From Flavobacterium gilvum (lineage in GTDB: Bacteria; Bacteroidota; Bacteroidia; Flavobacteriales; Flavobacteriaceae), in the NCBI RefSeq assembly GCF_001761465.1, contig NZ_CP017479.1, positions 682,001-746,000 of the forward strand: DNA of 64,000 nucleotides, given 5' to 3'. Position 1 is the first letter of the stretch, and each line of letters starts with the position of its first letter. The position numbers and the translations under genes are program-made. This document shows, piece by piece, positions 1-64,000 of this stretch. The notes under the pieces were generated by a model that saw only the letters and a list, made by a program, of their open reading frames with translations, was not told the DNA's origin and did no database searches.

Positions 1-2772
1 GTATCACATTACCAAATTCGATTGCTTCCAATTGATGCGTTCCCCACATCAAGGCTTCCTTTTGGGCAATTTTTATACTTTTGGGATTCAACATTTCTGA
101 AACCACGGGAATATTTTTGGAAGTATCGATATGTTTCTCCTTTTTAGACAATTTTACTGAACTCCCAAATTCATGTTCTAATTTATTTTCATCATAAAGA
201 CCTTTGTGGTGTAAATATTTTATAAAAAACGAAGCCATATTGCTTGGATATTCTCCATCTTTTTTTGGTTTTATATTTTGTGAAATAACATACAATTGCT
301 CTTCGGCTCTTGTTAATGCAACGTATAACACATTTATATTATCCAACAATTCTTCCTGCTTTTTTAAATTATAAACCGCCGAAGCTTCTTCTCCAAATTC
401 TTCGATAGCACTACTATTATCTACAAGTACCTTTGGCATATCCAAATCTTTTTCTTCCGCATTGAGCCACAACTTATCTTTTGGTTTTCTGTTATAATCT
501 TCTTCGGCAAAAGGCATGATTACAACTGGAAATTCCAACCCTTTTGATTTATGAATTGTCATGATTCGAACCGCATTTGTCCCTTCGGGCGAAGGAATAC
601 TAAATTTCTCCGAATTTTTATCCCAATAATTCAAAAAATCTGAAATTCCTGCTTGATTGCGAACATCCCGTTCCAAAACAATATCCAAAAAATATTGAAC
701 GTAAGCATTCCCCTCCCCCCGTCTCCTTGGGAGGTAGTTGGGGGGAGGAATTTTGAAACAATAATTTCGACCGCCTCGTACAGTGATTTTTTTCTAATAT
801 TTTGAAAAGAAAGTTCAACGTTACAGTTTTCAAGCCATTTTTCGAAAGCCCTTTCCTCTTTCAACTCCATCCCTTTGGCAATGAAATCGTGAACGGGTAA
901 TTCATTTTGCTTTTTTTGTGCCAAATATTGCAAAAAGTTGGCTTTTGACTCTAAATCCGAACTGTTCTTCAAATACTTTAATATATTGATAATCAATCGA
1001 ACTTCAGTCGCATTCTGAATCATCAATGTTTCTGAGGACAAAAGCGGGATCCCTTGCTCTGTCATATAATTGGCAACTGCAATTCCCTGACTTCTTTTTC
1101 TGGTTAGAATCACAATGTCTTTGTATTCAAACCCTTCTTTTAGAACTTTTTGAATTGTATTTAATGTTGCCAAAACATACAAATCTGCTTTATCCAAAAC
1201 CTCTTCGTCCTCTTCTGGATTTTCAATTTCGGACAAAAAAGAAATATTTACATAACCGCCTACTTTATCATTTATCTTTTGATGGCTATGATTTTCGTAT
1301 AAATCTTTATAATCGGGATTACTGAATTCATTAGACAATAATTGAAAAAAATCATTATTGAACTCAATTACCTCCGAATAACTTCTATAATTTTTATCTA
1401 AATGTTCTAATTTTTTCTCAGGATTACTGAATGGATTTTGGTCTTTACTCAACTCAATAAACTGCTCCGCTTTTCCGCCACGCCAACGGTAAATAGACTG
1501 TTTTGGATCGCCAACAATCATCAAAGTTCCTTTTTGACCCGAATCATCCTGCCCCGCGAGCGCATTATCAATAAGCGGAATCAGGTTTTGCCATTGCATT
1601 TCGGAAGTGTCCTGAAATTCGTCTATAAAAAAGTGACGATACCGCTCACCCAATCGTTCATATATAAAAGGAGCGGGTTGATTTTGTATTTCGTTGTGAA
1701 TAATCGCATTGAATTCGGAAATCGAAAGAACATTTTGCTCGCTTTGAATTTTGGCCAATTCATTGCTTACCGTATTTAATAATGATAACGGAGTGATATT
1801 TTTAAGGAACGCTTTATAAAAATTTCGTTTTTCAAAATTCTTGTAAATTCCCGAAAGAGTCTGCAGTAAAACTGGAATAATATTTTCTATTACCGCTCGG
1901 TCTTTTGCTGTTTTATTGATGGCTATGTCCTCAAACTCCCGAAACATTTTATTCTTGGAATTAAATTTTCCATCCACAATGCTTTGAAGATGGTTGGGAA
2001 AAGTTCCTCTTGAGAATGATTTTAAATCAATGCCATTTTTGTCAATTAATGACAACGATTCATTGGCGAGATTTGAATTTTCTTTTTCTAAATCTTTGCA
2101 AACCTGATCTAATTTTTCCTTTACGACTATAAAATCACTTATGGATTTATCTTGAAAATGAGTAATTTCATTTCGGTTGTTTTCATTGAGGACTAATTTT
2201 CCCGTTTCCAAAATCTCCCGCGAGATATCCCAAGATTTATCATCATCGGTTTTTTCCATCGTAAAATCGATGAGCAATTTGGTCAAGGTTTCATCTTCTC
2301 CGGCTTGCGCAATGATGGCATCAACCGCCTCGGTTAATAGGTTTTCGGTGTCCAAAGTCACTTCAAAAGTCATGGGCAATCCCAAATCGTGTGCAAAAGC
2401 ACGAATTACTTTATGTGTAAATTTATCAATAGTCGATATGTCAAAAGCCGCATAATTATGAATAATATGCTTGATGATTTGCTGGGATTTTGTTTTAATC
2501 TGAATTATGGAAAGCCCAGTATCTACAGCCAAATCTTGCATCAAATCTGAAGCTTTTGCGTTTGGCTCGTCTTTGGTAAATTCTGATAAGCTGCCTACAA
2601 TTCGGCTTTTCATTTCGTGCACCGCTTTGTTGGTAAATGTAATGGCCAATATATTGCGGTAAGCGTCGTTCTTGCTAGCCGTCAGAATTATTTTGAGGTA
2701 TTCTTTTACAAGCGCGTAGGTTTTTCCGGAACCTGCAGAGGCATCATATATGGCAAAAGACGGTCTTTCCAT
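1..2772 (-). pseudogene. AddA/RecB-like UvrD-family helicase-nuclease, frame interrupted by a palindromic insertion; 3' end beyond window
   Basis: Superfamily I helicase of the AddA/RecB type, which processes double-strand breaks for recombination. The first segment (2772 down to about 751) shows Walker A ASAGSGKT near residue 12, an ITFTNKAVHEM motif near 45, Walker B FFIDEFQDTSEMQW and GDPKQSIYRWRGG. After about 675 codons the frame enters the palindrome at 707-751 and then runs into a stop at 631. The true continuation lies in another frame from about 709 to 1: NAYVQYFLDIVLERDV, then the helicase motif VRIMTIHKSKGLEFPVV, a LYVALTRAEEQLYV motif and the start of a nuclease-like domain (MWGTHQLEAIEFGN), leaving the window. 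The insert is 41 bp, one short of a multiple of three; one extra base, for example in the six-G tract, would restore a full frame. It is therefore a disrupted gene, a phase-variable gene or a homopolymer sequencing error. The two segments themselves are clear; the functional state is not. Confidence 0.85.
707..751. repeat. Palindromic element inserted in a coding frame (Rickettsia-palindromic-element-like)
   Basis: A GC-rich palindrome in AT-rich DNA. The outer arms are CCTCCCCCC and GGGGGGAGG, the inner stem is CTCC/GGAG around a CAA loop, and the ends carry ATTCC/GGAAT-type arms. It lies exactly between the helicase residues EIIVSK and NAYVQY, which are adjacent in the inferred uninterrupted protein. 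Read on the minus strand it encodes FLPPTTSQGDGG. Size, symmetry and position inside a protein-coding frame resemble Rickettsia palindromic elements; the relationship is an analogy, not a homology claim. Confidence 0.8.
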
Positions 2773-2838
2773 TTGGATTTGGATTGTTGATTAATGATTA
2801 TTGATAATGCACTAAAACTTCTTCAAAGCTCAAATGCC

Positions 2839-2916
2839 CTAGCCCCGATAGAAGCGACATCCTTTATGTTTTTTCTTTAAAAACATAAAGATATAGCGGA
2901 TAGCGGGAAATAGCTC
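2839..2916. repeat. Imperfect inverted repeat of a type dispersed in Flavobacteriia
   Basis: The arms begin with AGCCCCGATAGAAGCGACAT and end with ATAGCGGATAGCGGGAAATA, closing on CTTTATGTTTTT / AAAAACATAAAG around a short TCTTT loop. I recognise this from memory as a palindrome often found between flavobacterial genes, probably acting as a terminator or mRNA stabiliser. It lies in the divergent interval between the helicase gene and sod. The rest of that interval (2773-3054) holds only promoter-like sequence. Confidence 0.6.
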
Positions 2917-3010
2917 CTAATCATCAGGATTTACATAATCTGTATTGTTCTATAACTTTATTTGATAAAATTATAACAAAATAGAATTTTCTATTCCAAA
3001 GTTAAATGTT

Positions 3011-3018
3011 TAATTTTG
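3011..3018 (+). promoter_or_regulatory. Putative -7 box of sod
   Basis: TAATTTTG matches the Bacteroidota -7 consensus TAnnTTTG. Transcription would start near 3024, about 30 nt before the ATG at 3055 and after the in-frame ATG at 3016, which argues for the shorter protein start. No clear -33 TTG is seen. Confidence 0.45.
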
Positions 3019-3054
3019 AATAAAATATTTATAAATCATTTAACAACTACAATT

Positions 3055-3660
3055 ATGGCTTTTGAATTACCACAATTACCTTATGCGTATGACGCATTAG
3101 AACCTCATATTGACGCTCGTACAATGGAAATTCACCATTCAAAGCATCACAATGCATATACTACAAATTTGAATGCGGCTATTACCGGAACTGATTTGGA
3201 AGGTAAATCAATTGAAGATATCTTGACAAACCTTGATAAAAATAACGCTGCTGTTCGTAACAATGGTGGTGGTTTTTACAATCACAACTTGTTTTGGACT
3301 GTTATGGCTCCAAATGCAGGTGGACTTCCAACTGGCGAATTGCTAGCTGCTATTGAAAGTGCATTTGGTTCTTTTGATGAATTTAAAGCAAGATTTGCTA
3401 AAGCTGGTGCTACACAATTTGGTTCTGGATGGGCTTGGTTATGTGTAAAAGACGGAAAGCTTGATGTTTGTGGAACTCCAAATCAAGACAACCCTTTGAT
3501 GCCAGGAGTTGGTTGCGGAGGAACTCCAATTCTTGGAATGGATGTTTGGGAACACGCTTACTACTTGAACTATCAAAACAGAAGACCTGATTATATTGAG
3601 GCTTTCTTTAATGTGATTAACTGGGCAGAAGTTGCAAGACGTTTTGCGCTAGTGAAGTAA
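3055..3660 (+). CDS. sod: Superoxide dismutase, Fe/Mn family
   Basis: Cytoplasmic dismutation of superoxide to oxygen and hydrogen peroxide. The 201-residue protein starts [20 protein letters not shown], the usual N-terminus of the family. Metal ligands are visible as His in [10 protein letters not shown], His in [10 protein letters not shown] and Asp and His in DVWEHAYY, and GSGWAWL is the conserved active-site region. An upstream in-frame ATG at 3016 would add 13 residues unlike the family and would lie before the predicted transcription start, so 3055 is preferred. Fe versus Mn use cannot be decided by eye. Monocistronic, followed by its own terminator. Confidence 0.95.
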
Positions 3661-3684
3661 GAAAACAGAATAAAGAATATAGAG

Positions 3685-3723
3685 AATAGACGGATGAACT
3701 TATGTTTGTTCGTCTATTTTTTT
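3685..3723 (+). terminator. Intrinsic terminator of sod
   Basis: AATAGACG(GAT)GAAC pairs with GTTCGTCTATT around a short loop, with a three-base bulge, followed by a run of seven T. Confidence 0.75.
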
Positions 3724-3797
3724 ATAAACCAACTTCAATCTTTTTCTCTTTTTTCTATGCTCTATTTTCTATCATCTTTTTTTGACTTTAAGCCAAT

Positions 3798-3872
3798 AAA
3801 AAAGGTGAAATGTTACTTTCACCCTTTTTGCCCCAAATCTACCATAAATTTAACCTACTAAAAATTATGGTA
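3798..3872 (-). ncRNA. Putative small RNA, array copy 1
   Basis: Read on the minus strand: a -7-like box TACATTTG (3882-3875), then a hairpin TACCATAA/TTATGGTA, a linker ATTTGGGGCAAAAA, then an intrinsic terminator GGTGAAA-loop-TTTCACC ending in six T. In this copy the base of the first stem has changed (GTACC in place of CTACC), but eight pairs remain. Function unknown. Confidence 0.5.
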
Positions 3873-3986
3873 CTCAAATGTACTTTGAAATAAAGTAGTA
3901 TGCCATTATTTTCGATGAATGTCTCAAATATTCGTTTAACAGTTAATTTCCTGGTTATAGACAAATTAACCTCAGTTTATTCCAAT

Positions 3987-4062
3987 AAAAAAGGTGAAAT
4001 GTTACTTTCACCCTTTTTGCCCCAAATCTACCATAAATTTAACCTACTAAAAATTATGGTAG
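3987..4062 (-). ncRNA. Putative small RNA, array copy 2
   Basis: Same architecture as copy 1: box TACATTTG at 4071-4064, perfect nine-pair stem CTACCATAA/TTATGGTAG, identical linker, and a terminator with a run of T. No -33 TTG is evident at the usual distance, so promoter activity is an inference from the -7 box alone. Confidence 0.5.
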
Positions 4063-4175
4063 TCAAATGTACTTTGAAATAAAGTAGTATGCCATTATTT
4101 TCGATGAATGTCGTAAATATTCGTTTAACAGTTAATTTTTTGATTATAAGATAATTAACCCCAATTTATTCCAAT

Positions 4176-4251
4176 AAAAAAGGTGAAATGTTACTTTCAC
4201 CCTTTTTGCCCCAAATCTACCATAAATTTAACCTACTAAAAATTATGGTAG
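4176..4251 (-). ncRNA. Putative small RNA, array copy 3
   Basis: Box TACATTTG at 4260-4253, perfect CTACCATAA/TTATGGTAG stem, linker ATTTGGGGCAAAAA and terminator, all identical to copy 2. Differences between copies 2 and 3 fall in the spacer between units. Confidence 0.5.
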
Positions 4252-4363
4252 TCAAATGTACTTTGAAATTAAGTAGTATACTATTATTTTCGATGAATGT
4301 CGTAAATACTCGTTTAACAGTTAATTTCCTTATTATAAGCAAATTATCTCGATTTATTCCAAT

Positions 4364-4438
4364 AAAAAAGGTGAAATGTTACTTTCACCCTTTTTGCCCC
4401 AAATCTACCATAAACTTAACCTACTAAAATTATGGTAG
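4364..4438 (-). ncRNA. Putative small RNA, array copy 4 (first on the minus strand)
   Basis: This copy has the best promoter box, TATATTTGC at 4448-4440, matching the Bacteroidota TAnnTTTG(C) consensus. The repeat stops right upstream of it. The hairpin stem is unchanged, while the loop has one deletion and one A-to-G change (minus strand); variation confined to the loop is what a conserved RNA would show. The terminator is intact. Confidence 0.55.
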
Positions 4439-4516
4439 AGCAAATATACATTGAACTGCCGTGTTTTTATAATAAAGTCGACAAAACACGCACAAAACCG
4501 TTAAACGGTAATTTTG

Positions 4517-6415
4517 TTAATATGCTCTTGCATCTTTTCCTTCATAGAAGTTCATAAATGCTCTGTTAACCACTCTATTTCCTCCATGAGTTGGGTAATT
4601 TCCTGTGAAATACCAATCTCCTAAATTTTTAGGACAAGCGATATGTAAATCTTCAACAGACTGGAAAATAATTTTTACTTCTGCTTTAATTTCAGATGAA
4701 CTTAACATTTCGGCAATTTTATCCGAAATCTCCTGATCTGTAAAAGGCTCATAAATAGCAGTAACATAATTTACCACTTCGCTATCGATGAAATTTTCCT
4801 GGGCTTTACATTTGGTATAAACTTCATCAACAATATGATATAAGTTTCTTTCTCTCAACAATTCCAATGCCGCTCTAAAGGCAACAAGTCCTTCGAGTTT
4901 TGCCATGTCAATTCCGTAACAATCAGGAAAACGTATCTGTGGCGCAGAGGAAACAATTACTATTCTTTTTGGATTCAAACGATCCATCATTTTGATAATA
5001 CTCATTTTAAGAGTTGTTCCCCTTACAATACTATCATCAATAATTACAAGATTATCTGTAGGTTTTATTACACCATAAGTCACATCATAAACGTGTGCCA
5101 CCAAGTCATCTCTACTGCTATCTTCGGTAATAAATGTTCTAAGCTTAGCATCTTTAATGGCTACTTTTTCGGTTCTGATTTTTACAGAAAGTAATTTCTC
5201 CAAAGATTCTTCGTCTAAAGTATCTTTATTTTCAAGGATATAATTTTTCTTTCTTTGGTTTAAGAAATCCTGAGCCGCCTCTACCAATCCGTAAAAAGAA
5301 GTCTCTGCCGTATTTGGAATGTATGAAAAAACAGTATTGTCTGTATCACTATCGATAGATTTCAATACTGATGGCAAAATAAGTTTTCCTAAATTCTTTC
5401 TTTCCTGATAAATTTCGGCATCACTACCTCGTGAAAAATAAATACGTTCAAAAGAACATGCTTTTTTTACAGTTGGTTCCAAAATTTGGTTCATGGTAAC
5501 TTTTCCGTTTTTCTTGATAATCAAGGCATTTCCTGGATCAATTTCCTGAACGCTTTCAAAAGGCACATTAAATACCGTTTGAATAACTGGTCGCTCCGAA
5601 GCCACAACTACCATTTCGTCATCCTGATAGAAATAGGCAGGACGAATTCCGGCTGGATCTCTAAAAACAAAAGCATCTCCATGTCCTAAAAGACCAGCCA
5701 TAGCATATCCTCCATCGAGATTTTTGGCAGAACGCGCCAATATTTTTGCAATATCCAAACGCTCTGCAATTACCGGCGAAGCTTCTCTTTTGGAATACCC
5801 CTCAGCTTTACAATCCTGATATAATTGCATTACTTCTTTATCAAGGAAGTGACCAATTTTTTCCATTACGGTAACGGTATCAGCCATCTCTTTTGGGTGT
5901 TGTCCTAACTCAACCAAATTTTGAAAAAGTTCTTTAACATTCGTCATATTAAAATTCCCTGCCAAAATAAGGTTACGGTGCATCCAGTTACTTTGACGCA
6001 AAAAAGGATGTACGCTTTCGATACTATTTTTCCCAAAAGTCCCATAACGAACGTGACCTAAAAATAATTCTCCAACATACGGAATATTGGATTTCAATTG
6101 GGCAACATCATCAGCATACTCCGGATGGTCAACCATCACTTCGTTTATTCTTTCATTTATCTGTTTAAAAACATCCTGAATGGGCTGCGAATGATTGGAA
6201 CGTACTCTACTGATGTATCTCTCACCGGGTTCCACATCCATCTTTATACTTGCAAAACCCGCACCATCCTGACCTCGATTGTGCTGTTTCTCCATCATCA
6301 GGTACATTTTTTGAATACCGTAAAAAGCTGTTCCGTACTTTTCTTTATAGTATTCAAGGGGTTTTAAAAGTCTAACTAAAGCTATTCCACATTCGTGTTT
6401 TAAAGCGTCGCTCAT
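4517..6415 (-). CDS. purF: Amidophosphoribosyltransferase (long Bacteroidota form)
   Basis: First committed step of purine synthesis: PRPP plus glutamine to phosphoribosylamine. The class II glutamine amidotransferase nucleophile is Cys9 (KHECGIAL), which becomes N-terminal after removal of eight residues. QHNRGQDGAGFAS and a GHVRYGTFG motif belong to the glutaminase domain. The phosphoribosyltransferase PRPP loop is VIIDDSIVRGTTLKMS near residue 450. The 632 residues exceed the roughly 500 of the E. coli enzyme; extra sequence lies around residues 370-410 and at the C-terminus, and I have seen this long form in flavobacteria. Purine synthesis is also represented by purN nearby on the same strand, though not in the same operon. 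Confidence 0.92.
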   Translation of the reverse strand: MSDALKHECGIALVRLLKPLEYYKEKYGTAFYGIQKMYLMMEKQHNRGQDGAGFASIKMDVEPGERYISRVRSNHSQPIQDVFKQINERINEVMVDHPEYADDVAQLKSNIPYVGELFLGHVRYGTFGKNSIESVHPFLRQSNWMHRNLILAGNFNMTNVKELFQNLVELGQHPKEMADTVTVMEKIGHFLDKEVMQLYQDCKAEGYSKREASPVIAERLDIAKILARSAKNLDGGYAMAGLLGHGDAFVFRDPAGIRPAYFYQDDEMVVVASERPVIQTVFNVPFESVQEIDPGNALIIKKNGKVTMNQILEPTVKKACSFERIYFSRGSDAEIYQERKNLGKLILPSVLKSIDSDTDNTVFSYIPNTAETSFYGLVEAAQDFLNQRKKNYILENKDTLDEESLEKLLSVKIRTEKVAIKDAKLRTFITEDSSRDDLVAHVYDVTYGVIKPTDNLVIIDDSIVRGTTLKMSIIKMMDRLNPKRIVIVSSAPQIRFPDCYGIDMAKLEGLVAFRAALELLRERNLYHIVDEVYTKCKAQENFIDSEVVNYVTAIYEPFTDQEISDKIAEMLSSSEIKAEVKIIFQSVEDLHIACPKNLGDWYFTGNYPTHGGNRVVNRAFMNFYEGKDARAY

Positions 6416-6526
6416 TGTTTGTATTGATTTGTAGTTATTGGTTTATTATGAATGTTTTAATCGTCTATCGCTTTTAAATACGATGCAAATTCGTACTCTT
6501 TCTTATAAATATTGACTGTCCTAATT

Positions 6527-6550
6527 AAAAAAAGCCTCATAAAGAGGCTT
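6527..6550 (-). terminator. Intrinsic terminator of the PfkB kinase gene
   Basis: Minus strand AAGCCTC-TTTAT-GAGGCTT followed by seven T, placed directly after the kinase stop codon. It also separates the kinase gene from purF. Confidence 0.85.
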
Positions 6551-6557
6551 AAAAATA

Positions 6558-7481
6558 TTATATTTCTATTTCAAACTGAGTCAGAGATTTAAACTGTTTC
6601 AATCTCTCGACCACTTCTTTTTTATCTAATTTAATCATTCGCTCGGTTCCAAATTTCTCAACACAGAAAGAAGCCAAATTAGAACCATGGATTATTGCAT
6701 TTTTCATATTATCAAAAGAAACATTCTCACTTTGAGCAATAAATCCCGAAAAACCACCGGCAAAAGTATCTCCAGCTCCTGTTGGATCAAAAACTTCCTC
6801 TAGCGGTAACGCCGGCGCAAAGAAAACTTCCTCACCATGGAACAATAAAGCACCGTGTTCCCCTTTTTTGATTACAACATACTTTGGCCCCATTTGGTGA
6901 ATTTTTGCTGCTGCCTTTACCAAAGAATATTCTCCTGAAAGCTGACGCGCTTCTTCGTCATTTATCGTGATAACATCTACTCTTTTGATAATTGCCAATA
7001 ATTCTGGCAAAGCACAATCCATCCAAAAATTCATGGTATCAAGAACCACTAATTTTGGTTTGGTTTCCATTTGATCCAAAACACTGCTTTGTACCAATGG
7101 ATGCAAATTACCCAACATCACAACTTCTGCATTCTTATAATCCTGAGGAACCTTTGGCTGAAAATCGGCCAAAACATTAAGTTCGGTAACCAAAGTATCT
7201 CTTGAATTCAAATCGTTGTGATACAATCCGCTCCAGAAAAAAGTTTTACCTCCTTTTACGATTTCAATACCCGAAATATCAATATTTCTATCCGTCAGTA
7301 ATTTCAAATATTCTTCAGGAAAATCATCACCAACCACAGAAACTATAGCCGATTGCAAATTGAAAAAAGAAGCCGATATCCCTATATAAGTTGCCGCTCC
7401 TCCTAAAATTTTATCAGTTTTCCCAAAAGGAGTTTCAATTGCGTCGAAAGCTACTGTTCCAACAATCAATAATTTATTCAT
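6558..7481 (-). CDS. PfkB-family carbohydrate/nucleoside kinase
   Basis: Ribokinase-fold kinase of 307 residues. The N-terminal substrate motif is GGAATYIGIS near residue 27, and the ATP/catalytic motif DPTGAGDTFAGGF near residue 233 contains the catalytic Asp of the GAGD loop. The family phosphorylates sugars or nucleosides (ribokinase, fructokinase, adenosine kinase); the substrate cannot be read from the sequence. It has its own promoter (7505-7535) and terminator, so it is probably transcribed alone. The start at 7481 fits the promoter distance. Confidence 0.9.
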   Translation of the reverse strand: MNKLLIVGTVAFDAIETPFGKTDKILGGAATYIGISASFFNLQSAIVSVVGDDFPEEYLKLLTDRNIDISGIEIVKGGKTFFWSGLYHNDLNSRDTLVTELNVLADFQPKVPQDYKNAEVVMLGNLHPLVQSSVLDQMETKPKLVVLDTMNFWMDCALPELLAIIKRVDVITINDEEARQLSGEYSLVKAAAKIHQMGPKYVVIKKGEHGALLFHGEEVFFAPALPLEEVFDPTGAGDTFAGGFSGFIAQSENVSFDNMKNAIIHGSNLASFCVEKFGTERMIKLDKKEVVERLKQFKSLTQFEIEI

Positions 7482-7504
7482 TATGTGCGTTTCGAATTAG
7501 GGCG

Positions 7505-7535
7505 CAAAGATAGTCTATAAGTTGCAATATTGCAA
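7505..7535 (-). promoter_or_regulatory. Promoter of the PfkB kinase gene
   Basis: TTG (7535-7533), 20-nt spacer, TATCTTTGC (7512-7504). This is a close match to the Bacteroidota TTG-N17-23-TAnnTTTG pattern, 23 nt upstream of the ATG. Confidence 0.7.
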
Positions 7536-7556
7536 TGGGTTGAATTGGCAATATTT

Positions 7557-8036
7557 TTACAAAAGTTTTCCCTCTTCTTTTTCGTAGAATTCGTCAACTG
7601 AAAGCTGTTTTTGCATAGAAGCCATAACTGCTAACGCATCGCATCTTTCATTTTGAGGATGGTTATTATGACCTTTTATCCATTTAAAACCAACTCGATG
7701 CTTTCTATAAATAAGCAAAAAACGTTTCCACAAATCGGGATTTTTTTTTCCGGCAAATCCTTTTTTTTCCCAACCAAAAACCCATTTTTTTTCAACAGCA
7801 TCCACAACATATTTGGAATCTGAAACAACCAGAACAGTTGTATTCTCTTTTTTAAGCTTTTCCAAACCAACAATAACTGCCAACAACTCCATTCGATTAT
7901 TTGTTGTATGCCGAAAACCTTCATAAAATTCTTTTTTATATGGCTTGCCAACCCACTCCATAACGACTCCATATCCTCCATTTCCCGGATTCCCTTTGGC
8001 CGCACCATCTGTATATATATGTACGTCGTAATTCAA
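7557..8036 (-). CDS. rnhA: Ribonuclease HI
   Basis: Cleaves the RNA strand of RNA:DNA hybrids in the cytoplasm. The 159-residue length is standard for RNase HI. The four acidic catalytic residues are in place: Asp in IYTDGAAKGNPGNGG, Glu in NNRMELLAV, Asp in VSDSKYVV and Asp in NERCDALA. The gene lies 16 bp after purN on the same strand and is probably cotranscribed with it. An antisense ORF and an alternative-frame ORF over this region are not considered genes. Confidence 0.95.
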   Translation of the reverse strand: MNYDVHIYTDGAAKGNPGNGGYGVVMEWVGKPYKKEFYEGFRHTTNNRMELLAVIVGLEKLKKENTTVLVVSDSKYVVDAVEKKWVFGWEKKGFAGKKNPDLWKRFLLIYRKHRVGFKWIKGHNNHPQNERCDALAVMASMQKQLSVDEFYEKEEGKLL

Positions 8037-8052
8037 AATATGAAATTAGAAG

Positions 8053-8628
8053 TTAGAGATTCGACGTTGATGTCAAAAGATTTTCGATTACTGAAGGAAA
8101 ATAACGTTGTTCCAATTCATGGATTTTTTCAGCCACAACTTCGGGAGTATCGGTCGATAAAACAACAACACTTTTTTGAAAAATGACTGCACCTTCATCA
8201 TAGTTTTCATTAACATAATGAATTGTTATTCCGGTTTCTTTTTCCTTATTTTCAACTACGGCATTGTGAACATGCATTCCATACATTCCTTTTCCGCCAA
8301 ATTTTGGCAACAAAGCAGGATGAATATTTATTATACGATTTGGATAACTTTCTATCAAATCTTGCGGACATTTTAACAAAAATCCTGCTAATACGATTAA
8401 ATCAGGTTGAAACTTACTAACTTTTTGTAATAATTTTCCTGAATTTAATTCTTCTTTTGAAAAAATTTCGGTCGGAACATTCAATTTTTGAGCTTTTTCA
8501 AGAACACCTGCTTTCGAATTATTTGAAAAAACCGCCACTACGGTTCCGGTTGTATTTGTCCCAAAATATTCGATAATATTTTTAGCGTTAGTCCCCGATC
8601 CCGAAGCAAATATCAGTATTCTTTTCAT
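8053..8628 (-). CDS. purN: Phosphoribosylglycinamide formyltransferase (formyl-THF dependent)
   Basis: Transfers a formyl group from 10-formyltetrahydrofolate to GAR, third step of purine synthesis. The phosphate loop is ASGSGTNAKNI at residues 8-18. The active-site signature NIHPALLPKFGGKGMYG carries the catalytic Asn and His, and the catalytic Asp is in NENYDEGAVIFQ. Length 191 residues is typical. The gene is divergent from acpP, with both promoters in the 177-bp gap. Confidence 0.95.
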   Translation of the reverse strand: MKRILIFASGSGTNAKNIIEYFGTNTTGTVVAVFSNNSKAGVLEKAQKLNVPTEIFSKEELNSGKLLQKVSKFQPDLIVLAGFLLKCPQDLIESYPNRIINIHPALLPKFGGKGMYGMHVHNAVVENKEKETGITIHYVNENYDEGAVIFQKSVVVLSTDTPEVVAEKIHELEQRYFPSVIENLLTSTSNL

Positions 8629-8744
8629 AATTCTCTTTTTATTTTAATGCAAAAAAAAGAATAAAAAACGAAATTAAATAAGTTTCAGAAATCTTTGTTG
8701 AAATAAATTTTATAAATTAGTACACACATTTATTCACTAAATTG

Positions 8745-8774
8745 TTGTTTTAAAATAAAGTTGTTTTATTTTTG
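8745..8774 (+). promoter_or_regulatory. Promoter of acpP
   Basis: TTG (8745-8747), 19-nt spacer, TATTTTTG (8767-8774): an excellent Bacteroidota promoter, 31 nt upstream of the acpP ATG. Confidence 0.75.
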
Positions 8775-8805
8775 CCAACAAATTAAATTCTAAAATTAAA
8801 AGATT

Positions 8806-9042
8806 ATGTCAGACATTGCATCAAGAGTAAAAGCGATTATCGTAGACAAATTAGGTGTTGACGAAAACGAAGTTGTAACAGAAGCAAGCTTCACTAATGA
8901 TTTGGGAGCTGACTCATTAGACACTGTTGAGCTTATTATGGAATTCGAAAAAGAATTTGATATCCAAATTCCAGACGATCAAGCAGAAAACATCGCTACT
9001 GTAGGGCAGGCTATCTCTTATATCGAGGAAGCTAAAAAATAA
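8806..9042 (+). CDS. acpP: Acyl carrier protein
   Basis: Carries growing fatty acyl chains on a phosphopantetheine arm. The 78-residue acidic protein contains the modification site [18 protein letters not shown], with the serine near residue 37. It is followed directly by a strong hairpin and then fabF, the classic acpP-fabF order. Its position as the first gene after a strong promoter and before a partial terminator would give it more transcript than fabF, as is usual for this abundant protein. Confidence 0.97.
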
Positions 9043-9096
9043 TAATAACACACCCGATTTCTAAAATTTATAATTTTCATGAATCGGGTGTTATTA
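9041..9096 (+). terminator. Hairpin terminator after acpP
   Basis: Arms AATAATAAC(AC)ACCCGATT and AATCGGGTGTTATTATT, about 16 pairs with a two-base bulge and a loop of about 20 nt, followed by a T-rich stretch. It probably reduces transcription into fabF. Confidence 0.7.
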
Positions 9097-9153
9097 TTTG
9101 ATTAAATTAACTATTCGATTGAAATTCAATCAAATTATATTTATATAATAATA

Positions 9154-9187
9154 CCCATGTCTCTTTAATAGTATTGAAAGCATGGGC
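9154..9187 (+). promoter_or_regulatory. Leader hairpin before fabF
   Basis: CCCATG and CATGGG pair around a 22-nt loop and are followed by CTTTATTTG, 36 nt before the fabF start. This is a possible second attenuator or a UTR structure. The stem is short, so this is tentative. Confidence 0.35.
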
Positions 9188-9222
9188 TTTATTTGTTAAA
9201 AGATAACAAAAATAAAAACGTT

Positions 9223-10482
9223 ATGGCTTTAAGAAGAGTTGTTGTAACAGGCCTTGGTGCTCTCACTCCTATTGGTAATAATATTGAGGAATTTTGGAAT
9301 GGTCTAATCAATGGTGTTAGTGGAGCTGCTCCTATAACTTATTATGACGCTTCAAAATTCAGAACTCAATTTGCCTGTGAAGTAAAAAACTTCAATGTTG
9401 AAGAATTTATAGACAGAAAAGAGGCGAGAAAAATGGACCGTTATGCACAATACGCTATAGTTGCATCTGATGAAGCTATAAAGGATGCCGGTTTCGATTT
9501 TGACTCATTAGACAAAGACAGAGTAGGTGTTATTTGGGGGTCTGGTATTGGCGGATTAGAAACTTTCCAGATTGAGGTTCTTAATTATGCAGCCGGTGAC
9601 GGTACTCCAAAATTCAACCCTTTCTTTATACCAAAAATGATTGCAGATATTGCAGGTGGTCATATCTCAATGAAATATGGACTTAGAGGTCCAAATTTCA
9701 CGACCGTTTCTGCCTGTGCATCATCAACTAATGCTATTATTGATGCTTTCAATTACATTCGATTAGGTCATGCCGATGCGATTGTAACAGGCGGTTCAGA
9801 AGCTGCTGTAACAATTGCAGGAATGGGTGGTTTTAATGCCATGCATGCCTTATCAACCAGAAATGACGACCCAAAAACAGCTTCAAGACCTATGGACAAA
9901 GACAGAGATGGATTTGTACTTGGTGAAGGAGCCGGAGCGTTGATTCTAGAAGAATATGAACATGCTGTAGCCCGTGGCGCAAAAATATACTGCGAAATTG
10001 GTGGAGGCGGAATGTCTGCTGATGCTTATCACATCACTGCACCACATCCTGAAGGATTAGGAGCCAAAAATGTAATGATAAATTGCTTAAGAGATGCAGG
10101 TTTGGAACCAACAGATGTTGATGGCGTAAATATGCACGGAACTTCAACTCCTTTAGGTGATATTGGAGAATCAAAAGCAATCCTGCAAGTTTTTGGTGAA
10201 CATGCCTACACCATGAACCTGAATTCAACAAAATCGATGACAGGTCATTTATTGGGAGCCACAGGAGCTATTGAAGCTATATCTTGTATTCTTTCGATAA
10301 AACATGGCATCGTTCCTCCTACAATCAATCATTTTACAGATGATGAAAACATTGACCCAAAATTAAACTTTACTTTCAACGTAGCTCAAAAAAGAGAAAT
10401 GAACGTTGTCATGAGTAATACTTTTGGTTTTGGCGGTCATAATGCTTGCGTTTTAGTAAAAAAATTAGATTATAAAGCATAA
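9223..10482 (+). CDS. fabF: 3-oxoacyl-[acyl-carrier-protein] synthase II
   Basis: Condensing enzyme that elongates acyl-ACP with malonyl-ACP. The catalytic Cys is in TVSACASSTNAI near residue 165, and the two catalytic His are in MHGTSTPLGD and KSMTGHLLGATG, giving the Cys-His-His triad of the KAS II type. The ATG at 9223 (MALRRVVVTGLG) is chosen over an in-frame TTG at 9193, because ten extra Lys/Asn-rich residues do not belong to the family. The stop codon abuts the rnc ATG, so the two are translationally coupled. Confidence 0.95.
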   Translation: MALRRVVVTGLGALTPIGNNIEEFWNGLINGVSGAAPITYYDASKFRTQFACEVKNFNVEEFIDRKEARKMDRYAQYAIVASDEAIKDAGFDFDSLDKDRVGVIWGSGIGGLETFQIEVLNYAAGDGTPKFNPFFIPKMIADIAGGHISMKYGLRGPNFTTVSACASSTNAIIDAFNYIRLGHADAIVTGGSEAAVTIAGMGGFNAMHALSTRNDDPKTASRPMDKDRDGFVLGEGAGALILEEYEHAVARGAKIYCEIGGGGMSADAYHITAPHPEGLGAKNVMINCLRDAGLEPTDVDGVNMHGTSTPLGDIGESKAILQVFGEHAYTMNLNSTKSMTGHLLGATGAIEAISCILSIKHGIVPPTINHFTDDENIDPKLNFTFNVAQKREMNVVMSNTFGFGGHNACVLVKKLDYKA

Positions 10483-11223
10483 ATGCGTTTTCTTAGAAAA
10501 ATATTCTCAAAATCCCGTTCTCTAGAAGACGGGATTTTTTTTGATACTATTCAGCCAATTCTTGGTTTTGAACCTGCTACATTGGAATTTTACAAAAAAG
10601 CGTTTACACATCGCTCGTCCAATCGTATCGACTTAAAAGGAAATCCCATCAATTACGAAAGGCTTGAGTTTTTGGGTGATGCTATGCTCAGCTCGGTAAT
10701 TGCCGCCTATTTGTTTAATGAAGCTCCTCTTGGTGACGAAGGTTATTTGACCAAAATGCGTTCCAAAATAGTAAGTAGGGAACATTTAAATGAATTGGGT
10801 AAAGATTTGAATCTGATACAATTTGTTGAGAGCAAAGTACCCGTTCACCATTTTGGCGAAAACATCCACGGTAACATATTCGAGTCTTTGATAGGAGCTA
10901 TCTATCTGGACAAAGGGTACGAATATTGCGAAAAATTCATTCGAAAAAGAGTAATAATTCCTTATGTTGACATTGCCCGACTGGAAGGAAAAGTGATTAG
11001 TTACAAAAGCCTTGTTATAGAATGGTGTCAAAAAGAAAAAAAACAATTTCACTATGACATTTTTGAAGACAATGCTTTTGATGGCCAACGCTTATTTGGA
11101 GTAAAACTCAGCATTGACGATAAAGTAGTTGCAAAAGCGAGGGCTACCTCAAAAAAGAAAGCAGAAGAAAAAGCTTCCCAGCGTGCCTATTTTGCTTTCC
11201 AAGAAAAAATTGAAAGAAAATAA
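10483..11223 (+). CDS. rnc: Ribonuclease III
   Basis: Double-strand-specific endoribonuclease for rRNA and mRNA processing. The signature NYERLEFLGDAML (near residues 57-69) and HGNIFESLIGAIYLDKG carry the metal-binding acidic residues. A C-terminal dsRNA-binding domain starts at SYKSLVIEWCQ near residue 168 and ends with the basic KARATSKKKAEEKASQ. It follows fabF with no gap. The neighbourhood acpP-fabF-rnc is a conserved arrangement. Confidence 0.95.
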   Translation: MRFLRKIFSKSRSLEDGIFFDTIQPILGFEPATLEFYKKAFTHRSSNRIDLKGNPINYERLEFLGDAMLSSVIAAYLFNEAPLGDEGYLTKMRSKIVSREHLNELGKDLNLIQFVESKVPVHHFGENIHGNIFESLIGAIYLDKGYEYCEKFIRKRVIIPYVDIARLEGKVISYKSLVIEWCQKEKKQFHYDIFEDNAFDGQRLFGVKLSIDDKVVAKARATSKKKAEEKASQRAYFAFQEKIERK

Positions 11224-11339
11224 CTATTCCAATTATCAATGCTACATCGTTTTCGTTAATAAAATATCATATTCTTAGTCTATAAGCGTTCTTTTGCTAA
11301 AATAGAAATACTATATTTACATCTTATTTTTTTAATGAA

Positions 11340-11828
11340 ATGGCAATTCATAAACTGGTTTTTGACGATTTTGACGAAATTGATTACAGCCTTATTGCTA
11401 TTCACACTTCATTAGAAGATTATAGATTGGCTTATTTTATAAATCAAAAACTTCATGTAAATCTGAATAAATCTATAAAAGAAATTCAAATTACAATTAA
11501 AGAAGGAGAAGCTCATTTTTCACGATTCCATTATTATGAAAAGAAAAAAGAGATTTCCTGGGATTTGATTCAAAATAAAAATGAGGTCATCAATCAACAA
11601 AAAGATGAAAATCAGGGCTTATTTTCAAATATTGGCATGGAAGTTGTAAAGAAGGTCTTCATGCTTCCTGAATTTAAAAAAGCTGATTATTTTCTAAAAA
11701 TAGAAAATAGTGAAGGAAGTCTTAATCTTTTGGAGATAACCAATTTATTGAATACAATAGACAATGTAGCAACCGCCTATATTGTTGACACAGATAATAT
11801 AAGATCTAAAAACAATTTAATTTTTTAA
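11340..11828 (+). CDS. IPExxxVDY-type small protein
   Basis: A 162-residue soluble protein without signal peptide. It matches, as I recall the family, the Bacteroidota proteins named after an IPExxxVDY-like N-terminal motif and usually placed before pyk; here the region reads IHTSLEDYRLAYFINQKL. A second conserved-looking segment is LLEITNLLNTIDNVATAYIVD near the C-terminus. Function unknown. It ends 5 bp before pyk and is very likely cotranscribed with it. A weak promoter-like TATATTTAC lies around 11312. Confidence 0.7.
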   Translation: MAIHKLVFDDFDEIDYSLIAIHTSLEDYRLAYFINQKLHVNLNKSIKEIQITIKEGEAHFSRFHYYEKKKEISWDLIQNKNEVINQQKDENQGLFSNIGMEVVKKVFMLPEFKKADYFLKIENSEGSLNLLEITNLLNTIDNVATAYIVDTDNIRSKNNLIF

Positions 11829-11833
11829 AAGAA

Positions 11834-13264
11834 ATGCTTACAAACAAAAAAACCAAAATTGTAGCCACACTTGGGCCTGCATGTAGTACGAGAGAAATCA
11901 TCAAAGATATGATCGAGGCAGGTGTAAATGTATTTAGAGTAAATTTTTCGCATGCTGATTACGAAGACGTAAAAAATAAAATCAACATTATACGCAGTAT
12001 AAACGAAGAATTTGGATACACTACTGGAATACTTGGAGATTTACAAGGACCTAAACTACGTGTTGGAGTAATGGAAGACGGAGTTGTTGTAAATGACGGT
12101 GATTTGATCACTTTCACAACTGCTGAAGATATAATTGGTACTTCTAAAAAAGTATTCATGAAATACCAAAACTTCCCGAATGATGTTAATCCCGGTGAAA
12201 GAATCTTATTGGACGACGGTAAACTAATTTTTGAAATCGTTGAAACCGATAAAAACTCTGAAGTTGTGGCTCGTGTAATTCAGGGTGGAGAATTAAAATC
12301 TAAAAAAGGGGTAAATTTACCAAACACCAAAATTTCCCTGCCTGCAATGACAGAAAAAGACGTTGCAGATGCCATTTTTGCAATTGAACAAAAACTGGAC
12401 TGGATTGCTCTTTCGTTTGTAAAAACCCCAAGAGACTTACAGGATTTACAGGAATTAATTGCCAAACATTCTGAGCATAAAATTCCAATTATAGCCAAAA
12501 TCGAAATGCCTGAGGCACTAGAAAACATGGACAGAATTGTTGCTTATTGTGACGCTTTGATGGTTGCCAGAGGAGATTTGGGAGTTGAACTTCCTGCCCA
12601 CGAAGTACCATTGGTTCAAAAAGAATTGATCCGCAGAGCCAAAACGGCAAGAATACCAGTAATTGTTGCTACACAAATGATGGAAACAATGATTACAAGT
12701 TTGACTCCAACCCGTGCAGAAGTAAATGACGTTGCCAACTCGGTAATGGATGGTGCTGATGCAGTAATGCTTTCTGGAGAAACAGCTACTGGAAATTATC
12801 CAGTGCAGGTAATTCAAAAAATGACTCAAATCCTAGAAGCTGTTGAAGATTCACCACTTATCCAGGTACCTCAAAACTCTCCTCAAGTAAGAACAAGTCG
12901 TTTTATCACTAAAACCGTATGTCAACACGCTGCGATTATGGCCAATGCCATTAAAGCAAAAGCAATTTGTACTTTGACAAACAGTGGTTATACTGCATTC
13001 CAAATTTCGGCATGGAGACCTTCAGCTCATATTTTGGTTTTCACTTCAAATAAAAGAATTTTGACTCAACTAAACTTATTGTGGGGTGTAAAATCATTCT
13101 TTTATGAAAAATCAGTTAGCACAGACGAAACTGTTACCGATGTGAACAATATTGTAAAAGAAAAAGGATTCGTTAAAAAAGGTGATTTCTTGATTAACCT
13201 AGCCGCAATGCCAATTATTGACAAAGGAATGGTAAATACACTAAGAGTTTCTGAAATAGACTAA
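11834..13264 (+). CDS. pyk: Pyruvate kinase
   Basis: Last step of glycolysis, PEP plus ADP to pyruvate plus ATP. The 476 residues show the TIM-barrel motifs VNFSHADY, GDLQGPKLRVG, the B domain around residues 75-160, the catalytic lysine motif IPIIAKIEMPEALEN, MVARGDLGVELP and MDGADAVMLSGETATGNYP. The C-terminal allosteric domain (from about residue 345) is complete. It lies 5 bp after the small IPExxxVDY-type gene and is followed by a clear terminator. Confidence 0.96.
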   Translation: MLTNKKTKIVATLGPACSTREIIKDMIEAGVNVFRVNFSHADYEDVKNKINIIRSINEEFGYTTGILGDLQGPKLRVGVMEDGVVVNDGDLITFTTAEDIIGTSKKVFMKYQNFPNDVNPGERILLDDGKLIFEIVETDKNSEVVARVIQGGELKSKKGVNLPNTKISLPAMTEKDVADAIFAIEQKLDWIALSFVKTPRDLQDLQELIAKHSEHKIPIIAKIEMPEALENMDRIVAYCDALMVARGDLGVELPAHEVPLVQKELIRRAKTARIPVIVATQMMETMITSLTPTRAEVNDVANSVMDGADAVMLSGETATGNYPVQVIQKMTQILEAVEDSPLIQVPQNSPQVRTSRFITKTVCQHAAIMANAIKAKAICTLTNSGYTAFQISAWRPSAHILVFTSNKRILTQLNLLWGVKSFFYEKSVSTDETVTDVNNIVKEKGFVKKGDFLINLAAMPIIDKGMVNTLRVSEID

Positions 13265-13289
13265 ACTTTTAGTCCATCAAAATATAACA

Positions 13290-13327
13290 CCGTCTTGCTT
13301 CTCATCATAGATTCGAGACGGTTTTTT
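13290..13327 (+). terminator. Intrinsic terminator of pyk
   Basis: CCGTCTTG pairs with CGAGACGG (one G-T pair) around a 15-nt loop, followed by six T. Confidence 0.8.
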
Positions 13328-13371
13328 GTTTCTACTAGCAATATTTTTTTACCAAAAACAAACACAACCTG

Positions 13372-13402
13372 TTGATTTAAAAAGTTTTAAGTTGTATTTT
13401 TG
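13372..13402 (+). promoter_or_regulatory. Promoter of the GH97 gene
   Basis: TTG (13372-13374), 20-nt spacer, TATTTTTG (13395-13402). It would give a long 5' leader of about 130 nt before the ATG at 13542. Confidence 0.55.
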
Positions 13403-13538
13403 AAAATACAGCCCAAGATTTATTTTTTTCAAACCGTACAAAATACCTTTTTACATTCGTTAAAAAGGGATTTTTTTTAAATCAAAAAATAGATTTCGTC
13501 AAAACAATCCGAAAAACAAAACTCTAATTTTTATATAA

Positions 13539-15659
<2,121 letters not shown>

Positions 15660-15687
15660 GAACCCTCATAAATCAAGATTCGTTTTT

Positions 15688-15749
15688 AAACACAAATTCC
15701 ACAGATTTTCATAAATTAAGATTTATGAAAATCTGTGGAATCTGTGTTT
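15688..15749. terminator. Long bidirectional terminator hairpin
   Basis: Nearly perfect arms of 28 bases: AACACA(A)TTCCACAGATTTT-type sequence on the left and its complement on the right, around a four-base loop. A-rich and T-rich flanks fit termination in both directions. It sits between the convergent GH97 and DUF5689 genes. The CACAGATTTTC core resembles a repeat common in flavobacterial intergenic DNA. Confidence 0.75.
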
Positions 15750-15754
15750 TACAT

Positions 15755-17104
15755 TTATTTTTCTGCAAAAATCTTAATGTCATCAACCATAAAAGCGCCA
15801 TTTAAAGTTTTGTCTTTTCCGGAACCAATGTATTTGAAGGCAATGTTAATATTTCCTGAATAAGGGGACAAATCAATTCCACCTGAACTAATAAACTCAC
15901 GTGCAGGCGTGGACAGGGACGGAACTTTTGCTTTTAATTTTGTCCATTTTGCCTTAGAAATATTTGAACCGTCAAAATTGGTGGAGACATATACTTCCAA
16001 TGTATTGAGTGGAGAATCAATTTTCAGGTCATGCTGTGCGCATCTAAAAGATAATATAGCATTTTTATAATCTTTCAAATTAATTTTTGGAGAAACCAGC
16101 CAAGCTACGTTTTCAGCCGCAGTGGTACTGGTCGTGTTAAACTCGGCGTAACCATTACCTCCGTAGACAATGCTTTTCCATAACTTAGTCGCTTTTTCAA
16201 CAATATTGCTCCAACCGGGCAATGCAAAATTTACATTGTTTTTTACCGCTTGAAAATCTTCTGCAAAAAAGGGAACATTCCTATTTCCGGTCATGACAAT
16301 ATCTTTTTCGGATCGAACCATCAATTGATAATCGGAACCAAATTTTGACAAAATCCCGCGAATATTACCGCTTCCCTCCGGCACCAGATGATAAGAAAAG
16401 TCGGCATAACTGCTTGTTCTAAAAACAATCTGATTCCCTGTTTTGTCCCGTAAATTCCAGTTTGTAGCGCCACCAACATTATTGGTTTCTTCAAAATAAT
16501 GAAAACCTAATGCAGCTTCAGTAAACTCTACATCTTTCAGTTCAATCAAAGTGTTAAGCTTAGAGTCATTCAAAGCTTCTTCGATTGTCACATACTCGAC
16601 CAATTTGCTCTCATCAATCACGGTACAAGAAGCATTCAAAACTTTTTTATAATCGTTCTGAGAAATACGCCCAACGCCTGCTTCGTTTTTTGCATTGGCA
16701 TAAATATCACCAATACGCATTCCGCCAAAATAAATATCCGTGTAAAGGTTTTTCATTTTGATATACACTTTATTGCCCAATCTAAAATCAATATATGAAT
16801 TTGACGCATCGACAGGAACACTAAAACCTACAGCCGGACTTGTGGGAGTTGACAATGTTTGAAACGAAATAGTCTTAAAAAAATTCCCTCCCTCATCACT
16901 GGAGACAACATAGGCTTCGATGATATCATCATACTTATACTGCGTTACAACAGAGTTTGCACTGGCCTGAACTTCTTGAACCGTACGATTTACCGTCAAA
17001 TCGGGTTGATTGCAGGATAATTTTGGCACAATAAATTCTTCTTTGGCACAACTCCCAAAAACAACCGCGATTCCCAAAAAAACAATGTAGAATTTCACAC
17101 TCAT
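15755..17104 (-). CDS. DUF5689 domain lipoprotein
   Basis: Predicted outer-membrane or periplasmic lipoprotein: hydrophobic N-terminus ending in a lipobox VVFGSC with Cys19. Residues about 45-260 correspond to the DUF5689 family as I recall it (AYVVSSDEGGNFFKTI, then an OB-like region). The C-terminal 170 residues look like a choice-of-anchor beta-sandwich (FFAEDFQAV ... AFMVDDIKIF). The molecular function is unknown. It lies 17 bp after the TonB-dependent receptor gene and is surely in its operon, so it probably binds or handles the cargo of that receptor. Confidence 0.8.
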   Translation of the reverse strand: MSVKFYIVFLGIAVVFGSCAKEEFIVPKLSCNQPDLTVNRTVQEVQASANSVVTQYKYDDIIEAYVVSSDEGGNFFKTISFQTLSTPTSPAVGFSVPVDASNSYIDFRLGNKVYIKMKNLYTDIYFGGMRIGDIYANAKNEAGVGRISQNDYKKVLNASCTVIDESKLVEYVTIEEALNDSKLNTLIELKDVEFTEAALGFHYFEETNNVGGATNWNLRDKTGNQIVFRTSSYADFSYHLVPEGSGNIRGILSKFGSDYQLMVRSEKDIVMTGNRNVPFFAEDFQAVKNNVNFALPGWSNIVEKATKLWKSIVYGGNGYAEFNTTSTTAAENVAWLVSPKINLKDYKNAILSFRCAQHDLKIDSPLNTLEVYVSTNFDGSNISKAKWTKLKAKVPSLSTPAREFISSGGIDLSPYSGNINIAFKYIGSGKDKTLNGAFMVDDIKIFAEK

Positions 17105-17121
17105 ATTCTTGTGTTTAAAGT

Positions 17122-19959
17122 TTATAAATTGAGGTACAGGTTTACAAAATAAGTCCTCCCGTATCCGTAAAAATATTTGTTACCAAAATTGGGCGTTCCG
17201 CTGGAAACATCCTGATTAAGCTGTCTGAAATTGGCATTTCTGGCCTGCTCATAGCCACCTGTTTTATACATTAAATCCAGAACATTGTTTACTGTTGCAA
17301 AAAGCCCAACATTCTTTCCCCTTATTTTCCACGACTTTCCTCCCGAAATGTTTAACAAAATAATCGGTTCAAATTCTTCTTGTTTCAATAATTCTTTGGC
17401 TCTTTCCTCTGTAACTTCGGGAAAATTAAAGCCGCTGGCAGGATTTTTATAAAATGTGGCCGTCCTAGAAATAGGGGAAACATCTATAAAAGTTTTAGCC
17501 AAATAATTAATATTGGCACCGATCCACCAATATTTGGGGTCTCTATATTCAATTCCCAAAGCCAATGCCTGTTGTGGCATTCCTGCCTGGTGATAATTTT
17601 TTAAAGACGATGTTCCAAAATCAAATACTGGATTGGGGTTTTCCGGGGTCGCTTGGGCATCATTGGTTATGATGACATTGGGGTTGCTGTCGAACGTAAA
17701 CTCACCGTAAAAAGCCGAAAAATTAGTCATCCAAGTTGGACTCAATTGGTATTGAAAACTGAACTCTGTACCCAAATTTTTCTTATCCAAATGCGTTAAT
17801 GTCTGGCTCACAAATGCATCAGTATTTGCATATCCCGCTCCATCATCAAAAATTCCTTCGGCATAAAAGAAAGATGTTTGTGTGACATTTTCTATTTTGG
17901 CATAAAAAAGTGTCAAGCGCGTTTGCCATTTTGGAGTCCTGTAAAAATAACTCGCATCCAAACTGCTAATGTTTTCACTTTGCAAACCTGAAACAACCGA
18001 ATTGTTTAATCTAGCATTAGGAAAAGTATTCCTGATTGTAGGGGCTTTCGAAAGATAAGCACCATTAAAATTAACTTGTTGCCTGCCCGAAATTTTGAAA
18101 AGAATTCCACCTTTAAAACCAAAATTCTCGAACCGTACTTTCTCACTTTTCCCAAAAGAATTGGTTGGATAAATTCCGTTTTGATATAATCCTTCCCTTT
18201 GATAATTAGTGCTCACAAAATTTTGACCCAGATAAAAATCGACTTTATCATACGTGAATTTAAAATTGGTGAAGAAGTTTAACTCATTTGCCACATAATT
18301 AAAATTATAACCATAGATATCCCCCTCAACAACCCGTCTGTCAGGATGATTCAAATCTGATTGTGCCTGGTTACCATCGTAAAAAACATCAATATCCTCA
18401 AAATACAAACCGCCCAATAAATCTTTTAATTGTTGGTAATTATGAGATTTTAGCTGTCTATAAAAACCTCCAGCAGTCAGGAAAAGATTATCATTAATTT
18501 GTGTATTAAAAGTTGAAGTTGCCGTTATTGTCTTATCATCTGTGTGGTCTTCATACAAAACATAACTACTTTTGTCGGGAGCATAAACCGTAATTCTTCC
18601 GTTGGAATCCAAAACCGGAGATTGATTCGCGTAATACAAGGAATTCCAATCGATTTGATTATTGGCCAAAAATGACTCCTTATTTTTTTCTGCATTCTCA
18701 TAATCAGGAGTAAATTCTCCCGAAAATTCTCCATTGTCCTTTGCATACATCGAACTGTAGTAACTCGGCATTTTCTTGTAATAGGTTGGATCTGGACTAT
18801 TGGCATTTTGGTAATCAATATTACTGTTGGTGATTTTTCCAAATTGATAAGTCAAACTTGAATTCAGTGTTGAATCATCGCCATTAGTCCAAAAATGATT
18901 CAACATCAGGATGGGCTCTTCAATTGTTTTTATTCTGGCATTTCGCTTTTTACCATCCTGCCAACCCCAATATGAATTGTATCTTTCATTTGTCAATTCA
19001 GTAACTTCGGCAGTATTTGGAGAATTTTTGGCTCTGGAATTGGGCGTGTAGAATCCGGAAAAATTCAGGAAGTTTTGATCATTTATTTTCTTTTCTATAC
19101 TAATAAAACCCGCCAAAGCTTTATAGTTTGTCCCTTCAAAATAGGCTTCGGTTGCCCAACGCGTTCCCGCCGAAATAACAAATGCCCAACCATTATTGTT
19201 CATTCCAGAAGCATAGGTTCCCACCATGCGCCAATCATAATTAGTATTGGTTCCCGAAAAAGACAAAGTCGAACCAGGCCTGTAAATTGATGCACGTGTA
19301 TTGATTTCCTGCGTTCCCAAAATGCCTCCAAACGCATAATCCGAAGGAAAAGACCCTACAGTAAATTCCTGATTACGAACCACATTATTCAATCCGCCCC
19401 AATCGCCCCATTGTGGCCTTCCGTCATAGAGTTTGTTCATTGTAACTCCATTAATCATTGTCGTTGCATATTGGCTGTCCAACCCACGAATCCTAAATCG
19501 TGCTTGCCCCCAATTAAAGGCGGATGCCTGCTGAAAAGCATCGCGTGAGGATTGCAAAAGTCCAGAAGTACTTTCGGAACCACTGTTATCATCACTCAAA
19601 TCACTTTCAAGCAAAGTGATTACACCTGTTTGCTGCTCCGAAATTTGATTGTCTTCCATTGGAATTGTACTCAAATCCAACATTTTATCTTGGGCAACAA
19701 CAACCGGAAGTATCACATCCTTAAACCCCTGACTTTTTAAAAGCAATAATTGTTTACCGGGCGGAACGGCATAAAAGCTAAAAACACCATCATTGGTCGT
19801 GAATTGCATCGACTGAGTATTTGCAATCGTAACCACGACATTTTCTAATGGTTTTTGCGTTTTAGCATCAATAATTTTCCCCTTAAATCCTGTAGGTTTT
19901 TGAGCGAAACCAAAAGATATTGTCAATAAAAAAAATGTTCCTAACCAAAATTTCCCCAT
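17122..19959 (-). CDS. TonB-dependent receptor with carboxypeptidase-like regulatory domain
   Basis: Outer-membrane active transporter of 945 residues. A signal peptide ends near FGFAQ; a carboxypeptidase-D-like beta-sandwich (GKIIDAKTQKPLENVVVTI) spans about 22-100. The plug domain follows (FRIRGLDSQYATTMINGVTM, near 155-175). The rest alternates aromatic beta-strands and ends in the typical YFVNLYLNL strand of a barrel. It lacks an adjacent SusD gene, and its partner is the DUF5689 lipoprotein, so it is not a canonical SusC. The cargo is unknown. Confidence 0.9.
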   Translation of the reverse strand: MGKFWLGTFFLLTISFGFAQKPTGFKGKIIDAKTQKPLENVVVTIANTQSMQFTTNDGVFSFYAVPPGKQLLLLKSQGFKDVILPVVVAQDKMLDLSTIPMEDNQISEQQTGVITLLESDLSDDNSGSESTSGLLQSSRDAFQQASAFNWGQARFRIRGLDSQYATTMINGVTMNKLYDGRPQWGDWGGLNNVVRNQEFTVGSFPSDYAFGGILGTQEINTRASIYRPGSTLSFSGTNTNYDWRMVGTYASGMNNNGWAFVISAGTRWATEAYFEGTNYKALAGFISIEKKINDQNFLNFSGFYTPNSRAKNSPNTAEVTELTNERYNSYWGWQDGKKRNARIKTIEEPILMLNHFWTNGDDSTLNSSLTYQFGKITNSNIDYQNANSPDPTYYKKMPSYYSSMYAKDNGEFSGEFTPDYENAEKNKESFLANNQIDWNSLYYANQSPVLDSNGRITVYAPDKSSYVLYEDHTDDKTITATSTFNTQINDNLFLTAGGFYRQLKSHNYQQLKDLLGGLYFEDIDVFYDGNQAQSDLNHPDRRVVEGDIYGYNFNYVANELNFFTNFKFTYDKVDFYLGQNFVSTNYQREGLYQNGIYPTNSFGKSEKVRFENFGFKGGILFKISGRQQVNFNGAYLSKAPTIRNTFPNARLNNSVVSGLQSENISSLDASYFYRTPKWQTRLTLFYAKIENVTQTSFFYAEGIFDDGAGYANTDAFVSQTLTHLDKKNLGTEFSFQYQLSPTWMTNFSAFYGEFTFDSNPNVIITNDAQATPENPNPVFDFGTSSLKNYHQAGMPQQALALGIEYRDPKYWWIGANINYLAKTFIDVSPISRTATFYKNPASGFNFPEVTEERAKELLKQEEFEPIILLNISGGKSWKIRGKNVGLFATVNNVLDLMYKTGGYEQARNANFRQLNQDVSSGTPNFGNKYFYGYGRTYFVNLYLNL

Positions 19960-20091
19960 ACCCGTTTATAAACAAATGAATAAGTTGCATACAAACACAA
20001 CTCATCCAAAAAAATTAGATTCGTTTTAAAAAAGGATTAAAATATTTTTTAGGAAAAAGATGAGAACACCTAAATCAAATGTGGTATTAAG

Positions 20092-20133
20092 AATTTCAAT
20101 TCAATATTTTCTGGCATTGAATTGAAATCCTCA
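20092..20133 (-). terminator. Hairpin after the MFS gene
   Basis: ATTTCAATTCAAT and ATTGAATTGAAAT pair perfectly around a 13-nt loop. It lies between the MFS stop and the TonB receptor start. No long T run follows, so it may be an mRNA 3'-end structure rather than a classical terminator. Confidence 0.5.
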
Positions 20134-20193
20134 ATACAAAGTTAGGAAAAAAACTACTATATTTTTATAAAAAAGAAATATTTTCTTATTTTT

Positions 20194-21405
20194 TTATTCG
20201 ATAGCTTTTATTCGGGTAACCATAAAAGCAATAAAAAAGCCAAAAATGCCAATAAACGCAAACGAAAATCGTAAGCTAAAAAGTTCGGCAATATGACCAA
20301 TAACAGGCGGTCCCATCAAAAAACCAAGGAAACTAACACTGGAAACAGCTGTCAGTGCTTCGCCCGTTGGAATCGTTGGATGCTTACCGGCAATACTGTA
20401 AAGAGTTGGTATAACGGTAGAAACGCCTAATCCCACAATCATAAAAGCAATTGTGCACGGAATGATATACGGAAAAATTACTGCCATAAACAAGCCGCAT
20501 GAAATCATAATACCGCTGATTTGCATAACTTTTTTCCGTCCAAAATTATTGATTAGTCGATCTCCTAAAAATCGTCCGCTGGCCATCATTATCATAAAAG
20601 ATGTATATCCCACAACAATTAAAGAGCCAGGGGCTTTGACAATATCTTTAAAATACACGCCACTCCAATCGAACATAATTCCTTCGCTGGCCATGCTGCA
20701 AAAACCAATAACTCCCAATAAAATCAATGATTTATCGGGTTTTCTAAATCTTTTTTTCTTTCCTGGTCGAACAACTTCTTTGGCTTTAATCAAATATTTA
20801 AAATTGATTAAAATTAATAATGCCACTACAGAAGCAACAATCACAAAATGCGAGTACGTCCCAATTTTTAAAGCCAACATTCCAAGACCTACCAAAGCTC
20901 CTGTAAATCCGGCCAAACTCCACATTCCGTGAAACGAAGTCATGATGTTTCTTCTAAAAAGGCCTTCGGTATAAACACCTTGAGTATTTACCGATATATT
21001 GGTTAAGTTACCAGAAATTCCAAAAGAAACCAATCCAAGAGCTAACTGCCATGCATTTTGTGCCAATCCCATATTGGTCAAACTAAAAGCATACATCAAA
21101 ATAGCAAAAGGAAGGGTTCGATGACTCCCAAAACGGGTCACTAATTTTCCTGAAAAAAACATCATCGTCAACTGACCCACCGGCAAAGCAAATAATATTG
21201 TTCCCAGCTGACCATCGGTTAAATGCAATGCAGACTTAATAGTAGGTATACGGCTTGCCCAACTGGAAAAGCACAATCCCATGCCAAAATAAAATGCCGA
21301 AACCGCCCAACGAATCCTATACAAATAGGATTCCTTGACATCCCGATACGTTTTTTTGTATTTGCCTTTTGCCTTATATCTACCAATAAAATTAAAATAC
21401 TGCAA
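20194..21405 (-). CDS. MFS transporter, YbjJ/FucP-like
   Basis: Inner-membrane secondary transporter with about 12 hydrophobic segments over 403 residues. The first helix region reads FYFGMGLCFSSWASRIPTI followed by LTDGQLGTILFALPVGQ, a pattern typical of the YbjJ-like branch near sugar:proton symporters. An Arg/Lys-rich stretch of about 30 residues precedes the first helix; the true start could be internal, but TAGTTTTGC at 21439-21431 supports the ATG at 21405. The substrate is unknown. The gene is followed by an inverted repeat at 20092-20133. Confidence 0.85.
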   Translation of the reverse strand: MQYFNFIGRYKAKGKYKKTYRDVKESYLYRIRWAVSAFYFGMGLCFSSWASRIPTIKSALHLTDGQLGTILFALPVGQLTMMFFSGKLVTRFGSHRTLPFAILMYAFSLTNMGLAQNAWQLALGLVSFGISGNLTNISVNTQGVYTEGLFRRNIMTSFHGMWSLAGFTGALVGLGMLALKIGTYSHFVIVASVVALLILINFKYLIKAKEVVRPGKKKRFRKPDKSLILLGVIGFCSMASEGIMFDWSGVYFKDIVKAPGSLIVVGYTSFMIMMASGRFLGDRLINNFGRKKVMQISGIMISCGLFMAVIFPYIIPCTIAFMIVGLGVSTVIPTLYSIAGKHPTIPTGEALTAVSSVSFLGFLMGPPVIGHIAELFSLRFSFAFIGIFGFFIAFMVTRIKAIE

Positions 21406-21500
21406 AGCCCTGTTTTTTAAAATTGAATCTGCAAAACTACAAAATCAATATGTTTCTGCTTTGGTGTTTTTTTAAAACAGCGCAAATACAACGTTATTGT

Positions 21501-22550
21501 TTATAAGTCGATTACTTTCTTTTCTTGACTACTCTGAAAAGCTGACTCGATGATACGCATCACATTTACACCGTCTTGTGCCGTTACTGGCTCAGGCAAA
21601 TTGTTGATTATTGACTGATATACTCCATCAAAATAATCGTAATAATTCCCTTGAAGCGTAAGTACTTTATCTTTTATGACTTTACCATTTATTTCGGTAT
21701 GCAAAAGTCCTTCATTTCCTTCCTGTTCAGTTCCCCAAGTCTTTAAATTTGGTTTTTTGCCCAATTTCAGTTCGTCTTCCTGCACATCACCTCTGGATTT
21801 CAAAAAAGAACCTTTTTTGCCATGCACTACATAAGAAGGATTTGATTCCCTAACAAAATAACCCGCTTTCAAACGCACTCTAAAATCTGGATAATACAAC
21901 AAAAGATCCATATAATCATTCACTAATGAATGTTCTCTCGTGATGCGGATGTCGGCAGAGACAGCATTTGGTAAACCAAACAAATACAAAGCTTGGTCTA
22001 TTAAATGCGGTCCTAAATCTTTCACTATTCCTGATCCCGAATTAACTGTTTCCTTATGCACTTTTGGGCTCAAAACTGGATTGTATCGATCAAAATGAAA
22101 CTCGGCTTCTACAATTTCGCCCAAAGCTTTTTCGTCCAGTATTTTTTTTACCGTTTTGAGATCACTGTCCCATCTTCTATTTTGAAAAACAGCCAATTTC
22201 AATCCTTTTTCTTTTGCCAAATAAGCTAATTCTTCGGCCTCTGCTACATTTGCAGTAAACGCTTTTTCTACAATAGCATGTTTTCCGGCAAGCAACACTT
22301 TTTTGGCATATTCAAAATGAGAATCTATCGGTGTGTTTACAATAACCAAATCAACAGATTCATCTTCTAAAATAGATTCTAAACTAGGATAACTTATAAC
22401 GTTTGGAAAGTCTTCCTGGATCAATTTTTTGCTTCTTTCCCAAGAACCCAGAAGTTCAAAACCAGGATGAAGTTCGAGAAATGGAGCATGAAAAACTTTT
22501 CCAGACATCCCGTATGATAATAGTGCTGTTTTTATTTTTTGCATTTGCAT
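21501..22550 (-). CDS. Gfo/Idh/MocA-family NAD(P)-dependent oxidoreductase
   Basis: Cytoplasmic dehydrogenase acting on sugars or inositols. A Rossmann domain starts at KIKTALLSYGMSGKVFHAPF; HAIVEKAFT is the counterpart of the EKP motif near residue 93. The C-terminal domain begins around 130 and contains DLGPHLIDQALYLFG with the conserved His. Length 349 is usual. Translation may start at the second Met (22544). The MFS gene follows 95 bp downstream on the same strand. Confidence 0.88.
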   Translation of the reverse strand: MQMQKIKTALLSYGMSGKVFHAPFLELHPGFELLGSWERSKKLIQEDFPNVISYPSLESILEDESVDLVIVNTPIDSHFEYAKKVLLAGKHAIVEKAFTANVAEAEELAYLAKEKGLKLAVFQNRRWDSDLKTVKKILDEKALGEIVEAEFHFDRYNPVLSPKVHKETVNSGSGIVKDLGPHLIDQALYLFGLPNAVSADIRITREHSLVNDYMDLLLYYPDFRVRLKAGYFVRESNPSYVVHGKKGSFLKSRGDVQEDELKLGKKPNLKTWGTEQEGNEGLLHTEINGKVIKDKVLTLQGNYYDYFDGVYQSIINNLPEPVTAQDGVNVMRIIESAFQSSQEKKVIDL

Positions 22551-22715
22551 TTATATTTAAAAGGAGGCACAAATTTCAAGAATTTCAATGAATTAATTGA
22601 TGATTAATCCGGATTATTTACCGCTCACAAAAGTGCCTGCCCTTTCAAAATTTCAGCTTATCAAACAAATCTTTCGAATTTTATGACCATAATAATTTTG
22701 TTAACTCTAAAAAGT

Positions 22716-22790
22716 TTAAACCAAATTCTGTTTATTCCACAAGTCAAAGTACTTCCCTTTTTGTTTTAGCAAATCTGAATGATTCCTACA
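22716..22790 (-). pseudogene. Remnant of the 3' end of an ABC-exporter gene
   Basis: The minus strand reads NHSDLLKQKGKYFDLWNKQN and ends LV-stop, matching the C-terminal tail of ABC exporter ATPases (the family pattern is GxHxELLxxxGxYxxLW). Nothing upstream resembles the rest of an ABC ATPase. The remainder of the interval 22551-22838 shows no other coding pattern. Short, hence moderate confidence. Confidence 0.5.
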
Positions 22791-22838
22791 TCCAAAAGTG
22801 ATACTAAAGTTCAAAAATTGATTTATTCATTCTATAAT

Positions 22839-23084
22839 TTACAGTTTATATATACCAGCATAATAATCATCTATTATCTTTTTTGCTTTTTCGCAGTCAT
22901 CTTCTTTAACTTTCAATTTTACAGCATTTACATCACCAATTAAAACTCCCCATGGGTTAAATACAGACATTAATGAGGCGTCTTCAAAAACCTGAATAGA
23001 GAAACTTTCCAATAAATTTTTTAAAATCAATGATTCATCTTTTCCCCCACTATAAACTCCTATCCTTTTCTTTTGTTCAATCAT
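22839..23084 (-). CDS. Small DUF2007-like protein
   Basis: An 81-residue soluble protein. The pattern IGVYSGGKDESLILKNLLES, then a PWG segment and KLKVKEDDCEKAKKIIDDYY at the end, matches the DUF2007 fold (a small ferredoxin-like, PII-like domain also called putative signal-transducing protein). The role is unknown. It lies upstream of the outer-membrane barrel gene 23153-23785 in inverse order of transcription (the barrel gene is transcribed first), with a 68-bp gap. Confidence 0.65.
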   Translation of the reverse strand: MIEQKKRIGVYSGGKDESLILKNLLESFSIQVFEDASLMSVFNPWGVLIGDVNAVKLKVKEDDCEKAKKIIDDYYAGIYKL

Positions 23085-23152
23085 TATTTAAAATTTAAAT
23101 TGATTATTAAATACATCACAAATCAGGTAATAAACACCTTTTCCATTTTTTA

Positions 23153-23785
23153 TCAAAGACCGATTCCGAGTGATAACAAAGAACAAATCATATTTTGATT
23201 TTCCATCTCTTTATTATTACTGTTTATTTTGGTAAAATCACTTTCAGTCTCAAAACCGATTCCAAGATTAAAATCTTCTGCCAAAATGAATTTAATACCA
23301 AGATGACCAGATATTCCAAAATTCCAATTGCCGTTTTTATCAACAAAAACATTGTCAACAGTTACCATTTCCTGTTTAAACAAATAATTACTATAAAGTC
23401 CTACGCCTAATTCCAAAAAAGTAGTTCTATTTTGTGTGTCGTCTTTGGTGATTACAAAATCCGTCTTTAAATGCAGTGGAATATGTAAGTACGAATTTTT
23501 TAAACTTGTTGTATTTCCTTCAATAGTTTTATTACCATCAAACTCCAAAAAACCTAATCCTGTTGACAGATTAAATTTTCTATTCATTTTGAAAGAAAGT
23601 AGAACATCTCCCCCGTTTACAAATCCATTAAGAGGTACATTTCCTGATTCTTTAAAAGTAGCAAACCCCATTTTGGGAACAATTGTCAGTTCTAAATTAT
23701 TTGATTTTTCATAAAAAGACGGCTGTCTTTGACCAAACACTATTCCTGATGCAATTACAAATAATAACAAGTAGTAGTATTTCAT
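23153..23785 (-). CDS. Outer-membrane beta-barrel protein (PorT/OmpA-like fold)
   Basis: The 210-residue protein has a signal peptide (YYYLLLFVIASGIVFGQ) followed by alternating amphipathic strands such as NLELTIVPKMGFATF, FNLSTGLGFLEF and FNLGIGFETES, and ends in a short strand LLSLGIGL. This is the layout of small 8- to 10-stranded barrels of Bacteroidota. No enzymatic motif is visible. Confidence 0.7.
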   Translation of the reverse strand: MKYYYLLLFVIASGIVFGQRQPSFYEKSNNLELTIVPKMGFATFKESGNVPLNGFVNGGDVLLSFKMNRKFNLSTGLGFLEFDGNKTIEGNTTSLKNSYLHIPLHLKTDFVITKDDTQNRTTFLELGVGLYSNYLFKQEMVTVDNVFVDKNGNWNFGISGHLGIKFILAEDFNLGIGFETESDFTKINSNNKEMENQNMICSLLSLGIGL

Positions 23786-24116
23786 AGATTCAACTTTAAT
23801 TAACTGATTTTAAGATCACAACCCAACGCAAAGAATTATGAATCTCACAATAATACAGCTTAAATAGTTATAATAATGTAGTGTAATCTCCTTAAAAAAA
23901 GTAGTACTAATTTTACTAAACACTTTTGTTGCATAAAATTCTATTAAAAAGAATGGTTTAAACAAAACTCGAGAATCTTTGATTTCGTTTCTCAGTATAT
24001 AAAACTAACACATTGAATTAATTAACAAACATTTAGAAGGATACTAAAAAATATAGCGTAAATAATAAAATAGAAAATAGTACTTTTGTCCGTCATTAAA
24101 GAACCGAAATTAAAAA
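23786..24116. other. Divergent intergenic region with rseP promoter box
   Basis: 331 bp of AT-rich DNA between the divergent barrel gene and rseP. TACTTTTG at 24081-24088 matches the -7 consensus 28 nt before the rseP ATG; no TTG at the right distance. I see no other gene, RNA or repeat here. Confidence 0.5.
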
Positions 24117-25460
24117 ATGGAAATAGTTATCAAGCTTTCTCAATTTTTATTGAGCTTATCATTACTTATTATACTTCACGAATTAGGACATTTTCTTCCT
24201 GCCAAAGCATTCAAAACCAGAGTCGAAAAATTTTATTTGTTTTTTGACGTAAAATATTCCCTTCTAAAAAAGAAAATTGGTGAAACCGAATACGGAATTG
24301 GTTGGTTACCTCTAGGCGGTTATGTGAAAATATCCGGAATGATTGACGAGAGTATGGACAAAGAACAAATGGCTTTACCTCCACAGCCTTGGGAATTTAG
24401 ATCGAAACCAGCTTGGCAACGCTTGATTATCATGTTGGGTGGTGTTACAGTAAACTTTATTCTTGCTTTCATCATATATATTGGTATGGCATATGCTTAC
24501 GGAGACTCTTATATCTCAAACACTGATTTGAAAGATGGTATTTTGATAGAAAATCAGGCGATGATAAATGCCGGATTTAAATCGGGTGACAAAATCGTAG
24601 CTGTTGACGGAGAAAAAATAATCCGTTTCGACAACGAAATAAACTCCAAAATTATTTTGGCAAAAGAAGTGGTTATCGAAAGAAACGGTAGTCAACAAAC
24701 CATCAAAATGCCAAATGATTTTGTGGATCAATTATCAAAATTTGAAAAAGTACCATTGGCAGCAATAAGAATTCCGTTTGCAATTACGGAAGTTCCCGCA
24801 GAATCTTTGAACAAAGAACTTAAAGCAAAAGATATCATTGTATCCTTGAACGGGCAAAAAACAAGATATCTGGACGAAGTAAAATCTGTATTAGAAAAAA
24901 ATAAAAACAAAACCATTCCTGCTATTGTTTTACGTGACCAAAAAGAAATCCCTGTTAATGTAATTGTTTCTAATGTTGGAAAAATGGGAGTTTCTATAGG
25001 TGGTTTAAGTCTTGAAACACTTGAAAAATTAGGTTATTATAAAATCACACATCAAAATTACAGTTTCATAGAGTCGATTCCTTTTGGGATAGAAAAAGGA
25101 AAAGATCAATTGGTTGGATATGGAAAACAATTAAAAATGATTTTCAATCCAGAGACCAAAGCATACAAACAAGTAGGCGGTTTTCACGCTATTTACAATA
25201 TTTTCCCTAGTTCTTGGAGCTGGGAAGTTTTCTGGAGCATTACGGCAATATTGTCAATCATGCTTGGAGTTATGAACTTATTGCCTATTCCGGCACTCGA
25301 TGGCGGTCATGTAATGTTTTTATTGTATGAAATCGTAAGTGGAAAAAAACCAAGCGATAAATTCCTTGAAAACGCCCAAATGGTTGGTTTTGTACTCCTT
25401 ATCTCATTGCTTTTGTTTGCTAATGGAAACGACATTTACAAAGCAATTATGGGTAAATAA
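24117..25460 (+). CDS. rseP: Site-2 protease, RseP-like intramembrane zinc metalloprotease
   Basis: Cleaves transmembrane segments of anti-sigma factors. The zinc motif HELGH is at residues 22-26 in the first membrane helix, and the second metal motif MNLLPIPALDGGH near residue 384 supplies the Asp ligand. Two PDZ-like regions lie between (about 130-220 and 230-300, SLNGQKTRYLDEV). Length 447 matches the family. The C-terminal helices are complete. It is transcribed towards the tRNA-Asn pair. Confidence 0.93.
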   Translation: MEIVIKLSQFLLSLSLLIILHELGHFLPAKAFKTRVEKFYLFFDVKYSLLKKKIGETEYGIGWLPLGGYVKISGMIDESMDKEQMALPPQPWEFRSKPAWQRLIIMLGGVTVNFILAFIIYIGMAYAYGDSYISNTDLKDGILIENQAMINAGFKSGDKIVAVDGEKIIRFDNEINSKIILAKEVVIERNGSQQTIKMPNDFVDQLSKFEKVPLAAIRIPFAITEVPAESLNKELKAKDIIVSLNGQKTRYLDEVKSVLEKNKNKTIPAIVLRDQKEIPVNVIVSNVGKMGVSIGGLSLETLEKLGYYKITHQNYSFIESIPFGIEKGKDQLVGYGKQLKMIFNPETKAYKQVGGFHAIYNIFPSSWSWEVFWSITAILSIMLGVMNLLPIPALDGGHVMFLLYEIVSGKKPSDKFLENAQMVGFVLLISLLLFANGNDIYKAIMGK

Positions 25461-25490
25461 AAATAGTTGTAAAAAAGAGTGAAAATATTT

Positions 25491-25519
25491 TTGTCAAAGC
25501 AAAAATTCGACTATATTTG
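25491..25519 (+). promoter_or_regulatory. Promoter of the tRNA-Asn pair
   Basis: TTG (25491-25493), 18-nt spacer, TATATTTGC (25512-25520): a near-ideal Bacteroidota promoter 24 nt before the first tRNA. Confidence 0.8.
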
Positions 25520-25543
25520 CACTCGCTAAAAAGAACAGCAACT

Positions 25544-25617
25544 TCCTCCTTAGCTCAGTTGGTTAGAGCATCTGACTGTTAATCAGAGGGTCCTTGGTTC
25601 GAGCCCAAGAGGGGGAG
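25544..25617 (+). tRNA. tRNA-Asn (GTT), copy 1
   Basis: A 74-nt cloverleaf: acceptor TCCTCCT/AGGGGGA, D stem GCTC/GAGC, anticodon stem TCTGA/TCAGA with anticodon GTT at 25578-25580, T arm CTTGG-TTCGAGC-CCAAG, discriminator G. CCA is not encoded. Confidence 0.97.
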
Positions 25618-25653
25618 CAACTTTTTAGCAAACATATTTACCTTTAAGGTGAT

Positions 25654-25727
25654 TCCTCCTTAGCTCAGTTGGTTAGAGCATCTGACTGTTAATCAGAGGG
25701 TCCTTGGTTCGAGCCCAAGAGGGGGAG
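25654..25727 (+). tRNA. tRNA-Asn (GTT), copy 2
   Basis: Identical to copy 1 over all 74 nt, separated by a 36-nt spacer. The antisense strand of its 3' half encodes the last residues and the stop codon of the serine recombinase, so it marks the left border of the mobile element. Confidence 0.97.
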
Positions 25728-27234
25728 CTAAATTGGAAAAGTCATTCTTCGGAGTGACTTTTTTTATTTCCATATCTTCGGAATCCCCGCAAACACTGGA
25801 CAAAACATCCACTACCTCATTACGAGAATTGGTTCGAAAACCCTCTTTTTCTATAATTAAATTTTCGGGATAAATTATCCTCAAAAAACTCGCTTTTCCC
25901 TCGCCAGACAAGTGGTTGAACACATTTTCCAAGTCACATAATAATTCTACCGCTTTGTTAATGTATTTCCATGAATCATCCTTTGCAACTGATAGTGACA
26001 ACAATTGATTTTCACATTGTTTCCTTTTAGAAAAATACCTGCTCACTACCTTATCAAATTGATCTTTATCAATCAAATTACTCATTAATTTATCCTCTGC
26101 ACTCTCAATCAAATAATCAATTGATTTTAACTCTTGTTCAAATCTTACCGCCTCTTTTTTTACCCTCTCCACGTCTTCTTTCAAATAATCTCTTAAAACA
26201 GACTTGTAAAGACTTCCCATGCCTTTATTAAAAGATATACCCCTAATCAATTCTAAAAGCTTAGAATGCACATCATCTCTTTTATATCTTACTCCACATT
26301 TTGATTTGCAGTGATAATAAAAATAATACCCTCCATTACCCAATGATTTACTACCTGTTATCTGTTTGCCACATTTTGGACAAATAAGATTCTTTTTTAT
26401 TGGAAAATCGTCATTTATCAAGGATGGTAATTTTGCATTTCGTTTGCGTCCAGAAAGAATATCCTGAACTTTATTAAAAAGCTTTTCTTTTACAATAGGT
26501 TCATGAAGACCTACAACAATTTGCTCTTCTTCCTTTTTATACTCCTTAATCAAAATGCAACCTTTATAAACCACATTACGCAGCATATTATAAAACTGTT
26601 GCTTTTCAAGTTTACAGCTATAATTTAATTTCAACCTCTTTCTAATTACATCTACGGATTCAATCCCTTTTGCAACTTCTTCAAATGCTTTTTTAACTAT
26701 TAAAGCATCCTCATTAAACATCAGAGAGGCTTTCCCATCAATCCTGTAGCCTTTATATCCGTACGGAGCTCTATTAACGAAACAACCCTCTTTTTGAGCC
26801 TTTCTCATACAATCCCTAGTCCTTGCCGAATTCTTATCATTTTCAACTTCGGGGATAGCTAAATACATTGCCAAAACAAGTTTATTGTCCGGTACAGTCA
26901 AATCCAATGGTTGTTCTATGGAATTTACCTGGATTCCAAAATCATTTAATTTTCTAATGACAGTTAATGCATTTTCAGAATTTCTAGAGAATCTATCCCA
27001 TTTGGTAAAAATTACTAAATCAACAATTTTCTTATTCAATTTAACATACTCAAATAATTTCAGCCATTCTGGACGATTAAATGTTTTAGCCGAATAATCA
27101 TCTTGAAAATGATTACTCACTTTATATCCCTTTATTTCACAATATTTCCTCAAGCTCTCTTCTTGGTGTCTTAAACTAAATCCCAATTGAGCTTGTTCAT
27201 CCGTACTTACTCTTGTGTATATAACTACATTCAT
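25693..27234 (-). CDS. Large serine recombinase (integrase of the element)
   Basis: Site-specific recombinase of 513 residues. The catalytic serine is in YTRVSTDEQAQLGFS near residue 10, and KWDRFSRNSENAL near 77 is the resolvase active-site region. A recombinase domain follows (GYKGYRIDGKASLMF onward), then a zinc ribbon (LICPKCGKQITGS ... YHCKSKCG) near 285-315 and a coiled-coil stretch rich in Glu/Lys around 350-400. The last about 25 residues (EIKKVTPKNDFSNLAPPLGL and six more) are encoded by the tRNA terminator and the antisense of tRNA-Asn, including the stop. The ORF overlaps the 82-residue ORF by 4 bp. Confidence 0.9.
   Translation of the reverse strand: MNVVIYTRVSTDEQAQLGFSLRHQEESLRKYCEIKGYKVSNHFQDDYSAKTFNRPEWLKLFEYVKLNKKIVDLVIFTKWDRFSRNSENALTVIRKLNDFGIQVNSIEQPLDLTVPDNKLVLAMYLAIPEVENDKNSARTRDCMRKAQKEGCFVNRAPYGYKGYRIDGKASLMFNEDALIVKKAFEEVAKGIESVDVIRKRLKLNYSCKLEKQQFYNMLRNVVYKGCILIKEYKKEEEQIVVGLHEPIVKEKLFNKVQDILSGRKRNAKLPSLINDDFPIKKNLICPKCGKQITGSKSLGNGGYYFYYHCKSKCGVRYKRDDVHSKLLELIRGISFNKGMGSLYKSVLRDYLKEDVERVKKEAVRFEQELKSIDYLIESAEDKLMSNLIDKDQFDKVVSRYFSKRKQCENQLLSLSVAKDDSWKYINKAVELLCDLENVFNHLSGEGKASFLRIIYPENLIIEKEGFRTNSRNEVVDVLSSVCGDSEDMEIKKVTPKNDFSNLAPPLGLEPRTL
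25737..25766 (+). terminator. Terminator of the tRNA-Asn operon
   Basis: AAAAGTCATTC pairs with GGAGTGACTTTT around a short loop and is followed by T on the plus strand. It lies inside the 3' end of the recombinase ORF, which suggests that those last codons are chromosomal sequence or a copy of it. Confidence 0.7.
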
Positions 27235-27479
27235 TTAATTTGTTTTTTTTCGTGTTTTCTACGTTTTGATATTAATCTAGGTTTCTGCCCTTCATTGCTT
27301 TTCATTAAATAATTAGAAACCGTCAAACCTGCCAGTTTTCTTAAAAACTCCAAAATTGATCCTGCTTGGTCAAGTGTTACATCTAAATTCTCCTTTTTTA
27401 AGATTTTTACAGCTTGTTCAGCCGTTAATCTCCCTCTTTCATTCCCGTCATCTTTTCCCATTTGTAAATCCCTCTTCAT
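27231..27479 (-). CDS. Small accessory protein upstream of the recombinase
   Basis: An 82-residue, Lys-rich, helical protein (GRLTAEQAVKILKKENLDVT, then LDQAGSILEFLRKLAGLT). I have seen similar short ORFs before recombinase genes in Bacteroidota elements, but know no function; a directionality or DNA-binding role is only a guess. The ATGA overlap with the recombinase implies translational coupling. Confidence 0.6.
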   Translation of the reverse strand: MKRDLQMGKDDGNERGRLTAEQAVKILKKENLDVTLDQAGSILEFLRKLAGLTVSNYLMKSNEGQKPRLISKRRKHEKKQIK

Positions 27480-27507
27480 TAAAAAAAGACCATCACTGGT
27501 CTTTTTT
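27480..27507 (-). terminator. Terminator-like hairpin in the recombinase operon leader
   Basis: AAAAGACC-ATCACT-GGTCTTTT, with T runs on both strands, directly upstream of the small ORF start (27479). It would block or attenuate minus-strand transcription entering the recombinase operon. Confidence 0.65.
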
Positions 27508-27552
27508 GTTCAACAATCATTTATTCCTAATAAAGATATGAAATATTTTTTT

Positions 27553-27584
27553 TTCCGATTCTAGTCAAAATATAGCTATCATAG
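27553..27584 (+). repeat. Direct repeat A, copy 1
   Basis: The core CTAGTCAAAAT(A/T)TAGC recurs at 28282-28313 within about 31 bp of similarity (roughly seven mismatches). The two copies flank the XRE regulator gene. Possibly regulator-binding or replication sites. Confidence 0.55.
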
Positions 27585-27704
27585 AGAAAGAAATTGACTG
27601 ATTTCTAAAAGACAAGTCTTTCATAATTTTACTTTTGTTAGCAATACATGCCTGAAAAATTGTATTTTTGTTTTAATACACAGCAAGTAAGCAATAGATT
27701 GTAC

Positions 27705-27760
27705 CGTACCAAACTAATGGAAATTGTAACGTACCAAAGCGTACTTGTTTTTTACCAAAC
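27705..27760 (+). promoter_or_regulatory. Three TACCAAA direct repeats upstream of the XRE gene
   Basis: CGTACCAAAC at 27705-27714, CGTACCAAAG at 27730-27739 and TTTACCAAAC at 27751-27760, spaced 25 and 21 bp. They are likely an operator of the adjacent regulator or short iterons. A -7-like TATCTTTG lies at 27785-27792, only 4 nt before the ATG at 27797, so a transcript from it would be almost leaderless. Confidence 0.5.
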
Positions 27761-27796
27761 ACTATTTTTCTAAAGAATTTTAAATATCTTTGAGTT

Positions 27797-28213
27797 ATGG
27801 AAACAGTAACAAAACCAAAACATATCGGTAGAAATATTAGCCGAATCAGAGAGCTTAGAGGCATGAAACAAGAAGCATTGGCTAATGCTATTGGTGTAAG
27901 TCAACAGTCTGTTTCTAATATTGAAGGAAGTGAGACAATTGAAGAAGAAAAATTAATAGAAGTCGCAAAAGCTCTTGGTGTAAGTGCTGATGCAATTAAA
28001 AACTTCACAGAAGAAAATGTGATTAATTATTTCAATAACTTTTATGACAACAGCGCAAGCAATGGTCAAGGAGCATTTGGTCCAATTTTTAACTTCAACC
28101 CTTTAGAAAAATTAGTAGAGGCGTATGATGAAAACAAGAAACTTTACGAACGTTTGTTACAAGCGGAAAAAGAAAAAATATCTTATTTGGAAAAATTAAT
28201 TGATGAAAAATAA
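27797..28213 (+). CDS. XRE-family helix-turn-helix regulator
   Basis: 138 residues. The HTH spans about 11-65 (ISRIRELRGMKQEALANAIG, VSQQSVSNIEGSETIEEEKL), followed by KALGVSADAIKNF. The C-terminal half has a FNPLEKLVEAYDENKKLYE heptad-like helix, probably for dimerisation. It most likely represses its own promoter or the element's genes through the TACCAAA repeats; this is inference from position. Its own terminator follows at 28241. Confidence 0.88.
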   Translation: METVTKPKHIGRNISRIRELRGMKQEALANAIGVSQQSVSNIEGSETIEEEKLIEVAKALGVSADAIKNFTEENVINYFNNFYDNSASNGQGAFGPIFNFNPLEKLVEAYDENKKLYERLLQAEKEKISYLEKLIDEK

Positions 28214-28240
28214 TACAAAATTTATTTTAATAAGTGAAAG

Positions 28241-28266
28241 AGCCTCGCAGTTTGCGGGGCTTTTTT
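28241..28266 (+). terminator. Intrinsic terminator of the XRE gene
   Basis: GCCTCGC-AGTTT-GCGGGGC (one G-T pair) followed by six T. Confidence 0.85.
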
Positions 28267-28281
28267 ATTTCACAAAAAAGA

Positions 28282-28313
28282 ATCCGCTCCTAGTCAAAAT
28301 TTAGCCATGATGG
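28282..28313 (+). repeat. Direct repeat A, copy 2
   Basis: Second copy of the site at 27553-27584, 64 bp upstream of the primase-like gene. Confidence 0.55.
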
Positions 28314-28376
28314 TAAGCCTATTTTTTTCTTGTTTAACTTCGGCTAACTGAATAATGAACTTGAAAATATACGGAT

Positions 28377-29276
28377 ATGGATTTCAGAAAAAAAAGGCTC
28401 TCTACCGAGGAAGCCAAAAAAATTGATTTGACAACCTACCTTTCGTCACTGGGACACCAACCGGTAGAGATTAGAAATGTGGACTATTGGTATCGTTCCC
28501 CTTTACGGAACGAACAAGAACCTTCTTTTAAGGTAAACCAAAAATTGAATGTTTGGTTTGATCATGGACTGGGCAAAGGCGGGAATCTAATTGATTTCGG
28601 AATACTGTATCATAACTGTTCCGTTGGAGAACTTTTGCAAAAGCTAGACACTGATTTTTCTTTTCAACAGCTAACCTCTTTTGCTTCAAATAAAAACGTC
28701 GAAACGGAAAGTAAAATCAAAATCCTCGGAGATTTTCCGCTTACTTCCCCATCTCTTTTGGTATACCTTCAGGAAAGAAAAATCCCCATCGAAATTGCTG
28801 AGCAATTTTGCCGTGAAGTCCGTTATGAATTGAATAATAAAAACTATTTCGGAATCGGTTTCAAAAACGATTCGGGTGGTTATGAAATTCGCAATCCTTA
28901 TTTCAAAACAGGTTGTTCTCCAAAAGATATTACCACCATCAATAATGGTTCAGAAGAGGCCATCGTTTTTGAAGGATTCATAGACTTTTTATCCTTTAAG
29001 ACAACGACCAAAAACCTTCCCGAAAAGGGTCAGGATTTTGTTGTTTTAAATTCCGTTTCTTTCTTTGAAAGAGCACGCCCTTTTATGGAAAACCACAATC
29101 TAATTCGGCTTTATCTTGACCGCGATGCTACAGGTATAAATTGTACCCAGCGTGCACTTTCAATGAGTCCAAAATACCAAGATGAAAGCACGCTCTATAA
29201 AAATCACAAAGATTTTAATGACTGGATTATGAACCCTGAAACAGCTCCAAAAAAACGTTTGGGACGAAGAATGTAA
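28377..29276 (+). CDS. Toprim-domain, DnaG-like primase protein of mobilizable elements
   Basis: 299 residues. The N-terminal 100 residues resemble the CHC2 primase zinc finger region (YWYRSPLRNEQEPSFKV ... WFDHGLGKGGNLIDF) but lack the Cys ligands. The C-terminal Toprim domain shows the acidic AIVFEGFIDFLSF and LYLDRDATGINCTQ motifs. Such proteins sit beside mobilization genes in Bacteroidota and are thought to prime transferred or replicating DNA. It lies 64 bp after direct repeat A copy 2. Confidence 0.82.
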   Translation: MDFRKKRLSTEEAKKIDLTTYLSSLGHQPVEIRNVDYWYRSPLRNEQEPSFKVNQKLNVWFDHGLGKGGNLIDFGILYHNCSVGELLQKLDTDFSFQQLTSFASNKNVETESKIKILGDFPLTSPSLLVYLQERKIPIEIAEQFCREVRYELNNKNYFGIGFKNDSGGYEIRNPYFKTGCSPKDITTINNGSEEAIVFEGFIDFLSFKTTTKNLPEKGQDFVVLNSVSFFERARPFMENHNLIRLYLDRDATGINCTQRALSMSPKYQDESTLYKNHKDFNDWIMNPETAPKKRLGRRM

Positions 29277-29392
29277 AATACGCCCGCAACTTATTTAGCA
29301 TTTTTTGTGGACTACTCACTTTGGGTAGTTTTTTGAAAAATTGAAAGTCTTAAGAACTTTAAAAGCTAAAAGATTGCCACGTTCCTGCAATC

Positions 29393-29429
29393 GGCCAGAT
29401 GAACGGTTGTCGGACAACCGGATCTGGCC
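29393..29429 (+). other. Putative origin of transfer (oriT)
   Basis: Nested inverted repeats in locally GC-rich DNA: GGCCAGAT ... ATCTGGCC as the outer arms and GGTTGTC-G-GACAACC inside. It lies 106 bp before mobC and the relaxase, the usual place for oriT in mobilizable elements. The following GC-rich stretch up to about 29456 may contain the nick region. The 61-codon ORF across it is not considered real. Confidence 0.55.
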
Positions 29430-29534
29430 ACCCTATGCCTCGGAACTCGGCGGTGGAGAAACTGAAAAGAAAATAGGGTTTGAAGACATTGAAATGACTA
29501 ACATAAATTTTGAATTTAATGAGTAAAATGAAAG

Positions 29535-29930
29535 ATGATGGAAAGGGAAAATTCAAACAGAACACGCAAAATCACACTGCGACTGACACCCGAAGAATAC
29601 ACAAATATTGAACAGAAATGGAAAGCCAGTACTTGCCGTAAGTTGAGCGACTATGTTCGCAAACAGTTATTTAATAAACCCATTACAACCTATTACAGAA
29701 ATCAATCTTTGGATGATTTTATTGAAGAAATGGCTACACTTCGTAATGAACTTAGTGCCATTGGAAATAATGTAAATCAGGTTGTAAAAAAGATGCACAC
29801 CTTACAACAAATTCATGAATTTAGAATCTGGATTGTACGTTACGAATCGGAGAAAAAAAATCTTTTTAATAAGGTGGATGATATTCAAAATCACATTCAT
29901 AAAATCACGGACAAATGGTTACAATCATAA
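29535..29930 (+). CDS. mobC: MobC-like relaxosome accessory protein
   Basis: 131 residues. The N-terminal part (TRKITLRLTPEEYTNIEQKW ... LSDYVRKQLF) looks like a ribbon-helix-helix DNA-binding domain; the MobC signature region is LRNELSAIGNNVNQVVKKM near residue 75. It would bind oriT and help the relaxase. Its end overlaps the relaxase start by 16 bp, so both are translated together. Confidence 0.85.
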   Translation: MMERENSNRTRKITLRLTPEEYTNIEQKWKASTCRKLSDYVRKQLFNKPITTYYRNQSLDDFIEEMATLRNELSAIGNNVNQVVKKMHTLQQIHEFRIWIVRYESEKKNLFNKVDDIQNHIHKITDKWLQS

Positions 29931-31177
29931 AAACAAGCCATTCGATCCGCAGTATTTTAAACTATAACGAAAACAAAGTCAAAGCTGGCGTGGCTGATTG
30001 TATTGGTGTGGGTAATTACCCTGTTGATGTTGACAAAATCAGCGATGCGATGAAGCTAAGTCGTTTCACAAAACGACTTGAATTAAACGAAAATACCAAA
30101 CGGAATAGTGTTCATATTTCCCTGAATTTCGACCCATCAGAAAACCATACCAAAGAAAAACTGATCGCTATTGCCGACACCTATATGGAGAAAATTGGTT
30201 TCGGAAAACAACCTTATTTGGTGTACCAACATTACGATGCGGGACACCCACACATCCATGTGGTTTCCATAAATATAGAAAAAGATGGCAAGCGGATTGA
30301 CCTCCATCATTTGGGAATGCGAAAATCAGAACCGGCAAGAAAGGAAATTGAAGAAATCTTCGGATTGGTAAAAGCGGAAGGAAGAAAAAAGAAAGAGGAA
30401 TTTAATCTGAAACCTATTTCAATGGGCAAGGTCCTTTATGGAAAGATTGAATCCAAGAAAGCCTTAACCAATGTTTTAAATCAAGTTCTCAATGAATACA
30501 AATATTCCAGTCTTCCAGAACTTAATGCGGTGCTAAAACAATATAATGTCTTGGCTGACCGAGGCAGTGAGAATTCAAAAGTATTTTTGGCAAATGGGTT
30601 AGTATATAGAATATTGGACCAACAGGGAAAGCCAATTGGAGTTCCGATAAAGGCAAGTGACTTTTACTTTAAACCGACTTTAAAATTCCTGCGAGAAAAA
30701 TTTAAGGAAAATGAAATTAGAAGACCATTCGAAAAATCAAGGGTAAAAAACACCATTGATTTGGCTCTACTACGAGAACAGGTTCTGTCCGTAAACGAAC
30801 TGGCTAAGATGCTTGAAAAAGAAGGGATTCATACCGTTTTCAGAAGAAATTCAGAAGGTCTGCTTTACGGCATTACCTATATCGACTATACAACAAAAAA
30901 CGTTTTTAACGGGAGCAGTTTGGGGAAACAATACAGCGCAAAAGCCATTGAAGAGCGTTGTGGATTTATGATTGCTGGTGAAGAAAAAAGGAATCAGATG
31001 TATGAAAAACTTCCTTCTATAGAATTCTTGATTGATAAACTTGAAGATCAAAAAAATTTACTTTCCATTCCTGATTTAGTTAAAGTATTGGATATGCTTA
31101 TGCATGCTGAATATTCTCAAGATTATATACCGAATCAATTAAAAAACAAAAGAAAAAAGAAACAAAGAAGAATTTAA
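29915..31177 (+). CDS. mobB: Relaxase/mobilization nuclease, MOBP-like
   Basis: Nicks oriT and pilots the DNA strand. 420 residues; the histidine triad motif is YDAGHPHIHVVSINIEKDG near residue 110, and HISLNFDPSENH near residue 68 precedes it. A likely catalytic Tyr region lies in the N-terminal 30 residues (SILNYNENKV). The C-terminal half lacks recognisable domains and ends in a very basic tail (KNKRKKKQRR). Last gene of the element. Confidence 0.88.
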   Translation: MVTIIKTSHSIRSILNYNENKVKAGVADCIGVGNYPVDVDKISDAMKLSRFTKRLELNENTKRNSVHISLNFDPSENHTKEKLIAIADTYMEKIGFGKQPYLVYQHYDAGHPHIHVVSINIEKDGKRIDLHHLGMRKSEPARKEIEEIFGLVKAEGRKKKEEFNLKPISMGKVLYGKIESKKALTNVLNQVLNEYKYSSLPELNAVLKQYNVLADRGSENSKVFLANGLVYRILDQQGKPIGVPIKASDFYFKPTLKFLREKFKENEIRRPFEKSRVKNTIDLALLREQVLSVNELAKMLEKEGIHTVFRRNSEGLLYGITYIDYTTKNVFNGSSLGKQYSAKAIEERCGFMIAGEEKRNQMYEKLPSIEFLIDKLEDQKNLLSIPDLVKVLDMLMHAEYSQDYIPNQLKNKRKKKQRRI

Positions 31178-31231
31178 CATGATACAACTATGCTTTATTC
31201 ATTCTTAAAAAACACTATATTCACAACTATG

Positions 31232-31560
31232 TTATTTACCAACTACCAACAGTTTGGTTGGACTGATCACTTTGATAAGAAAACTTTCCCACTGTCCCTT
31301 TAAGGCCGAAACATTTGTTCCTTCTTGTTTTACCAGTGCGTCTACCGCTTCTGATTTCCCAAGAGTTCCTGCAATAATTATAGATGAGGAAGCTGTTTTG
31401 TTCCCTATCTGCATTGATTTTCCTGAAACTAATGCTACATCTCTAGTGAATGCTTCTGCTGCAAGTGATACCACTTCAGCATCTTTCTCATCAACTATAA
31501 TGGTTGAAACTGACGTTTTGTTAAACAGCTGAAATGAACCACTACTTTGATGTTCAGATA
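31232..31560 (-). pseudogene. Truncated GH115 (alpha-glucuronidase) remnant
   Basis: About 105 codons open without start: SSGSFQLFNKTSVSTIIVDE, then VVSLAAEAFTRDVALVSGK, IIIAGTLGKSEAVDAL and LKGQWESFLIKVI, ending LLVVGK-stop. This matches the N-terminal domain of GH115 xylan alpha-1,2-glucuronidases (usually over 800 residues). The signal peptide and the whole catalytic part are missing. It lies just after the esterase stop on the same strand, and just outside the mobile element's right end. Confidence 0.7.
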
Positions 31561-31563
31561 TCT

Positions 31564-32346
31564 TTAGTGGTGAACTTGTTGTAACTGAAGCATTGCTTCG
31601 GCATAACGCTTTCCCAATTCTCTTGCCGACGCACTGTTAAAATGAAGACCATCTCCTTTATGTTGTAATCCATCGGCCGAAACAACCAATGTATTATTCA
31701 CCTGCTGTGGTAAACGATTGACTTCTTTATTGATGAAATTTTGCTTGTTGAAATATCCAATCTCACCTGCAACAAAGGGCAGGTTTGGCATATTAAGATC
31801 ATTTCTTAAACGATTGACCAATGCAACGAGTTTGTCTAAATAAACTGCGCTGTTTATTGAATCATTATCTGATTCACCCTGATGCCAGAGAATACCTTTC
31901 AATACACCTGTTTGCATGGCAATCTTTACACGTTTAATGGCATCATCGTAAGGATGTGCATTTAAATAACTGGCACCGGGTTCCCATACTTTAATAGGCG
32001 AACCTCCCCAAGCGCAAGGAACAAGTGCAATTTTAATTTTATTATTATTTCCTTTTATAGCTTTTGCAAAACTAATGGCAGGCCCTACACCAGCATCTTT
32101 AGGCTTATCGAAATGAACAGGATCGGTTGCAGGTACCCAGTGATTTTGTGAATCGAGCATAATAATTTGAGGATCGATAACTTTACTTTCAGCATCTATC
32201 GCTCCCCTGCCTGCCATATTCGATTGACCTATTAGCAGGTAGACCTGCGTATTTCTGTCTACTCTATTTTGAGCTTGAGATTTCCAACAAGCGGTGCTAA
32301 AAACCATAAAAAAAACAACACTTACTAACTTGATTCTTTTCTTCAT
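31564..32346 (-). CDS. SASA/CE6-type carbohydrate acetylesterase
   Basis: Secreted SGNH-fold esterase, 260 residues. The signal peptide has a possible lipobox (FSTAC, Cys20), so it may be a lipoprotein. The nucleophile Ser is in LLIGQSNMAGRG, the oxyanion/Glu motif is ILWHQGESDND, and the Asp/His pair is in GDGLHFNSASARELGKRYA. Such enzymes remove acetyl groups from xylan or sialic acids. The adjacent GH115 remnant favours acetyl-xylan as the former substrate. Confidence 0.85.
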   Translation of the reverse strand: MKKRIKLVSVVFFMVFSTACWKSQAQNRVDRNTQVYLLIGQSNMAGRGAIDAESKVIDPQIIMLDSQNHWVPATDPVHFDKPKDAGVGPAISFAKAIKGNNNKIKIALVPCAWGGSPIKVWEPGASYLNAHPYDDAIKRVKIAMQTGVLKGILWHQGESDNDSINSAVYLDKLVALVNRLRNDLNMPNLPFVAGEIGYFNKQNFINKEVNRLPQQVNNTLVVSADGLQHKGDGLHFNSASARELGKRYAEAMLQLQQVHH

Positions 32347-32802
32347 ATAACTGAGTTTAGATTTTCATCATCAACTACTTTTTTTTCTAATCCATTAATT
32401 CCTATCTTACTAATCGCATTTTTCAACAAAAACCGTCCTCTTTCATATCAATTAGTTTTCAAATATAAATAAAATATTATCCCTTGTTAATATCAGAAAG
32501 ATTTAATAAACTTCATTTCCACTAGCAAATCTTTCAAAAGAAACAATAACACCTTTTAGAAATATAAAAATAGTTTTTTAGTTTAACCATGCCGTCTCCA
32601 CAACTAGAGAAAGAAAAGACAGGATTATTTTATGCGTCTAAACGGCATTGTCTCAAAAAAATTAACATTCTTGTTGGCAAATTCACGAGTTTTACAGAGT
32701 TTTGCACAATAGGATGCAAAATGAATTTATCCATATTTTATTTAAAAATAAAATCTAAAAAAGTCATTCCACAATTATTTCATAAATTATTACCTTAATA
32801 GA
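32347..32802. other. Divergent intergenic region, esterase/GH3
   Basis: 456 bp of AT-rich DNA. TATATTTG on the minus strand (32467-32460) is a plausible -7 box for the esterase. A 70-codon ORF (32589-32798) has no recognisable features and is not called. No repeat or RNA is evident. Confidence 0.45.
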
Positions 32803-35433
32803 ATGAATAAAAGAAACCTTTTTCGTCTGGCAACACTTTTTTTACTTTTTTCAATTGTCTCCAATGCCCAAAACACAGAAAAAAAATATCTTTTTCAGAA
32901 TCCCAAATTAAGTTTCGAAGAAAGAGTGAATGACCTTGTAAGTCAATTAACTCTTGAAGAAAAAGTAGCACAAATGCTCAATGCTGCCCCAGCCATTCCA
33001 AGACTTGGAATTCCAGCTTACAATTGGTGGAATGAAACCCTTCATGGTGTGGCAAGAACACCGTTTAGAGTGACGGTTTATCCTCAGGCAATAGCCATGG
33101 CAGCAACATTCGATAAGAGTTCACTTTTCAAAATGGCCGATTATTCGGCACTGGAAGGCAGAGTAATTTACAATAAAGCTGTTGCCTTGGGACGTACCAA
33201 AGAGGGGTATCTGGGACTTACCTATTGGACTCCCAACATTAACATTTTTAGGGACCCCCGTTGGGGACGCGGGCAGGAAACTTACGGAGAAGATCCGTAC
33301 TTAACCGCAATGCTGGGCGACTCTTTTGTAAAAGGGCTACAGGGTGACGACCCAAAATATTTAAAAGCAGCAGCCTGTGCCAAACATTATGCGGTTCATA
33401 GCGGCCCCGAACCTTTACGACATACTTTTAATACCGATGTAAGTGCATACGATCTTTGGGATACCTATTTACCGGCATTCCAAAAATTGGTAGTCGATTC
33501 AAAAGTAGCTGGAGTTATGTGTGCTTATAATGCTTTTAGAACGCAACCTTGTTGTGCCAATGACGAACTTATGACAAATATACTGCGCAAACAATGGAAC
33601 TTTAAAGGTTATGTTACTTCTGATTGTCAGGCTATCGATGATTTCTTTAAAACCCACAAAACCCACCCGGATGCAGAATCTGCCTCTGCAGATGCTGTTT
33701 TTCATGGAACCGATTTGGATTGTGGCAATGTTGCTTACAGAGCATTGGTTCAAGCCGTAAAAGATGGCAAAATTCCGGAATCTCAAATCGATATTTCGGT
33801 TAAACGCCTTTTTATGATTCGGTTCCAATTGGGAATGTTTGACCCGGTTTTAATGGTAAAATATGCCCAAACACCAGAATCTGTATTAGAAAATAATGAG
33901 CACAAAGCTCATGCCCTAAAAATGGCGCAACAGTCAATTGTATTGCTTAAAAACGAAAACAATACATTGCCTTTGAACAAAAAAATCAAAAAAATTGTGG
34001 TTCTTGGCCCAAATGCCGATAATCCAATTTCAATTTTAGGAAATTACAATGGTACGCCAAGCAAACTTAGCACTGTTCTTGATGGAATTAAAGAAAAAGT
34101 AGGTAAAAACACAGAAGTCGTTTATGAGAAAGCCGTCAATTTTACAAACGACACCTTATTGGTTTACACTGCCGTAAAAGACCAATTTTCTTTTGAAGGA
34201 AAACCGGGTTTTAAAGCCGAATATTTCAATAATACAAACCTTAGCGGCTCACCTGAAGCCGTACGAACCGAAACGGAATTGGATCATTTTTGGCAAGAAG
34301 GCGAAAAAGTTATTGGCCAAATTAATGCCAATAACTTCTCTGCCCGTTACACAACCGACTTTAAAGCTACTACTGACGGTACTATCACTTTTGAACTTTC
34401 TGCCGATGACGGTTATCGTTTTTTTGTTAATGGAAAACAAGTCATAGATACTTGGAGAAGAAATCGATGGGGAAGCAAAACATACAAATTGGAAACCAAG
34501 AAAAATTCGGTTTACAATTTGGTGGTCGAATATTGGCAAGGAGAAGGAAAAGCGAACATCAAATTGGCCACCGGAAATTTGGTTCGCTCCGATTTTAATG
34601 CAATTCTAAACCGTAATAAAGATGCTGATGCTTTCGTATTTGTTGGTGGTATTTCACCACAACTTGAAGGTGAAGAAATGAAAGTGAATTACCCTGGATT
34701 TAATGGAGGCGACCGCACTTCGATCATGTTACCAGCTGTGCAAACAGAATTTATGAAAGCATTAAACACTACTGGAAAGCCAGTTGTTTTCGTTATGATG
34801 ACTGGAAGTGCCATTGCGATTCCTTGGGAAGCCGCACATGTTCCTGCGATACTAAACGCTTGGTATGGTGGACAAGCCGCAGGAACCGCCATAGCCGATG
34901 TTCTTTTCGGCGATTATAATCCAGCTGGTCGTTTACCTGTCACTTTCTACAAAAGCGATAGTGATCTCCCTCCTTTTGTTGATTATACAATGGAAAACAG
35001 AACCTATCGTTACTTCAAAGGACAACCTCTATTTGGTTTTGGTTACGGATTGAGTTACACCACCTTCAATTACGACCAAATGAATGTACCCGAATCAGCT
35101 CCAAAAGGCAAAGAAATTACGGCCTCTGTAAGAGTTACAAATACCGGTAAAACTTTCGGAGAAGAAGTCGTACAACTTTACATCACCAATCCCGATAAAT
35201 CAATTAAAACCCCATTAAAAGCATTAAAAGGTTTTACTAGAATAAGCCTAAAATCGGGAGAAAGCAAAATAGTATCGTTCCCGCTTACGCCAAATGATCT
35301 CTCTTATATCAATTCAAATGGTGAACTCACTCAGTTCCAAGGTAAAATTGATGTAAGCATCGGCGGAAGCCAACCTGATGAAGCTTTAAAAACAAGTGGA
35401 AACATCGTCAAAAAAAGCATCAAACTGTTTTAA
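32803..35433 (+). CDS. GH3 beta-xylosidase/beta-glucosidase with PA14 insert
   Basis: Secreted exo-glycosidase of 876 residues; signal peptide ends near IVSNAQ. The GH3 N-terminal barrel shows RWGRGQETYGEDPYL and CAKHYAVHSGPE; the nucleophile Asp is in YVTSDCQAIDDF near residue 275. A PA14-type carbohydrate-binding domain is inserted around 455-600 (FSADDGYRFFVNGKQVIDTW-like). A fibronectin-III-like domain closes the protein (VRVTNTGKTFGEEVVQLY). The order and ETLHGVAR motif fit the beta-xylosidase branch. It is the only plus-strand enzyme gene of the locus. Confidence 0.88.
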   Translation: MNKRNLFRLATLFLLFSIVSNAQNTEKKYLFQNPKLSFEERVNDLVSQLTLEEKVAQMLNAAPAIPRLGIPAYNWWNETLHGVARTPFRVTVYPQAIAMAATFDKSSLFKMADYSALEGRVIYNKAVALGRTKEGYLGLTYWTPNINIFRDPRWGRGQETYGEDPYLTAMLGDSFVKGLQGDDPKYLKAAACAKHYAVHSGPEPLRHTFNTDVSAYDLWDTYLPAFQKLVVDSKVAGVMCAYNAFRTQPCCANDELMTNILRKQWNFKGYVTSDCQAIDDFFKTHKTHPDAESASADAVFHGTDLDCGNVAYRALVQAVKDGKIPESQIDISVKRLFMIRFQLGMFDPVLMVKYAQTPESVLENNEHKAHALKMAQQSIVLLKNENNTLPLNKKIKKIVVLGPNADNPISILGNYNGTPSKLSTVLDGIKEKVGKNTEVVYEKAVNFTNDTLLVYTAVKDQFSFEGKPGFKAEYFNNTNLSGSPEAVRTETELDHFWQEGEKVIGQINANNFSARYTTDFKATTDGTITFELSADDGYRFFVNGKQVIDTWRRNRWGSKTYKLETKKNSVYNLVVEYWQGEGKANIKLATGNLVRSDFNAILNRNKDADAFVFVGGISPQLEGEEMKVNYPGFNGGDRTSIMLPAVQTEFMKALNTTGKPVVFVMMTGSAIAIPWEAAHVPAILNAWYGGQAAGTAIADVLFGDYNPAGRLPVTFYKSDSDLPPFVDYTMENRTYRYFKGQPLFGFGYGLSYTTFNYDQMNVPESAPKGKEITASVRVTNTGKTFGEEVVQLYITNPDKSIKTPLKALKGFTRISLKSGESKIVSFPLTPNDLSYINSNGELTQFQGKIDVSIGGSQPDEALKTSGNIVKKSIKLF

Positions 35434-35833
35434 ACTATTTAATGTAATATCTTAAAAGAATCTTCAATCAAATAATTACAACTAAAATATCATCTATTAA
35501 ACAAAAAATTGATACAATTTTGTCTTTACAAAGTATTGGTTCTATTTATTAGTTCGCAAAACAAATTTATCGAAACCTTTGCAATCTTTTTTATTATAGT
35601 CAAACTAGCAACTTGAATTAATTAATAAAATATAAAAGCATCGTATTATTCTTTTTTAAGTATTTAAGCTATTTTCAATTACAGCAAAAATTCATTAAAC
35701 AGTGATTTCTGCATTATTACGAATTCCCATTCACTTTTGGACAATCCATCTAGGTATGCGTGCTGAATTTAAGTCGATGCTGTTCCATTTGTTTTAATAT
35801 TGGTTCTGGATTGCAGGTTTCTGTCTAATTCTA
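35434..35833. other. Intergenic region between convergent GH3 genes, with a possible gene relic
   Basis: 400 bp. On the minus strand 35825-35690, one frame reads NPEPILKQMEQHRLKFSTH and, after a frame change, LDGLSKSEWEFVIMQKSLFN. The composition looks like former coding sequence, but I cannot assign a family. The rest is AT-rich without a clear terminator. Confidence 0.3.
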
Positions 35834-38110
35834 TTAAAATGTTAATTTGAAAGTTTCAGTCAATCCGTGTAAACAATCGCTTCCTACCTTGACACTATAC
35901 GACCCTGAACCGACTTCAGGTTTTAATTCTTCATTTAAAAATGATAAATCTTTAGCTTCCAAAATAAGTTCAACGCTTTTCGTTTCTTTAGATTCAAGGT
36001 GAATACGGGAAAACCCCTTCAAACGTTGATTAGGCTGAGTAATACGACAAAGATTATTTGACAAATAAAGCTGTACTACTTCATCTCCGCCAAGAGCACC
36101 AGTATTGGTAACATCAACTTTTACTTTTACCCTTACTCCGTCCTTGCTTTTCTCAGGTGTACATTTCAAATTAGAATAGCTGAAAGTTGTGTAAGATAAT
36201 CCAAATCCAAATGGAAATTGGGGTATATAGCGATCGTCATTTGCTGGTAATTCGGCATAACCCCCTTCACGACCATAAGGTCTGTAATCATACGTCAGTG
36301 GAGCTTGACCGGTAAACATAGGGAAAGTTATTGGAAGTTTTCCGGATGGGTTACATTTCCCTGTCAATACCTCTGCAATAGCGTTTCCTCCTTCTTCTCC
36401 CGGATAGAACGCCATTACAACACCTTTCACTTTTTTAATCCAACGGTTCATCACCACCGGTCTTCCGTCTAAGAGCACCACCACAACAGGTTTTCCGGTC
36501 TCTGTAACTTTCTCAATCAAAAGCTCTTGCTGCCCCATTAGTTCCAAAGTTGCTCGCTCACTGCCTTCTCCCCCTGTTACTCCATAAGCCCCTCCCATGA
36601 ATAGTACACAAATATCTGATTCGTTGGCTATCTTCACAGCTTCATCTATTCCACTTGTGTCTTCACCAACAAGTCCACATCCTTTAGCGTATTTAACAAC
36701 TACCTCTTTTCCCAGGTAATTTTTTAAAGCTGTCAAAGGCGTATTTCCTTTTACGTCAGCAGCAGAATATCCCCCAACTGAAAGCTTATCTGCATTTGGA
36801 CCAATTACGGCTATTTTTTTCAGATTTGAATTTAGAGGCAACACCGATTCGTTATTTTTCAATAACACAATTGATTGACGGGCTGCGGTTAACGCAAGTT
36901 TTCTATGATCAGGAGCATCAGCAATACGTTCCGTTTCTTTTAAGTCTCCATAAGCATTCTCAAATAAACCGAGTCTGAATTTCAAGCGTAACATACGACG
37001 CACACTCTCATCTAAAACTTCTGTACTAAGGCATCCTTCTTTTACTTCACCTATAAGCTCTTTATAGTAGTTAACACGAGGCAAATCTACATCCAGTCCT
37101 GCCTTTAAACATAAGGCTGCCGCTTCTCCCTTTGTAGCCGCATGCTTATGCCTAAGATGAACATAATTAACAGATGAAGCATCCGAAACTACAATTCCCT
37201 GGAATCCCCACTCTTTTCTGAGAACATCGGTCAACAACCACGGATTTGCAGTACAGGCCACACCATTGATTGCATTATATGCGGTCATAATACCCAATGC
37301 ACCAGCCTCCTTGACTGCTGCTTCATAAGGAACTAGGTGAGTTTCCCTAAGCTCTCGCTCGGAAATAGTTACATTAACGCCTTCACGCCCACCATCTCCA
37401 ACATAATTAGCCAAAAAATGTTTTGGGGTACAAATAACTCCATTCGACTGCACACCACGTATAAAAGCGACACCCATTCGCGAAGCTAAATAAGGATCTT
37501 CACCAAAAGTTTCTTCAACCCTACCATGGCGAGGTTCCCTACCAAGATCCAGCACCGGTGTTAATAGTTGTCTTACCCCATAACTATGTGTCTCCTTACC
37601 GATAGCATTTGCAATTTCCTCCATAAGAGCAGGATTAAATGTTGCAGCCATCGCAATAGACTGCGGAAAGCAAGACATCCCTTTCACAGCCAACCCATGT
37701 AAACCCGCATTCGTTACCATCAAGGGAACTCCTAACCGTGTTTTTTCCTTAGCGTGTTTTTGAAGCATATTAATCATATCAACACCTATTTGCATATCCA
37801 GATCTGACGGTAGGCGTGCAATCGATCCTACACTATTAGCCTCAAAATCACTGGCAATCTTTGCCCCTTCTTTTTTGAAAATATCCATTCCGCTAAGGCC
37901 GGCATTTTCTGCTATATTTTTTCCCGCACCAAAACACATCATATTAAGCTGATAGACTTTTTCCTCAAGTGTCATCTTGGCAAGAAGGTCATTTACTTTT
38001 TTCTCAATTGACTCACTTTGCGGGATTATCATTGATTTTTTAGACATTTGTGCATTTATTGTTCCAAATAGCAATGCAATAAAAAGCACACAATAAATTC
38101 TTTTTTTCAT
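35834..38110 (-). CDS. GH3 beta-glycosidase
   Basis: Secreted, 758 residues, BglX-like layout: signal peptide (ALLFGTINAQ), GH3 barrel with REPRHGRVEETFGEDPYL and CTPKHFLANYVG, nucleophile Asp in IVVSDASSVNYVH near residue 310, C-terminal alpha/beta domain with VIGPNADKLSVGGYS and a GGEGSERATLEL region, and a fibronectin-III-like end (VDVTNTGALGGDEVVQLY). It is a clear paralogue of the GH3 at 52771-55080. Exact specificity (glucose, xylose, galactose) is not readable. Confidence 0.9.
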   Translation of the reverse strand: MKKRIYCVLFIALLFGTINAQMSKKSMIIPQSESIEKKVNDLLAKMTLEEKVYQLNMMCFGAGKNIAENAGLSGMDIFKKEGAKIASDFEANSVGSIARLPSDLDMQIGVDMINMLQKHAKEKTRLGVPLMVTNAGLHGLAVKGMSCFPQSIAMAATFNPALMEEIANAIGKETHSYGVRQLLTPVLDLGREPRHGRVEETFGEDPYLASRMGVAFIRGVQSNGVICTPKHFLANYVGDGGREGVNVTISERELRETHLVPYEAAVKEAGALGIMTAYNAINGVACTANPWLLTDVLRKEWGFQGIVVSDASSVNYVHLRHKHAATKGEAAALCLKAGLDVDLPRVNYYKELIGEVKEGCLSTEVLDESVRRMLRLKFRLGLFENAYGDLKETERIADAPDHRKLALTAARQSIVLLKNNESVLPLNSNLKKIAVIGPNADKLSVGGYSAADVKGNTPLTALKNYLGKEVVVKYAKGCGLVGEDTSGIDEAVKIANESDICVLFMGGAYGVTGGEGSERATLELMGQQELLIEKVTETGKPVVVVLLDGRPVVMNRWIKKVKGVVMAFYPGEEGGNAIAEVLTGKCNPSGKLPITFPMFTGQAPLTYDYRPYGREGGYAELPANDDRYIPQFPFGFGLSYTTFSYSNLKCTPEKSKDGVRVKVKVDVTNTGALGGDEVVQLYLSNNLCRITQPNQRLKGFSRIHLESKETKSVELILEAKDLSFLNEELKPEVGSGSYSVKVGSDCLHGLTETFKLTF

Positions 38111-38164
38111 TTATTATTTTTTTTATAAGGTGAATAACTCAGTGTATATACTTGATACACATAA

Positions 38165-38431
38165 CTACCAATCATCGGTTCTAAAACTGCTCGCCGGAAA
38201 TCCTTCGGTGTTTAACAAATCTCCCGCAACAAAATCTTAAAAGGCATATCTCACAGCTACCGGGTTAGCAACCTCTGGAGCTGATACCTGTAGTTTTCCC
38301 TGAGAGATTACTACTTTTGATGGATGAAAACTTTTATCTTTTTTATAATCTTCAAAAATTTTGGATTTTTGTTGAGCAAAAACCATTGTAATGGTTAACA
38401 GATTCAAAAGAAGAATTAATCCCTTTTGAAT
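38165..38431 (-). pseudogene. Internally deleted sialate O-acetylesterase remnant
   Basis: The minus strand reads a signal peptide without ATG (LILLLNLLTITMVFAQQ), a short piece KSKIFEDYKKDKSFHPSK, then VVISQGKLQVSAPEVANPVA, VRYAF, an in-frame TAA, and DFVAGDLLNTEGFPASSFRT with a DDW end. The last part is the typical C-terminus of 9-O-acetylesterase-like proteins (about 450-650 residues). Most of the gene, including the catalytic core, is deleted. The rest of the interval 38111-38471 shows nothing else. Confidence 0.7.
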
Positions 38432-38471
38432 CTATTTTTTATTACCTAATAGATTCAGACATAATAGTCCC

Positions 38472-40103
38472 CTATTCTGCAAAATAATTAGCTCCCCAGA
38501 TGCTGTATCTTTTTTTCTGGGTTTCTATTTTTGACTGGAACTGTGACCAGTTTCTATTTTCTTTTGGTGACCATAATACTTCGCTTAAAGCGCTCAAACG
38601 TGGGAAAATCATGTATTCTACTTTCGCAGGAGTTTGCATGTATTCTGTCCAAACGTTTCCTTGAGCTCCCATAACATATTTAGCTTCATCGGCAGTTAAT
38701 TCTTTTGGAACTGGTTCATAACTGTAAATTTTTTCCAAGTTTGTAAAACCTCCAATGGTAACTTCTTTGTCATCTTTTGTCTGAGAGTGATCCAAATAAA
38801 CATGACTTCCCGGGGTCATAATTACCTGATGTTTGTCTTTGGCTGCAGTAATTCCTCCTTTTTCTCCTCTCCAACTCATTACAATTGCATTTGGTGCCAA
38901 ACCTCCTTCAAGAATTTCATCCCATCCTATCAATGTTCTTCCTTTTGAATTAATGTATTTCTCCATACGCTGGATAAAATAACTTTGCAATTCATGTTCA
39001 TCTTTCAAGCCTTTTTCTTTTATCATATTTTGGCAAAATTCACTTCGTTTCCAAGCGTCTTTTGGAGATTCATCTCCACCTATATGAATGTATTTTGATG
39101 GGAATAAAGTCACCACTTCGTCGATAACGTCCTGCAAAAATTTGAATGTATATTCGGTTGGAGCATACACATCCGTAAAAACACCCCAAGTTTCCTGAAC
39201 TATTTTAGTTCTTCCGTTGGCCAATTCTTCTTTGCTTTTGTCTGAAATCATTTTATCCGAAAGTTGTGTTTTCTCTTGAGGAAAACAACTCAATTCTGGA
39301 TAAGCCGCAATTGCCGCACTACTATGTCCAGGCATTTCGATTTCGGGAATTACCGTTATAAAACGATCCGAAGCATACTTAACAATGTCTTTAACTTCTT
39401 CCTGTGTATAAAAACCCCCTTCGGGAGTATTATCACTTCCTGTACCTGGTGCATGACCTATAATGGTTCCGTTTCTCTTGGAACCAATCTCGGTCAATTT
39501 AGGGTGTTTTTTAATTTCGATTCTCCACCCTTGATCTTCGGTTAAGTGCCAATGGAAATAATTCATTTTATGCAAAGCCAAATAATCAATATATTTCTTA
39601 ACGAAGGAAACTGGGAAAAAATGACGCCCTACATCAAGCATAGCTCCTCTGTAAGCAAAACGAGGTTCGTCTTTTACATCTACTGATGCAATTGTTAAGC
39701 TACTGCTTTTTTCAACTGGCAACAATTGAATCAATGTTTGCATTCCGTAGAAAGTTCCAATTCCAGAATTTCCTTTAATTTCAACTCCTTTTTCGTTTGA
39801 TTTTAATGTATAAGCTTCCGCTTTTAGGCCTTCAACTTTTTTGCCGCTTTTTAACCTAATAAAATTTTTATTTGATTTTTTTACAATCGGCAATTTAAAA
39901 CCGTAATGATCAGACAAATAATTATTCAAGTAGTCTGCTGTTTGTTTATCCTTGTTATTGGACACAACCAAACTCGTTTGTGAGTTAACCACAAAGCTTC
40001 CTTCATTTCTTGTAACCTGTACTGGCTGAGGAATAATGTTGACTTCCTGAGCGAAAGATAATGTGCTACACAAAAGCAGCGCAAATAAAAATGTTCTAAC
40101 CAT
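38472..40103 (-). CDS. GH20 beta-N-acetylhexosaminidase
   Basis: Removes terminal beta-GlcNAc/GalNAc. 543 residues with signal peptide (LLLCSTLSFAQ). The N-terminal alpha/beta domain (IIPQPVQVTRNEGSFVV) spans to about 145; the TIM barrel starts at RFAYRGAMLDVGRHFFP. The catalytic Asp-Glu pair is in YIHIGGDESPKDAWK near residue 345; HWHLTEDQGWRIEI and MPGHSSAAIAAYPEL are family motifs, and IMSWRGEKGG and VWTEYMQTP complete the site. Substrate-assisted retaining mechanism is known for the family. It is followed by the esterase relic. Confidence 0.95.
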   Translation of the reverse strand: MVRTFLFALLLCSTLSFAQEVNIIPQPVQVTRNEGSFVVNSQTSLVVSNNKDKQTADYLNNYLSDHYGFKLPIVKKSNKNFIRLKSGKKVEGLKAEAYTLKSNEKGVEIKGNSGIGTFYGMQTLIQLLPVEKSSSLTIASVDVKDEPRFAYRGAMLDVGRHFFPVSFVKKYIDYLALHKMNYFHWHLTEDQGWRIEIKKHPKLTEIGSKRNGTIIGHAPGTGSDNTPEGGFYTQEEVKDIVKYASDRFITVIPEIEMPGHSSAAIAAYPELSCFPQEKTQLSDKMISDKSKEELANGRTKIVQETWGVFTDVYAPTEYTFKFLQDVIDEVVTLFPSKYIHIGGDESPKDAWKRSEFCQNMIKEKGLKDEHELQSYFIQRMEKYINSKGRTLIGWDEILEGGLAPNAIVMSWRGEKGGITAAKDKHQVIMTPGSHVYLDHSQTKDDKEVTIGGFTNLEKIYSYEPVPKELTADEAKYVMGAQGNVWTEYMQTPAKVEYMIFPRLSALSEVLWSPKENRNWSQFQSKIETQKKRYSIWGANYFAE

Positions 40104-40241
40104 AATTTACAATATTTTAATTAATTGGGTTATATACTTAATTTCTTCATTATTTGATTTTGATGGATTGTCTTTGGATTGTTTTGTGAAATATGGTTTC
40201 TTTAAAAATTGATCAAACAAACAATAGTTTTTTTTTATTAA

Positions 40242-41873
40242 TTACAAAGCCCCTTTTATTTCAAAAACTGCTGCATATTTTGAAGGACGATTTGCAGGAA
40301 TTTTTAAAGTCAGTTTTTCGTCTGTTTGTTCGAAAGCAACTTTTTTCCCATTCAACATTTTTATTGATTTAATCTTTTTTGGTGCTTGTTTTGATTTCAA
40401 TCCCAATGTTGGAAGTGCAATTTCGCCTTCGGTTGGATTCAGAACGAAAACATATAAAATATCACCTTTGGTAGTAAATCGCACTTCGTCATTTCCATAA
40501 GGTAAACTTTTGATGGTTCTTTGATTAAACTGTTCAGATTCGGCTTGTTTTTTTAGAGCATCCAAGTCGGCATTGGCGATATTTCTGGCACGTTTTAAAG
40601 ACGAATTTAGGTTGTCTCCATAGACTCTCCAGGGTTTACTGGCGTAAATGGCTGCACTATTTTGATTGACCCAAGCACCCACTTCGTCAAAAATCGCTTT
40701 TTCATCGGGAGAAATACTTCCATCCGGTAAAAGTTCCATATTTAGTAACAAATTCCCATTTTTGCTATTTACATCGGCAAGCATTTCTATAATAGTTCGA
40801 GCGTTGTGAACCATTTCTCTGTCTTTTTTGTAAAACCATCCGCTGCTGGTTGTTATGATTCCCTGCCAAGGTTTTAGGTTGATTCCGTTAGATGTTCCAC
40901 ATTCAATATCTTTCACGATTGCATCATCTTCCGAAATTTTTCCGGCAGCAACAGCCATTATTTTTCCGTTTTTCTTTAAACTATTTTCAAACAATGTGCG
41001 ACAAACTTCTTTACCTGGTTCTCCATACGGGAAACCGTAACCGTCAAACCAAATCATATCTACATCGTATTTGGTTACCAATTCTTTGTGACGCAACACC
41101 CATGTTTTTTTCATGTCGGCAATCCATTCTGGAGTTCTTTTGGCAGGAGGGAGTCCGTACAAATCGGCTGGATCAAGTCCTTCCCACCATAAACCTTTCC
41201 CATCTTCTTTGGTAAGATTTCCATCATAAGGAACGCCTTTTAATGGGCCAGAACTATCCGAACCAAAAGCAGGAAGCCACCAATTTAAATACCGATCATC
41301 GTGTGAGCTCACTGCAAAAGGCATATTGTATTTTCGTGCCGATTCTCTAAAATCGCCAACAATATCTCTTTTGGGACCTATATTTACTGAATTCCATTTT
41401 TGATAAGTCGAATTGAAATCATCAAAATGATCGTGATGTACTGCTAAAATCATAAAATATTTAGCTCCAATTTCTTTGAAATATTTCATCAAAGCATCTG
41501 TATTCAATTTTTCGGCTTTCCAGGATTGAAGAACTTCTTTGTATCCCACTTTTGAAGGATGTCCGTATTGTTTAAGGTGGTTGGGATACGCATCTTTTCC
41601 AAAAGTTTGCGAACCTACATCCTGCATATACATATGGCGGGCGTACCAGCCACCACCCTCATCAGGCTGAGATTGTGCTCCCCAGTGCAGCCAGATTCCA
41701 AAACGAGCTTCGGTGTACCATGCGGGAAATTCATAGTTTTGTTTTAATTCCTCCCAGGATTTTTCTTTTCCCTGAGAATAGGATTGAATCGAGAATAAAA
41801 TCACCAAACTCAAATACAAAGCAAATTTTAATTTTGACCGGGTAAAACCCAAAACTGAATGTCTTTTTTTCAT
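40242..41873 (-). CDS. GH29 alpha-L-fucosidase
   Basis: Secreted exo-fucosidase, 543 residues, signal peptide ending near SIQSYSQ. Family motifs: ARFGIWLHWGAQSQPDEGGG near residue 57, YFMILAVHHDHFDDF near 145, and the nucleophile Asp in VDMIWFDGYGFPYG near 278. The C-terminal part (about 440-543) is a small beta-sandwich (LYVFVLNPTEGEIALP). It lies 5 bp after the 612-residue unknown protein, so both are cotranscribed, which links that unknown to fucosylated substrates. Confidence 0.9.
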   Translation of the reverse strand: MKKRHSVLGFTRSKLKFALYLSLVILFSIQSYSQGKEKSWEELKQNYEFPAWYTEARFGIWLHWGAQSQPDEGGGWYARHMYMQDVGSQTFGKDAYPNHLKQYGHPSKVGYKEVLQSWKAEKLNTDALMKYFKEIGAKYFMILAVHHDHFDDFNSTYQKWNSVNIGPKRDIVGDFRESARKYNMPFAVSSHDDRYLNWWLPAFGSDSSGPLKGVPYDGNLTKEDGKGLWWEGLDPADLYGLPPAKRTPEWIADMKKTWVLRHKELVTKYDVDMIWFDGYGFPYGEPGKEVCRTLFENSLKKNGKIMAVAAGKISEDDAIVKDIECGTSNGINLKPWQGIITTSSGWFYKKDREMVHNARTIIEMLADVNSKNGNLLLNMELLPDGSISPDEKAIFDEVGAWVNQNSAAIYASKPWRVYGDNLNSSLKRARNIANADLDALKKQAESEQFNQRTIKSLPYGNDEVRFTTKGDILYVFVLNPTEGEIALPTLGLKSKQAPKKIKSIKMLNGKKVAFEQTDEKLTLKIPANRPSKYAAVFEIKGAL

Positions 41874-41878
41874 TTTTT

Positions 41879-43717
41879 TTATTTTTTTACTGGTAAAGAC
41901 TTCTCATCTGACATCTCCCTGTTGACCAACTTTCTGTATTTGTCAACTGAAGCTCCCATACCATTTGTTAAATGATATTCTGGACTCTTGAACACAAAAG
42001 CATAAGGTTTGTACAGCGTTGCACAGGAAGGATTTTTCTTTTTTAAATCATCATATTGCTTCCAGTAATTATCATAGTTTTTAATAGAAGTCTTGATTTT
42101 GGCTTTGTCGTAAGAACCTGTTTTGTCACCTTCAAACCCGAGTGCCATAATATTCCAACCTTCGGCAATAATTTTGTGTAACAGCAATCCGTATTGACTG
42201 GATACCCTAACATAAGTTTGGTCAGCTTTATCGCGGATGACGATTTTGCGACTCAATGCTTCAATTGTCTGCCAGATATTTACTGCTTCATATTTCTCTG
42301 CAACAGCTTTTTGCAACAAACCTTCTTTGTAGTATTTGTCAAATAGACGAAACAGCATCCCTCCAGAGCTATATAATTTGCTTTCTGGAGTAGGGTCTAT
42401 TCCTCCCAAAAATTCATCTCGCATCCAAGTAACAGAACCACTATTAAAGGGTAATTCATTGCTGTAGTGGCCTCTTATGACAGCTTTTGCGGAAAGCAAA
42501 CACAATTCTCGGAAACTTTTGCGGGAAGCACCGCTAATTCCGTTTTCGTCCATAAAATGATTAAAGACCTCCTCCTCAGTTTGTGCAGTATTGGCTGCCC
42601 AATGAGCAATTACATAAGCATTGAGCTTGCACCAGAATTCGTTGCTGATATAAGGGCCAACCCAGCCACCACCACGACTCCAACTCCAAACGCCTTTGAA
42701 ATTGGGACTGTTCTTAATATCATTTAGTGACTTATAACCCTTTTGCGGAGTATTGGTTTCATACTCTTCAAAACCATTAATCACACCATTCATGACATAA
42801 TTAGGGTAGGATCCTTTTCCTTCGTATTCACGTTGGCATTGTACTTCTACGATTTGGGGATGTTTACCAAGTGTTAAGGTCGGGTTGAAACCAAAAGTTC
42901 TTAGATAGTCGCCTTTTGTATGTTTGATAGAAAATATGAGCTGTGGATGAGGATCAATACTGTTGACTACTTTTAAGTAATAGTCTGGTGACTCGTGCAT
43001 CCCGCCAAAAGACCAAGTACGGTAAAATATGGTTTTGTTTCTTTTTACACAGACTTCTTCACGTAAAAGATTTATTAGTTTGATATGACTTTCTTCTTTG
43101 TTGGTAATAGGATTATTGCCTGTGTGATAAGGAACATTGTTTGTGTAGGTTTCGCCGGTGCGAATGACCAATCCGTCCAAATCTGGGAAGGTTTCAAATA
43201 ATTCGTCCAACATGATTTTGTGAATTTCCAGTGTACGTGGACGTTCAAATGATATGCGTCCTTGACTATCACATATTTCATCATGATACAATTCTACCAG
43301 TTTTTTTGGCAAAACAATGATGTCGGTAAAGTAATATACTTTTATCCCTGCGGCATGAGCCGCTTTAATATTCTTTTTTACACGCTCTGCAGCTTTCATT
43401 ACCCACTCCAATTCTTTAGACCCTTCGGGGAAAATATTAGGATTTAGCTTTTTAAAAGTTATAGCCGCATGAGCAAAGGTGAAATCATTCATAACCTGAC
43501 CTGTGTAACCTTGTTTTGCAAGTACGGTTGGGTCATTAAAAACAGATTGTGTTAATGCTTCGCCTGGATTATGGTGAACCATGTCCAGAATATATAATCC
43601 ATTTTTATCCTGCGAAAATGCTTTTGATGCTAATGAAATTATCAAAATCGTCATTAACATTTTTATTAAACGAATATTCCTGTTTGCGTTACTAATTGTC
43701 ATTGCCAATTTTCTCAT
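41879..43717 (-). CDS. Unrecognised secreted protein, possible TIM-barrel glycosidase
   Basis: 612 residues; a long N-terminal extension precedes a hydrophobic segment ending LASKAFSQ, so the start may be the internal Met (MLMTILIISLASKAFSQ). I cannot assign a family. Barrel-like features are visible: VYYFTDIIVLPKKLVELYHD, LDGLVIRTGETYTNN, IFYRTWSFGGMHESPDYYL, VEVQCQREYEGKGSYPNYVM and WSWSRGGGWVGPYISNEFWC. The EYEGKG region and overall order recall GH67/GH115 alpha-glucuronidases only distantly. Acidic candidates for catalysis are Glu in RTGETY and Glu in QREYEGKG. It lies 5 bp upstream of GH29 in the same operon. Confidence 0.6.
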   Translation of the reverse strand: MRKLAMTISNANRNIRLIKMLMTILIISLASKAFSQDKNGLYILDMVHHNPGEALTQSVFNDPTVLAKQGYTGQVMNDFTFAHAAITFKKLNPNIFPEGSKELEWVMKAAERVKKNIKAAHAAGIKVYYFTDIIVLPKKLVELYHDEICDSQGRISFERPRTLEIHKIMLDELFETFPDLDGLVIRTGETYTNNVPYHTGNNPITNKEESHIKLINLLREEVCVKRNKTIFYRTWSFGGMHESPDYYLKVVNSIDPHPQLIFSIKHTKGDYLRTFGFNPTLTLGKHPQIVEVQCQREYEGKGSYPNYVMNGVINGFEEYETNTPQKGYKSLNDIKNSPNFKGVWSWSRGGGWVGPYISNEFWCKLNAYVIAHWAANTAQTEEEVFNHFMDENGISGASRKSFRELCLLSAKAVIRGHYSNELPFNSGSVTWMRDEFLGGIDPTPESKLYSSGGMLFRLFDKYYKEGLLQKAVAEKYEAVNIWQTIEALSRKIVIRDKADQTYVRVSSQYGLLLHKIIAEGWNIMALGFEGDKTGSYDKAKIKTSIKNYDNYWKQYDDLKKKNPSCATLYKPYAFVFKSPEYHLTNGMGASVDKYRKLVNREMSDEKSLPVKK

Positions 43718-44169
43718 ATCATTGTATTTATAAACTCAAAGAAAAGGCCTCAATAGCGAGTATTGGAGCCTGATTAATTTTTTTAATTCTTTATAACTTG
43801 TTAAATATTACAATCCTTTAATACTATCCTGAATTATGTTCCTATTTGGAATCAATTTTTATTTCAATTAACAGAATTGGGAGGAGTAATTATTAAGTTA
43901 AGATTAGTAAGTTATTTGGCAGAAAGATATATCATCTGCATCAAAACAACACCCATAACATTCTTTTTCAATAAGTTAAAATAAAAACAAATCAGAGACA
44001 CCCTCCCTAACTCAATTCTAGCAATAAAGGATATTCTGCTTTGACACAGAATACCCTTTTATTAAAAACCCCAAAAAAAATCACTGTTTAGTTAAGGGTC
44101 AATAAATGTGTTATAAGAGACAAAGTGAGGCTCTGTTAAAGCTCTCAACTTTGCCCTTTTTTTATTTTA
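43718..44169. other. Intergenic region between the GH29 operon and the PL8 gene
   Basis: 452 bp. It contains a hairpin at 43746-43774 (minus AGGCTCCAATA-CTCGC-TATTGAGGCCT then TTTTCTTT), 29 nt before the 612-residue ORF start, which looks like a leader attenuator, plus the terminator at 44028-44060. A second weak inverted repeat (CAAAGT ... ACTTTG) lies at 44121-44153. No coding relic was seen. Confidence 0.5.
44028..44060 (-). terminator. Terminator downstream of the multimodular PL8 gene
   Basis: Minus strand GGGTATTCTG and CAGAATATCC pair around an 8-nt loop, followed by TTTATT. Confidence 0.6.
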
Positions 44170-47100
44170 TTACTGTTTGACAATCGTACTTCTAAAGGTT
44201 TCAACACCATTTTGAATTACTACTATATAGTTTCCGGAAGGTAAATCCCCAACGAAAACATTTTGCGGAACAGTAGTAAAACGAACCTGACGAAGCTTGT
44301 TTCCTAGTATATTATAGATACCAATTGTTGCATTTGGATCAAGTTTTGATGAAACACTAACATTAAAGTTATCATGAACAGGGTTTGGGTAAACAGAGAA
44401 ATTAGCCGAAGTTGTTGATCCCTCGTTTACTACTACTTTTGAAGTACTGTCACAAGAACCCAGCTTATCTCCATGATTCAAATGGGATTGAACGGCAGAT
44501 TGTGCTACGCAAATAATAGTATTGTTGTGGCAAATCTGTACTTTGTCATTATTGTTTCCACAGCTTACATCTAGTGTATTCACTGTAATCGAGGCAGTAG
44601 ATTGACATCCTCCCGCGTAGGAAACAGTAACTGTATATTCACCTGCTTGTGTAACTGAAATCGATGGCGTATGAGCCTCTGTGTTCCAAGTATAAGTAAA
44701 TTCTTGGTCTCCTTGTACCAATGAATTAAGAGTAAGTGATGTAGGTCCGTATCCTCGATAAATGGTGTTTGCATCATCTATGGCTGGATTCATCGCGTAG
44801 ACATCTGGAATAGACAACTGTACCAAAGGACAAACCACATTTACATTAACAACCGCAGCAGTTGTAACAGCTCCATCGTTATCAGTAGCTTTTGCTGTCA
44901 ATGCATACGAACCAGAAGTAACGTTATTCCAATCAAAACTATAAGGTGCAGTAGTAACTTCTCCCAATTTAGTTTCTCCATTGAAGAATTCAACTTTGCT
45001 CACGCTGCCGTCTGCATCTGTTGCATTTGCGCTTATAGTAATATTTGCAAGAGCATCATAATTTGCATTTGCCAAAGGCGAAGTAATGGACACCGTTGGT
45101 TCGGTATTCACCCTTAGTACTTGTTCTACCTCTGTGGCAACATCATAAGTATCATTACCATCCTGTTTAGCCGCAATGGTACTGGTTCCTCTCCCAACAA
45201 TAGTCACAGTGTTTCCGCTTATGGTAGCCACATCAGTATTCGAACTAGTGTAGCTAACTGGCAAACCAGATGTAGCCGTAGCTGTCAAATCAAAGGTTGC
45301 ATCGGTGAATGCTTTTGTTGGTATCGGATCAAAAGTAATAGTTTGTGGAGTCAAAACACGGTTCAATTTTATTTCAACCGGAAATCCATCAGCAAGGGTG
45401 AATGTAATTGTTGTTCCCTCTGCGGTAGCTGTGCCTAAATTAGCATTAGCATTTCCTTGTGAAATTGTCCACTCACGGTTCAATGTTAAGGTAATCATTT
45501 TTGGTGTGGATGGTGCAGCTCCCATATCTGGATTACTCACAGAAAGAAGTATCTCTGTATTATTATCATTCAGCGATTTATACATTGCCAAACAAGGTGT
45601 ATCGTTTGCTTTAATCAAACCATCTACAATTGCAGTATTGGCGGCAGGCAATGCATAAGCCCAAGTTTTGGAAGCTTTGTGCTCAATTATTTGTTGGTTA
45701 GCATTGTTTTGATAAACAGTATATGGTTTATCCGATTGCATTTGTTGTGCAAATTGAGTCATTCTTCCTGCATTTGCCGAAGGAATACAAACAAATTCGT
45801 AGGAACTGTTTGTTGGCGCAGTTCCATGATCCAAATAAGCAACTCGATAATTGTTCCCTTTGTTACTTGCAATAGTCGCATCTGATGGATTAACCTGAGT
45901 TAGATAAGGGGTTACTTGATTTGAATTTCTGATTTTTAAAGTTCCCGAATTCGGTAAAATGTAAAATCCTGTGCTGAAATTATCTATAATCCAGTTAGCC
46001 GAAGTACCTTCAAACGAATCTGTAGCTTGATTGGTTTTTACCTCACCGTTTACCAAAACATCATTTGAATTATTATTCAATCTTTGGGACAAGGTTGTTA
46101 CAGTAGGATTAGTAGCATCGTTATTTGTAATACCACTGGCCAAACAAATAATCATATCATCGATAGTAAAATAAGTTTTAGTAAACTCGAAAGTCCCATT
46201 GTGAGTATTTGGACCATACACAGTTCCGAAACCTAAATCAGTACGCTCTTTAAATTTCATCGAAAAAAGTCCGGATTGTCCAGTAGTTTTAGACAAAACA
46301 CCTTTATTTGCCTGACCTAAAGCCAATGAACCGGCAAAACCATAAGTATTATATTCGTCAATTCGCTCTTTTTCAGCATGCAATTTACTCCATGGCAATA
46401 CAATAGTTGTAGCTCCAGGATTGTAATTCCAGTCCCAGCCTATATCGCTATACCCGTTTCCGGTACTAACATTTCCCGGATAAATGATATCCAAGGCACC
46501 GTAACTTTGATATCTTCCAAATCTATTTTGACCCGCATAAATTTCAGACCCCCATAGTACATTCGATTGTCCTTTCATAGAGGCAATCCAATTGTTTTTT
46601 CTGTAAATTCCTAAATTGGCATAGTTGAATTGAACAAACCCTTCTTCAAACGGAGTGACTGTACTGTAGTTGAATTGGCTGTTAACACCATATTTTCTGT
46701 TATAAGTACCTGCCAAAACAGGATCGGCACCAGGTAATCCTAAAATTTTACCACCTACTATAGCAAGATTACCCAAAGTATTAGACGATAAAGTAGTAGT
46801 CTTAGTTTGGGCATTTCTACCAGCCATGGCAAAAGGTTTTACTCCTCCATCATTGCTATACATTACTTGGGCATAAATGGCATCCCTGAACCTAAGATAT
46901 GAAGATTGGTCTATTTGAAATCCGGTATCAATCATAGATTTTAAAACAGTAGTGGCAGTACCATAGGCGTACATATAACCATCATAACTATTAGAGTGGT
47001 GATATCCTAAACCATCTTTTTTTATACCATCATTACCATTTGCAGTATGCATCGTAAAACGTTCTACAAATCTTTTGGCTGTTTTTAAAAAACGTATTTT

Positions 47101-48711
47101 TTCATCATTGGTTTTAAACCAATCCGAATACGCCATATACACATCTGAATGTAAATAAATATGATCTGAAGATATTCCACTATGATTGAAGTCGTAATTG
47201 GGATTAAAAAGATTTTGGAAATTAGACGTCTCTATAGCAAGCGAATTACCAAATAAATTTTTCACATTATCCGGAAGATAATTATTCAGAAAAACGGCAG
47301 CGCGTGAAAATACAGGATAACTATAAAAATCAATTGCCACATAAGGACTTGTCCCCTTATTGCAAAACAGGTCAGATAAATACCACACCGCTTTAACAGC
47401 CTTATCACTTATGTTAGTATCATTAGGGTTAAATTTTAAATATCTGGCAAACGTCTTCAAGAAATTAACCTGATTACTATTTGTTAAAGGATTACCGGTT
47501 ATAGTATTCCCATTAACCGTAATATTTAAAGCGTTATAATCATTAATAGCTGTGTCTAATTGAGCTGACGTAGGAGGTGTTGTCCCAAGAAGCTGATCCG
47601 ATAAACTAGCTCGGATAGCCGCTAAATCACTTATTTCCGAAGGGGTAGCTGCTGTAAGCGGTAAATCGAAATTAAATACTGGTTTACACACCGGAAGCAT
47701 ATTAATGAATTGCCCATTTACTTTTACATAATCCAATCCAGCTTGACGAAATGTAGCAAAATCATCGGCACGGACAAATCGCAGCATAATTTGATCTCCA
47801 TTACTCGAAGCATCAAAAACATAAGAAAATGCAAGCGTTCTTACAACTCCCGATCCAGTGATAACAACAGCAGATTCGCCCAAAACAACATTGTCGGTTA
47901 CATTATAAACCTGGAGTTTGAATGCACAATATGATGCGGCTAATTGCCAATATTTTACTTCAAGATTAATTACTTCATTGGCAGAAGGACTTCCATCCAG
48001 TAAATATTGCACTCCCTGCAACGTAGGTGTAGTAGCAGTTCCTTTAATAGCGATTGCCCCATCATTAAGACCGTCTCCATTATCGGCATCAGTTTTAATT
48101 CCAGCTGCTGCTACAGTAGGATTTTCAATTTTTGTCCAGGAAAAATCAGTTACATCAAAGCTGACAGACGGTGGCGCCTGCATGCTGATTAATTGCCCAT
48201 TAATCTTCAAATAATCTATACCTGCCTGACGAGTAGTTGCACTTACGTCATCGGCACAGACTAATCGTGCCATAATTTGGTGACCAACATTTGAGTCTGT
48301 AAACGTATAGGAAAATGGGGTTGTACCTACACCACTCGTTGGAGTTGAAATCACAGGCGATTCTGCCAAAACAAGGTTATCGGTTACGTCATAAACCTGC
48401 ATTTTAAATTTTAAAGATGCCGAGCCAATTTGATAATAATTTACTTCAAGATTGATTTGTTCACCACTTACAGGACTTCCTGCCAGTTGATATTGCAATC
48501 CTTGTAATGTAGATGTGTTTGCCGCATTTTTAAGAATCATTGCGCCATCTCCAGCACCGTCACCATTGTCGGCATCTGTATAATAAATGCTTATGCCGCC
48601 ATTTTCAATTTTTGACCAATTAAAATGACCTGAATCAATTGTGATTTGTGCTCTGGCTGCACCAGAAATCAAAAACAGATAGAGTAATAATTGAGTAATT
48701 TTTTTTTTCAT
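44170..48711 (-). CDS. Multimodular PL8 polysaccharide lyase with T9SS sorting domain
   Basis: 1513 residues. Signal peptide (LFLISGAARAQ). Two tandem carbohydrate-binding-like modules of about 155 residues each (22-176 and 184-340), both with TDADNGDG, LQG(L/V)QYLLDG-type and RQAG(I/L)DY motifs. A PL8 lyase follows (about 345-1120): helical toroid with the catalytic His/Tyr pair in LGYHHSNSYDGYMYAYG, then GSEIYAGQNRFGRYQSYG and GWDWNYNPGATTIVLPW. Next come a Big-2-like domain (TSGLPVSYTSSNTDVATISG), a bacterial Ig domain (VSITSPLANANYDALANITI) and a type A T9SS C-terminal domain (FSVYPNPVHDNFNVSVS ... GNYIVVIQNG). The tail indicates secretion to the cell surface or medium. Xanthan, hyaluronan and chondroitin are all possible substrates. 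Confidence 0.9.
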   Translation of the reverse strand: MKKKITQLLLYLFLISGAARAQITIDSGHFNWSKIENGGISIYYTDADNGDGAGDGAMILKNAANTSTLQGLQYQLAGSPVSGEQINLEVNYYQIGSASLKFKMQVYDVTDNLVLAESPVISTPTSGVGTTPFSYTFTDSNVGHQIMARLVCADDVSATTRQAGIDYLKINGQLISMQAPPSVSFDVTDFSWTKIENPTVAAAGIKTDADNGDGLNDGAIAIKGTATTPTLQGVQYLLDGSPSANEVINLEVKYWQLAASYCAFKLQVYNVTDNVVLGESAVVITGSGVVRTLAFSYVFDASSNGDQIMLRFVRADDFATFRQAGLDYVKVNGQFINMLPVCKPVFNFDLPLTAATPSEISDLAAIRASLSDQLLGTTPPTSAQLDTAINDYNALNITVNGNTITGNPLTNSNQVNFLKTFARYLKFNPNDTNISDKAVKAVWYLSDLFCNKGTSPYVAIDFYSYPVFSRAAVFLNNYLPDNVKNLFGNSLAIETSNFQNLFNPNYDFNHSGISSDHIYLHSDVYMAYSDWFKTNDEKIRFLKTAKRFVERFTMHTANGNDGIKKDGLGYHHSNSYDGYMYAYGTATTVLKSMIDTGFQIDQSSYLRFRDAIYAQVMYSNDGGVKPFAMAGRNAQTKTTTLSSNTLGNLAIVGGKILGLPGADPVLAGTYNRKYGVNSQFNYSTVTPFEEGFVQFNYANLGIYRKNNWIASMKGQSNVLWGSEIYAGQNRFGRYQSYGALDIIYPGNVSTGNGYSDIGWDWNYNPGATTIVLPWSKLHAEKERIDEYNTYGFAGSLALGQANKGVLSKTTGQSGLFSMKFKERTDLGFGTVYGPNTHNGTFEFTKTYFTIDDMIICLASGITNNDATNPTVTTLSQRLNNNSNDVLVNGEVKTNQATDSFEGTSANWIIDNFSTGFYILPNSGTLKIRNSNQVTPYLTQVNPSDATIASNKGNNYRVAYLDHGTAPTNSSYEFVCIPSANAGRMTQFAQQMQSDKPYTVYQNNANQQIIEHKASKTWAYALPAANTAIVDGLIKANDTPCLAMYKSLNDNNTEILLSVSNPDMGAAPSTPKMITLTLNREWTISQGNANANLGTATAEGTTITFTLADGFPVEIKLNRVLTPQTITFDPIPTKAFTDATFDLTATATSGLPVSYTSSNTDVATISGNTVTIVGRGTSTIAAKQDGNDTYDVATEVEQVLRVNTEPTVSITSPLANANYDALANITISANATDADGSVSKVEFFNGETKLGEVTTAPYSFDWNNVTSGSYALTAKATDNDGAVTTAAVVNVNVVCPLVQLSIPDVYAMNPAIDDANTIYRGYGPTSLTLNSLVQGDQEFTYTWNTEAHTPSISVTQAGEYTVTVSYAGGCQSTASITVNTLDVSCGNNNDKVQICHNNTIICVAQSAVQSHLNHGDKLGSCDSTSKVVVNEGSTTSANFSVYPNPVHDNFNVSVSSKLDPNATIGIYNILGNKLRQVRFTTVPQNVFVGDLPSGNYIVVIQNGVETFRSTIVKQ

Positions 48712-48780
48712 TTTTTGTGGTTTTTGTTTTTAGATTAGCTAATAGTTTAAAAAGCTTATATTTGATTGCGAAATCGATTT

Positions 48781-48807
48781 CAAAAATACTTTAGAAGGAG
48801 ACTTCAA
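48781..48807 (-). promoter_or_regulatory. Putative promoter and palindrome upstream of the multimodular PL8 gene
   Basis: Minus strand TTG (48807-48805), 16-nt spacer, TATTTTTG (48788-48781). The perfect 12-bp palindrome GAAATCGATTTC (48781-48770) follows at the expected start region and could be an operator. Confidence 0.4.
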
Positions 48808-49121
48808 AGGGCGGATATTGTTCCATTTTTGGTTTAAAATATTCCATTTATCACTGGTTTCCAACATTTTAAACACCTCATCATTAATACTTTTACTGTG
48901 TTGGTACATTCTAGTATTATTCTAACATAAAAGTCTCATTACTCTCATTCTAACATATGTTGTATTTTGACAACTCTTCCTTAGTTAGTTCGGGCTTTAA
49001 TAGTAACTACAAAAGATTCTATACTATATCTAAAAACCCTATTTTGAGGATGGATTCATTAAATTTACCAACAATATATTCTTATGAAAATTGATCAAAA
49101 CAATACTATTTTTCCAAAAAA

Positions 49122-49156
49122 AAAGAGACAAGCCAGAAGTATGTACTTGTCTCTTT
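49122..49156. terminator. Bidirectional terminator hairpin
   Basis: AAAGAGACAAG pairs with CTTGTCTCTTT around a 13-nt loop, preceded by a long A run (T run on the minus strand). It terminates the chondroitin-lyase-like gene transcript. Confidence 0.75.
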
Positions 49157-49361
49157 ATAGAATTTCTGCTAATTGCTTTTTTCCTACAATATTATTTTAA
49201 CTTAAAAATCAATTACATTGCTGAGTGAAATATTTTACATAATTGTCTATGCTACTTTACGCTCGGTTTCTTGTGAATGACCACAGAGTGTCACAGATAT
49301 TATTTCTAATAACAAAAAATATTTTTTTCACATTAATTTATTTTATTCTGTTAATCCTTTT

Positions 49362-49494
49362 TTATACTAATATTAATTCGTTTGTAACATCATCTAAAAT
49401 ATTCCCTCCAACAAATATTTCAAAATCTCCGGCATCTACTTTTAATTTTAGATTTCATCCAAATAATCTAAATCGGTTGGATTTAATGTAAATA
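49362..49494 (-). pseudogene. Relic of a GH3 C-terminus
   Basis: The minus strand reads IFTLNPTDLDYLDE, a frameshift, then LKLKVDAGDFEIFVGGNILD, DVTNELILV and a stop. It matches the end of the GH3 gene at 52771-55080 (TFTLNSSDLSYLDENLKPKV, DAGDFEIFVGGNSVDGVTNK), also at the nucleotide level. A one-base deletion after LDE causes the shift. The relic begins immediately after the stop codon of the PL8 gene 49495-52512. Confidence 0.85.
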
Positions 49495-52400
49495 TCATTT
49501 CTTTAATTCCATCGTATTAGTATATCCATGCCTACACTGCATGATTATAATTGTTGTATCTTCATCATAGTTTACAGACTTCACAAAATCATAATTACCC
49601 GTTTTCCATTTACCATTCAAAATGATAGTAAGTGTTACCGGCTCACTATAGGCTATAAAACCACTACGGGTTTCATTGCCTTTACTAAAATTCAAATCGG
49701 GTTGTACAGCTCCTAGTGTCAGCGCATTGTCAGCTTTTTGTTGCAACATTAAAATAGAAGGATCTGATACTTCTCTTATTAAGATATCATCATATTTACC
49801 CGCTTCAAAAAAAACACAACCCATTGTATTACTCGTTTTATCCAATACGATATGTGCCTTGTTGTCTGCTCTTATAATTTTATAATTAGCAGCATCGGCT
49901 TCCGTTTTTGCTTTAAAATTCTGCTGGTCATTCGAAGACATAAATGGGTAAATAACATACTGATACGAAGCATCCTGAGGTGCTGTTCCATGATCAATCC
50001 ATGCTGCAGCAAAATCACCTTCTGTCTTTTTTATGGCGGTTTCTGGCGATTTTGGCCCATTGTTTACGGAATAGGTACCTAAGTAGGATTGCTGTTTTTT
50101 CTTAGACATCTGTATATTCTGTTGTGAGATAACATAATAACCATTACCAAATGGATCAACAATTCTTTTACCAGCTTCGGTACTTATGGGAAAACTGCTT
50201 ACAGCTCCAGCATCTGTATATACAGGAATAGCATCATCTTTTAGAAAAGTCTGAAAGAGATTGGTTTGCACAGGATATTCCTTATCTACAGCTGAAATAT
50301 CAGTTCCAATGCAAATGAGTTTATCCCCAAAAGAGAACACCGATTTTTTTGCTTTCAATTTTCCTTCAAAACCTACGCTTCTGTCTGCTGTTAGTCCATC
50401 TGAATTAGAACCTTTACTTTCATCCAATATAAAACCAAACACACCATTATTAGTAAGAGTAGCCGCCCCAACAAAGCTTTGTTCAGAAAGAAACATTAAT
50501 AAAGACTTGGGGGATTCCAACTTTTCAAATGGCAAATGAATTACTGTTGCACCCGGATACCGGTTCCAATCCCAACCTTCCTGAACAAAACCACTTCCTT
50601 TTTCTCCTTCGTTATTCAATAACTCTATTGTACCATTGGCAGGATATCTTCCATAGCGATTGTTCCCAACATAAATTTCAGAAGCCCATAAATATTTACT
50701 GTATCCTTTTATTAAAGCAGCCCAATCGCTATGACGATGAACAGCCGTTGCAGCATACGGGAATACTGTATAACCAGGCATTTGTTGTGACTTAATCCCT
50801 TCTTTGGTAAACAGAGCTACATTATCCTTATCCTCTTTCCATAATCGGATATAGGCCCCAGCTAAATCTTTGTCAATGGCGCTAGTCCCTTGAGGATTAC
50901 CTGCTTTGGCCATATCGAGAAAGGCACTTTTCAAACTTATAATACTTCCTACAAAAGGATGTCTTCCGTCATTACCAAAACCAGTGTCATATAATTGAGA
51001 ATAAATGGCGGTAGCCATCAACGCCTTTTTAAAATTCTCGTGTCCAGCCTTACTTATTTTAAATCCAGTACCCGATAATAGATAAAGATTATTACCCATA
51101 GTTGAAAAAGCTCCAATCCCATAAGCAGGATAATGCCCAGCGTGATGCCATACCGTCCCATCAGTGCGAAAACCTTCAGCTTTTTCTTTCTGGGAAAGTA
51201 TAATACTTAGATAACTACTATAGGCATTCAAAAGAGTAACCTGTTTTGCCTTGTCATTATTTAAAAAAGGCTGCAACAAAAATCCAAACGATTGTGTGTT
51301 AAGAAAATCGACATCCACCACTTTATCATCGTTTACTATGCGTCCAAAATTGTTAATCCATTGCAAACTTCTTTCTATTTGCGGTAAGATTCCAGCTTCA
51401 TGCAAGGGCTGCTTCATAATATAAAAAGCCGGAGTCAGTTCTCGTGTCGCATAATATATAACATCTCTACATATATTTGATGCTCCTTCTTGCCAACCTT
51501 GATCGAGAAAATACCTACTCGCTAACAAGAACATATCCAAAAGCTCCTCTTTATCCTTCTGATTAGACGTTGTTGCATACGCTTTTGCTATATCCTGTAT
51601 TAATTGCCCAAAAGGTCTTATTTCGTTATATGTTTTCGACCCTTGCCCCGAAAAATAAAAATAGGTATCATCTTTAGTAGGTATTAAAGGAAGTCCTTTA
51701 ATCGTTGTTCCATTTTCAAAAATACCCGTTGCAGCAAACCTTTCTTTTAACGAGGCCATATCATATTTGACGGCAGTTGGCAGAAGCTTTTGGTATATTT
51801 TGCTTTCAATAAGTGCTAAATCTTTTAGTTGCTTTTCTGACACTTGACTTGACTTGATCTGTTTCAGCAATTGCATATTACTCAATCGCTGACCATCCTT
51901 CAAAATACCTTTATCATAAAAAGGACTTATTCCATCAGACAAGCTAAAACGATCGTCAAAATATTTTGAAAAAATAATATCATCAAAATAGAGCTTTCCT
52001 CCGTGAGTATTTGAACTCATCTGCACATAGTCAAAATCAAAAGCATCCGTTTCTGATGGTCTATTCCCTTCCATTTTATAAAATGGGATAATCAGTCTTC
52101 TCCATCCTGTGAAGTTTAGTGAAACATTAAACCATGCTTCTTCCTTTCCATTTTTCAAAAAACTGATTTTAAAATTGCCTTTTTGTGGCTTTTCATTATA
52201 TACAGAAAAGAAAAAAGTAGGGCTAAATTTAAAAATACCGGCATAGGTCACATTCTTTGTATCATACGGTATGCCTGAAAAATATCCGGTACCAAAAGAA
52301 CTCTTTTCATCCTTCCATTCCCATTTTAGCGACTGCTTTCCCATTAAATAGTGTTCATCACTCACTGATAGTGCCTCTTTATCTGAAGATTGGTACTTCA

Positions 52401-52512
52401 GTAGCGTTTTAGCATTTTCAAAAGACTCTACAATAGGTTTTGTCTCTGGTGATTGCGCAAAAACTGGAACACTTATACTATAAAAAAACAGTAAATAAAA
52501 TATTTTTTTCAT
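49495..52512 (-). CDS. PL8 chondroitin ABC lyase-like enzyme
   Basis: 1005 residues, close to the 1021 of Proteus vulgaris chondroitinase ABC I. Signal peptide (YSISVPVFAQ). The N-terminal domain (about 25-190) is the beta-sandwich of these lyases (FSPTFFFSVYNEKPQKGNF, GGKLYFDDIIFSKYFDDRF). The helical domain carries the catalytic His and Tyr in TVWHHAGHYPAYGIG with the same seven-residue spacing as His501/Tyr508, an Arg in FGNDGRHPFVGS and the Glu in WASEIYVGNNRYGRYPANG. GWDWNRYPGATVIHLP is the shared PL8 motif. Likely eliminative cleavage of chondroitin/dermatan sulfate or hyaluronan. No T9SS tail, so it is probably periplasmic. Confidence 0.88.
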   Translation of the reverse strand: MKKIFYLLFFYSISVPVFAQSPETKPIVESFENAKTLLKYQSSDKEALSVSDEHYLMGKQSLKWEWKDEKSSFGTGYFSGIPYDTKNVTYAGIFKFSPTFFFSVYNEKPQKGNFKISFLKNGKEEAWFNVSLNFTGWRRLIIPFYKMEGNRPSETDAFDFDYVQMSSNTHGGKLYFDDIIFSKYFDDRFSLSDGISPFYDKGILKDGQRLSNMQLLKQIKSSQVSEKQLKDLALIESKIYQKLLPTAVKYDMASLKERFAATGIFENGTTIKGLPLIPTKDDTYFYFSGQGSKTYNEIRPFGQLIQDIAKAYATTSNQKDKEELLDMFLLASRYFLDQGWQEGASNICRDVIYYATRELTPAFYIMKQPLHEAGILPQIERSLQWINNFGRIVNDDKVVDVDFLNTQSFGFLLQPFLNNDKAKQVTLLNAYSSYLSIILSQKEKAEGFRTDGTVWHHAGHYPAYGIGAFSTMGNNLYLLSGTGFKISKAGHENFKKALMATAIYSQLYDTGFGNDGRHPFVGSIISLKSAFLDMAKAGNPQGTSAIDKDLAGAYIRLWKEDKDNVALFTKEGIKSQQMPGYTVFPYAATAVHRHSDWAALIKGYSKYLWASEIYVGNNRYGRYPANGTIELLNNEGEKGSGFVQEGWDWNRYPGATVIHLPFEKLESPKSLLMFLSEQSFVGAATLTNNGVFGFILDESKGSNSDGLTADRSVGFEGKLKAKKSVFSFGDKLICIGTDISAVDKEYPVQTNLFQTFLKDDAIPVYTDAGAVSSFPISTEAGKRIVDPFGNGYYVISQQNIQMSKKKQQSYLGTYSVNNGPKSPETAIKKTEGDFAAAWIDHGTAPQDASYQYVIYPFMSSNDQQNFKAKTEADAANYKIIRADNKAHIVLDKTSNTMGCVFFEAGKYDDILIREVSDPSILMLQQKADNALTLGAVQPDLNFSKGNETRSGFIAYSEPVTLTIILNGKWKTGNYDFVKSVNYDEDTTIIIMQCRHGYTNTMELKK

Positions 52513-52770
52513 TTTGGTATATACTTTGACATTTCCTTTTTTTGAACCCGATGTTCTTATACTTCATTAAGCTCCCTTTTTATCAAACTTATTCTTTATT
52601 ATTCACCTGAGCTTAAATTTATTTTGTATTGGATACTAGACCTTATAAATATCTAATTACTAACATATAATACCTACAAGGTCCCGAAAAATACCTTGCA
52701 GGAACATCAAGCGACATAATTTAATTTGTAAATCAATCTATGACATATTAATTGAAATAAAGATATTAGA

Positions 52771-55080
52771 TTACTTTTTTTGTACCAATGTAAATTTATT
52801 GGTAACACCATCCACACTATTTCCTCCAACAAATATTTCAAAATCTCCGGCATCTACTTTTGGTTTTAGATTTTCATCCAAATAGCTCAAATCAGATGAA
52901 TTTAATGTAAAAGTTACCGTTTGCGTTCCTCCGGCAGGAATACTTACACGTTGAAACGCCCTCAACTGTCTAGGAGCTTGGGTTACATGCTTGGTATGCA
53001 AATTCGTAAAATACAATTGTACTATTTCATCTCCATCTCTACTGCCTGTATTGGTTATATTTACAGACAATTCTATCTTTTCGTCTGTCGAAAATTTATC
53101 TTTTGCAAATTTGATGGCTCCATATTGAAACGTGGTATAAGACAATCCGAAACCGAAAGGATATAAACAGTAATATCTATCTTTAGAAACAATTCCATTG
53201 ACTTTAGTTTCTGGATACTCTGCAACACTTCCTTCCCTTCCATAAGGACGAGTAATTTGTGTCAAAGGAATCTGCCCTGTATGTCTTGGTATAGTTACGG
53301 TAGTCTTACCCGATGGGTTCACTTTCCCTGCCAATATTTCGGCAAGAGCATTCCCTCCTTCTTCTCCAGCAGGAAACATTTGCAAAACGGCATCCACTTT
53401 ATCAATCCAGTTTAGCATAGTTACAGGTCGGCTATCATCCAACACAACAATCACAGGTTTGCCCAAACTGCTAATTGTTTTTATAAGTTCTTCTTGAACA
53501 CCCATCAAGTTTAAATCGATGCGGTCTTGCGATTCACCACCAGTCACACTATATTGTCCTCCCATCACCAATACGATTATATCCGATTGTTTTGCAATAT
53601 TGACCGCTTCTTCAAAGCCAGTTGTATCCTTACCGGTAAGCGTACAACCTTTCGCATAACGAATAGTGGCTGTTGAACCAAAAATATTTTTTATTCCATC
53701 TACAGGACTAACACTAGGCACTCCGGCAGATGAATACCCTCCTAATTGAGCCACATTGGCATTAGGTCCGATAACAGCTATACTCTTAGCTGTCGCTGCG
53801 ATTGGCAGTACATTGTTTTTATTTTTCAACAATACAATACTTTCTTCTGCTGCTTTTTTTGCCAATGCTCTAAACTCAGGAGCATTACATAATTTGGTAG
53901 CCTGAGTAGTATCTTCAATATAAGGATGTTCGAACAGTCCCATCTCAAATTTTACACGCAGAATTCGTTTTACGCTTTCATCAATTACCGATTGGTCAAT
54001 ATTTCCTTTTTTAACCTCATCTACTAATTCTACATAAGCTTTGTATCTAGGTAAATCAACATCCAAACCTGCCTTGGCACATATCACAGCTGCCTCTCCT
54101 TTTGATTCGGCTATTTTGTGCATGCCCATGGTATGTACTACACCACTCCAATCCGACACGGTATAGCCGGTAAATCCCCATTCTTTCCTCAATATATCGG
54201 TAAGCAGCCATTTATTGGCATGGCAAGGCACTCCGTCTATGGCATTATAGGCCGCCATTAACGATTTTGCATGCGCTTCGGTTACCGCTGCTTTATAAGG
54301 AACCAAATGAATTTCTCTTAGCTCTCTTTCACTCAAAGAAACATTAGCTGCATCCAACCCATTGGAAGGTACAAAATTTGCAGCAAAGTGTTTCGGCGTG
54401 CAGATAACTCCATTTTGTTGTACATTCTTGATAAATTCAACAGCAAAACGGGAAGCCAAATAAGGGTCTTCCCCATACGTTTCTTCCATTCTCCCATGAC
54501 GTGGATCCCTTGCCAAATCAAGTACTGGGCTCAATGCCTGTCTGATACCTCGACTATAAGCTTCTTTTCCGATAGCATCTGTTATTTTTTTCATAAGTGG
54601 TAAGTCCCATGTACAAGAAAGTGCAATAGACTGAGGATAAGTAGTAGCACCAAAGCCTTTTACTCCATGCAAAGCCTCATCATTTATAAGTGTAGGAATA
54701 CCTAATCTCGTTTCTTCTACGGCAACTTTTTGAATTTCATTGACTGTTTTAACTCCTTTCGCAGCATCCATATCGGTTGTAGGACAACTAATATGACCAG
54801 TACCGTGGGATTTCATTTGCTGACGGATATAATCGATAGAGTACACCCCACTACTTTTGAATATTTCGTCTCCATCTCCCAAACGCAAAGCACACATTTG
54901 GTATACTTTTTCTTCGAGAGTCATTCGTGCCAGTAAATCATTCACCCGCTTCTCAACTGGAAGAGCGGGGTTCTTATAAGGTAAAATTTTACCATCAGAT
55001 TTTGTTTGCGCGATAATTGCTCCGTTGAAAAGCAAAGAAACAATAACTGCTGATACTGTAGTTGGCAATAAAAATTTCAT
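52771..55080 (-). CDS. GH3 beta-glycosidase
   Basis: Secreted, 769 residues, signal peptide (SLLFNGAIIAQ). Paralogue of 35834-38110 with the same layout: barrel motifs RDPRHGRMEETYGEDPYL and CTPKHFAANFVPS, nucleophile Asp in YTVSDWSGVVHTMG near residue 308, second domain with VIGPNANVAQLGGYS, and a fibronectin-III-like end (VNITNTGSRDGDEIVQLY). A degraded copy of its last 45 codons lies at 49362-49494. It comes 48 bp after the beta-propeller gene on the same strand, so probably in an operon with it and GH95. Confidence 0.9.
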   Translation of the reverse strand: MKFLLPTTVSAVIVSLLFNGAIIAQTKSDGKILPYKNPALPVEKRVNDLLARMTLEEKVYQMCALRLGDGDEIFKSSGVYSIDYIRQQMKSHGTGHISCPTTDMDAAKGVKTVNEIQKVAVEETRLGIPTLINDEALHGVKGFGATTYPQSIALSCTWDLPLMKKITDAIGKEAYSRGIRQALSPVLDLARDPRHGRMEETYGEDPYLASRFAVEFIKNVQQNGVICTPKHFAANFVPSNGLDAANVSLSERELREIHLVPYKAAVTEAHAKSLMAAYNAIDGVPCHANKWLLTDILRKEWGFTGYTVSDWSGVVHTMGMHKIAESKGEAAVICAKAGLDVDLPRYKAYVELVDEVKKGNIDQSVIDESVKRILRVKFEMGLFEHPYIEDTTQATKLCNAPEFRALAKKAAEESIVLLKNKNNVLPIAATAKSIAVIGPNANVAQLGGYSSAGVPSVSPVDGIKNIFGSTATIRYAKGCTLTGKDTTGFEEAVNIAKQSDIIVLVMGGQYSVTGGESQDRIDLNLMGVQEELIKTISSLGKPVIVVLDDSRPVTMLNWIDKVDAVLQMFPAGEEGGNALAEILAGKVNPSGKTTVTIPRHTGQIPLTQITRPYGREGSVAEYPETKVNGIVSKDRYYCLYPFGFGLSYTTFQYGAIKFAKDKFSTDEKIELSVNITNTGSRDGDEIVQLYFTNLHTKHVTQAPRQLRAFQRVSIPAGGTQTVTFTLNSSDLSYLDENLKPKVDAGDFEIFVGGNSVDGVTNKFTLVQKK

Positions 55081-55128
55081 TTTTTTTATTTATTAAAATT
55101 CTATTTAAAAACACTTTGAGACAATTGT

Positions 55129-56241
55129 CTATTTTTTAAACGGTATTACAACATTCCATGAGTGCGTACCATATTCAAAACCACCTGGGCCATCCATTGT
55201 GGCAAAAAAGAAATAGGCTGGCTTTCCATTTTCAAAATAGATAAAAGGTCTTTCCAGTTGTCCCATCGTTTCTGTTTTGCCATCATTGTAACGGAGCGTT
55301 CGCGAATAGGCTTTAGGTGAATCTGCAACAGTCCAGTGAATAGCATCTTTTGAATTGGCTAATACTCCTGCACCTTTCTCTCCAGTATATTTCGCAACGT
55401 GATCTTTGAAAACCACATGATACCCTTTTTTGTCCTTCCAAAAGAAAGGGTCTTCAATCTCCGGCTGACCGGGACCACCTAATACGGGTTGTCCGTTATT
55501 CAATACTTCGAACTTATCGTAGATACTTTTGGCACGAGCCATTCCAAAACACATGCCCGAATACTTATCATTCCCCACATAACTACGGGCTTTAAACATC
55601 AACAAAACAGAACCGTCTTCTTCAATAATTGGACTTGGATTGGAAGTCAGAAAACTGTAAAAAGTATCTGGTTTTGTTTCCAAAACAGGTCTGTCAAAAC
55701 GTTTCCAAGGGCCGTAAGGCGAATCGGCAATGGCAACACCCACTCGCTTGTTACTACGGCCTACAATACACCATTTGCTAGCTAGGTTGAAATCTTGTTT
55801 ATTAGGTTCTTCGAAAGGATGCGTAGATCCCATATAATACAGTATATACTTGTTTTTGTATCGCAATATACGAGGATTGTGCGTAGAACGACCATCCCAG
55901 TATTGTGCACCACGAGCAGGCAAAGCCACATCCGAAAATGTGTATGGGCCTTCGGGTTTATCTGATATCGCGTGCACTACTTCTGATGCTACCATCCAAC
56001 CCGGATGAAACAATATACTATCTGGCCATCGGGAAGCAAACATATGATATTTCTTGTCACCCCCTTTTACAACAGAACTACACCACACCCAATACCCTTT
56101 CATGGAAAAAGCAGGCGTTCTATAGGCTTCTCCCAACTGGCTATAAATTGGGTTGGCTGTAGCTGCTTTTTGTCCCTCACATTCATGAACGTTTATCAAT
56201 TGTATTAGTACAATCAAAACAATTGCGAAATGTCTTTTCAT
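55129..56241 (-). CDS. Secreted five-bladed beta-propeller glycosidase-like protein, copy 1
   Basis: 370 residues with signal peptide (IVLIVLIQLINVHECEGQ). Repeated blade-like motifs suggest the GH43/GH32/GH117-type propeller superfamily: WVWCSSVVKGGDKKYHMFAS, STHNPRILRYKNKYILYYMG, SNPSPIIEEDGSVLLMFKAR, GQPEIEDPFFWKDKKGYHVV and GQLERPFIYFENGKPAYFFF. The EDP motif resembles the conserved Asp site of these folds. The exact family and substrate are unknown to me. It is nearly identical to 61431-62546 apart from the signal peptide. It lies 8 bp after GH95 in the same operon. Confidence 0.75.
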   Translation of the reverse strand: MKRHFAIVLIVLIQLINVHECEGQKAATANPIYSQLGEAYRTPAFSMKGYWVWCSSVVKGGDKKYHMFASRWPDSILFHPGWMVASEVVHAISDKPEGPYTFSDVALPARGAQYWDGRSTHNPRILRYKNKYILYYMGSTHPFEEPNKQDFNLASKWCIVGRSNKRVGVAIADSPYGPWKRFDRPVLETKPDTFYSFLTSNPSPIIEEDGSVLLMFKARSYVGNDKYSGMCFGMARAKSIYDKFEVLNNGQPVLGGPGQPEIEDPFFWKDKKGYHVVFKDHVAKYTGEKGAGVLANSKDAIHWTVADSPKAYSRTLRYNDGKTETMGQLERPFIYFENGKPAYFFFATMDGPGGFEYGTHSWNVVIPFKK

Positions 56242-56249
56242 TTTTTTCT

Positions 56250-58673
56250 TTATTTCCCTCTAATCAAATTAAATTGGCTGTCAAACTTGTATTTCTTTCC
56301 GGCAATCAAGTCCACCTCTTTTTGCTTTCCATTATATACAAATGTACAATGATTGGTTTCCCCTGCATGAATAGTAGCTGACACCAATTTTCCGTCTTTC
56401 CATTGTATATCTAACTTATGGCCACCGTGAATACGTGTCCCCAATAAATGCCCTTGCGGGAAAGTTGCTGCACAGGCTGGCAAAAATTCAACACGTCCGG
56501 GTTGCGAAAACACCATCATATCGGCCAGCAATCGCTGCAAACTCAACACCGAATCAAGATTGTAAATAGCATGCTCTGGATTATGAGAAGTAACAAGACC
56601 GTTGTACACATAATTACGTTGGGCAAAACGATTAAGATTAGCCAACACTTTTTCCTTTTCGTGCAACCTAGTAGCCATCAATGCCAAATGAATAAGACCA
56701 TGAGCCGATTCAGTATCCGATTCAAAACGCTTACCCAAAGCCACTCTTGCAGCCTCTACTAGAGCTGGATCAGCACCTGGTTCAAAGAACTCTCTACCTG
56801 GGAAAACAGGATAGAGATGCGAATTGTGTCGGTGTTTATAATTATCTTCAAACGGTAAAGTTATCCATTCAGCCAAAGCGCCATCAGCATTAATGCGATA
56901 AGGAACCAACTTATCGTGGTATTCTTTCCATTTTGCCATATCTGACTGATCAAGATTAAACATTTTTCCCAATTTCAATAAATGGTCAAATACTTCACGA
57001 GCCACTGCTATTTCGAAAGTAGCATCTTTTGAAAGCGTACTGCCTTGTCCTTTAACTCCATTTTCTGGTGAAATCCCAGGGGATATATGATAGTACCCAT
57101 CTTTATCTTTGGTAAGATAGTCTTCATAAAACTGTGCCATTTCCTGATATAAAGGTAAAACACGCTTGCGCAGAAAAGCCATATCTCCATAAAGCATTCC
57201 GTGCTCATAAAAAGGCATTAGGTTCCATCCTGCACCACCTGGCCAATACATCCATGGAAGCCCCGGAGTAAAATGATTAAGATATCCTTTTTCTGGATCA
57301 CTGTAATGAGGTACCAAGAAGCCACGACAACCCAAATAACTGCTGGCATTAAGTCTCCAGGCGGGTAATAATCTTTCTACATAACCAAAATACGATTCGG
57401 CACATTCGGCCAAATCACCAGTTGAGATACCCGAAATAGCAAGGTTGACATTAGTATCCATCACAAAGCCACCAATCCATGAAGGTGTCCATCCACCTCC
57501 CCAAATGCCTTGCAGTGGTGGCGGAAAATCTCCAGACGAAGATATGAGCAAGTATCGCCCCATGGCATGCATCTGCTCAAGAAATAGAGGTGTTATCCCT
57601 TTTTCATGCGCTTCTTCCAACATTTTCTCTGTTGGCGTGCTTTTCCAAAGATCTGCACAACCCAGATCAAACACTACACGACGAAACATCTCGCCATGTT
57701 GCGAGGCATGTGGCAACAACAGTTTATCATAGTCTGCAGAAATCAAAGAAAGCTCATTACGAGTGGCTATTTCCTGTGAAGTGCAACCAAATTCTAATGG
57801 TGTTATACGTACTAATATCGTGACCTCATTAGTATTTTCTATCTTAAGTTGATTATTCTCCACACGCATTTGTCCACCATTTGCAACTACCCGAGCCAAA
57901 CCTTCATAACCGCCGGGATCTTGCGAATATTGTGCATGATAGCTCAACCAGCCCGATGCTTCTGCTTTACTACTTGTATTAAGAAAAACCTTGTCCAATT
58001 CAAAACCGCTGGCCTTTCCTGTACGGCCGGGAGTTTCGGCAAGATTGAGTGTTAATTCCAGTTTTTTTCCTGCTGATGATTTAATCCTGATTACATTAAC
58101 ATTATCAATCCTAGATGAAAATACACTTTCCTCTACGGTACCCTGTTCATCTTTCCATTGGGCTTTTGCTTCCCCGGTTTCCAAATTCAGCTCACGTCGA
58201 TAAGCAGATACTGCTCCAACCTTTTTTACATTCATTTGTACATCAAATGCTGGATGCGGAAATAAAGGCCACATATTTGTGGCTCCCATAGCATCCAACT
58301 GCTTACGAGCTTCACCTGTGCTAAGACGTGCAGCCTCGCCAAACTTAGCTGAATCACTCAACTTTCTCATCTCTGGAAGCAGGTTGGCAAGGTTGGCCAC
58401 CGCTACTTTGTGTCGATCCCAAGCGCGAACAAAAAGTTTTTCATGTACACAAATAATCCGCTCCTCACCCGCGTTCCCTGTAAACATAGTTCCGTGACGA
58501 CCATTTCCCGTTACAAATGCGTCTTCCCACTTAAGTGCTGGTTTATCAGACCATACAATCCATTGTCGAGACGGATTGCCTGACTTATCAGCTGTTTTCT
58601 TTACTTGTGCGGAAAGCGAAGCAACAGCTGTCACCGCTCCAAAAAGAAAAATTATCTTTAATAGTGATTTCAT
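56250..58673 (-). CDS. GH95 alpha-L-fucosidase or alpha-L-galactosidase
   Basis: 807 residues; signal peptide (GAVTAVASLSAQ). The N-terminal beta domain opens with WEDAFVTGNGRHGTMFTGN. The (alpha/alpha)6 barrel has PPPLQGIWGGGWTPSWIGG, then MDTNVNLAI, where the two Asn match the paired Asn of the Bifidobacterium enzyme AfcA, HISPGISPENG with the Glu acid, and IYNLDSVLSLQRLLADMM with the Asp. The inverting mechanism through these residues is known for the family. Its GC content appears higher than that of the neighbours, a possible sign of acquisition. It lies 8 bp upstream of the propeller gene. Confidence 0.88.
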   Translation of the reverse strand: MKSLLKIIFLFGAVTAVASLSAQVKKTADKSGNPSRQWIVWSDKPALKWEDAFVTGNGRHGTMFTGNAGEERIICVHEKLFVRAWDRHKVAVANLANLLPEMRKLSDSAKFGEAARLSTGEARKQLDAMGATNMWPLFPHPAFDVQMNVKKVGAVSAYRRELNLETGEAKAQWKDEQGTVEESVFSSRIDNVNVIRIKSSAGKKLELTLNLAETPGRTGKASGFELDKVFLNTSSKAEASGWLSYHAQYSQDPGGYEGLARVVANGGQMRVENNQLKIENTNEVTILVRITPLEFGCTSQEIATRNELSLISADYDKLLLPHASQHGEMFRRVVFDLGCADLWKSTPTEKMLEEAHEKGITPLFLEQMHAMGRYLLISSSGDFPPPLQGIWGGGWTPSWIGGFVMDTNVNLAISGISTGDLAECAESYFGYVERLLPAWRLNASSYLGCRGFLVPHYSDPEKGYLNHFTPGLPWMYWPGGAGWNLMPFYEHGMLYGDMAFLRKRVLPLYQEMAQFYEDYLTKDKDGYYHISPGISPENGVKGQGSTLSKDATFEIAVAREVFDHLLKLGKMFNLDQSDMAKWKEYHDKLVPYRINADGALAEWITLPFEDNYKHRHNSHLYPVFPGREFFEPGADPALVEAARVALGKRFESDTESAHGLIHLALMATRLHEKEKVLANLNRFAQRNYVYNGLVTSHNPEHAIYNLDSVLSLQRLLADMMVFSQPGRVEFLPACAATFPQGHLLGTRIHGGHKLDIQWKDGKLVSATIHAGETNHCTFVYNGKQKEVDLIAGKKYKFDSQFNLIRGK

Positions 58674-58791
58674 TTATTTAATAAGTTAGTTCATTTATTT
58701 AATAAGGATAATAAATACAAATAATTCGCAATTCATTTTTTTTATATAAAGTCGTAAAAAACACCCCTTTTAATCTATCAATACTCATCCC

Positions 58792-61374
58792 TTAATTTGA
58801 TGTCTTTCCGAAAACTTCCACTTCGCTCATAGAAATTTCTTTGGCGGAGTCCAAAAAGTTGATTCTTAAAAATCTACCTATCGATTTGCTATCTATGTCT
58901 ATTGACTGTTTCTTACTAGTTCCATCTCCCTTGAGGATGGAATCTGCTATTTTTTCCCAAAGCTGGCCGTCTTTGGAAATCTCTATACGTATTGCCACAG
59001 AGCCCAATACTGGAAGAGCAATACTAACTTTATTAACAACATATAAGTTTTCAAGATCAATCTGCCACCATTTTTTCTGCTCATTGCCCACTGCCTTCCA
59101 ATAAGAGGCTTCATCGCCATCATTAGCTTTATTTGCCGTTCTGCCTTCCATTTCGCTACTGGCACGAGTGGGTTTCTGGATGGCAATATTTATATTAGAA
59201 TTTGGTTGCCCCGAAACATTCGTTGTATATCGAACGTAGGGTCTGTCTGGTGTTTTAGGAGTTATCCCTTCAGAATATATCGGATAACCCTGAGTCTCGA
59301 TAATGATGGTATCGTATTTTAACCCAGCAGAAGATGCTTTGATAACCGTCTTGCCACCCTCATAAGAGCGAAACTCTATGGCCGCTTTTCCGTCCCTGAT
59401 ATAAATATCTGATTGGTTGCTAAATGTGATTGTCCTTCCTGTAGGAAACTCTCCGGGACCTGATATAATCTCAAAGGTAACGTCAGGACTATTATTGATT
59501 GGTTTTCCATCTTGGTTTTGTACTGTTACGATAAGTTGAACATCATCGGTTCCATCAGTTCCGTTAATGACTTTTTTTGAAGCAGTAAGACTTAATTTTG
59601 ATGGAATACCAGATTGAGCCACCTCGGGTGGTGCAATATGCTTATACTCATTTCTATACCAATAATATTGGTTTTTGGGCATACGGAAATAATCAATCAT
59701 ACCCATTTTCCCAAATTTCCCAGCACGGGTTCCGTAATCAAAAGCACACCACAATGCCTGTCCGCTTCTCCAAGGGAATTCCTCTTTCTGAAGCTCACCA
59801 AAACCAGGATCATATTTTCCGGGACGGATGGCAATAACCGACCCATATTCAGTGACTACACTTGGAATACCTGGATTAATAAATAGTCGTGTGCCATCCC
59901 CGTTATAACCGGCTATATCCCCGAGTTTGTCAATATCTCCTCTTTGGCATCCGCCAATACCAACCAAGCGAGTTGAGTCGAGTTCATGGGTAAGTTTGGT
60001 CAAATCTTTTAGAAAAACACGTATCTTGTCTATTGTACCCTTTCCTGTGAAAAAAGGCTCATTACACATACTCCATGCTATAATAGAAGGATGATTGCGG
60101 TGTATACGCACCATTTCCTTAAGATTTGTTTTTACACTTTCTTCAAAAAAAGGCTGATCGTCGGCATTTACTGGGTATGCCCCAGCACCCTCGAACCAAT
60201 TATCACTTTCACGTTGGTTGCCTCCAGATCCCCAAAAATCATTTTCTTCCCATAATAGTACTCCCAAACTATCACATGCTTCGGAAAAAGCGGGGTCATG
60301 AGGGTAATGTGAACCCCGTATGAAATCCATGCCGCAGTCTTTAATCATTTTCACATCCCTTATAATGGCTGCATTAGTTACCGCACTTGCCCAACCAGCA
60401 TGATCCTGATGTACATTTGCACCTTTAAAATAGTAATGTTCTCCGTTAAGAAAAAATCCTTTGTCAGCCGTCCATTTCATCCAACGAAAACCAAATTTTG
60501 TTTCATAACGATCCAACAGTAAATTACCATCAAATATCGTAGTAACGGCTTTATAAAGAAACGGATGATCAGGGTGCCATAATAAAGGAGATTTTACTGC
60601 TCCAGTGGTTTGTTCAACAGTCACTGTAGCACCAGTTTCTATTTTGCTGTTTGACATTGACTTTGCCACAATCTTACCGGAAGGGGCAACAATCTCTGTT
60701 TTGATTGTGTAATTTTTGGATTGTTGACTGTCATTTTTTATTTCTGTCTTAATATTCACTACACCTTTTTCTTTAGAAACTCTAGGTGTAGTAACAGCTG
60801 AACCGTACCAAGTCACGTGAACTGGATTGGTTACCACCAGATAAACATCCCGATAGATACCACCAGTAAAATTATGGTCTCCATTTCGGGGAGCCAATCT
60901 AGCATTCCAGTTATTATTAAGTCTTACTGCCAATACGTTACGCCCCGGTTTCAATTTACTGGAAATATCAAATGTAAAACCAGTGTACCCTCCTTGATGT
61001 GTACCAACCAATTCACCGTTTACGAATATTTCTGCCTCCCGGAAGGCGGCTTCAAATTCTATAAAGATTTGTTTGCCTTTCCAACTCGACGGAATATCAA
61101 AATATTTGCGATACCAACCATATCCGGTGTACCATTGTGCCGACTGAAAATAGGGAATACTAAAATTATGTGGCAGACTTATATTACTCCAATCAGCGTC
61201 ATTATAATTGGCGGCTTTCGCCAATGCATCATCGCCTAATTTAAATTTCCATTCTCTGTTGATATTGATTTTCTCACGGACAGTAGATTCTACTTTAGTA
61301 TTCTGCCCATAAAACATAAATACTGATGTCAGCAATAAAATCATCGTCAAATTTCTTATTCCTAATAAAAGCAT
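58792..61374 (-). CDS. GH2 beta-galactosidase/glucuronidase-like enzyme with discoidin domain
   Basis: 860 residues, signal-like N-terminus (MILLLTSVFMFYGQ). The sugar-binding domain (about 35-200) includes SLPHNFSIPYF and GYGWYRKYFDIP; an immunoglobulin-like domain follows, then the barrel. The acid/base Glu is in IIAWSMCNEPFFTGKG near residue 430 and the nucleophile Glu in SVVTEYGSVIA near 510. After a middle Ig-like region (DDVQLIVTVQNQDGKPINN), residues about 725-858 form an F5/8 type C domain (KANDGDEASYWKAVG ... WWQIDLENLYVVNKVSI). Substrate within GH2 is not readable. It lies between GH95 and the second propeller gene. Confidence 0.88.
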   Translation of the reverse strand: MLLLGIRNLTMILLLTSVFMFYGQNTKVESTVREKININREWKFKLGDDALAKAANYNDADWSNISLPHNFSIPYFQSAQWYTGYGWYRKYFDIPSSWKGKQIFIEFEAAFREAEIFVNGELVGTHQGGYTGFTFDISSKLKPGRNVLAVRLNNNWNARLAPRNGDHNFTGGIYRDVYLVVTNPVHVTWYGSAVTTPRVSKEKGVVNIKTEIKNDSQQSKNYTIKTEIVAPSGKIVAKSMSNSKIETGATVTVEQTTGAVKSPLLWHPDHPFLYKAVTTIFDGNLLLDRYETKFGFRWMKWTADKGFFLNGEHYYFKGANVHQDHAGWASAVTNAAIIRDVKMIKDCGMDFIRGSHYPHDPAFSEACDSLGVLLWEENDFWGSGGNQRESDNWFEGAGAYPVNADDQPFFEESVKTNLKEMVRIHRNHPSIIAWSMCNEPFFTGKGTIDKIRVFLKDLTKLTHELDSTRLVGIGGCQRGDIDKLGDIAGYNGDGTRLFINPGIPSVVTEYGSVIAIRPGKYDPGFGELQKEEFPWRSGQALWCAFDYGTRAGKFGKMGMIDYFRMPKNQYYWYRNEYKHIAPPEVAQSGIPSKLSLTASKKVINGTDGTDDVQLIVTVQNQDGKPINNSPDVTFEIISGPGEFPTGRTITFSNQSDIYIRDGKAAIEFRSYEGGKTVIKASSAGLKYDTIIIETQGYPIYSEGITPKTPDRPYVRYTTNVSGQPNSNINIAIQKPTRASSEMEGRTANKANDGDEASYWKAVGNEQKKWWQIDLENLYVVNKVSIALPVLGSVAIRIEISKDGQLWEKIADSILKGDGTSKKQSIDIDSKSIGRFLRINFLDSAKEISMSEVEVFGKTSN

Positions 61375-61430
61375 AATATATATTCTAATTAGTTTTAATT
61401 ATTATCAAGATCAAGAACCGATTAATTATT

Positions 61431-62546
61431 TTATAAATTTTTAAAAGGCACTACAACATTCCATGAGTGCGTACCATATTCAAAACCACCTGGGCCATCC
61501 ATTGTGGCAAAAAAGAAATAGGCTGGTTTTCCATTTTCAAAATAGATAAAAGGTCTTTCCAGTTGTCCCATCGTTTCTGTTTTACCATCATTGTAACGAA
61601 GTGTTCGCGAATAGGCTTTAGGTGAATCTGCAACAGTCCAGTGAATAGCATCTTTTGAATTGGCTAATACTCCTGCACCTTTCTCGCCAGTATATTTCGC
61701 AACGTGATCTTTGAAAACCACATGGTACCCTTTTTTGTCCTTCCAAAAGAAAGGGGCTTCAATCTCAGGCTGACCGGGACCACCTAATACGGGTTGTCCG
61801 TTATTCAGCACTTCAAACTTATCATAAATACTTTTGGCACGAGCCATTCCAAAACACATGCCCGAATACTTATCGTTACCCACATAACTGCGGGCTTTAA
61901 ACATTAGTAAAACAGAACCGTCTTCTTCAATAATCGGACTGGGATTGGAAGTCAGAAAACTGTAAAAAGTATCTGGTTTTGTTTCCAAAACAGGTCTGTC
62001 AAAACGTTTCCAAGGGCCGTAAGGCGAATCGGCAATGGCAACACCCACTCGCTTGTTACTACGGCCTACAATACACCATTTGCTAGCTAGGTTGAAATCT
62101 TGTTTATTAGGTTCTTCGAAAGGATGCGTAGATCCCATATAATACAGTATATACTTGTTTTTGTATCGCAATATACGAGGATTGTGCGTAGAACGACCAT
62201 CCCAATATTGTGCACCACGAGCAGGCAAAGCCACATCTGAAAATGTGTATGGGCCTTCAGGTCTATCTGATATCGCGTGTACCACCTCTGATGCCACCAT
62301 CCAACCCGGATGAAACAATATACTATCTGGCCATCGGGAAGCAAACATATGATATTTCTTGTCATCCCCTTTTACAACAGAACTACACCACACCCAATAC
62401 CCTTTCATGGAAAAAGCAGGCGTTCTATAGGCTTCTCCCAACTGGCTATAAATTGGGTTGGCTGAATCTGTTTTTTGTGCCCAACTTGATTGAATACTTA
62501 TTAACTGTAATAGTACAATCAAACCTATTGTAAAATAATTTTTCAT
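61431..62546 (-). CDS. Secreted five-bladed beta-propeller glycosidase-like protein, copy 2
   Basis: 371 residues; the mature part is almost identical to 55129-56241, while the signal peptide (LIVLLQLISIQSSWAQ) differs. The key difference is GQPEIEAPFFW in place of GQPEIEDPFFW: an Asp to Ala change from one base (GAC to GCC) at a position that looks conserved and possibly catalytic. The copy may be inactive or of altered function. It lies 56 bp upstream of GH2 on the same strand. Confidence 0.75.
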   Translation of the reverse strand: MKNYFTIGLIVLLQLISIQSSWAQKTDSANPIYSQLGEAYRTPAFSMKGYWVWCSSVVKGDDKKYHMFASRWPDSILFHPGWMVASEVVHAISDRPEGPYTFSDVALPARGAQYWDGRSTHNPRILRYKNKYILYYMGSTHPFEEPNKQDFNLASKWCIVGRSNKRVGVAIADSPYGPWKRFDRPVLETKPDTFYSFLTSNPSPIIEEDGSVLLMFKARSYVGNDKYSGMCFGMARAKSIYDKFEVLNNGQPVLGGPGQPEIEAPFFWKDKKGYHVVFKDHVAKYTGEKGAGVLANSKDAIHWTVADSPKAYSRTLRYNDGKTETMGQLERPFIYFENGKPAYFFFATMDGPGGFEYGTHSWNVVVPFKNL

Positions 62547-62668
62547 TTCTATAATTTTTGTTCAATATCAAGAGTAAAAAAACTGATACCTATTTCAGAA
62601 ACTGCTTGAAAATAAAAACATCAAGAAGTTTCTTACTCTAAAACAGTATTTACAAAAACAGCTTACTT

Positions 62669-64000
62669 TTATTTAACATTCTCTTTTTCAGGTCTTAAAT
62701 CATCCAAAATTGGAGTTTCGATTGCACTTACATTGGTTTGAATCTTGTCATTTTTTTGTTCGAAAATCACAATTTCATTAGCGCCTTCTTTCAGCCAACA
62801 ACCTGGAAGATATAATGTTTGTTGTGGTCCAACACTCCAATAACGTCCAAGATTAATTCCATTAACAAACACAATTCCTTTACCCCAATCACGCATATCT
62901 AGGAACGTATCGCCTTTTTTCGATACATTAAAAGTTCCTTGATAAATAGCAGGCTGCCCAGCTTTGGCATTACTTTTGGCAGTCGCTAGATTTGGCATCT
63001 TGTCCATAGGAAACGCATACATATTCCAATCACCTGTGATAGTTTCACCATTAATAATCACTGGAGAAATAATTCCCTTGGTACTGCTGGTGATTTTTGA
63101 ATCGTAATTGATACGCCCCATATTTTCGACAATAATATCCAAAGTCGAATTGAAAGGTATATCGATCGTACACTCGTAATTGTTATAATAGCTATTCAAT
63201 TCGGCTACTTTTTTGCCATTAACGTACACAAGCGCATAATCACGAAGCCCTTTTAATTCTAATTTTCCGTTAATAGGCTGATTGAATTTTCTACTGTACC
63301 AAACATAACCATGCCCTTGGTTCAATTCCTCAAAAGTCAGCGGTTTTTCATTTTCTACTGGTTTTATTTTGTCTTTTAATGACTCCAGAGAGATTGCTTT
63401 GGTCAATTTAATTCCAGGAATTGATATCACCTTAATTTTAGCAGGAACAGCGGGTGTTTTTGAATCTTTCAACAATTCACGTATGGCGTTGTATTCTTCA
63501 GTTGACCAACCTGCTTCAGTAATAGGAGCATCATAATCATAAGACGTTAAGTCGGGCTGAATGTCATGACTCTTGTTGTAATTGGCTCCAGAAGTAAATC
63601 CGAAATTAGTTCCTCCGTGTACCATATAGTAGTTAAAGGAAACTCCTGCATCAATGTATTTTTTTGTTTGGTTGATTGTTCTTTCGAACCCCCTTCTTGG
63701 GAAAGGTTCTGCCCAGTGCATCAACCAGCCTGGGTAAAATTCGGCAACCATATAAGGGCCTTTTCCATCATGATATTTGTCAACAACTTCTTTGAGTTTG
63801 TTCACATCATTTTCACCGTTGGCTGTTGGCAAAGCTCCCGGAAGTGACCCTCCATCAAACAACCAACTTCCATCCGAAGTAAAGAAAGGTACATTGAAAC
63901 CAAGATCTTTTAGTTGTTGAAAAACGGCGGAGCTGTATTTTTTGTGATCTTCATTCGAAATATCCTTACGCTGTGAAACAAAGGAACCAAATTCATTTTC
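62669..64000 (-). CDS. GH35 beta-galactosidase, 5' part beyond window
   Basis: About 444 codons; the reading frame stays open to the window end. The acid/base Glu motif ENEFGS is at the very edge (63983-64000), and the nucleophile Glu is in YMVAEFYPGWLMHW. VHGGTNFGFTSGANY and LTSYDYDAPITEAGW are typical of GH35. The C-terminal jelly-roll domain ends with GIVFVNGINLGRYWSVGPQQ and CWLKEGANEIVIFE. It probably removes terminal beta-galactose. It lies 122 bp upstream of propeller copy 2, same strand. Confidence 0.9.
   Translation of the reverse strand, partial: ENEFGSFVSQRKDISNEDHKKYSSAVFQQLKDLGFNVPFFTSDGSWLFDGGSLPGALPTANGENDVNKLKEVVDKYHDGKGPYMVAEFYPGWLMHWAEPFPRRGFERTINQTKKYIDAGVSFNYYMVHGGTNFGFTSGANYNKSHDIQPDLTSYDYDAPITEAGWSTEEYNAIRELLKDSKTPAVPAKIKVISIPGIKLTKAISLESLKDKIKPVENEKPLTFEELNQGHGYVWYSRKFNQPINGKLELKGLRDYALVYVNGKKVAELNSYYNNYECTIDIPFNSTLDIIVENMGRINYDSKITSSTKGIISPVIINGETITGDWNMYAFPMDKMPNLATAKSNAKAGQPAIYQGTFNVSKKGDTFLDMRDWGKGIVFVNGINLGRYWSVGPQQTLYLPGCWLKEGANEIVIFEQKNDKIQTNVSAIETPILDDLRPEKENVK

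Follow-up and report, generated by a model that had tools for sequence, protein, structure and literature searches.

A tandem array of predicted small RNA genes between purF and sod in Flavobacterium gilvum, with a CAP-domain lipoprotein mRNA as its probable partner

Few base-pairing RNAs of Bacteroidota have a known partner; those named in the accessible parts of the sources consulted are GibS and FopS of Bacteroides and Rfp18 of Flavobacterium psychrophilum. According to the available sections of one report, FopS of Bacteroides thetaiotaomicron is a paralogous sRNA family with 14 members and SusC-like targets, found in Bacteroidaceae and reported as deposited in Rfam; the same sections name LhrC1-7 and Qrr among multicopy sRNAs (PMC11697453). 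Rfp18 is described, in the available excerpts, as a structured sRNA that is conserved in the genus and reported to pair with secreted-protein mRNAs (PMC9723704). Transcriptomes of F. psychrophilum and F. columnare list sRNAs in their supplements, as far as the accessible text goes (PMC9723704, PMC5395568). The RNA presented here occurs in 198 of 237 sampled Flavobacteriaceae genera, mostly in one place and with a specific, testable predicted partner mRNA, and offers a handle on a regulator of secreted and surface proteins.

The array occupies the minus strand at 3793-4455 of the window, the whole 64,000-nt stretch of F. gilvum DNA that was analysed, and consists of three 189-bp units and a truncated fourth. 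TRF reports a period of 189 bp over 3793-4455 (score 1133), a repeat search places the unit starts 189, 189 and 188 bp apart, and the units are the only blastn matches within the 4.40-Mb F. gilvum genome. The features are as follows, in window coordinates.

4517-6415, minus strand: purF, upstream conserved neighbour, co-directional with the array (ORF, synteny)
4441-4508, minus strand: predicted promoter of copy 1, TATATTTG (4441-4448), with upstream tandem operator boxes (promoter model 35.3 bits; sequence)
4362-4440, minus strand: predicted sRNA copy 1, nearest purF and first transcribed (covariance-model match G000:C1:686362-686440, 98.2 bits)
4364-4395, minus strand: predicted intrinsic terminator of copy 1 (fold; plus-strand image of the hairpin in the terminator scan)
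4253-4321, minus strand: predicted promoter and operator of copy 2, TACATTTG at 4253-4260 (promoter model 46.8 bits)
4174-4253, minus strand: predicted sRNA copy 2 (covariance-model match G000:C1:686174-686253, 91 bits)
4176-4207, minus strand: predicted intrinsic terminator of copy 2 (fold)
4064-4132, minus strand: predicted promoter and operator of copy 3 (promoter model 44.2 bits)
3985-4064, minus strand: predicted sRNA copy 3 (covariance-model match G000:C1:685985-686064, 91 bits)
3987-4018, minus strand: predicted intrinsic terminator of copy 3 (fold)
3875-3943, minus strand: predicted promoter and operator of copy 4 (promoter model 44.4 bits)
3796-3875, minus strand: predicted sRNA copy 4, the last (covariance-model match G000:C1:685796-685875, 90.8 bits)
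3798-3829, minus strand: predicted intrinsic terminator of copy 4 (fold)
3055-3660, plus strand: sod, convergent conserved neighbour (ORF, listed from the upstream TTG at 3016; synteny)

Near the array, just 5' of sod, lies a Flavo-1 RNA (RF01705, 77.5 bits) at 2837-2914 on the plus strand. Elsewhere in the window there is a 21-bp minisatellite of 2.4 copies at 58657-58706.

Every minus-strand unit carries the elements that an earlier note on this DNA had read from it: TAnnTTTG, a stem CTACCATAA/TTATGGTAG, the linker GATTTGGGGC and an intrinsic terminator. TAnnTTTG reads TATATTTGC in the copy transcribed first and TACATTTG in the rest, and the stem of the last copy deviates by a single base. 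The note had also held that the first-transcribed copy varies only in its loop; the loop change is there, but the 5' stem base differs as well. Similarity of the first-transcribed repeat does end just upstream of the -7 box with the RNA kept, as had been stated, with the refinement that the promoter model, whose input included the F. gilvum promoters, picks up the operator of this copy despite its sequence divergence.

The RNA predicted for each unit is about 77 nt long and comprises a 5' hairpin whose apical loop is conserved, the unpaired linker and a strong terminator; MFE z-scores of the units range from -3.9 to -5.6. Across an alignment of 149 copies (129 distinct), fitted to the covariance model and so favouring the structure of that model, pairs are formed in 98.5% of cells, compared with 44-57% for slid control structures. 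Two-sided changes occur in 8 of the 18 pairs, with 142 covarying cells among the 129 distinct copies. The covariation falls mostly within the terminator, and the 5' hairpin is nearly invariant in sequence. The apical loop AGTAGGTTAAG and the linker AGATTTGGGGC are almost invariant among the distinct copies, and this fixity of unpaired sequence suggests that loop and linker may act as a seed. A tiny open reading frame (ATG GTA GAT TTG GGG CAA) was rejected as the source of the constraint: there is little variation at its third codon positions, and it reads on into the variable terminator, so that constraint at the RNA level is the better fit.

Alignment of 112 distinct promoters on TAnnTTTG (from 148 copies, 34 without a strict TAnnTTT being left out) brings out two further boxes, TTnAwCGA and TTcATCnAAAAT, about 20 bp apart. 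Both lie upstream of a TTT(G) that itself stands 24 nt before the TA of TAnnTTTG.

A covariance search of the unit and a comparison of copy number among relatives, both proposed in the earlier note, were carried out with a covariance model built from 62 sequences. The RNA is conserved: 318 of 397 Flavobacteriaceae genomes, belonging to 198 of the 237 genera, match the model one to seven times each, and blastn with copy 1 finds the RNA in 124 of 150 Flavobacterium genomes. Conservation across genera makes the array more than a product of chance. Wider sampling returned little beyond the family. Eighteen of 148 genomes match in the order sample, 17 of them Flavobacteriaceae and the sole other (G566) at 33.1 bits, and 9 of 198 in the class sample, four being Flavobacterium (F. 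gilvum included) and five others at 30.6-41 bits. These weak matches outside Flavobacteriaceae (30.6-41 bits) were taken as terminator matches; at the five class-sample loci outside Flavobacterium, which this check covered, the unit HMM gives at most 20 bits. No phage or plasmid record matches the RNA at E 1e-5.

The RNA locus is mostly fixed between purF and sod. Synteny was counted at best-scoring loci, which are no random sample: in other Flavobacterium both genes flank 27 of 29 loci, while another, at a contig end, has sod but not purF and one has neither; in the family search, F. gilvum excluded, both flank 24 of 29 loci, with purF only in two and neither in three. One genome (G163) has purF and sod apart, with one RNA copy beside purF and another beside sod. 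It is extremely improbable that the units are untranscribed repetitive terminators downstream of purF. They do end in strong terminators and follow purF, but such an origin would not account for a conserved promoter and operator or an invariant loop and linker, nor for the copies kept beside both genes in G163. Nor are the units random terminator repeats lacking a conserved stem, the outcome that the earlier note had named as fatal to its proposal of regulatory RNAs of about 75 nt in multiple dosage. That proposal is strengthened by a conserved RNA of about 77 nt with its own predicted promoter, a covarying terminator and a likely mRNA partner. At L070 (G674:C4:179084-180130), in another genome, there are five copies, four with equal model score, which suggests recent amplification or homogenisation.

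Run on 15 genomes, a promoter model built from 80 of 144 distinct promoters identifies those of the arrays and, with weaker scores, sites before recurrent genes. Their products are a LamG protein whose T9SS tail scores below threshold, a WFMG-motif small secreted protein, and thioredoxin-like, LRR and large adhesin-like proteins; 'secreted' and 'adhesin-like' are our own reading wherever no family matched. Sixty-four of the sites listed outside arrays were examined, 12 being without an ORF. The regulator that would bind the tandem boxes may be of LytTR type, a guess from the consensus of that class.

Several further genes stand behind this type of promoter. Proteins of about 120 aa with the WFMG motif and signal-like starts are found at L111 (G000:C1:1928517-1928574), L104, L105, L106, L115, L119, L237, L252 and L253; the two members of this family that were scanned matched no Pfam family. 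A small membrane-like protein (MKNDQITTKESL...) occurs at L110 (G000:C1:990678-990745), L116 and L231, and at L110 and L116 its gene is divergent from one that reads, from its sequence, as a TetR-type regulator. At L123 (G051:C1:2342718-2342787) the promoter-model match lies 5' of an FGE-sulfatase protein (PF03781) that we take to be GldK-like, presumably with a role in gliding and T9SS.

The tandem operator also provided the route to a likely target. Two of the weaker promoter-model matches (L249 and L262) lead to a CAP-domain protein (PF00188, 44.7 bits) of about 165 aa, whose N-terminus we read as lipoprotein-like. The gene is present in 104 of 150 Flavobacterium genomes, including F. gilvum:

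G000:C1:2991279-2991779, minus strand: CAP gene of F. gilvum (CAP homologue search)

At L271, L268 and L293 the CAP gene has on one side what we read as a pdxH-like gene and on the other a convergent gene that seems, by its sequence, to be PD40/OmpA-like.

The leader of the CAP mRNA carries conserved complementarity to the RNA. Thirty-three of 38 CAP leaders (from the 30 best-scoring loci in 30 genomes, no random sample) contain TTTGCCCCACAATCTACTTTAAACTTAAACTACTA or a variant of it, an antisense element whose end lies 2-8 nt ahead of the AUG. The element is about 34-35 nt long and a near-complete antisense of the RNA core, the reverse complement of which is TTTGCCCCAAATCTACCATAAACTTAACCTACTA; TTTGCCCC is part of the CAP leader. 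Pairwise identity within the element is 78%, vs. 39% in the 35 nt directly upstream (n = 32 leaders, one CAP leader with TTTCCCC being left out of the count). In F. gilvum the predicted duplex reaches -40.1 kcal/mol with copy 1 and -33.9 kcal/mol with copies 2-4, and with either the CAP leader ranks 1 of 304 by duplex energy [background: 303 mechanically called genes from a 400-kb sample plus the window; mean with copy 1 -13.7, s.d. 3.3]. Duplexes of the 33 leaders with the element range from -31.3 to -47.8 kcal/mol and those of the five without it from -12.3 to -25.8 kcal/mol. At E <= 0.01 a model of the CAP leaders matches the F. gilvum genome in five places, once at the CAP leader and once on the antisense strand of each of the four array copies. 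A type I toxin-antitoxin RNA was rejected, the partner being a CAP-domain protein of about 165 aa and no small hydrophobic toxin.

The operator is shared between RNA and CAP gene. Its strict two-box form precedes 26 of the 33 element-bearing CAP genes; seven CAP promoters fail the strict pattern, among them that of F. gilvum, which has one clear box. Co-occurrence is one-sided: of 150 Flavobacterium genomes, 104 have both RNA and CAP gene, 20 the canonical RNA alone, none the CAP gene alone and 26 neither (Fisher p 6e-17, without correction for descent).

Taken together, we consider it probable that the array encodes a four-copy, trans-acting sRNA of about 77 nt that is activated together with the CAP lipoprotein gene and represses it by pairing with its leader. 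Each copy would be transcribed alone from its TAnnTTTG promoter under an operator of two tandem TTnAwCGA boxes spaced about 20 bp, its transcript ending at its own terminator, and the same kind of operator upstream of the CAP gene would co-activate RNA and target. The RNA core (apical loop, 3' stem arm and linker) is predicted to pair with about 34 nt of the CAP leader, 2-8 nt before the AUG, and would most likely block ribosome loading. Regulator, RNA and target would then form an incoherent feed-forward loop in which the copy number of the array sets RNA dosage. Pairing just before the AUG normally hinders initiation, and repression is inferred as the direction because the pairing adjoins the AUG. 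A positive effect of the same RNA and pairing, through stabilisation of the mRNA or opening of the leader, is unlikely given where the pairing ends; such effects do occur in the genus, since according to the available excerpts deletion of Rfp18 in F. psychrophilum lowered fpp1 mRNA (PMC9723704).

The RNA is so much more widely distributed than CAP that the CAP mRNA cannot be its sole target: of 124 Flavobacterium genomes with the RNA, 20 lack the CAP gene, and ten inspected matches of the leader model outside Flavobacterium were all antisense of sRNA genes or of a decayed copy. RNA without CAP, in those 20 genomes and family-wide, would also be expected if the CAP leader were a sponge that titrates the RNA from its real targets, and near-complete complementarity suits a decoy. 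We nevertheless judge a sponge quite improbable, because four RNA genes against one CAP gene in F. gilvum is a poor ratio for titration and because the leader element abuts the AUG.

Other leaders of the tandem-box regulon were compared with the core. In four cases a LamG leader ranks first of 305; the LamG leader of F. gilvum is 30th or 40th of 268 in duplex energy and 32nd of 269 in contiguous helix, so that LamG is no more than a possible target. For 52 regulon leaders from 25 families, CAP among them, the core was set against 1000 dinucleotide shuffles of itself: 150 shuffles equalled it in complements of 7 nt or longer, 32 in those of 8 nt or longer, 49 in those of 9 nt or longer and 17 in those of 10 nt or longer. 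Length-matched energies give p 0.076 for all 25 families, and the 24 non-CAP families show no significant enrichment (mean percentile 0.404, Wilcoxon p 0.13). Suggestive further candidates are the leaders of an esterase in G302 (10-nt loop complement), of an adhesin-like protein in G208, and of LRR, LamG and thioredoxin-like proteins. Targets defined by a short complement were discarded: the linker complement followed by ATG has 28 matches in 20 genomes (some antisense of RNA genes) vs. 24 for the reversed control, no excess.

Among the 26 Flavobacterium genomes without a blastn match, ten have a weak covariance-model match. In four of these (G024, G033, G087 and G130) the best locus lies between purF and sod and holds a related RNA with a rewritten core, GTAAATTAATTTTTACGGTATTTTTGGGGGC; in the remaining six the best locus is without purF or sod. 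The antisense of the variant core has 22 matches in the 26 genomes, and its reversed control five. The 22 comprise seven that are the RNA genes themselves, 13 that fall within open frames or are not tied to a leader, and two at a distance of 55-70 nt ahead of related ORFs whose starts resemble signal peptides (G024 and G130), not next to the AUG. The G024 leader pairs clearly better with the variant core than with the canonical one (-34.6 vs. -23.2), the G130 leader slightly better (-29.0 vs. -27.5), and with the CAP consensus the variant core gives a poor duplex (-21.7 vs. -41.4). These two related cases suggest that seed and clients may change together. A broader view can be held tentatively, at somewhat less than even confidence: that sRNA and leader co-evolve as matched pairs, one tandem-box regulator activating array and targets, the whole core serving as seed, and a rewritten core going with the leader of a different surface protein that carries its antisense, while locus, promoter and architecture are kept. 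The altered leader match of the altered-core lineage also bears on whether the common sequence is one protein's RNA or DNA site in opposite orientation, with base pairing incidental. The positions at which the leader is not exactly antisense are themselves conserved, which two independent sites could also produce, but complementarity of about 34 nt runs through loop, stem arm and linker, and we hold such a protein site to be very improbable.

Searching the whole window against Rfam 15 at gathering threshold places no family on the array; the best Rfam score there, HrrF at 22.9 bits against a threshold of 77, was dismissed. The open-licence PMC literature, in its accessible parts, yielded no description of the purF-sod RNA or of a CAP-mRNA partner, and the RNA may already be listed as a transcript in the F. 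psychrophilum or F. columnare supplements. It is a candidate for a new Rfam family.

Base pairing with the CAP leader would make the array RNA resemble FopS which, in the available sections, is likewise a multicopy sRNA of the phylum with an intrinsic terminator and pairing near the start codon of envelope-protein mRNAs (PMC11697453). The FopS seed lies in a single-stranded 5' stretch and that predicted for the array RNA in the apical loop and linker (PMC11697453). Membership in FopS, described there as a single-stranded 5' seed followed by a terminator hairpin, was rejected, as a conserved 5' hairpin precedes the linker here. The published description, so far as accessible, further sets the two apart by tandem arrangement at one locus in Flavobacteriaceae, as against Bacteroidaceae for FopS. 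Rfp18 is similar in being a genus-conserved structured sRNA said to pair with secreted-protein mRNAs, but in the available excerpts it pairs via its third stem-loop; one array unit has two stem-loops, and two units on one transcript would have four (PMC9723704). Compared by these partial descriptions, the array RNA is possibly Rfp18 itself. Like LhrC1-7, Qrr and other multicopy sRNAs, it has several related copies, with predicted overlapping targets. We take its sequence and phylum to be unrelated to theirs. The array has near-identical copies, each with a predicted promoter and an intrinsic terminator, and conserved complementarity to an mRNA leader encoded elsewhere, that of CAP. With no Rfam 15 match, no description found in the accessible literature and a possible listing in supplements, the array RNA is therefore a probable addition to the class of multicopy base-pairing sRNAs, unusual in its tandem arrangement, in how widely it occurs and in how long a stretch of one leader it is complementary to.
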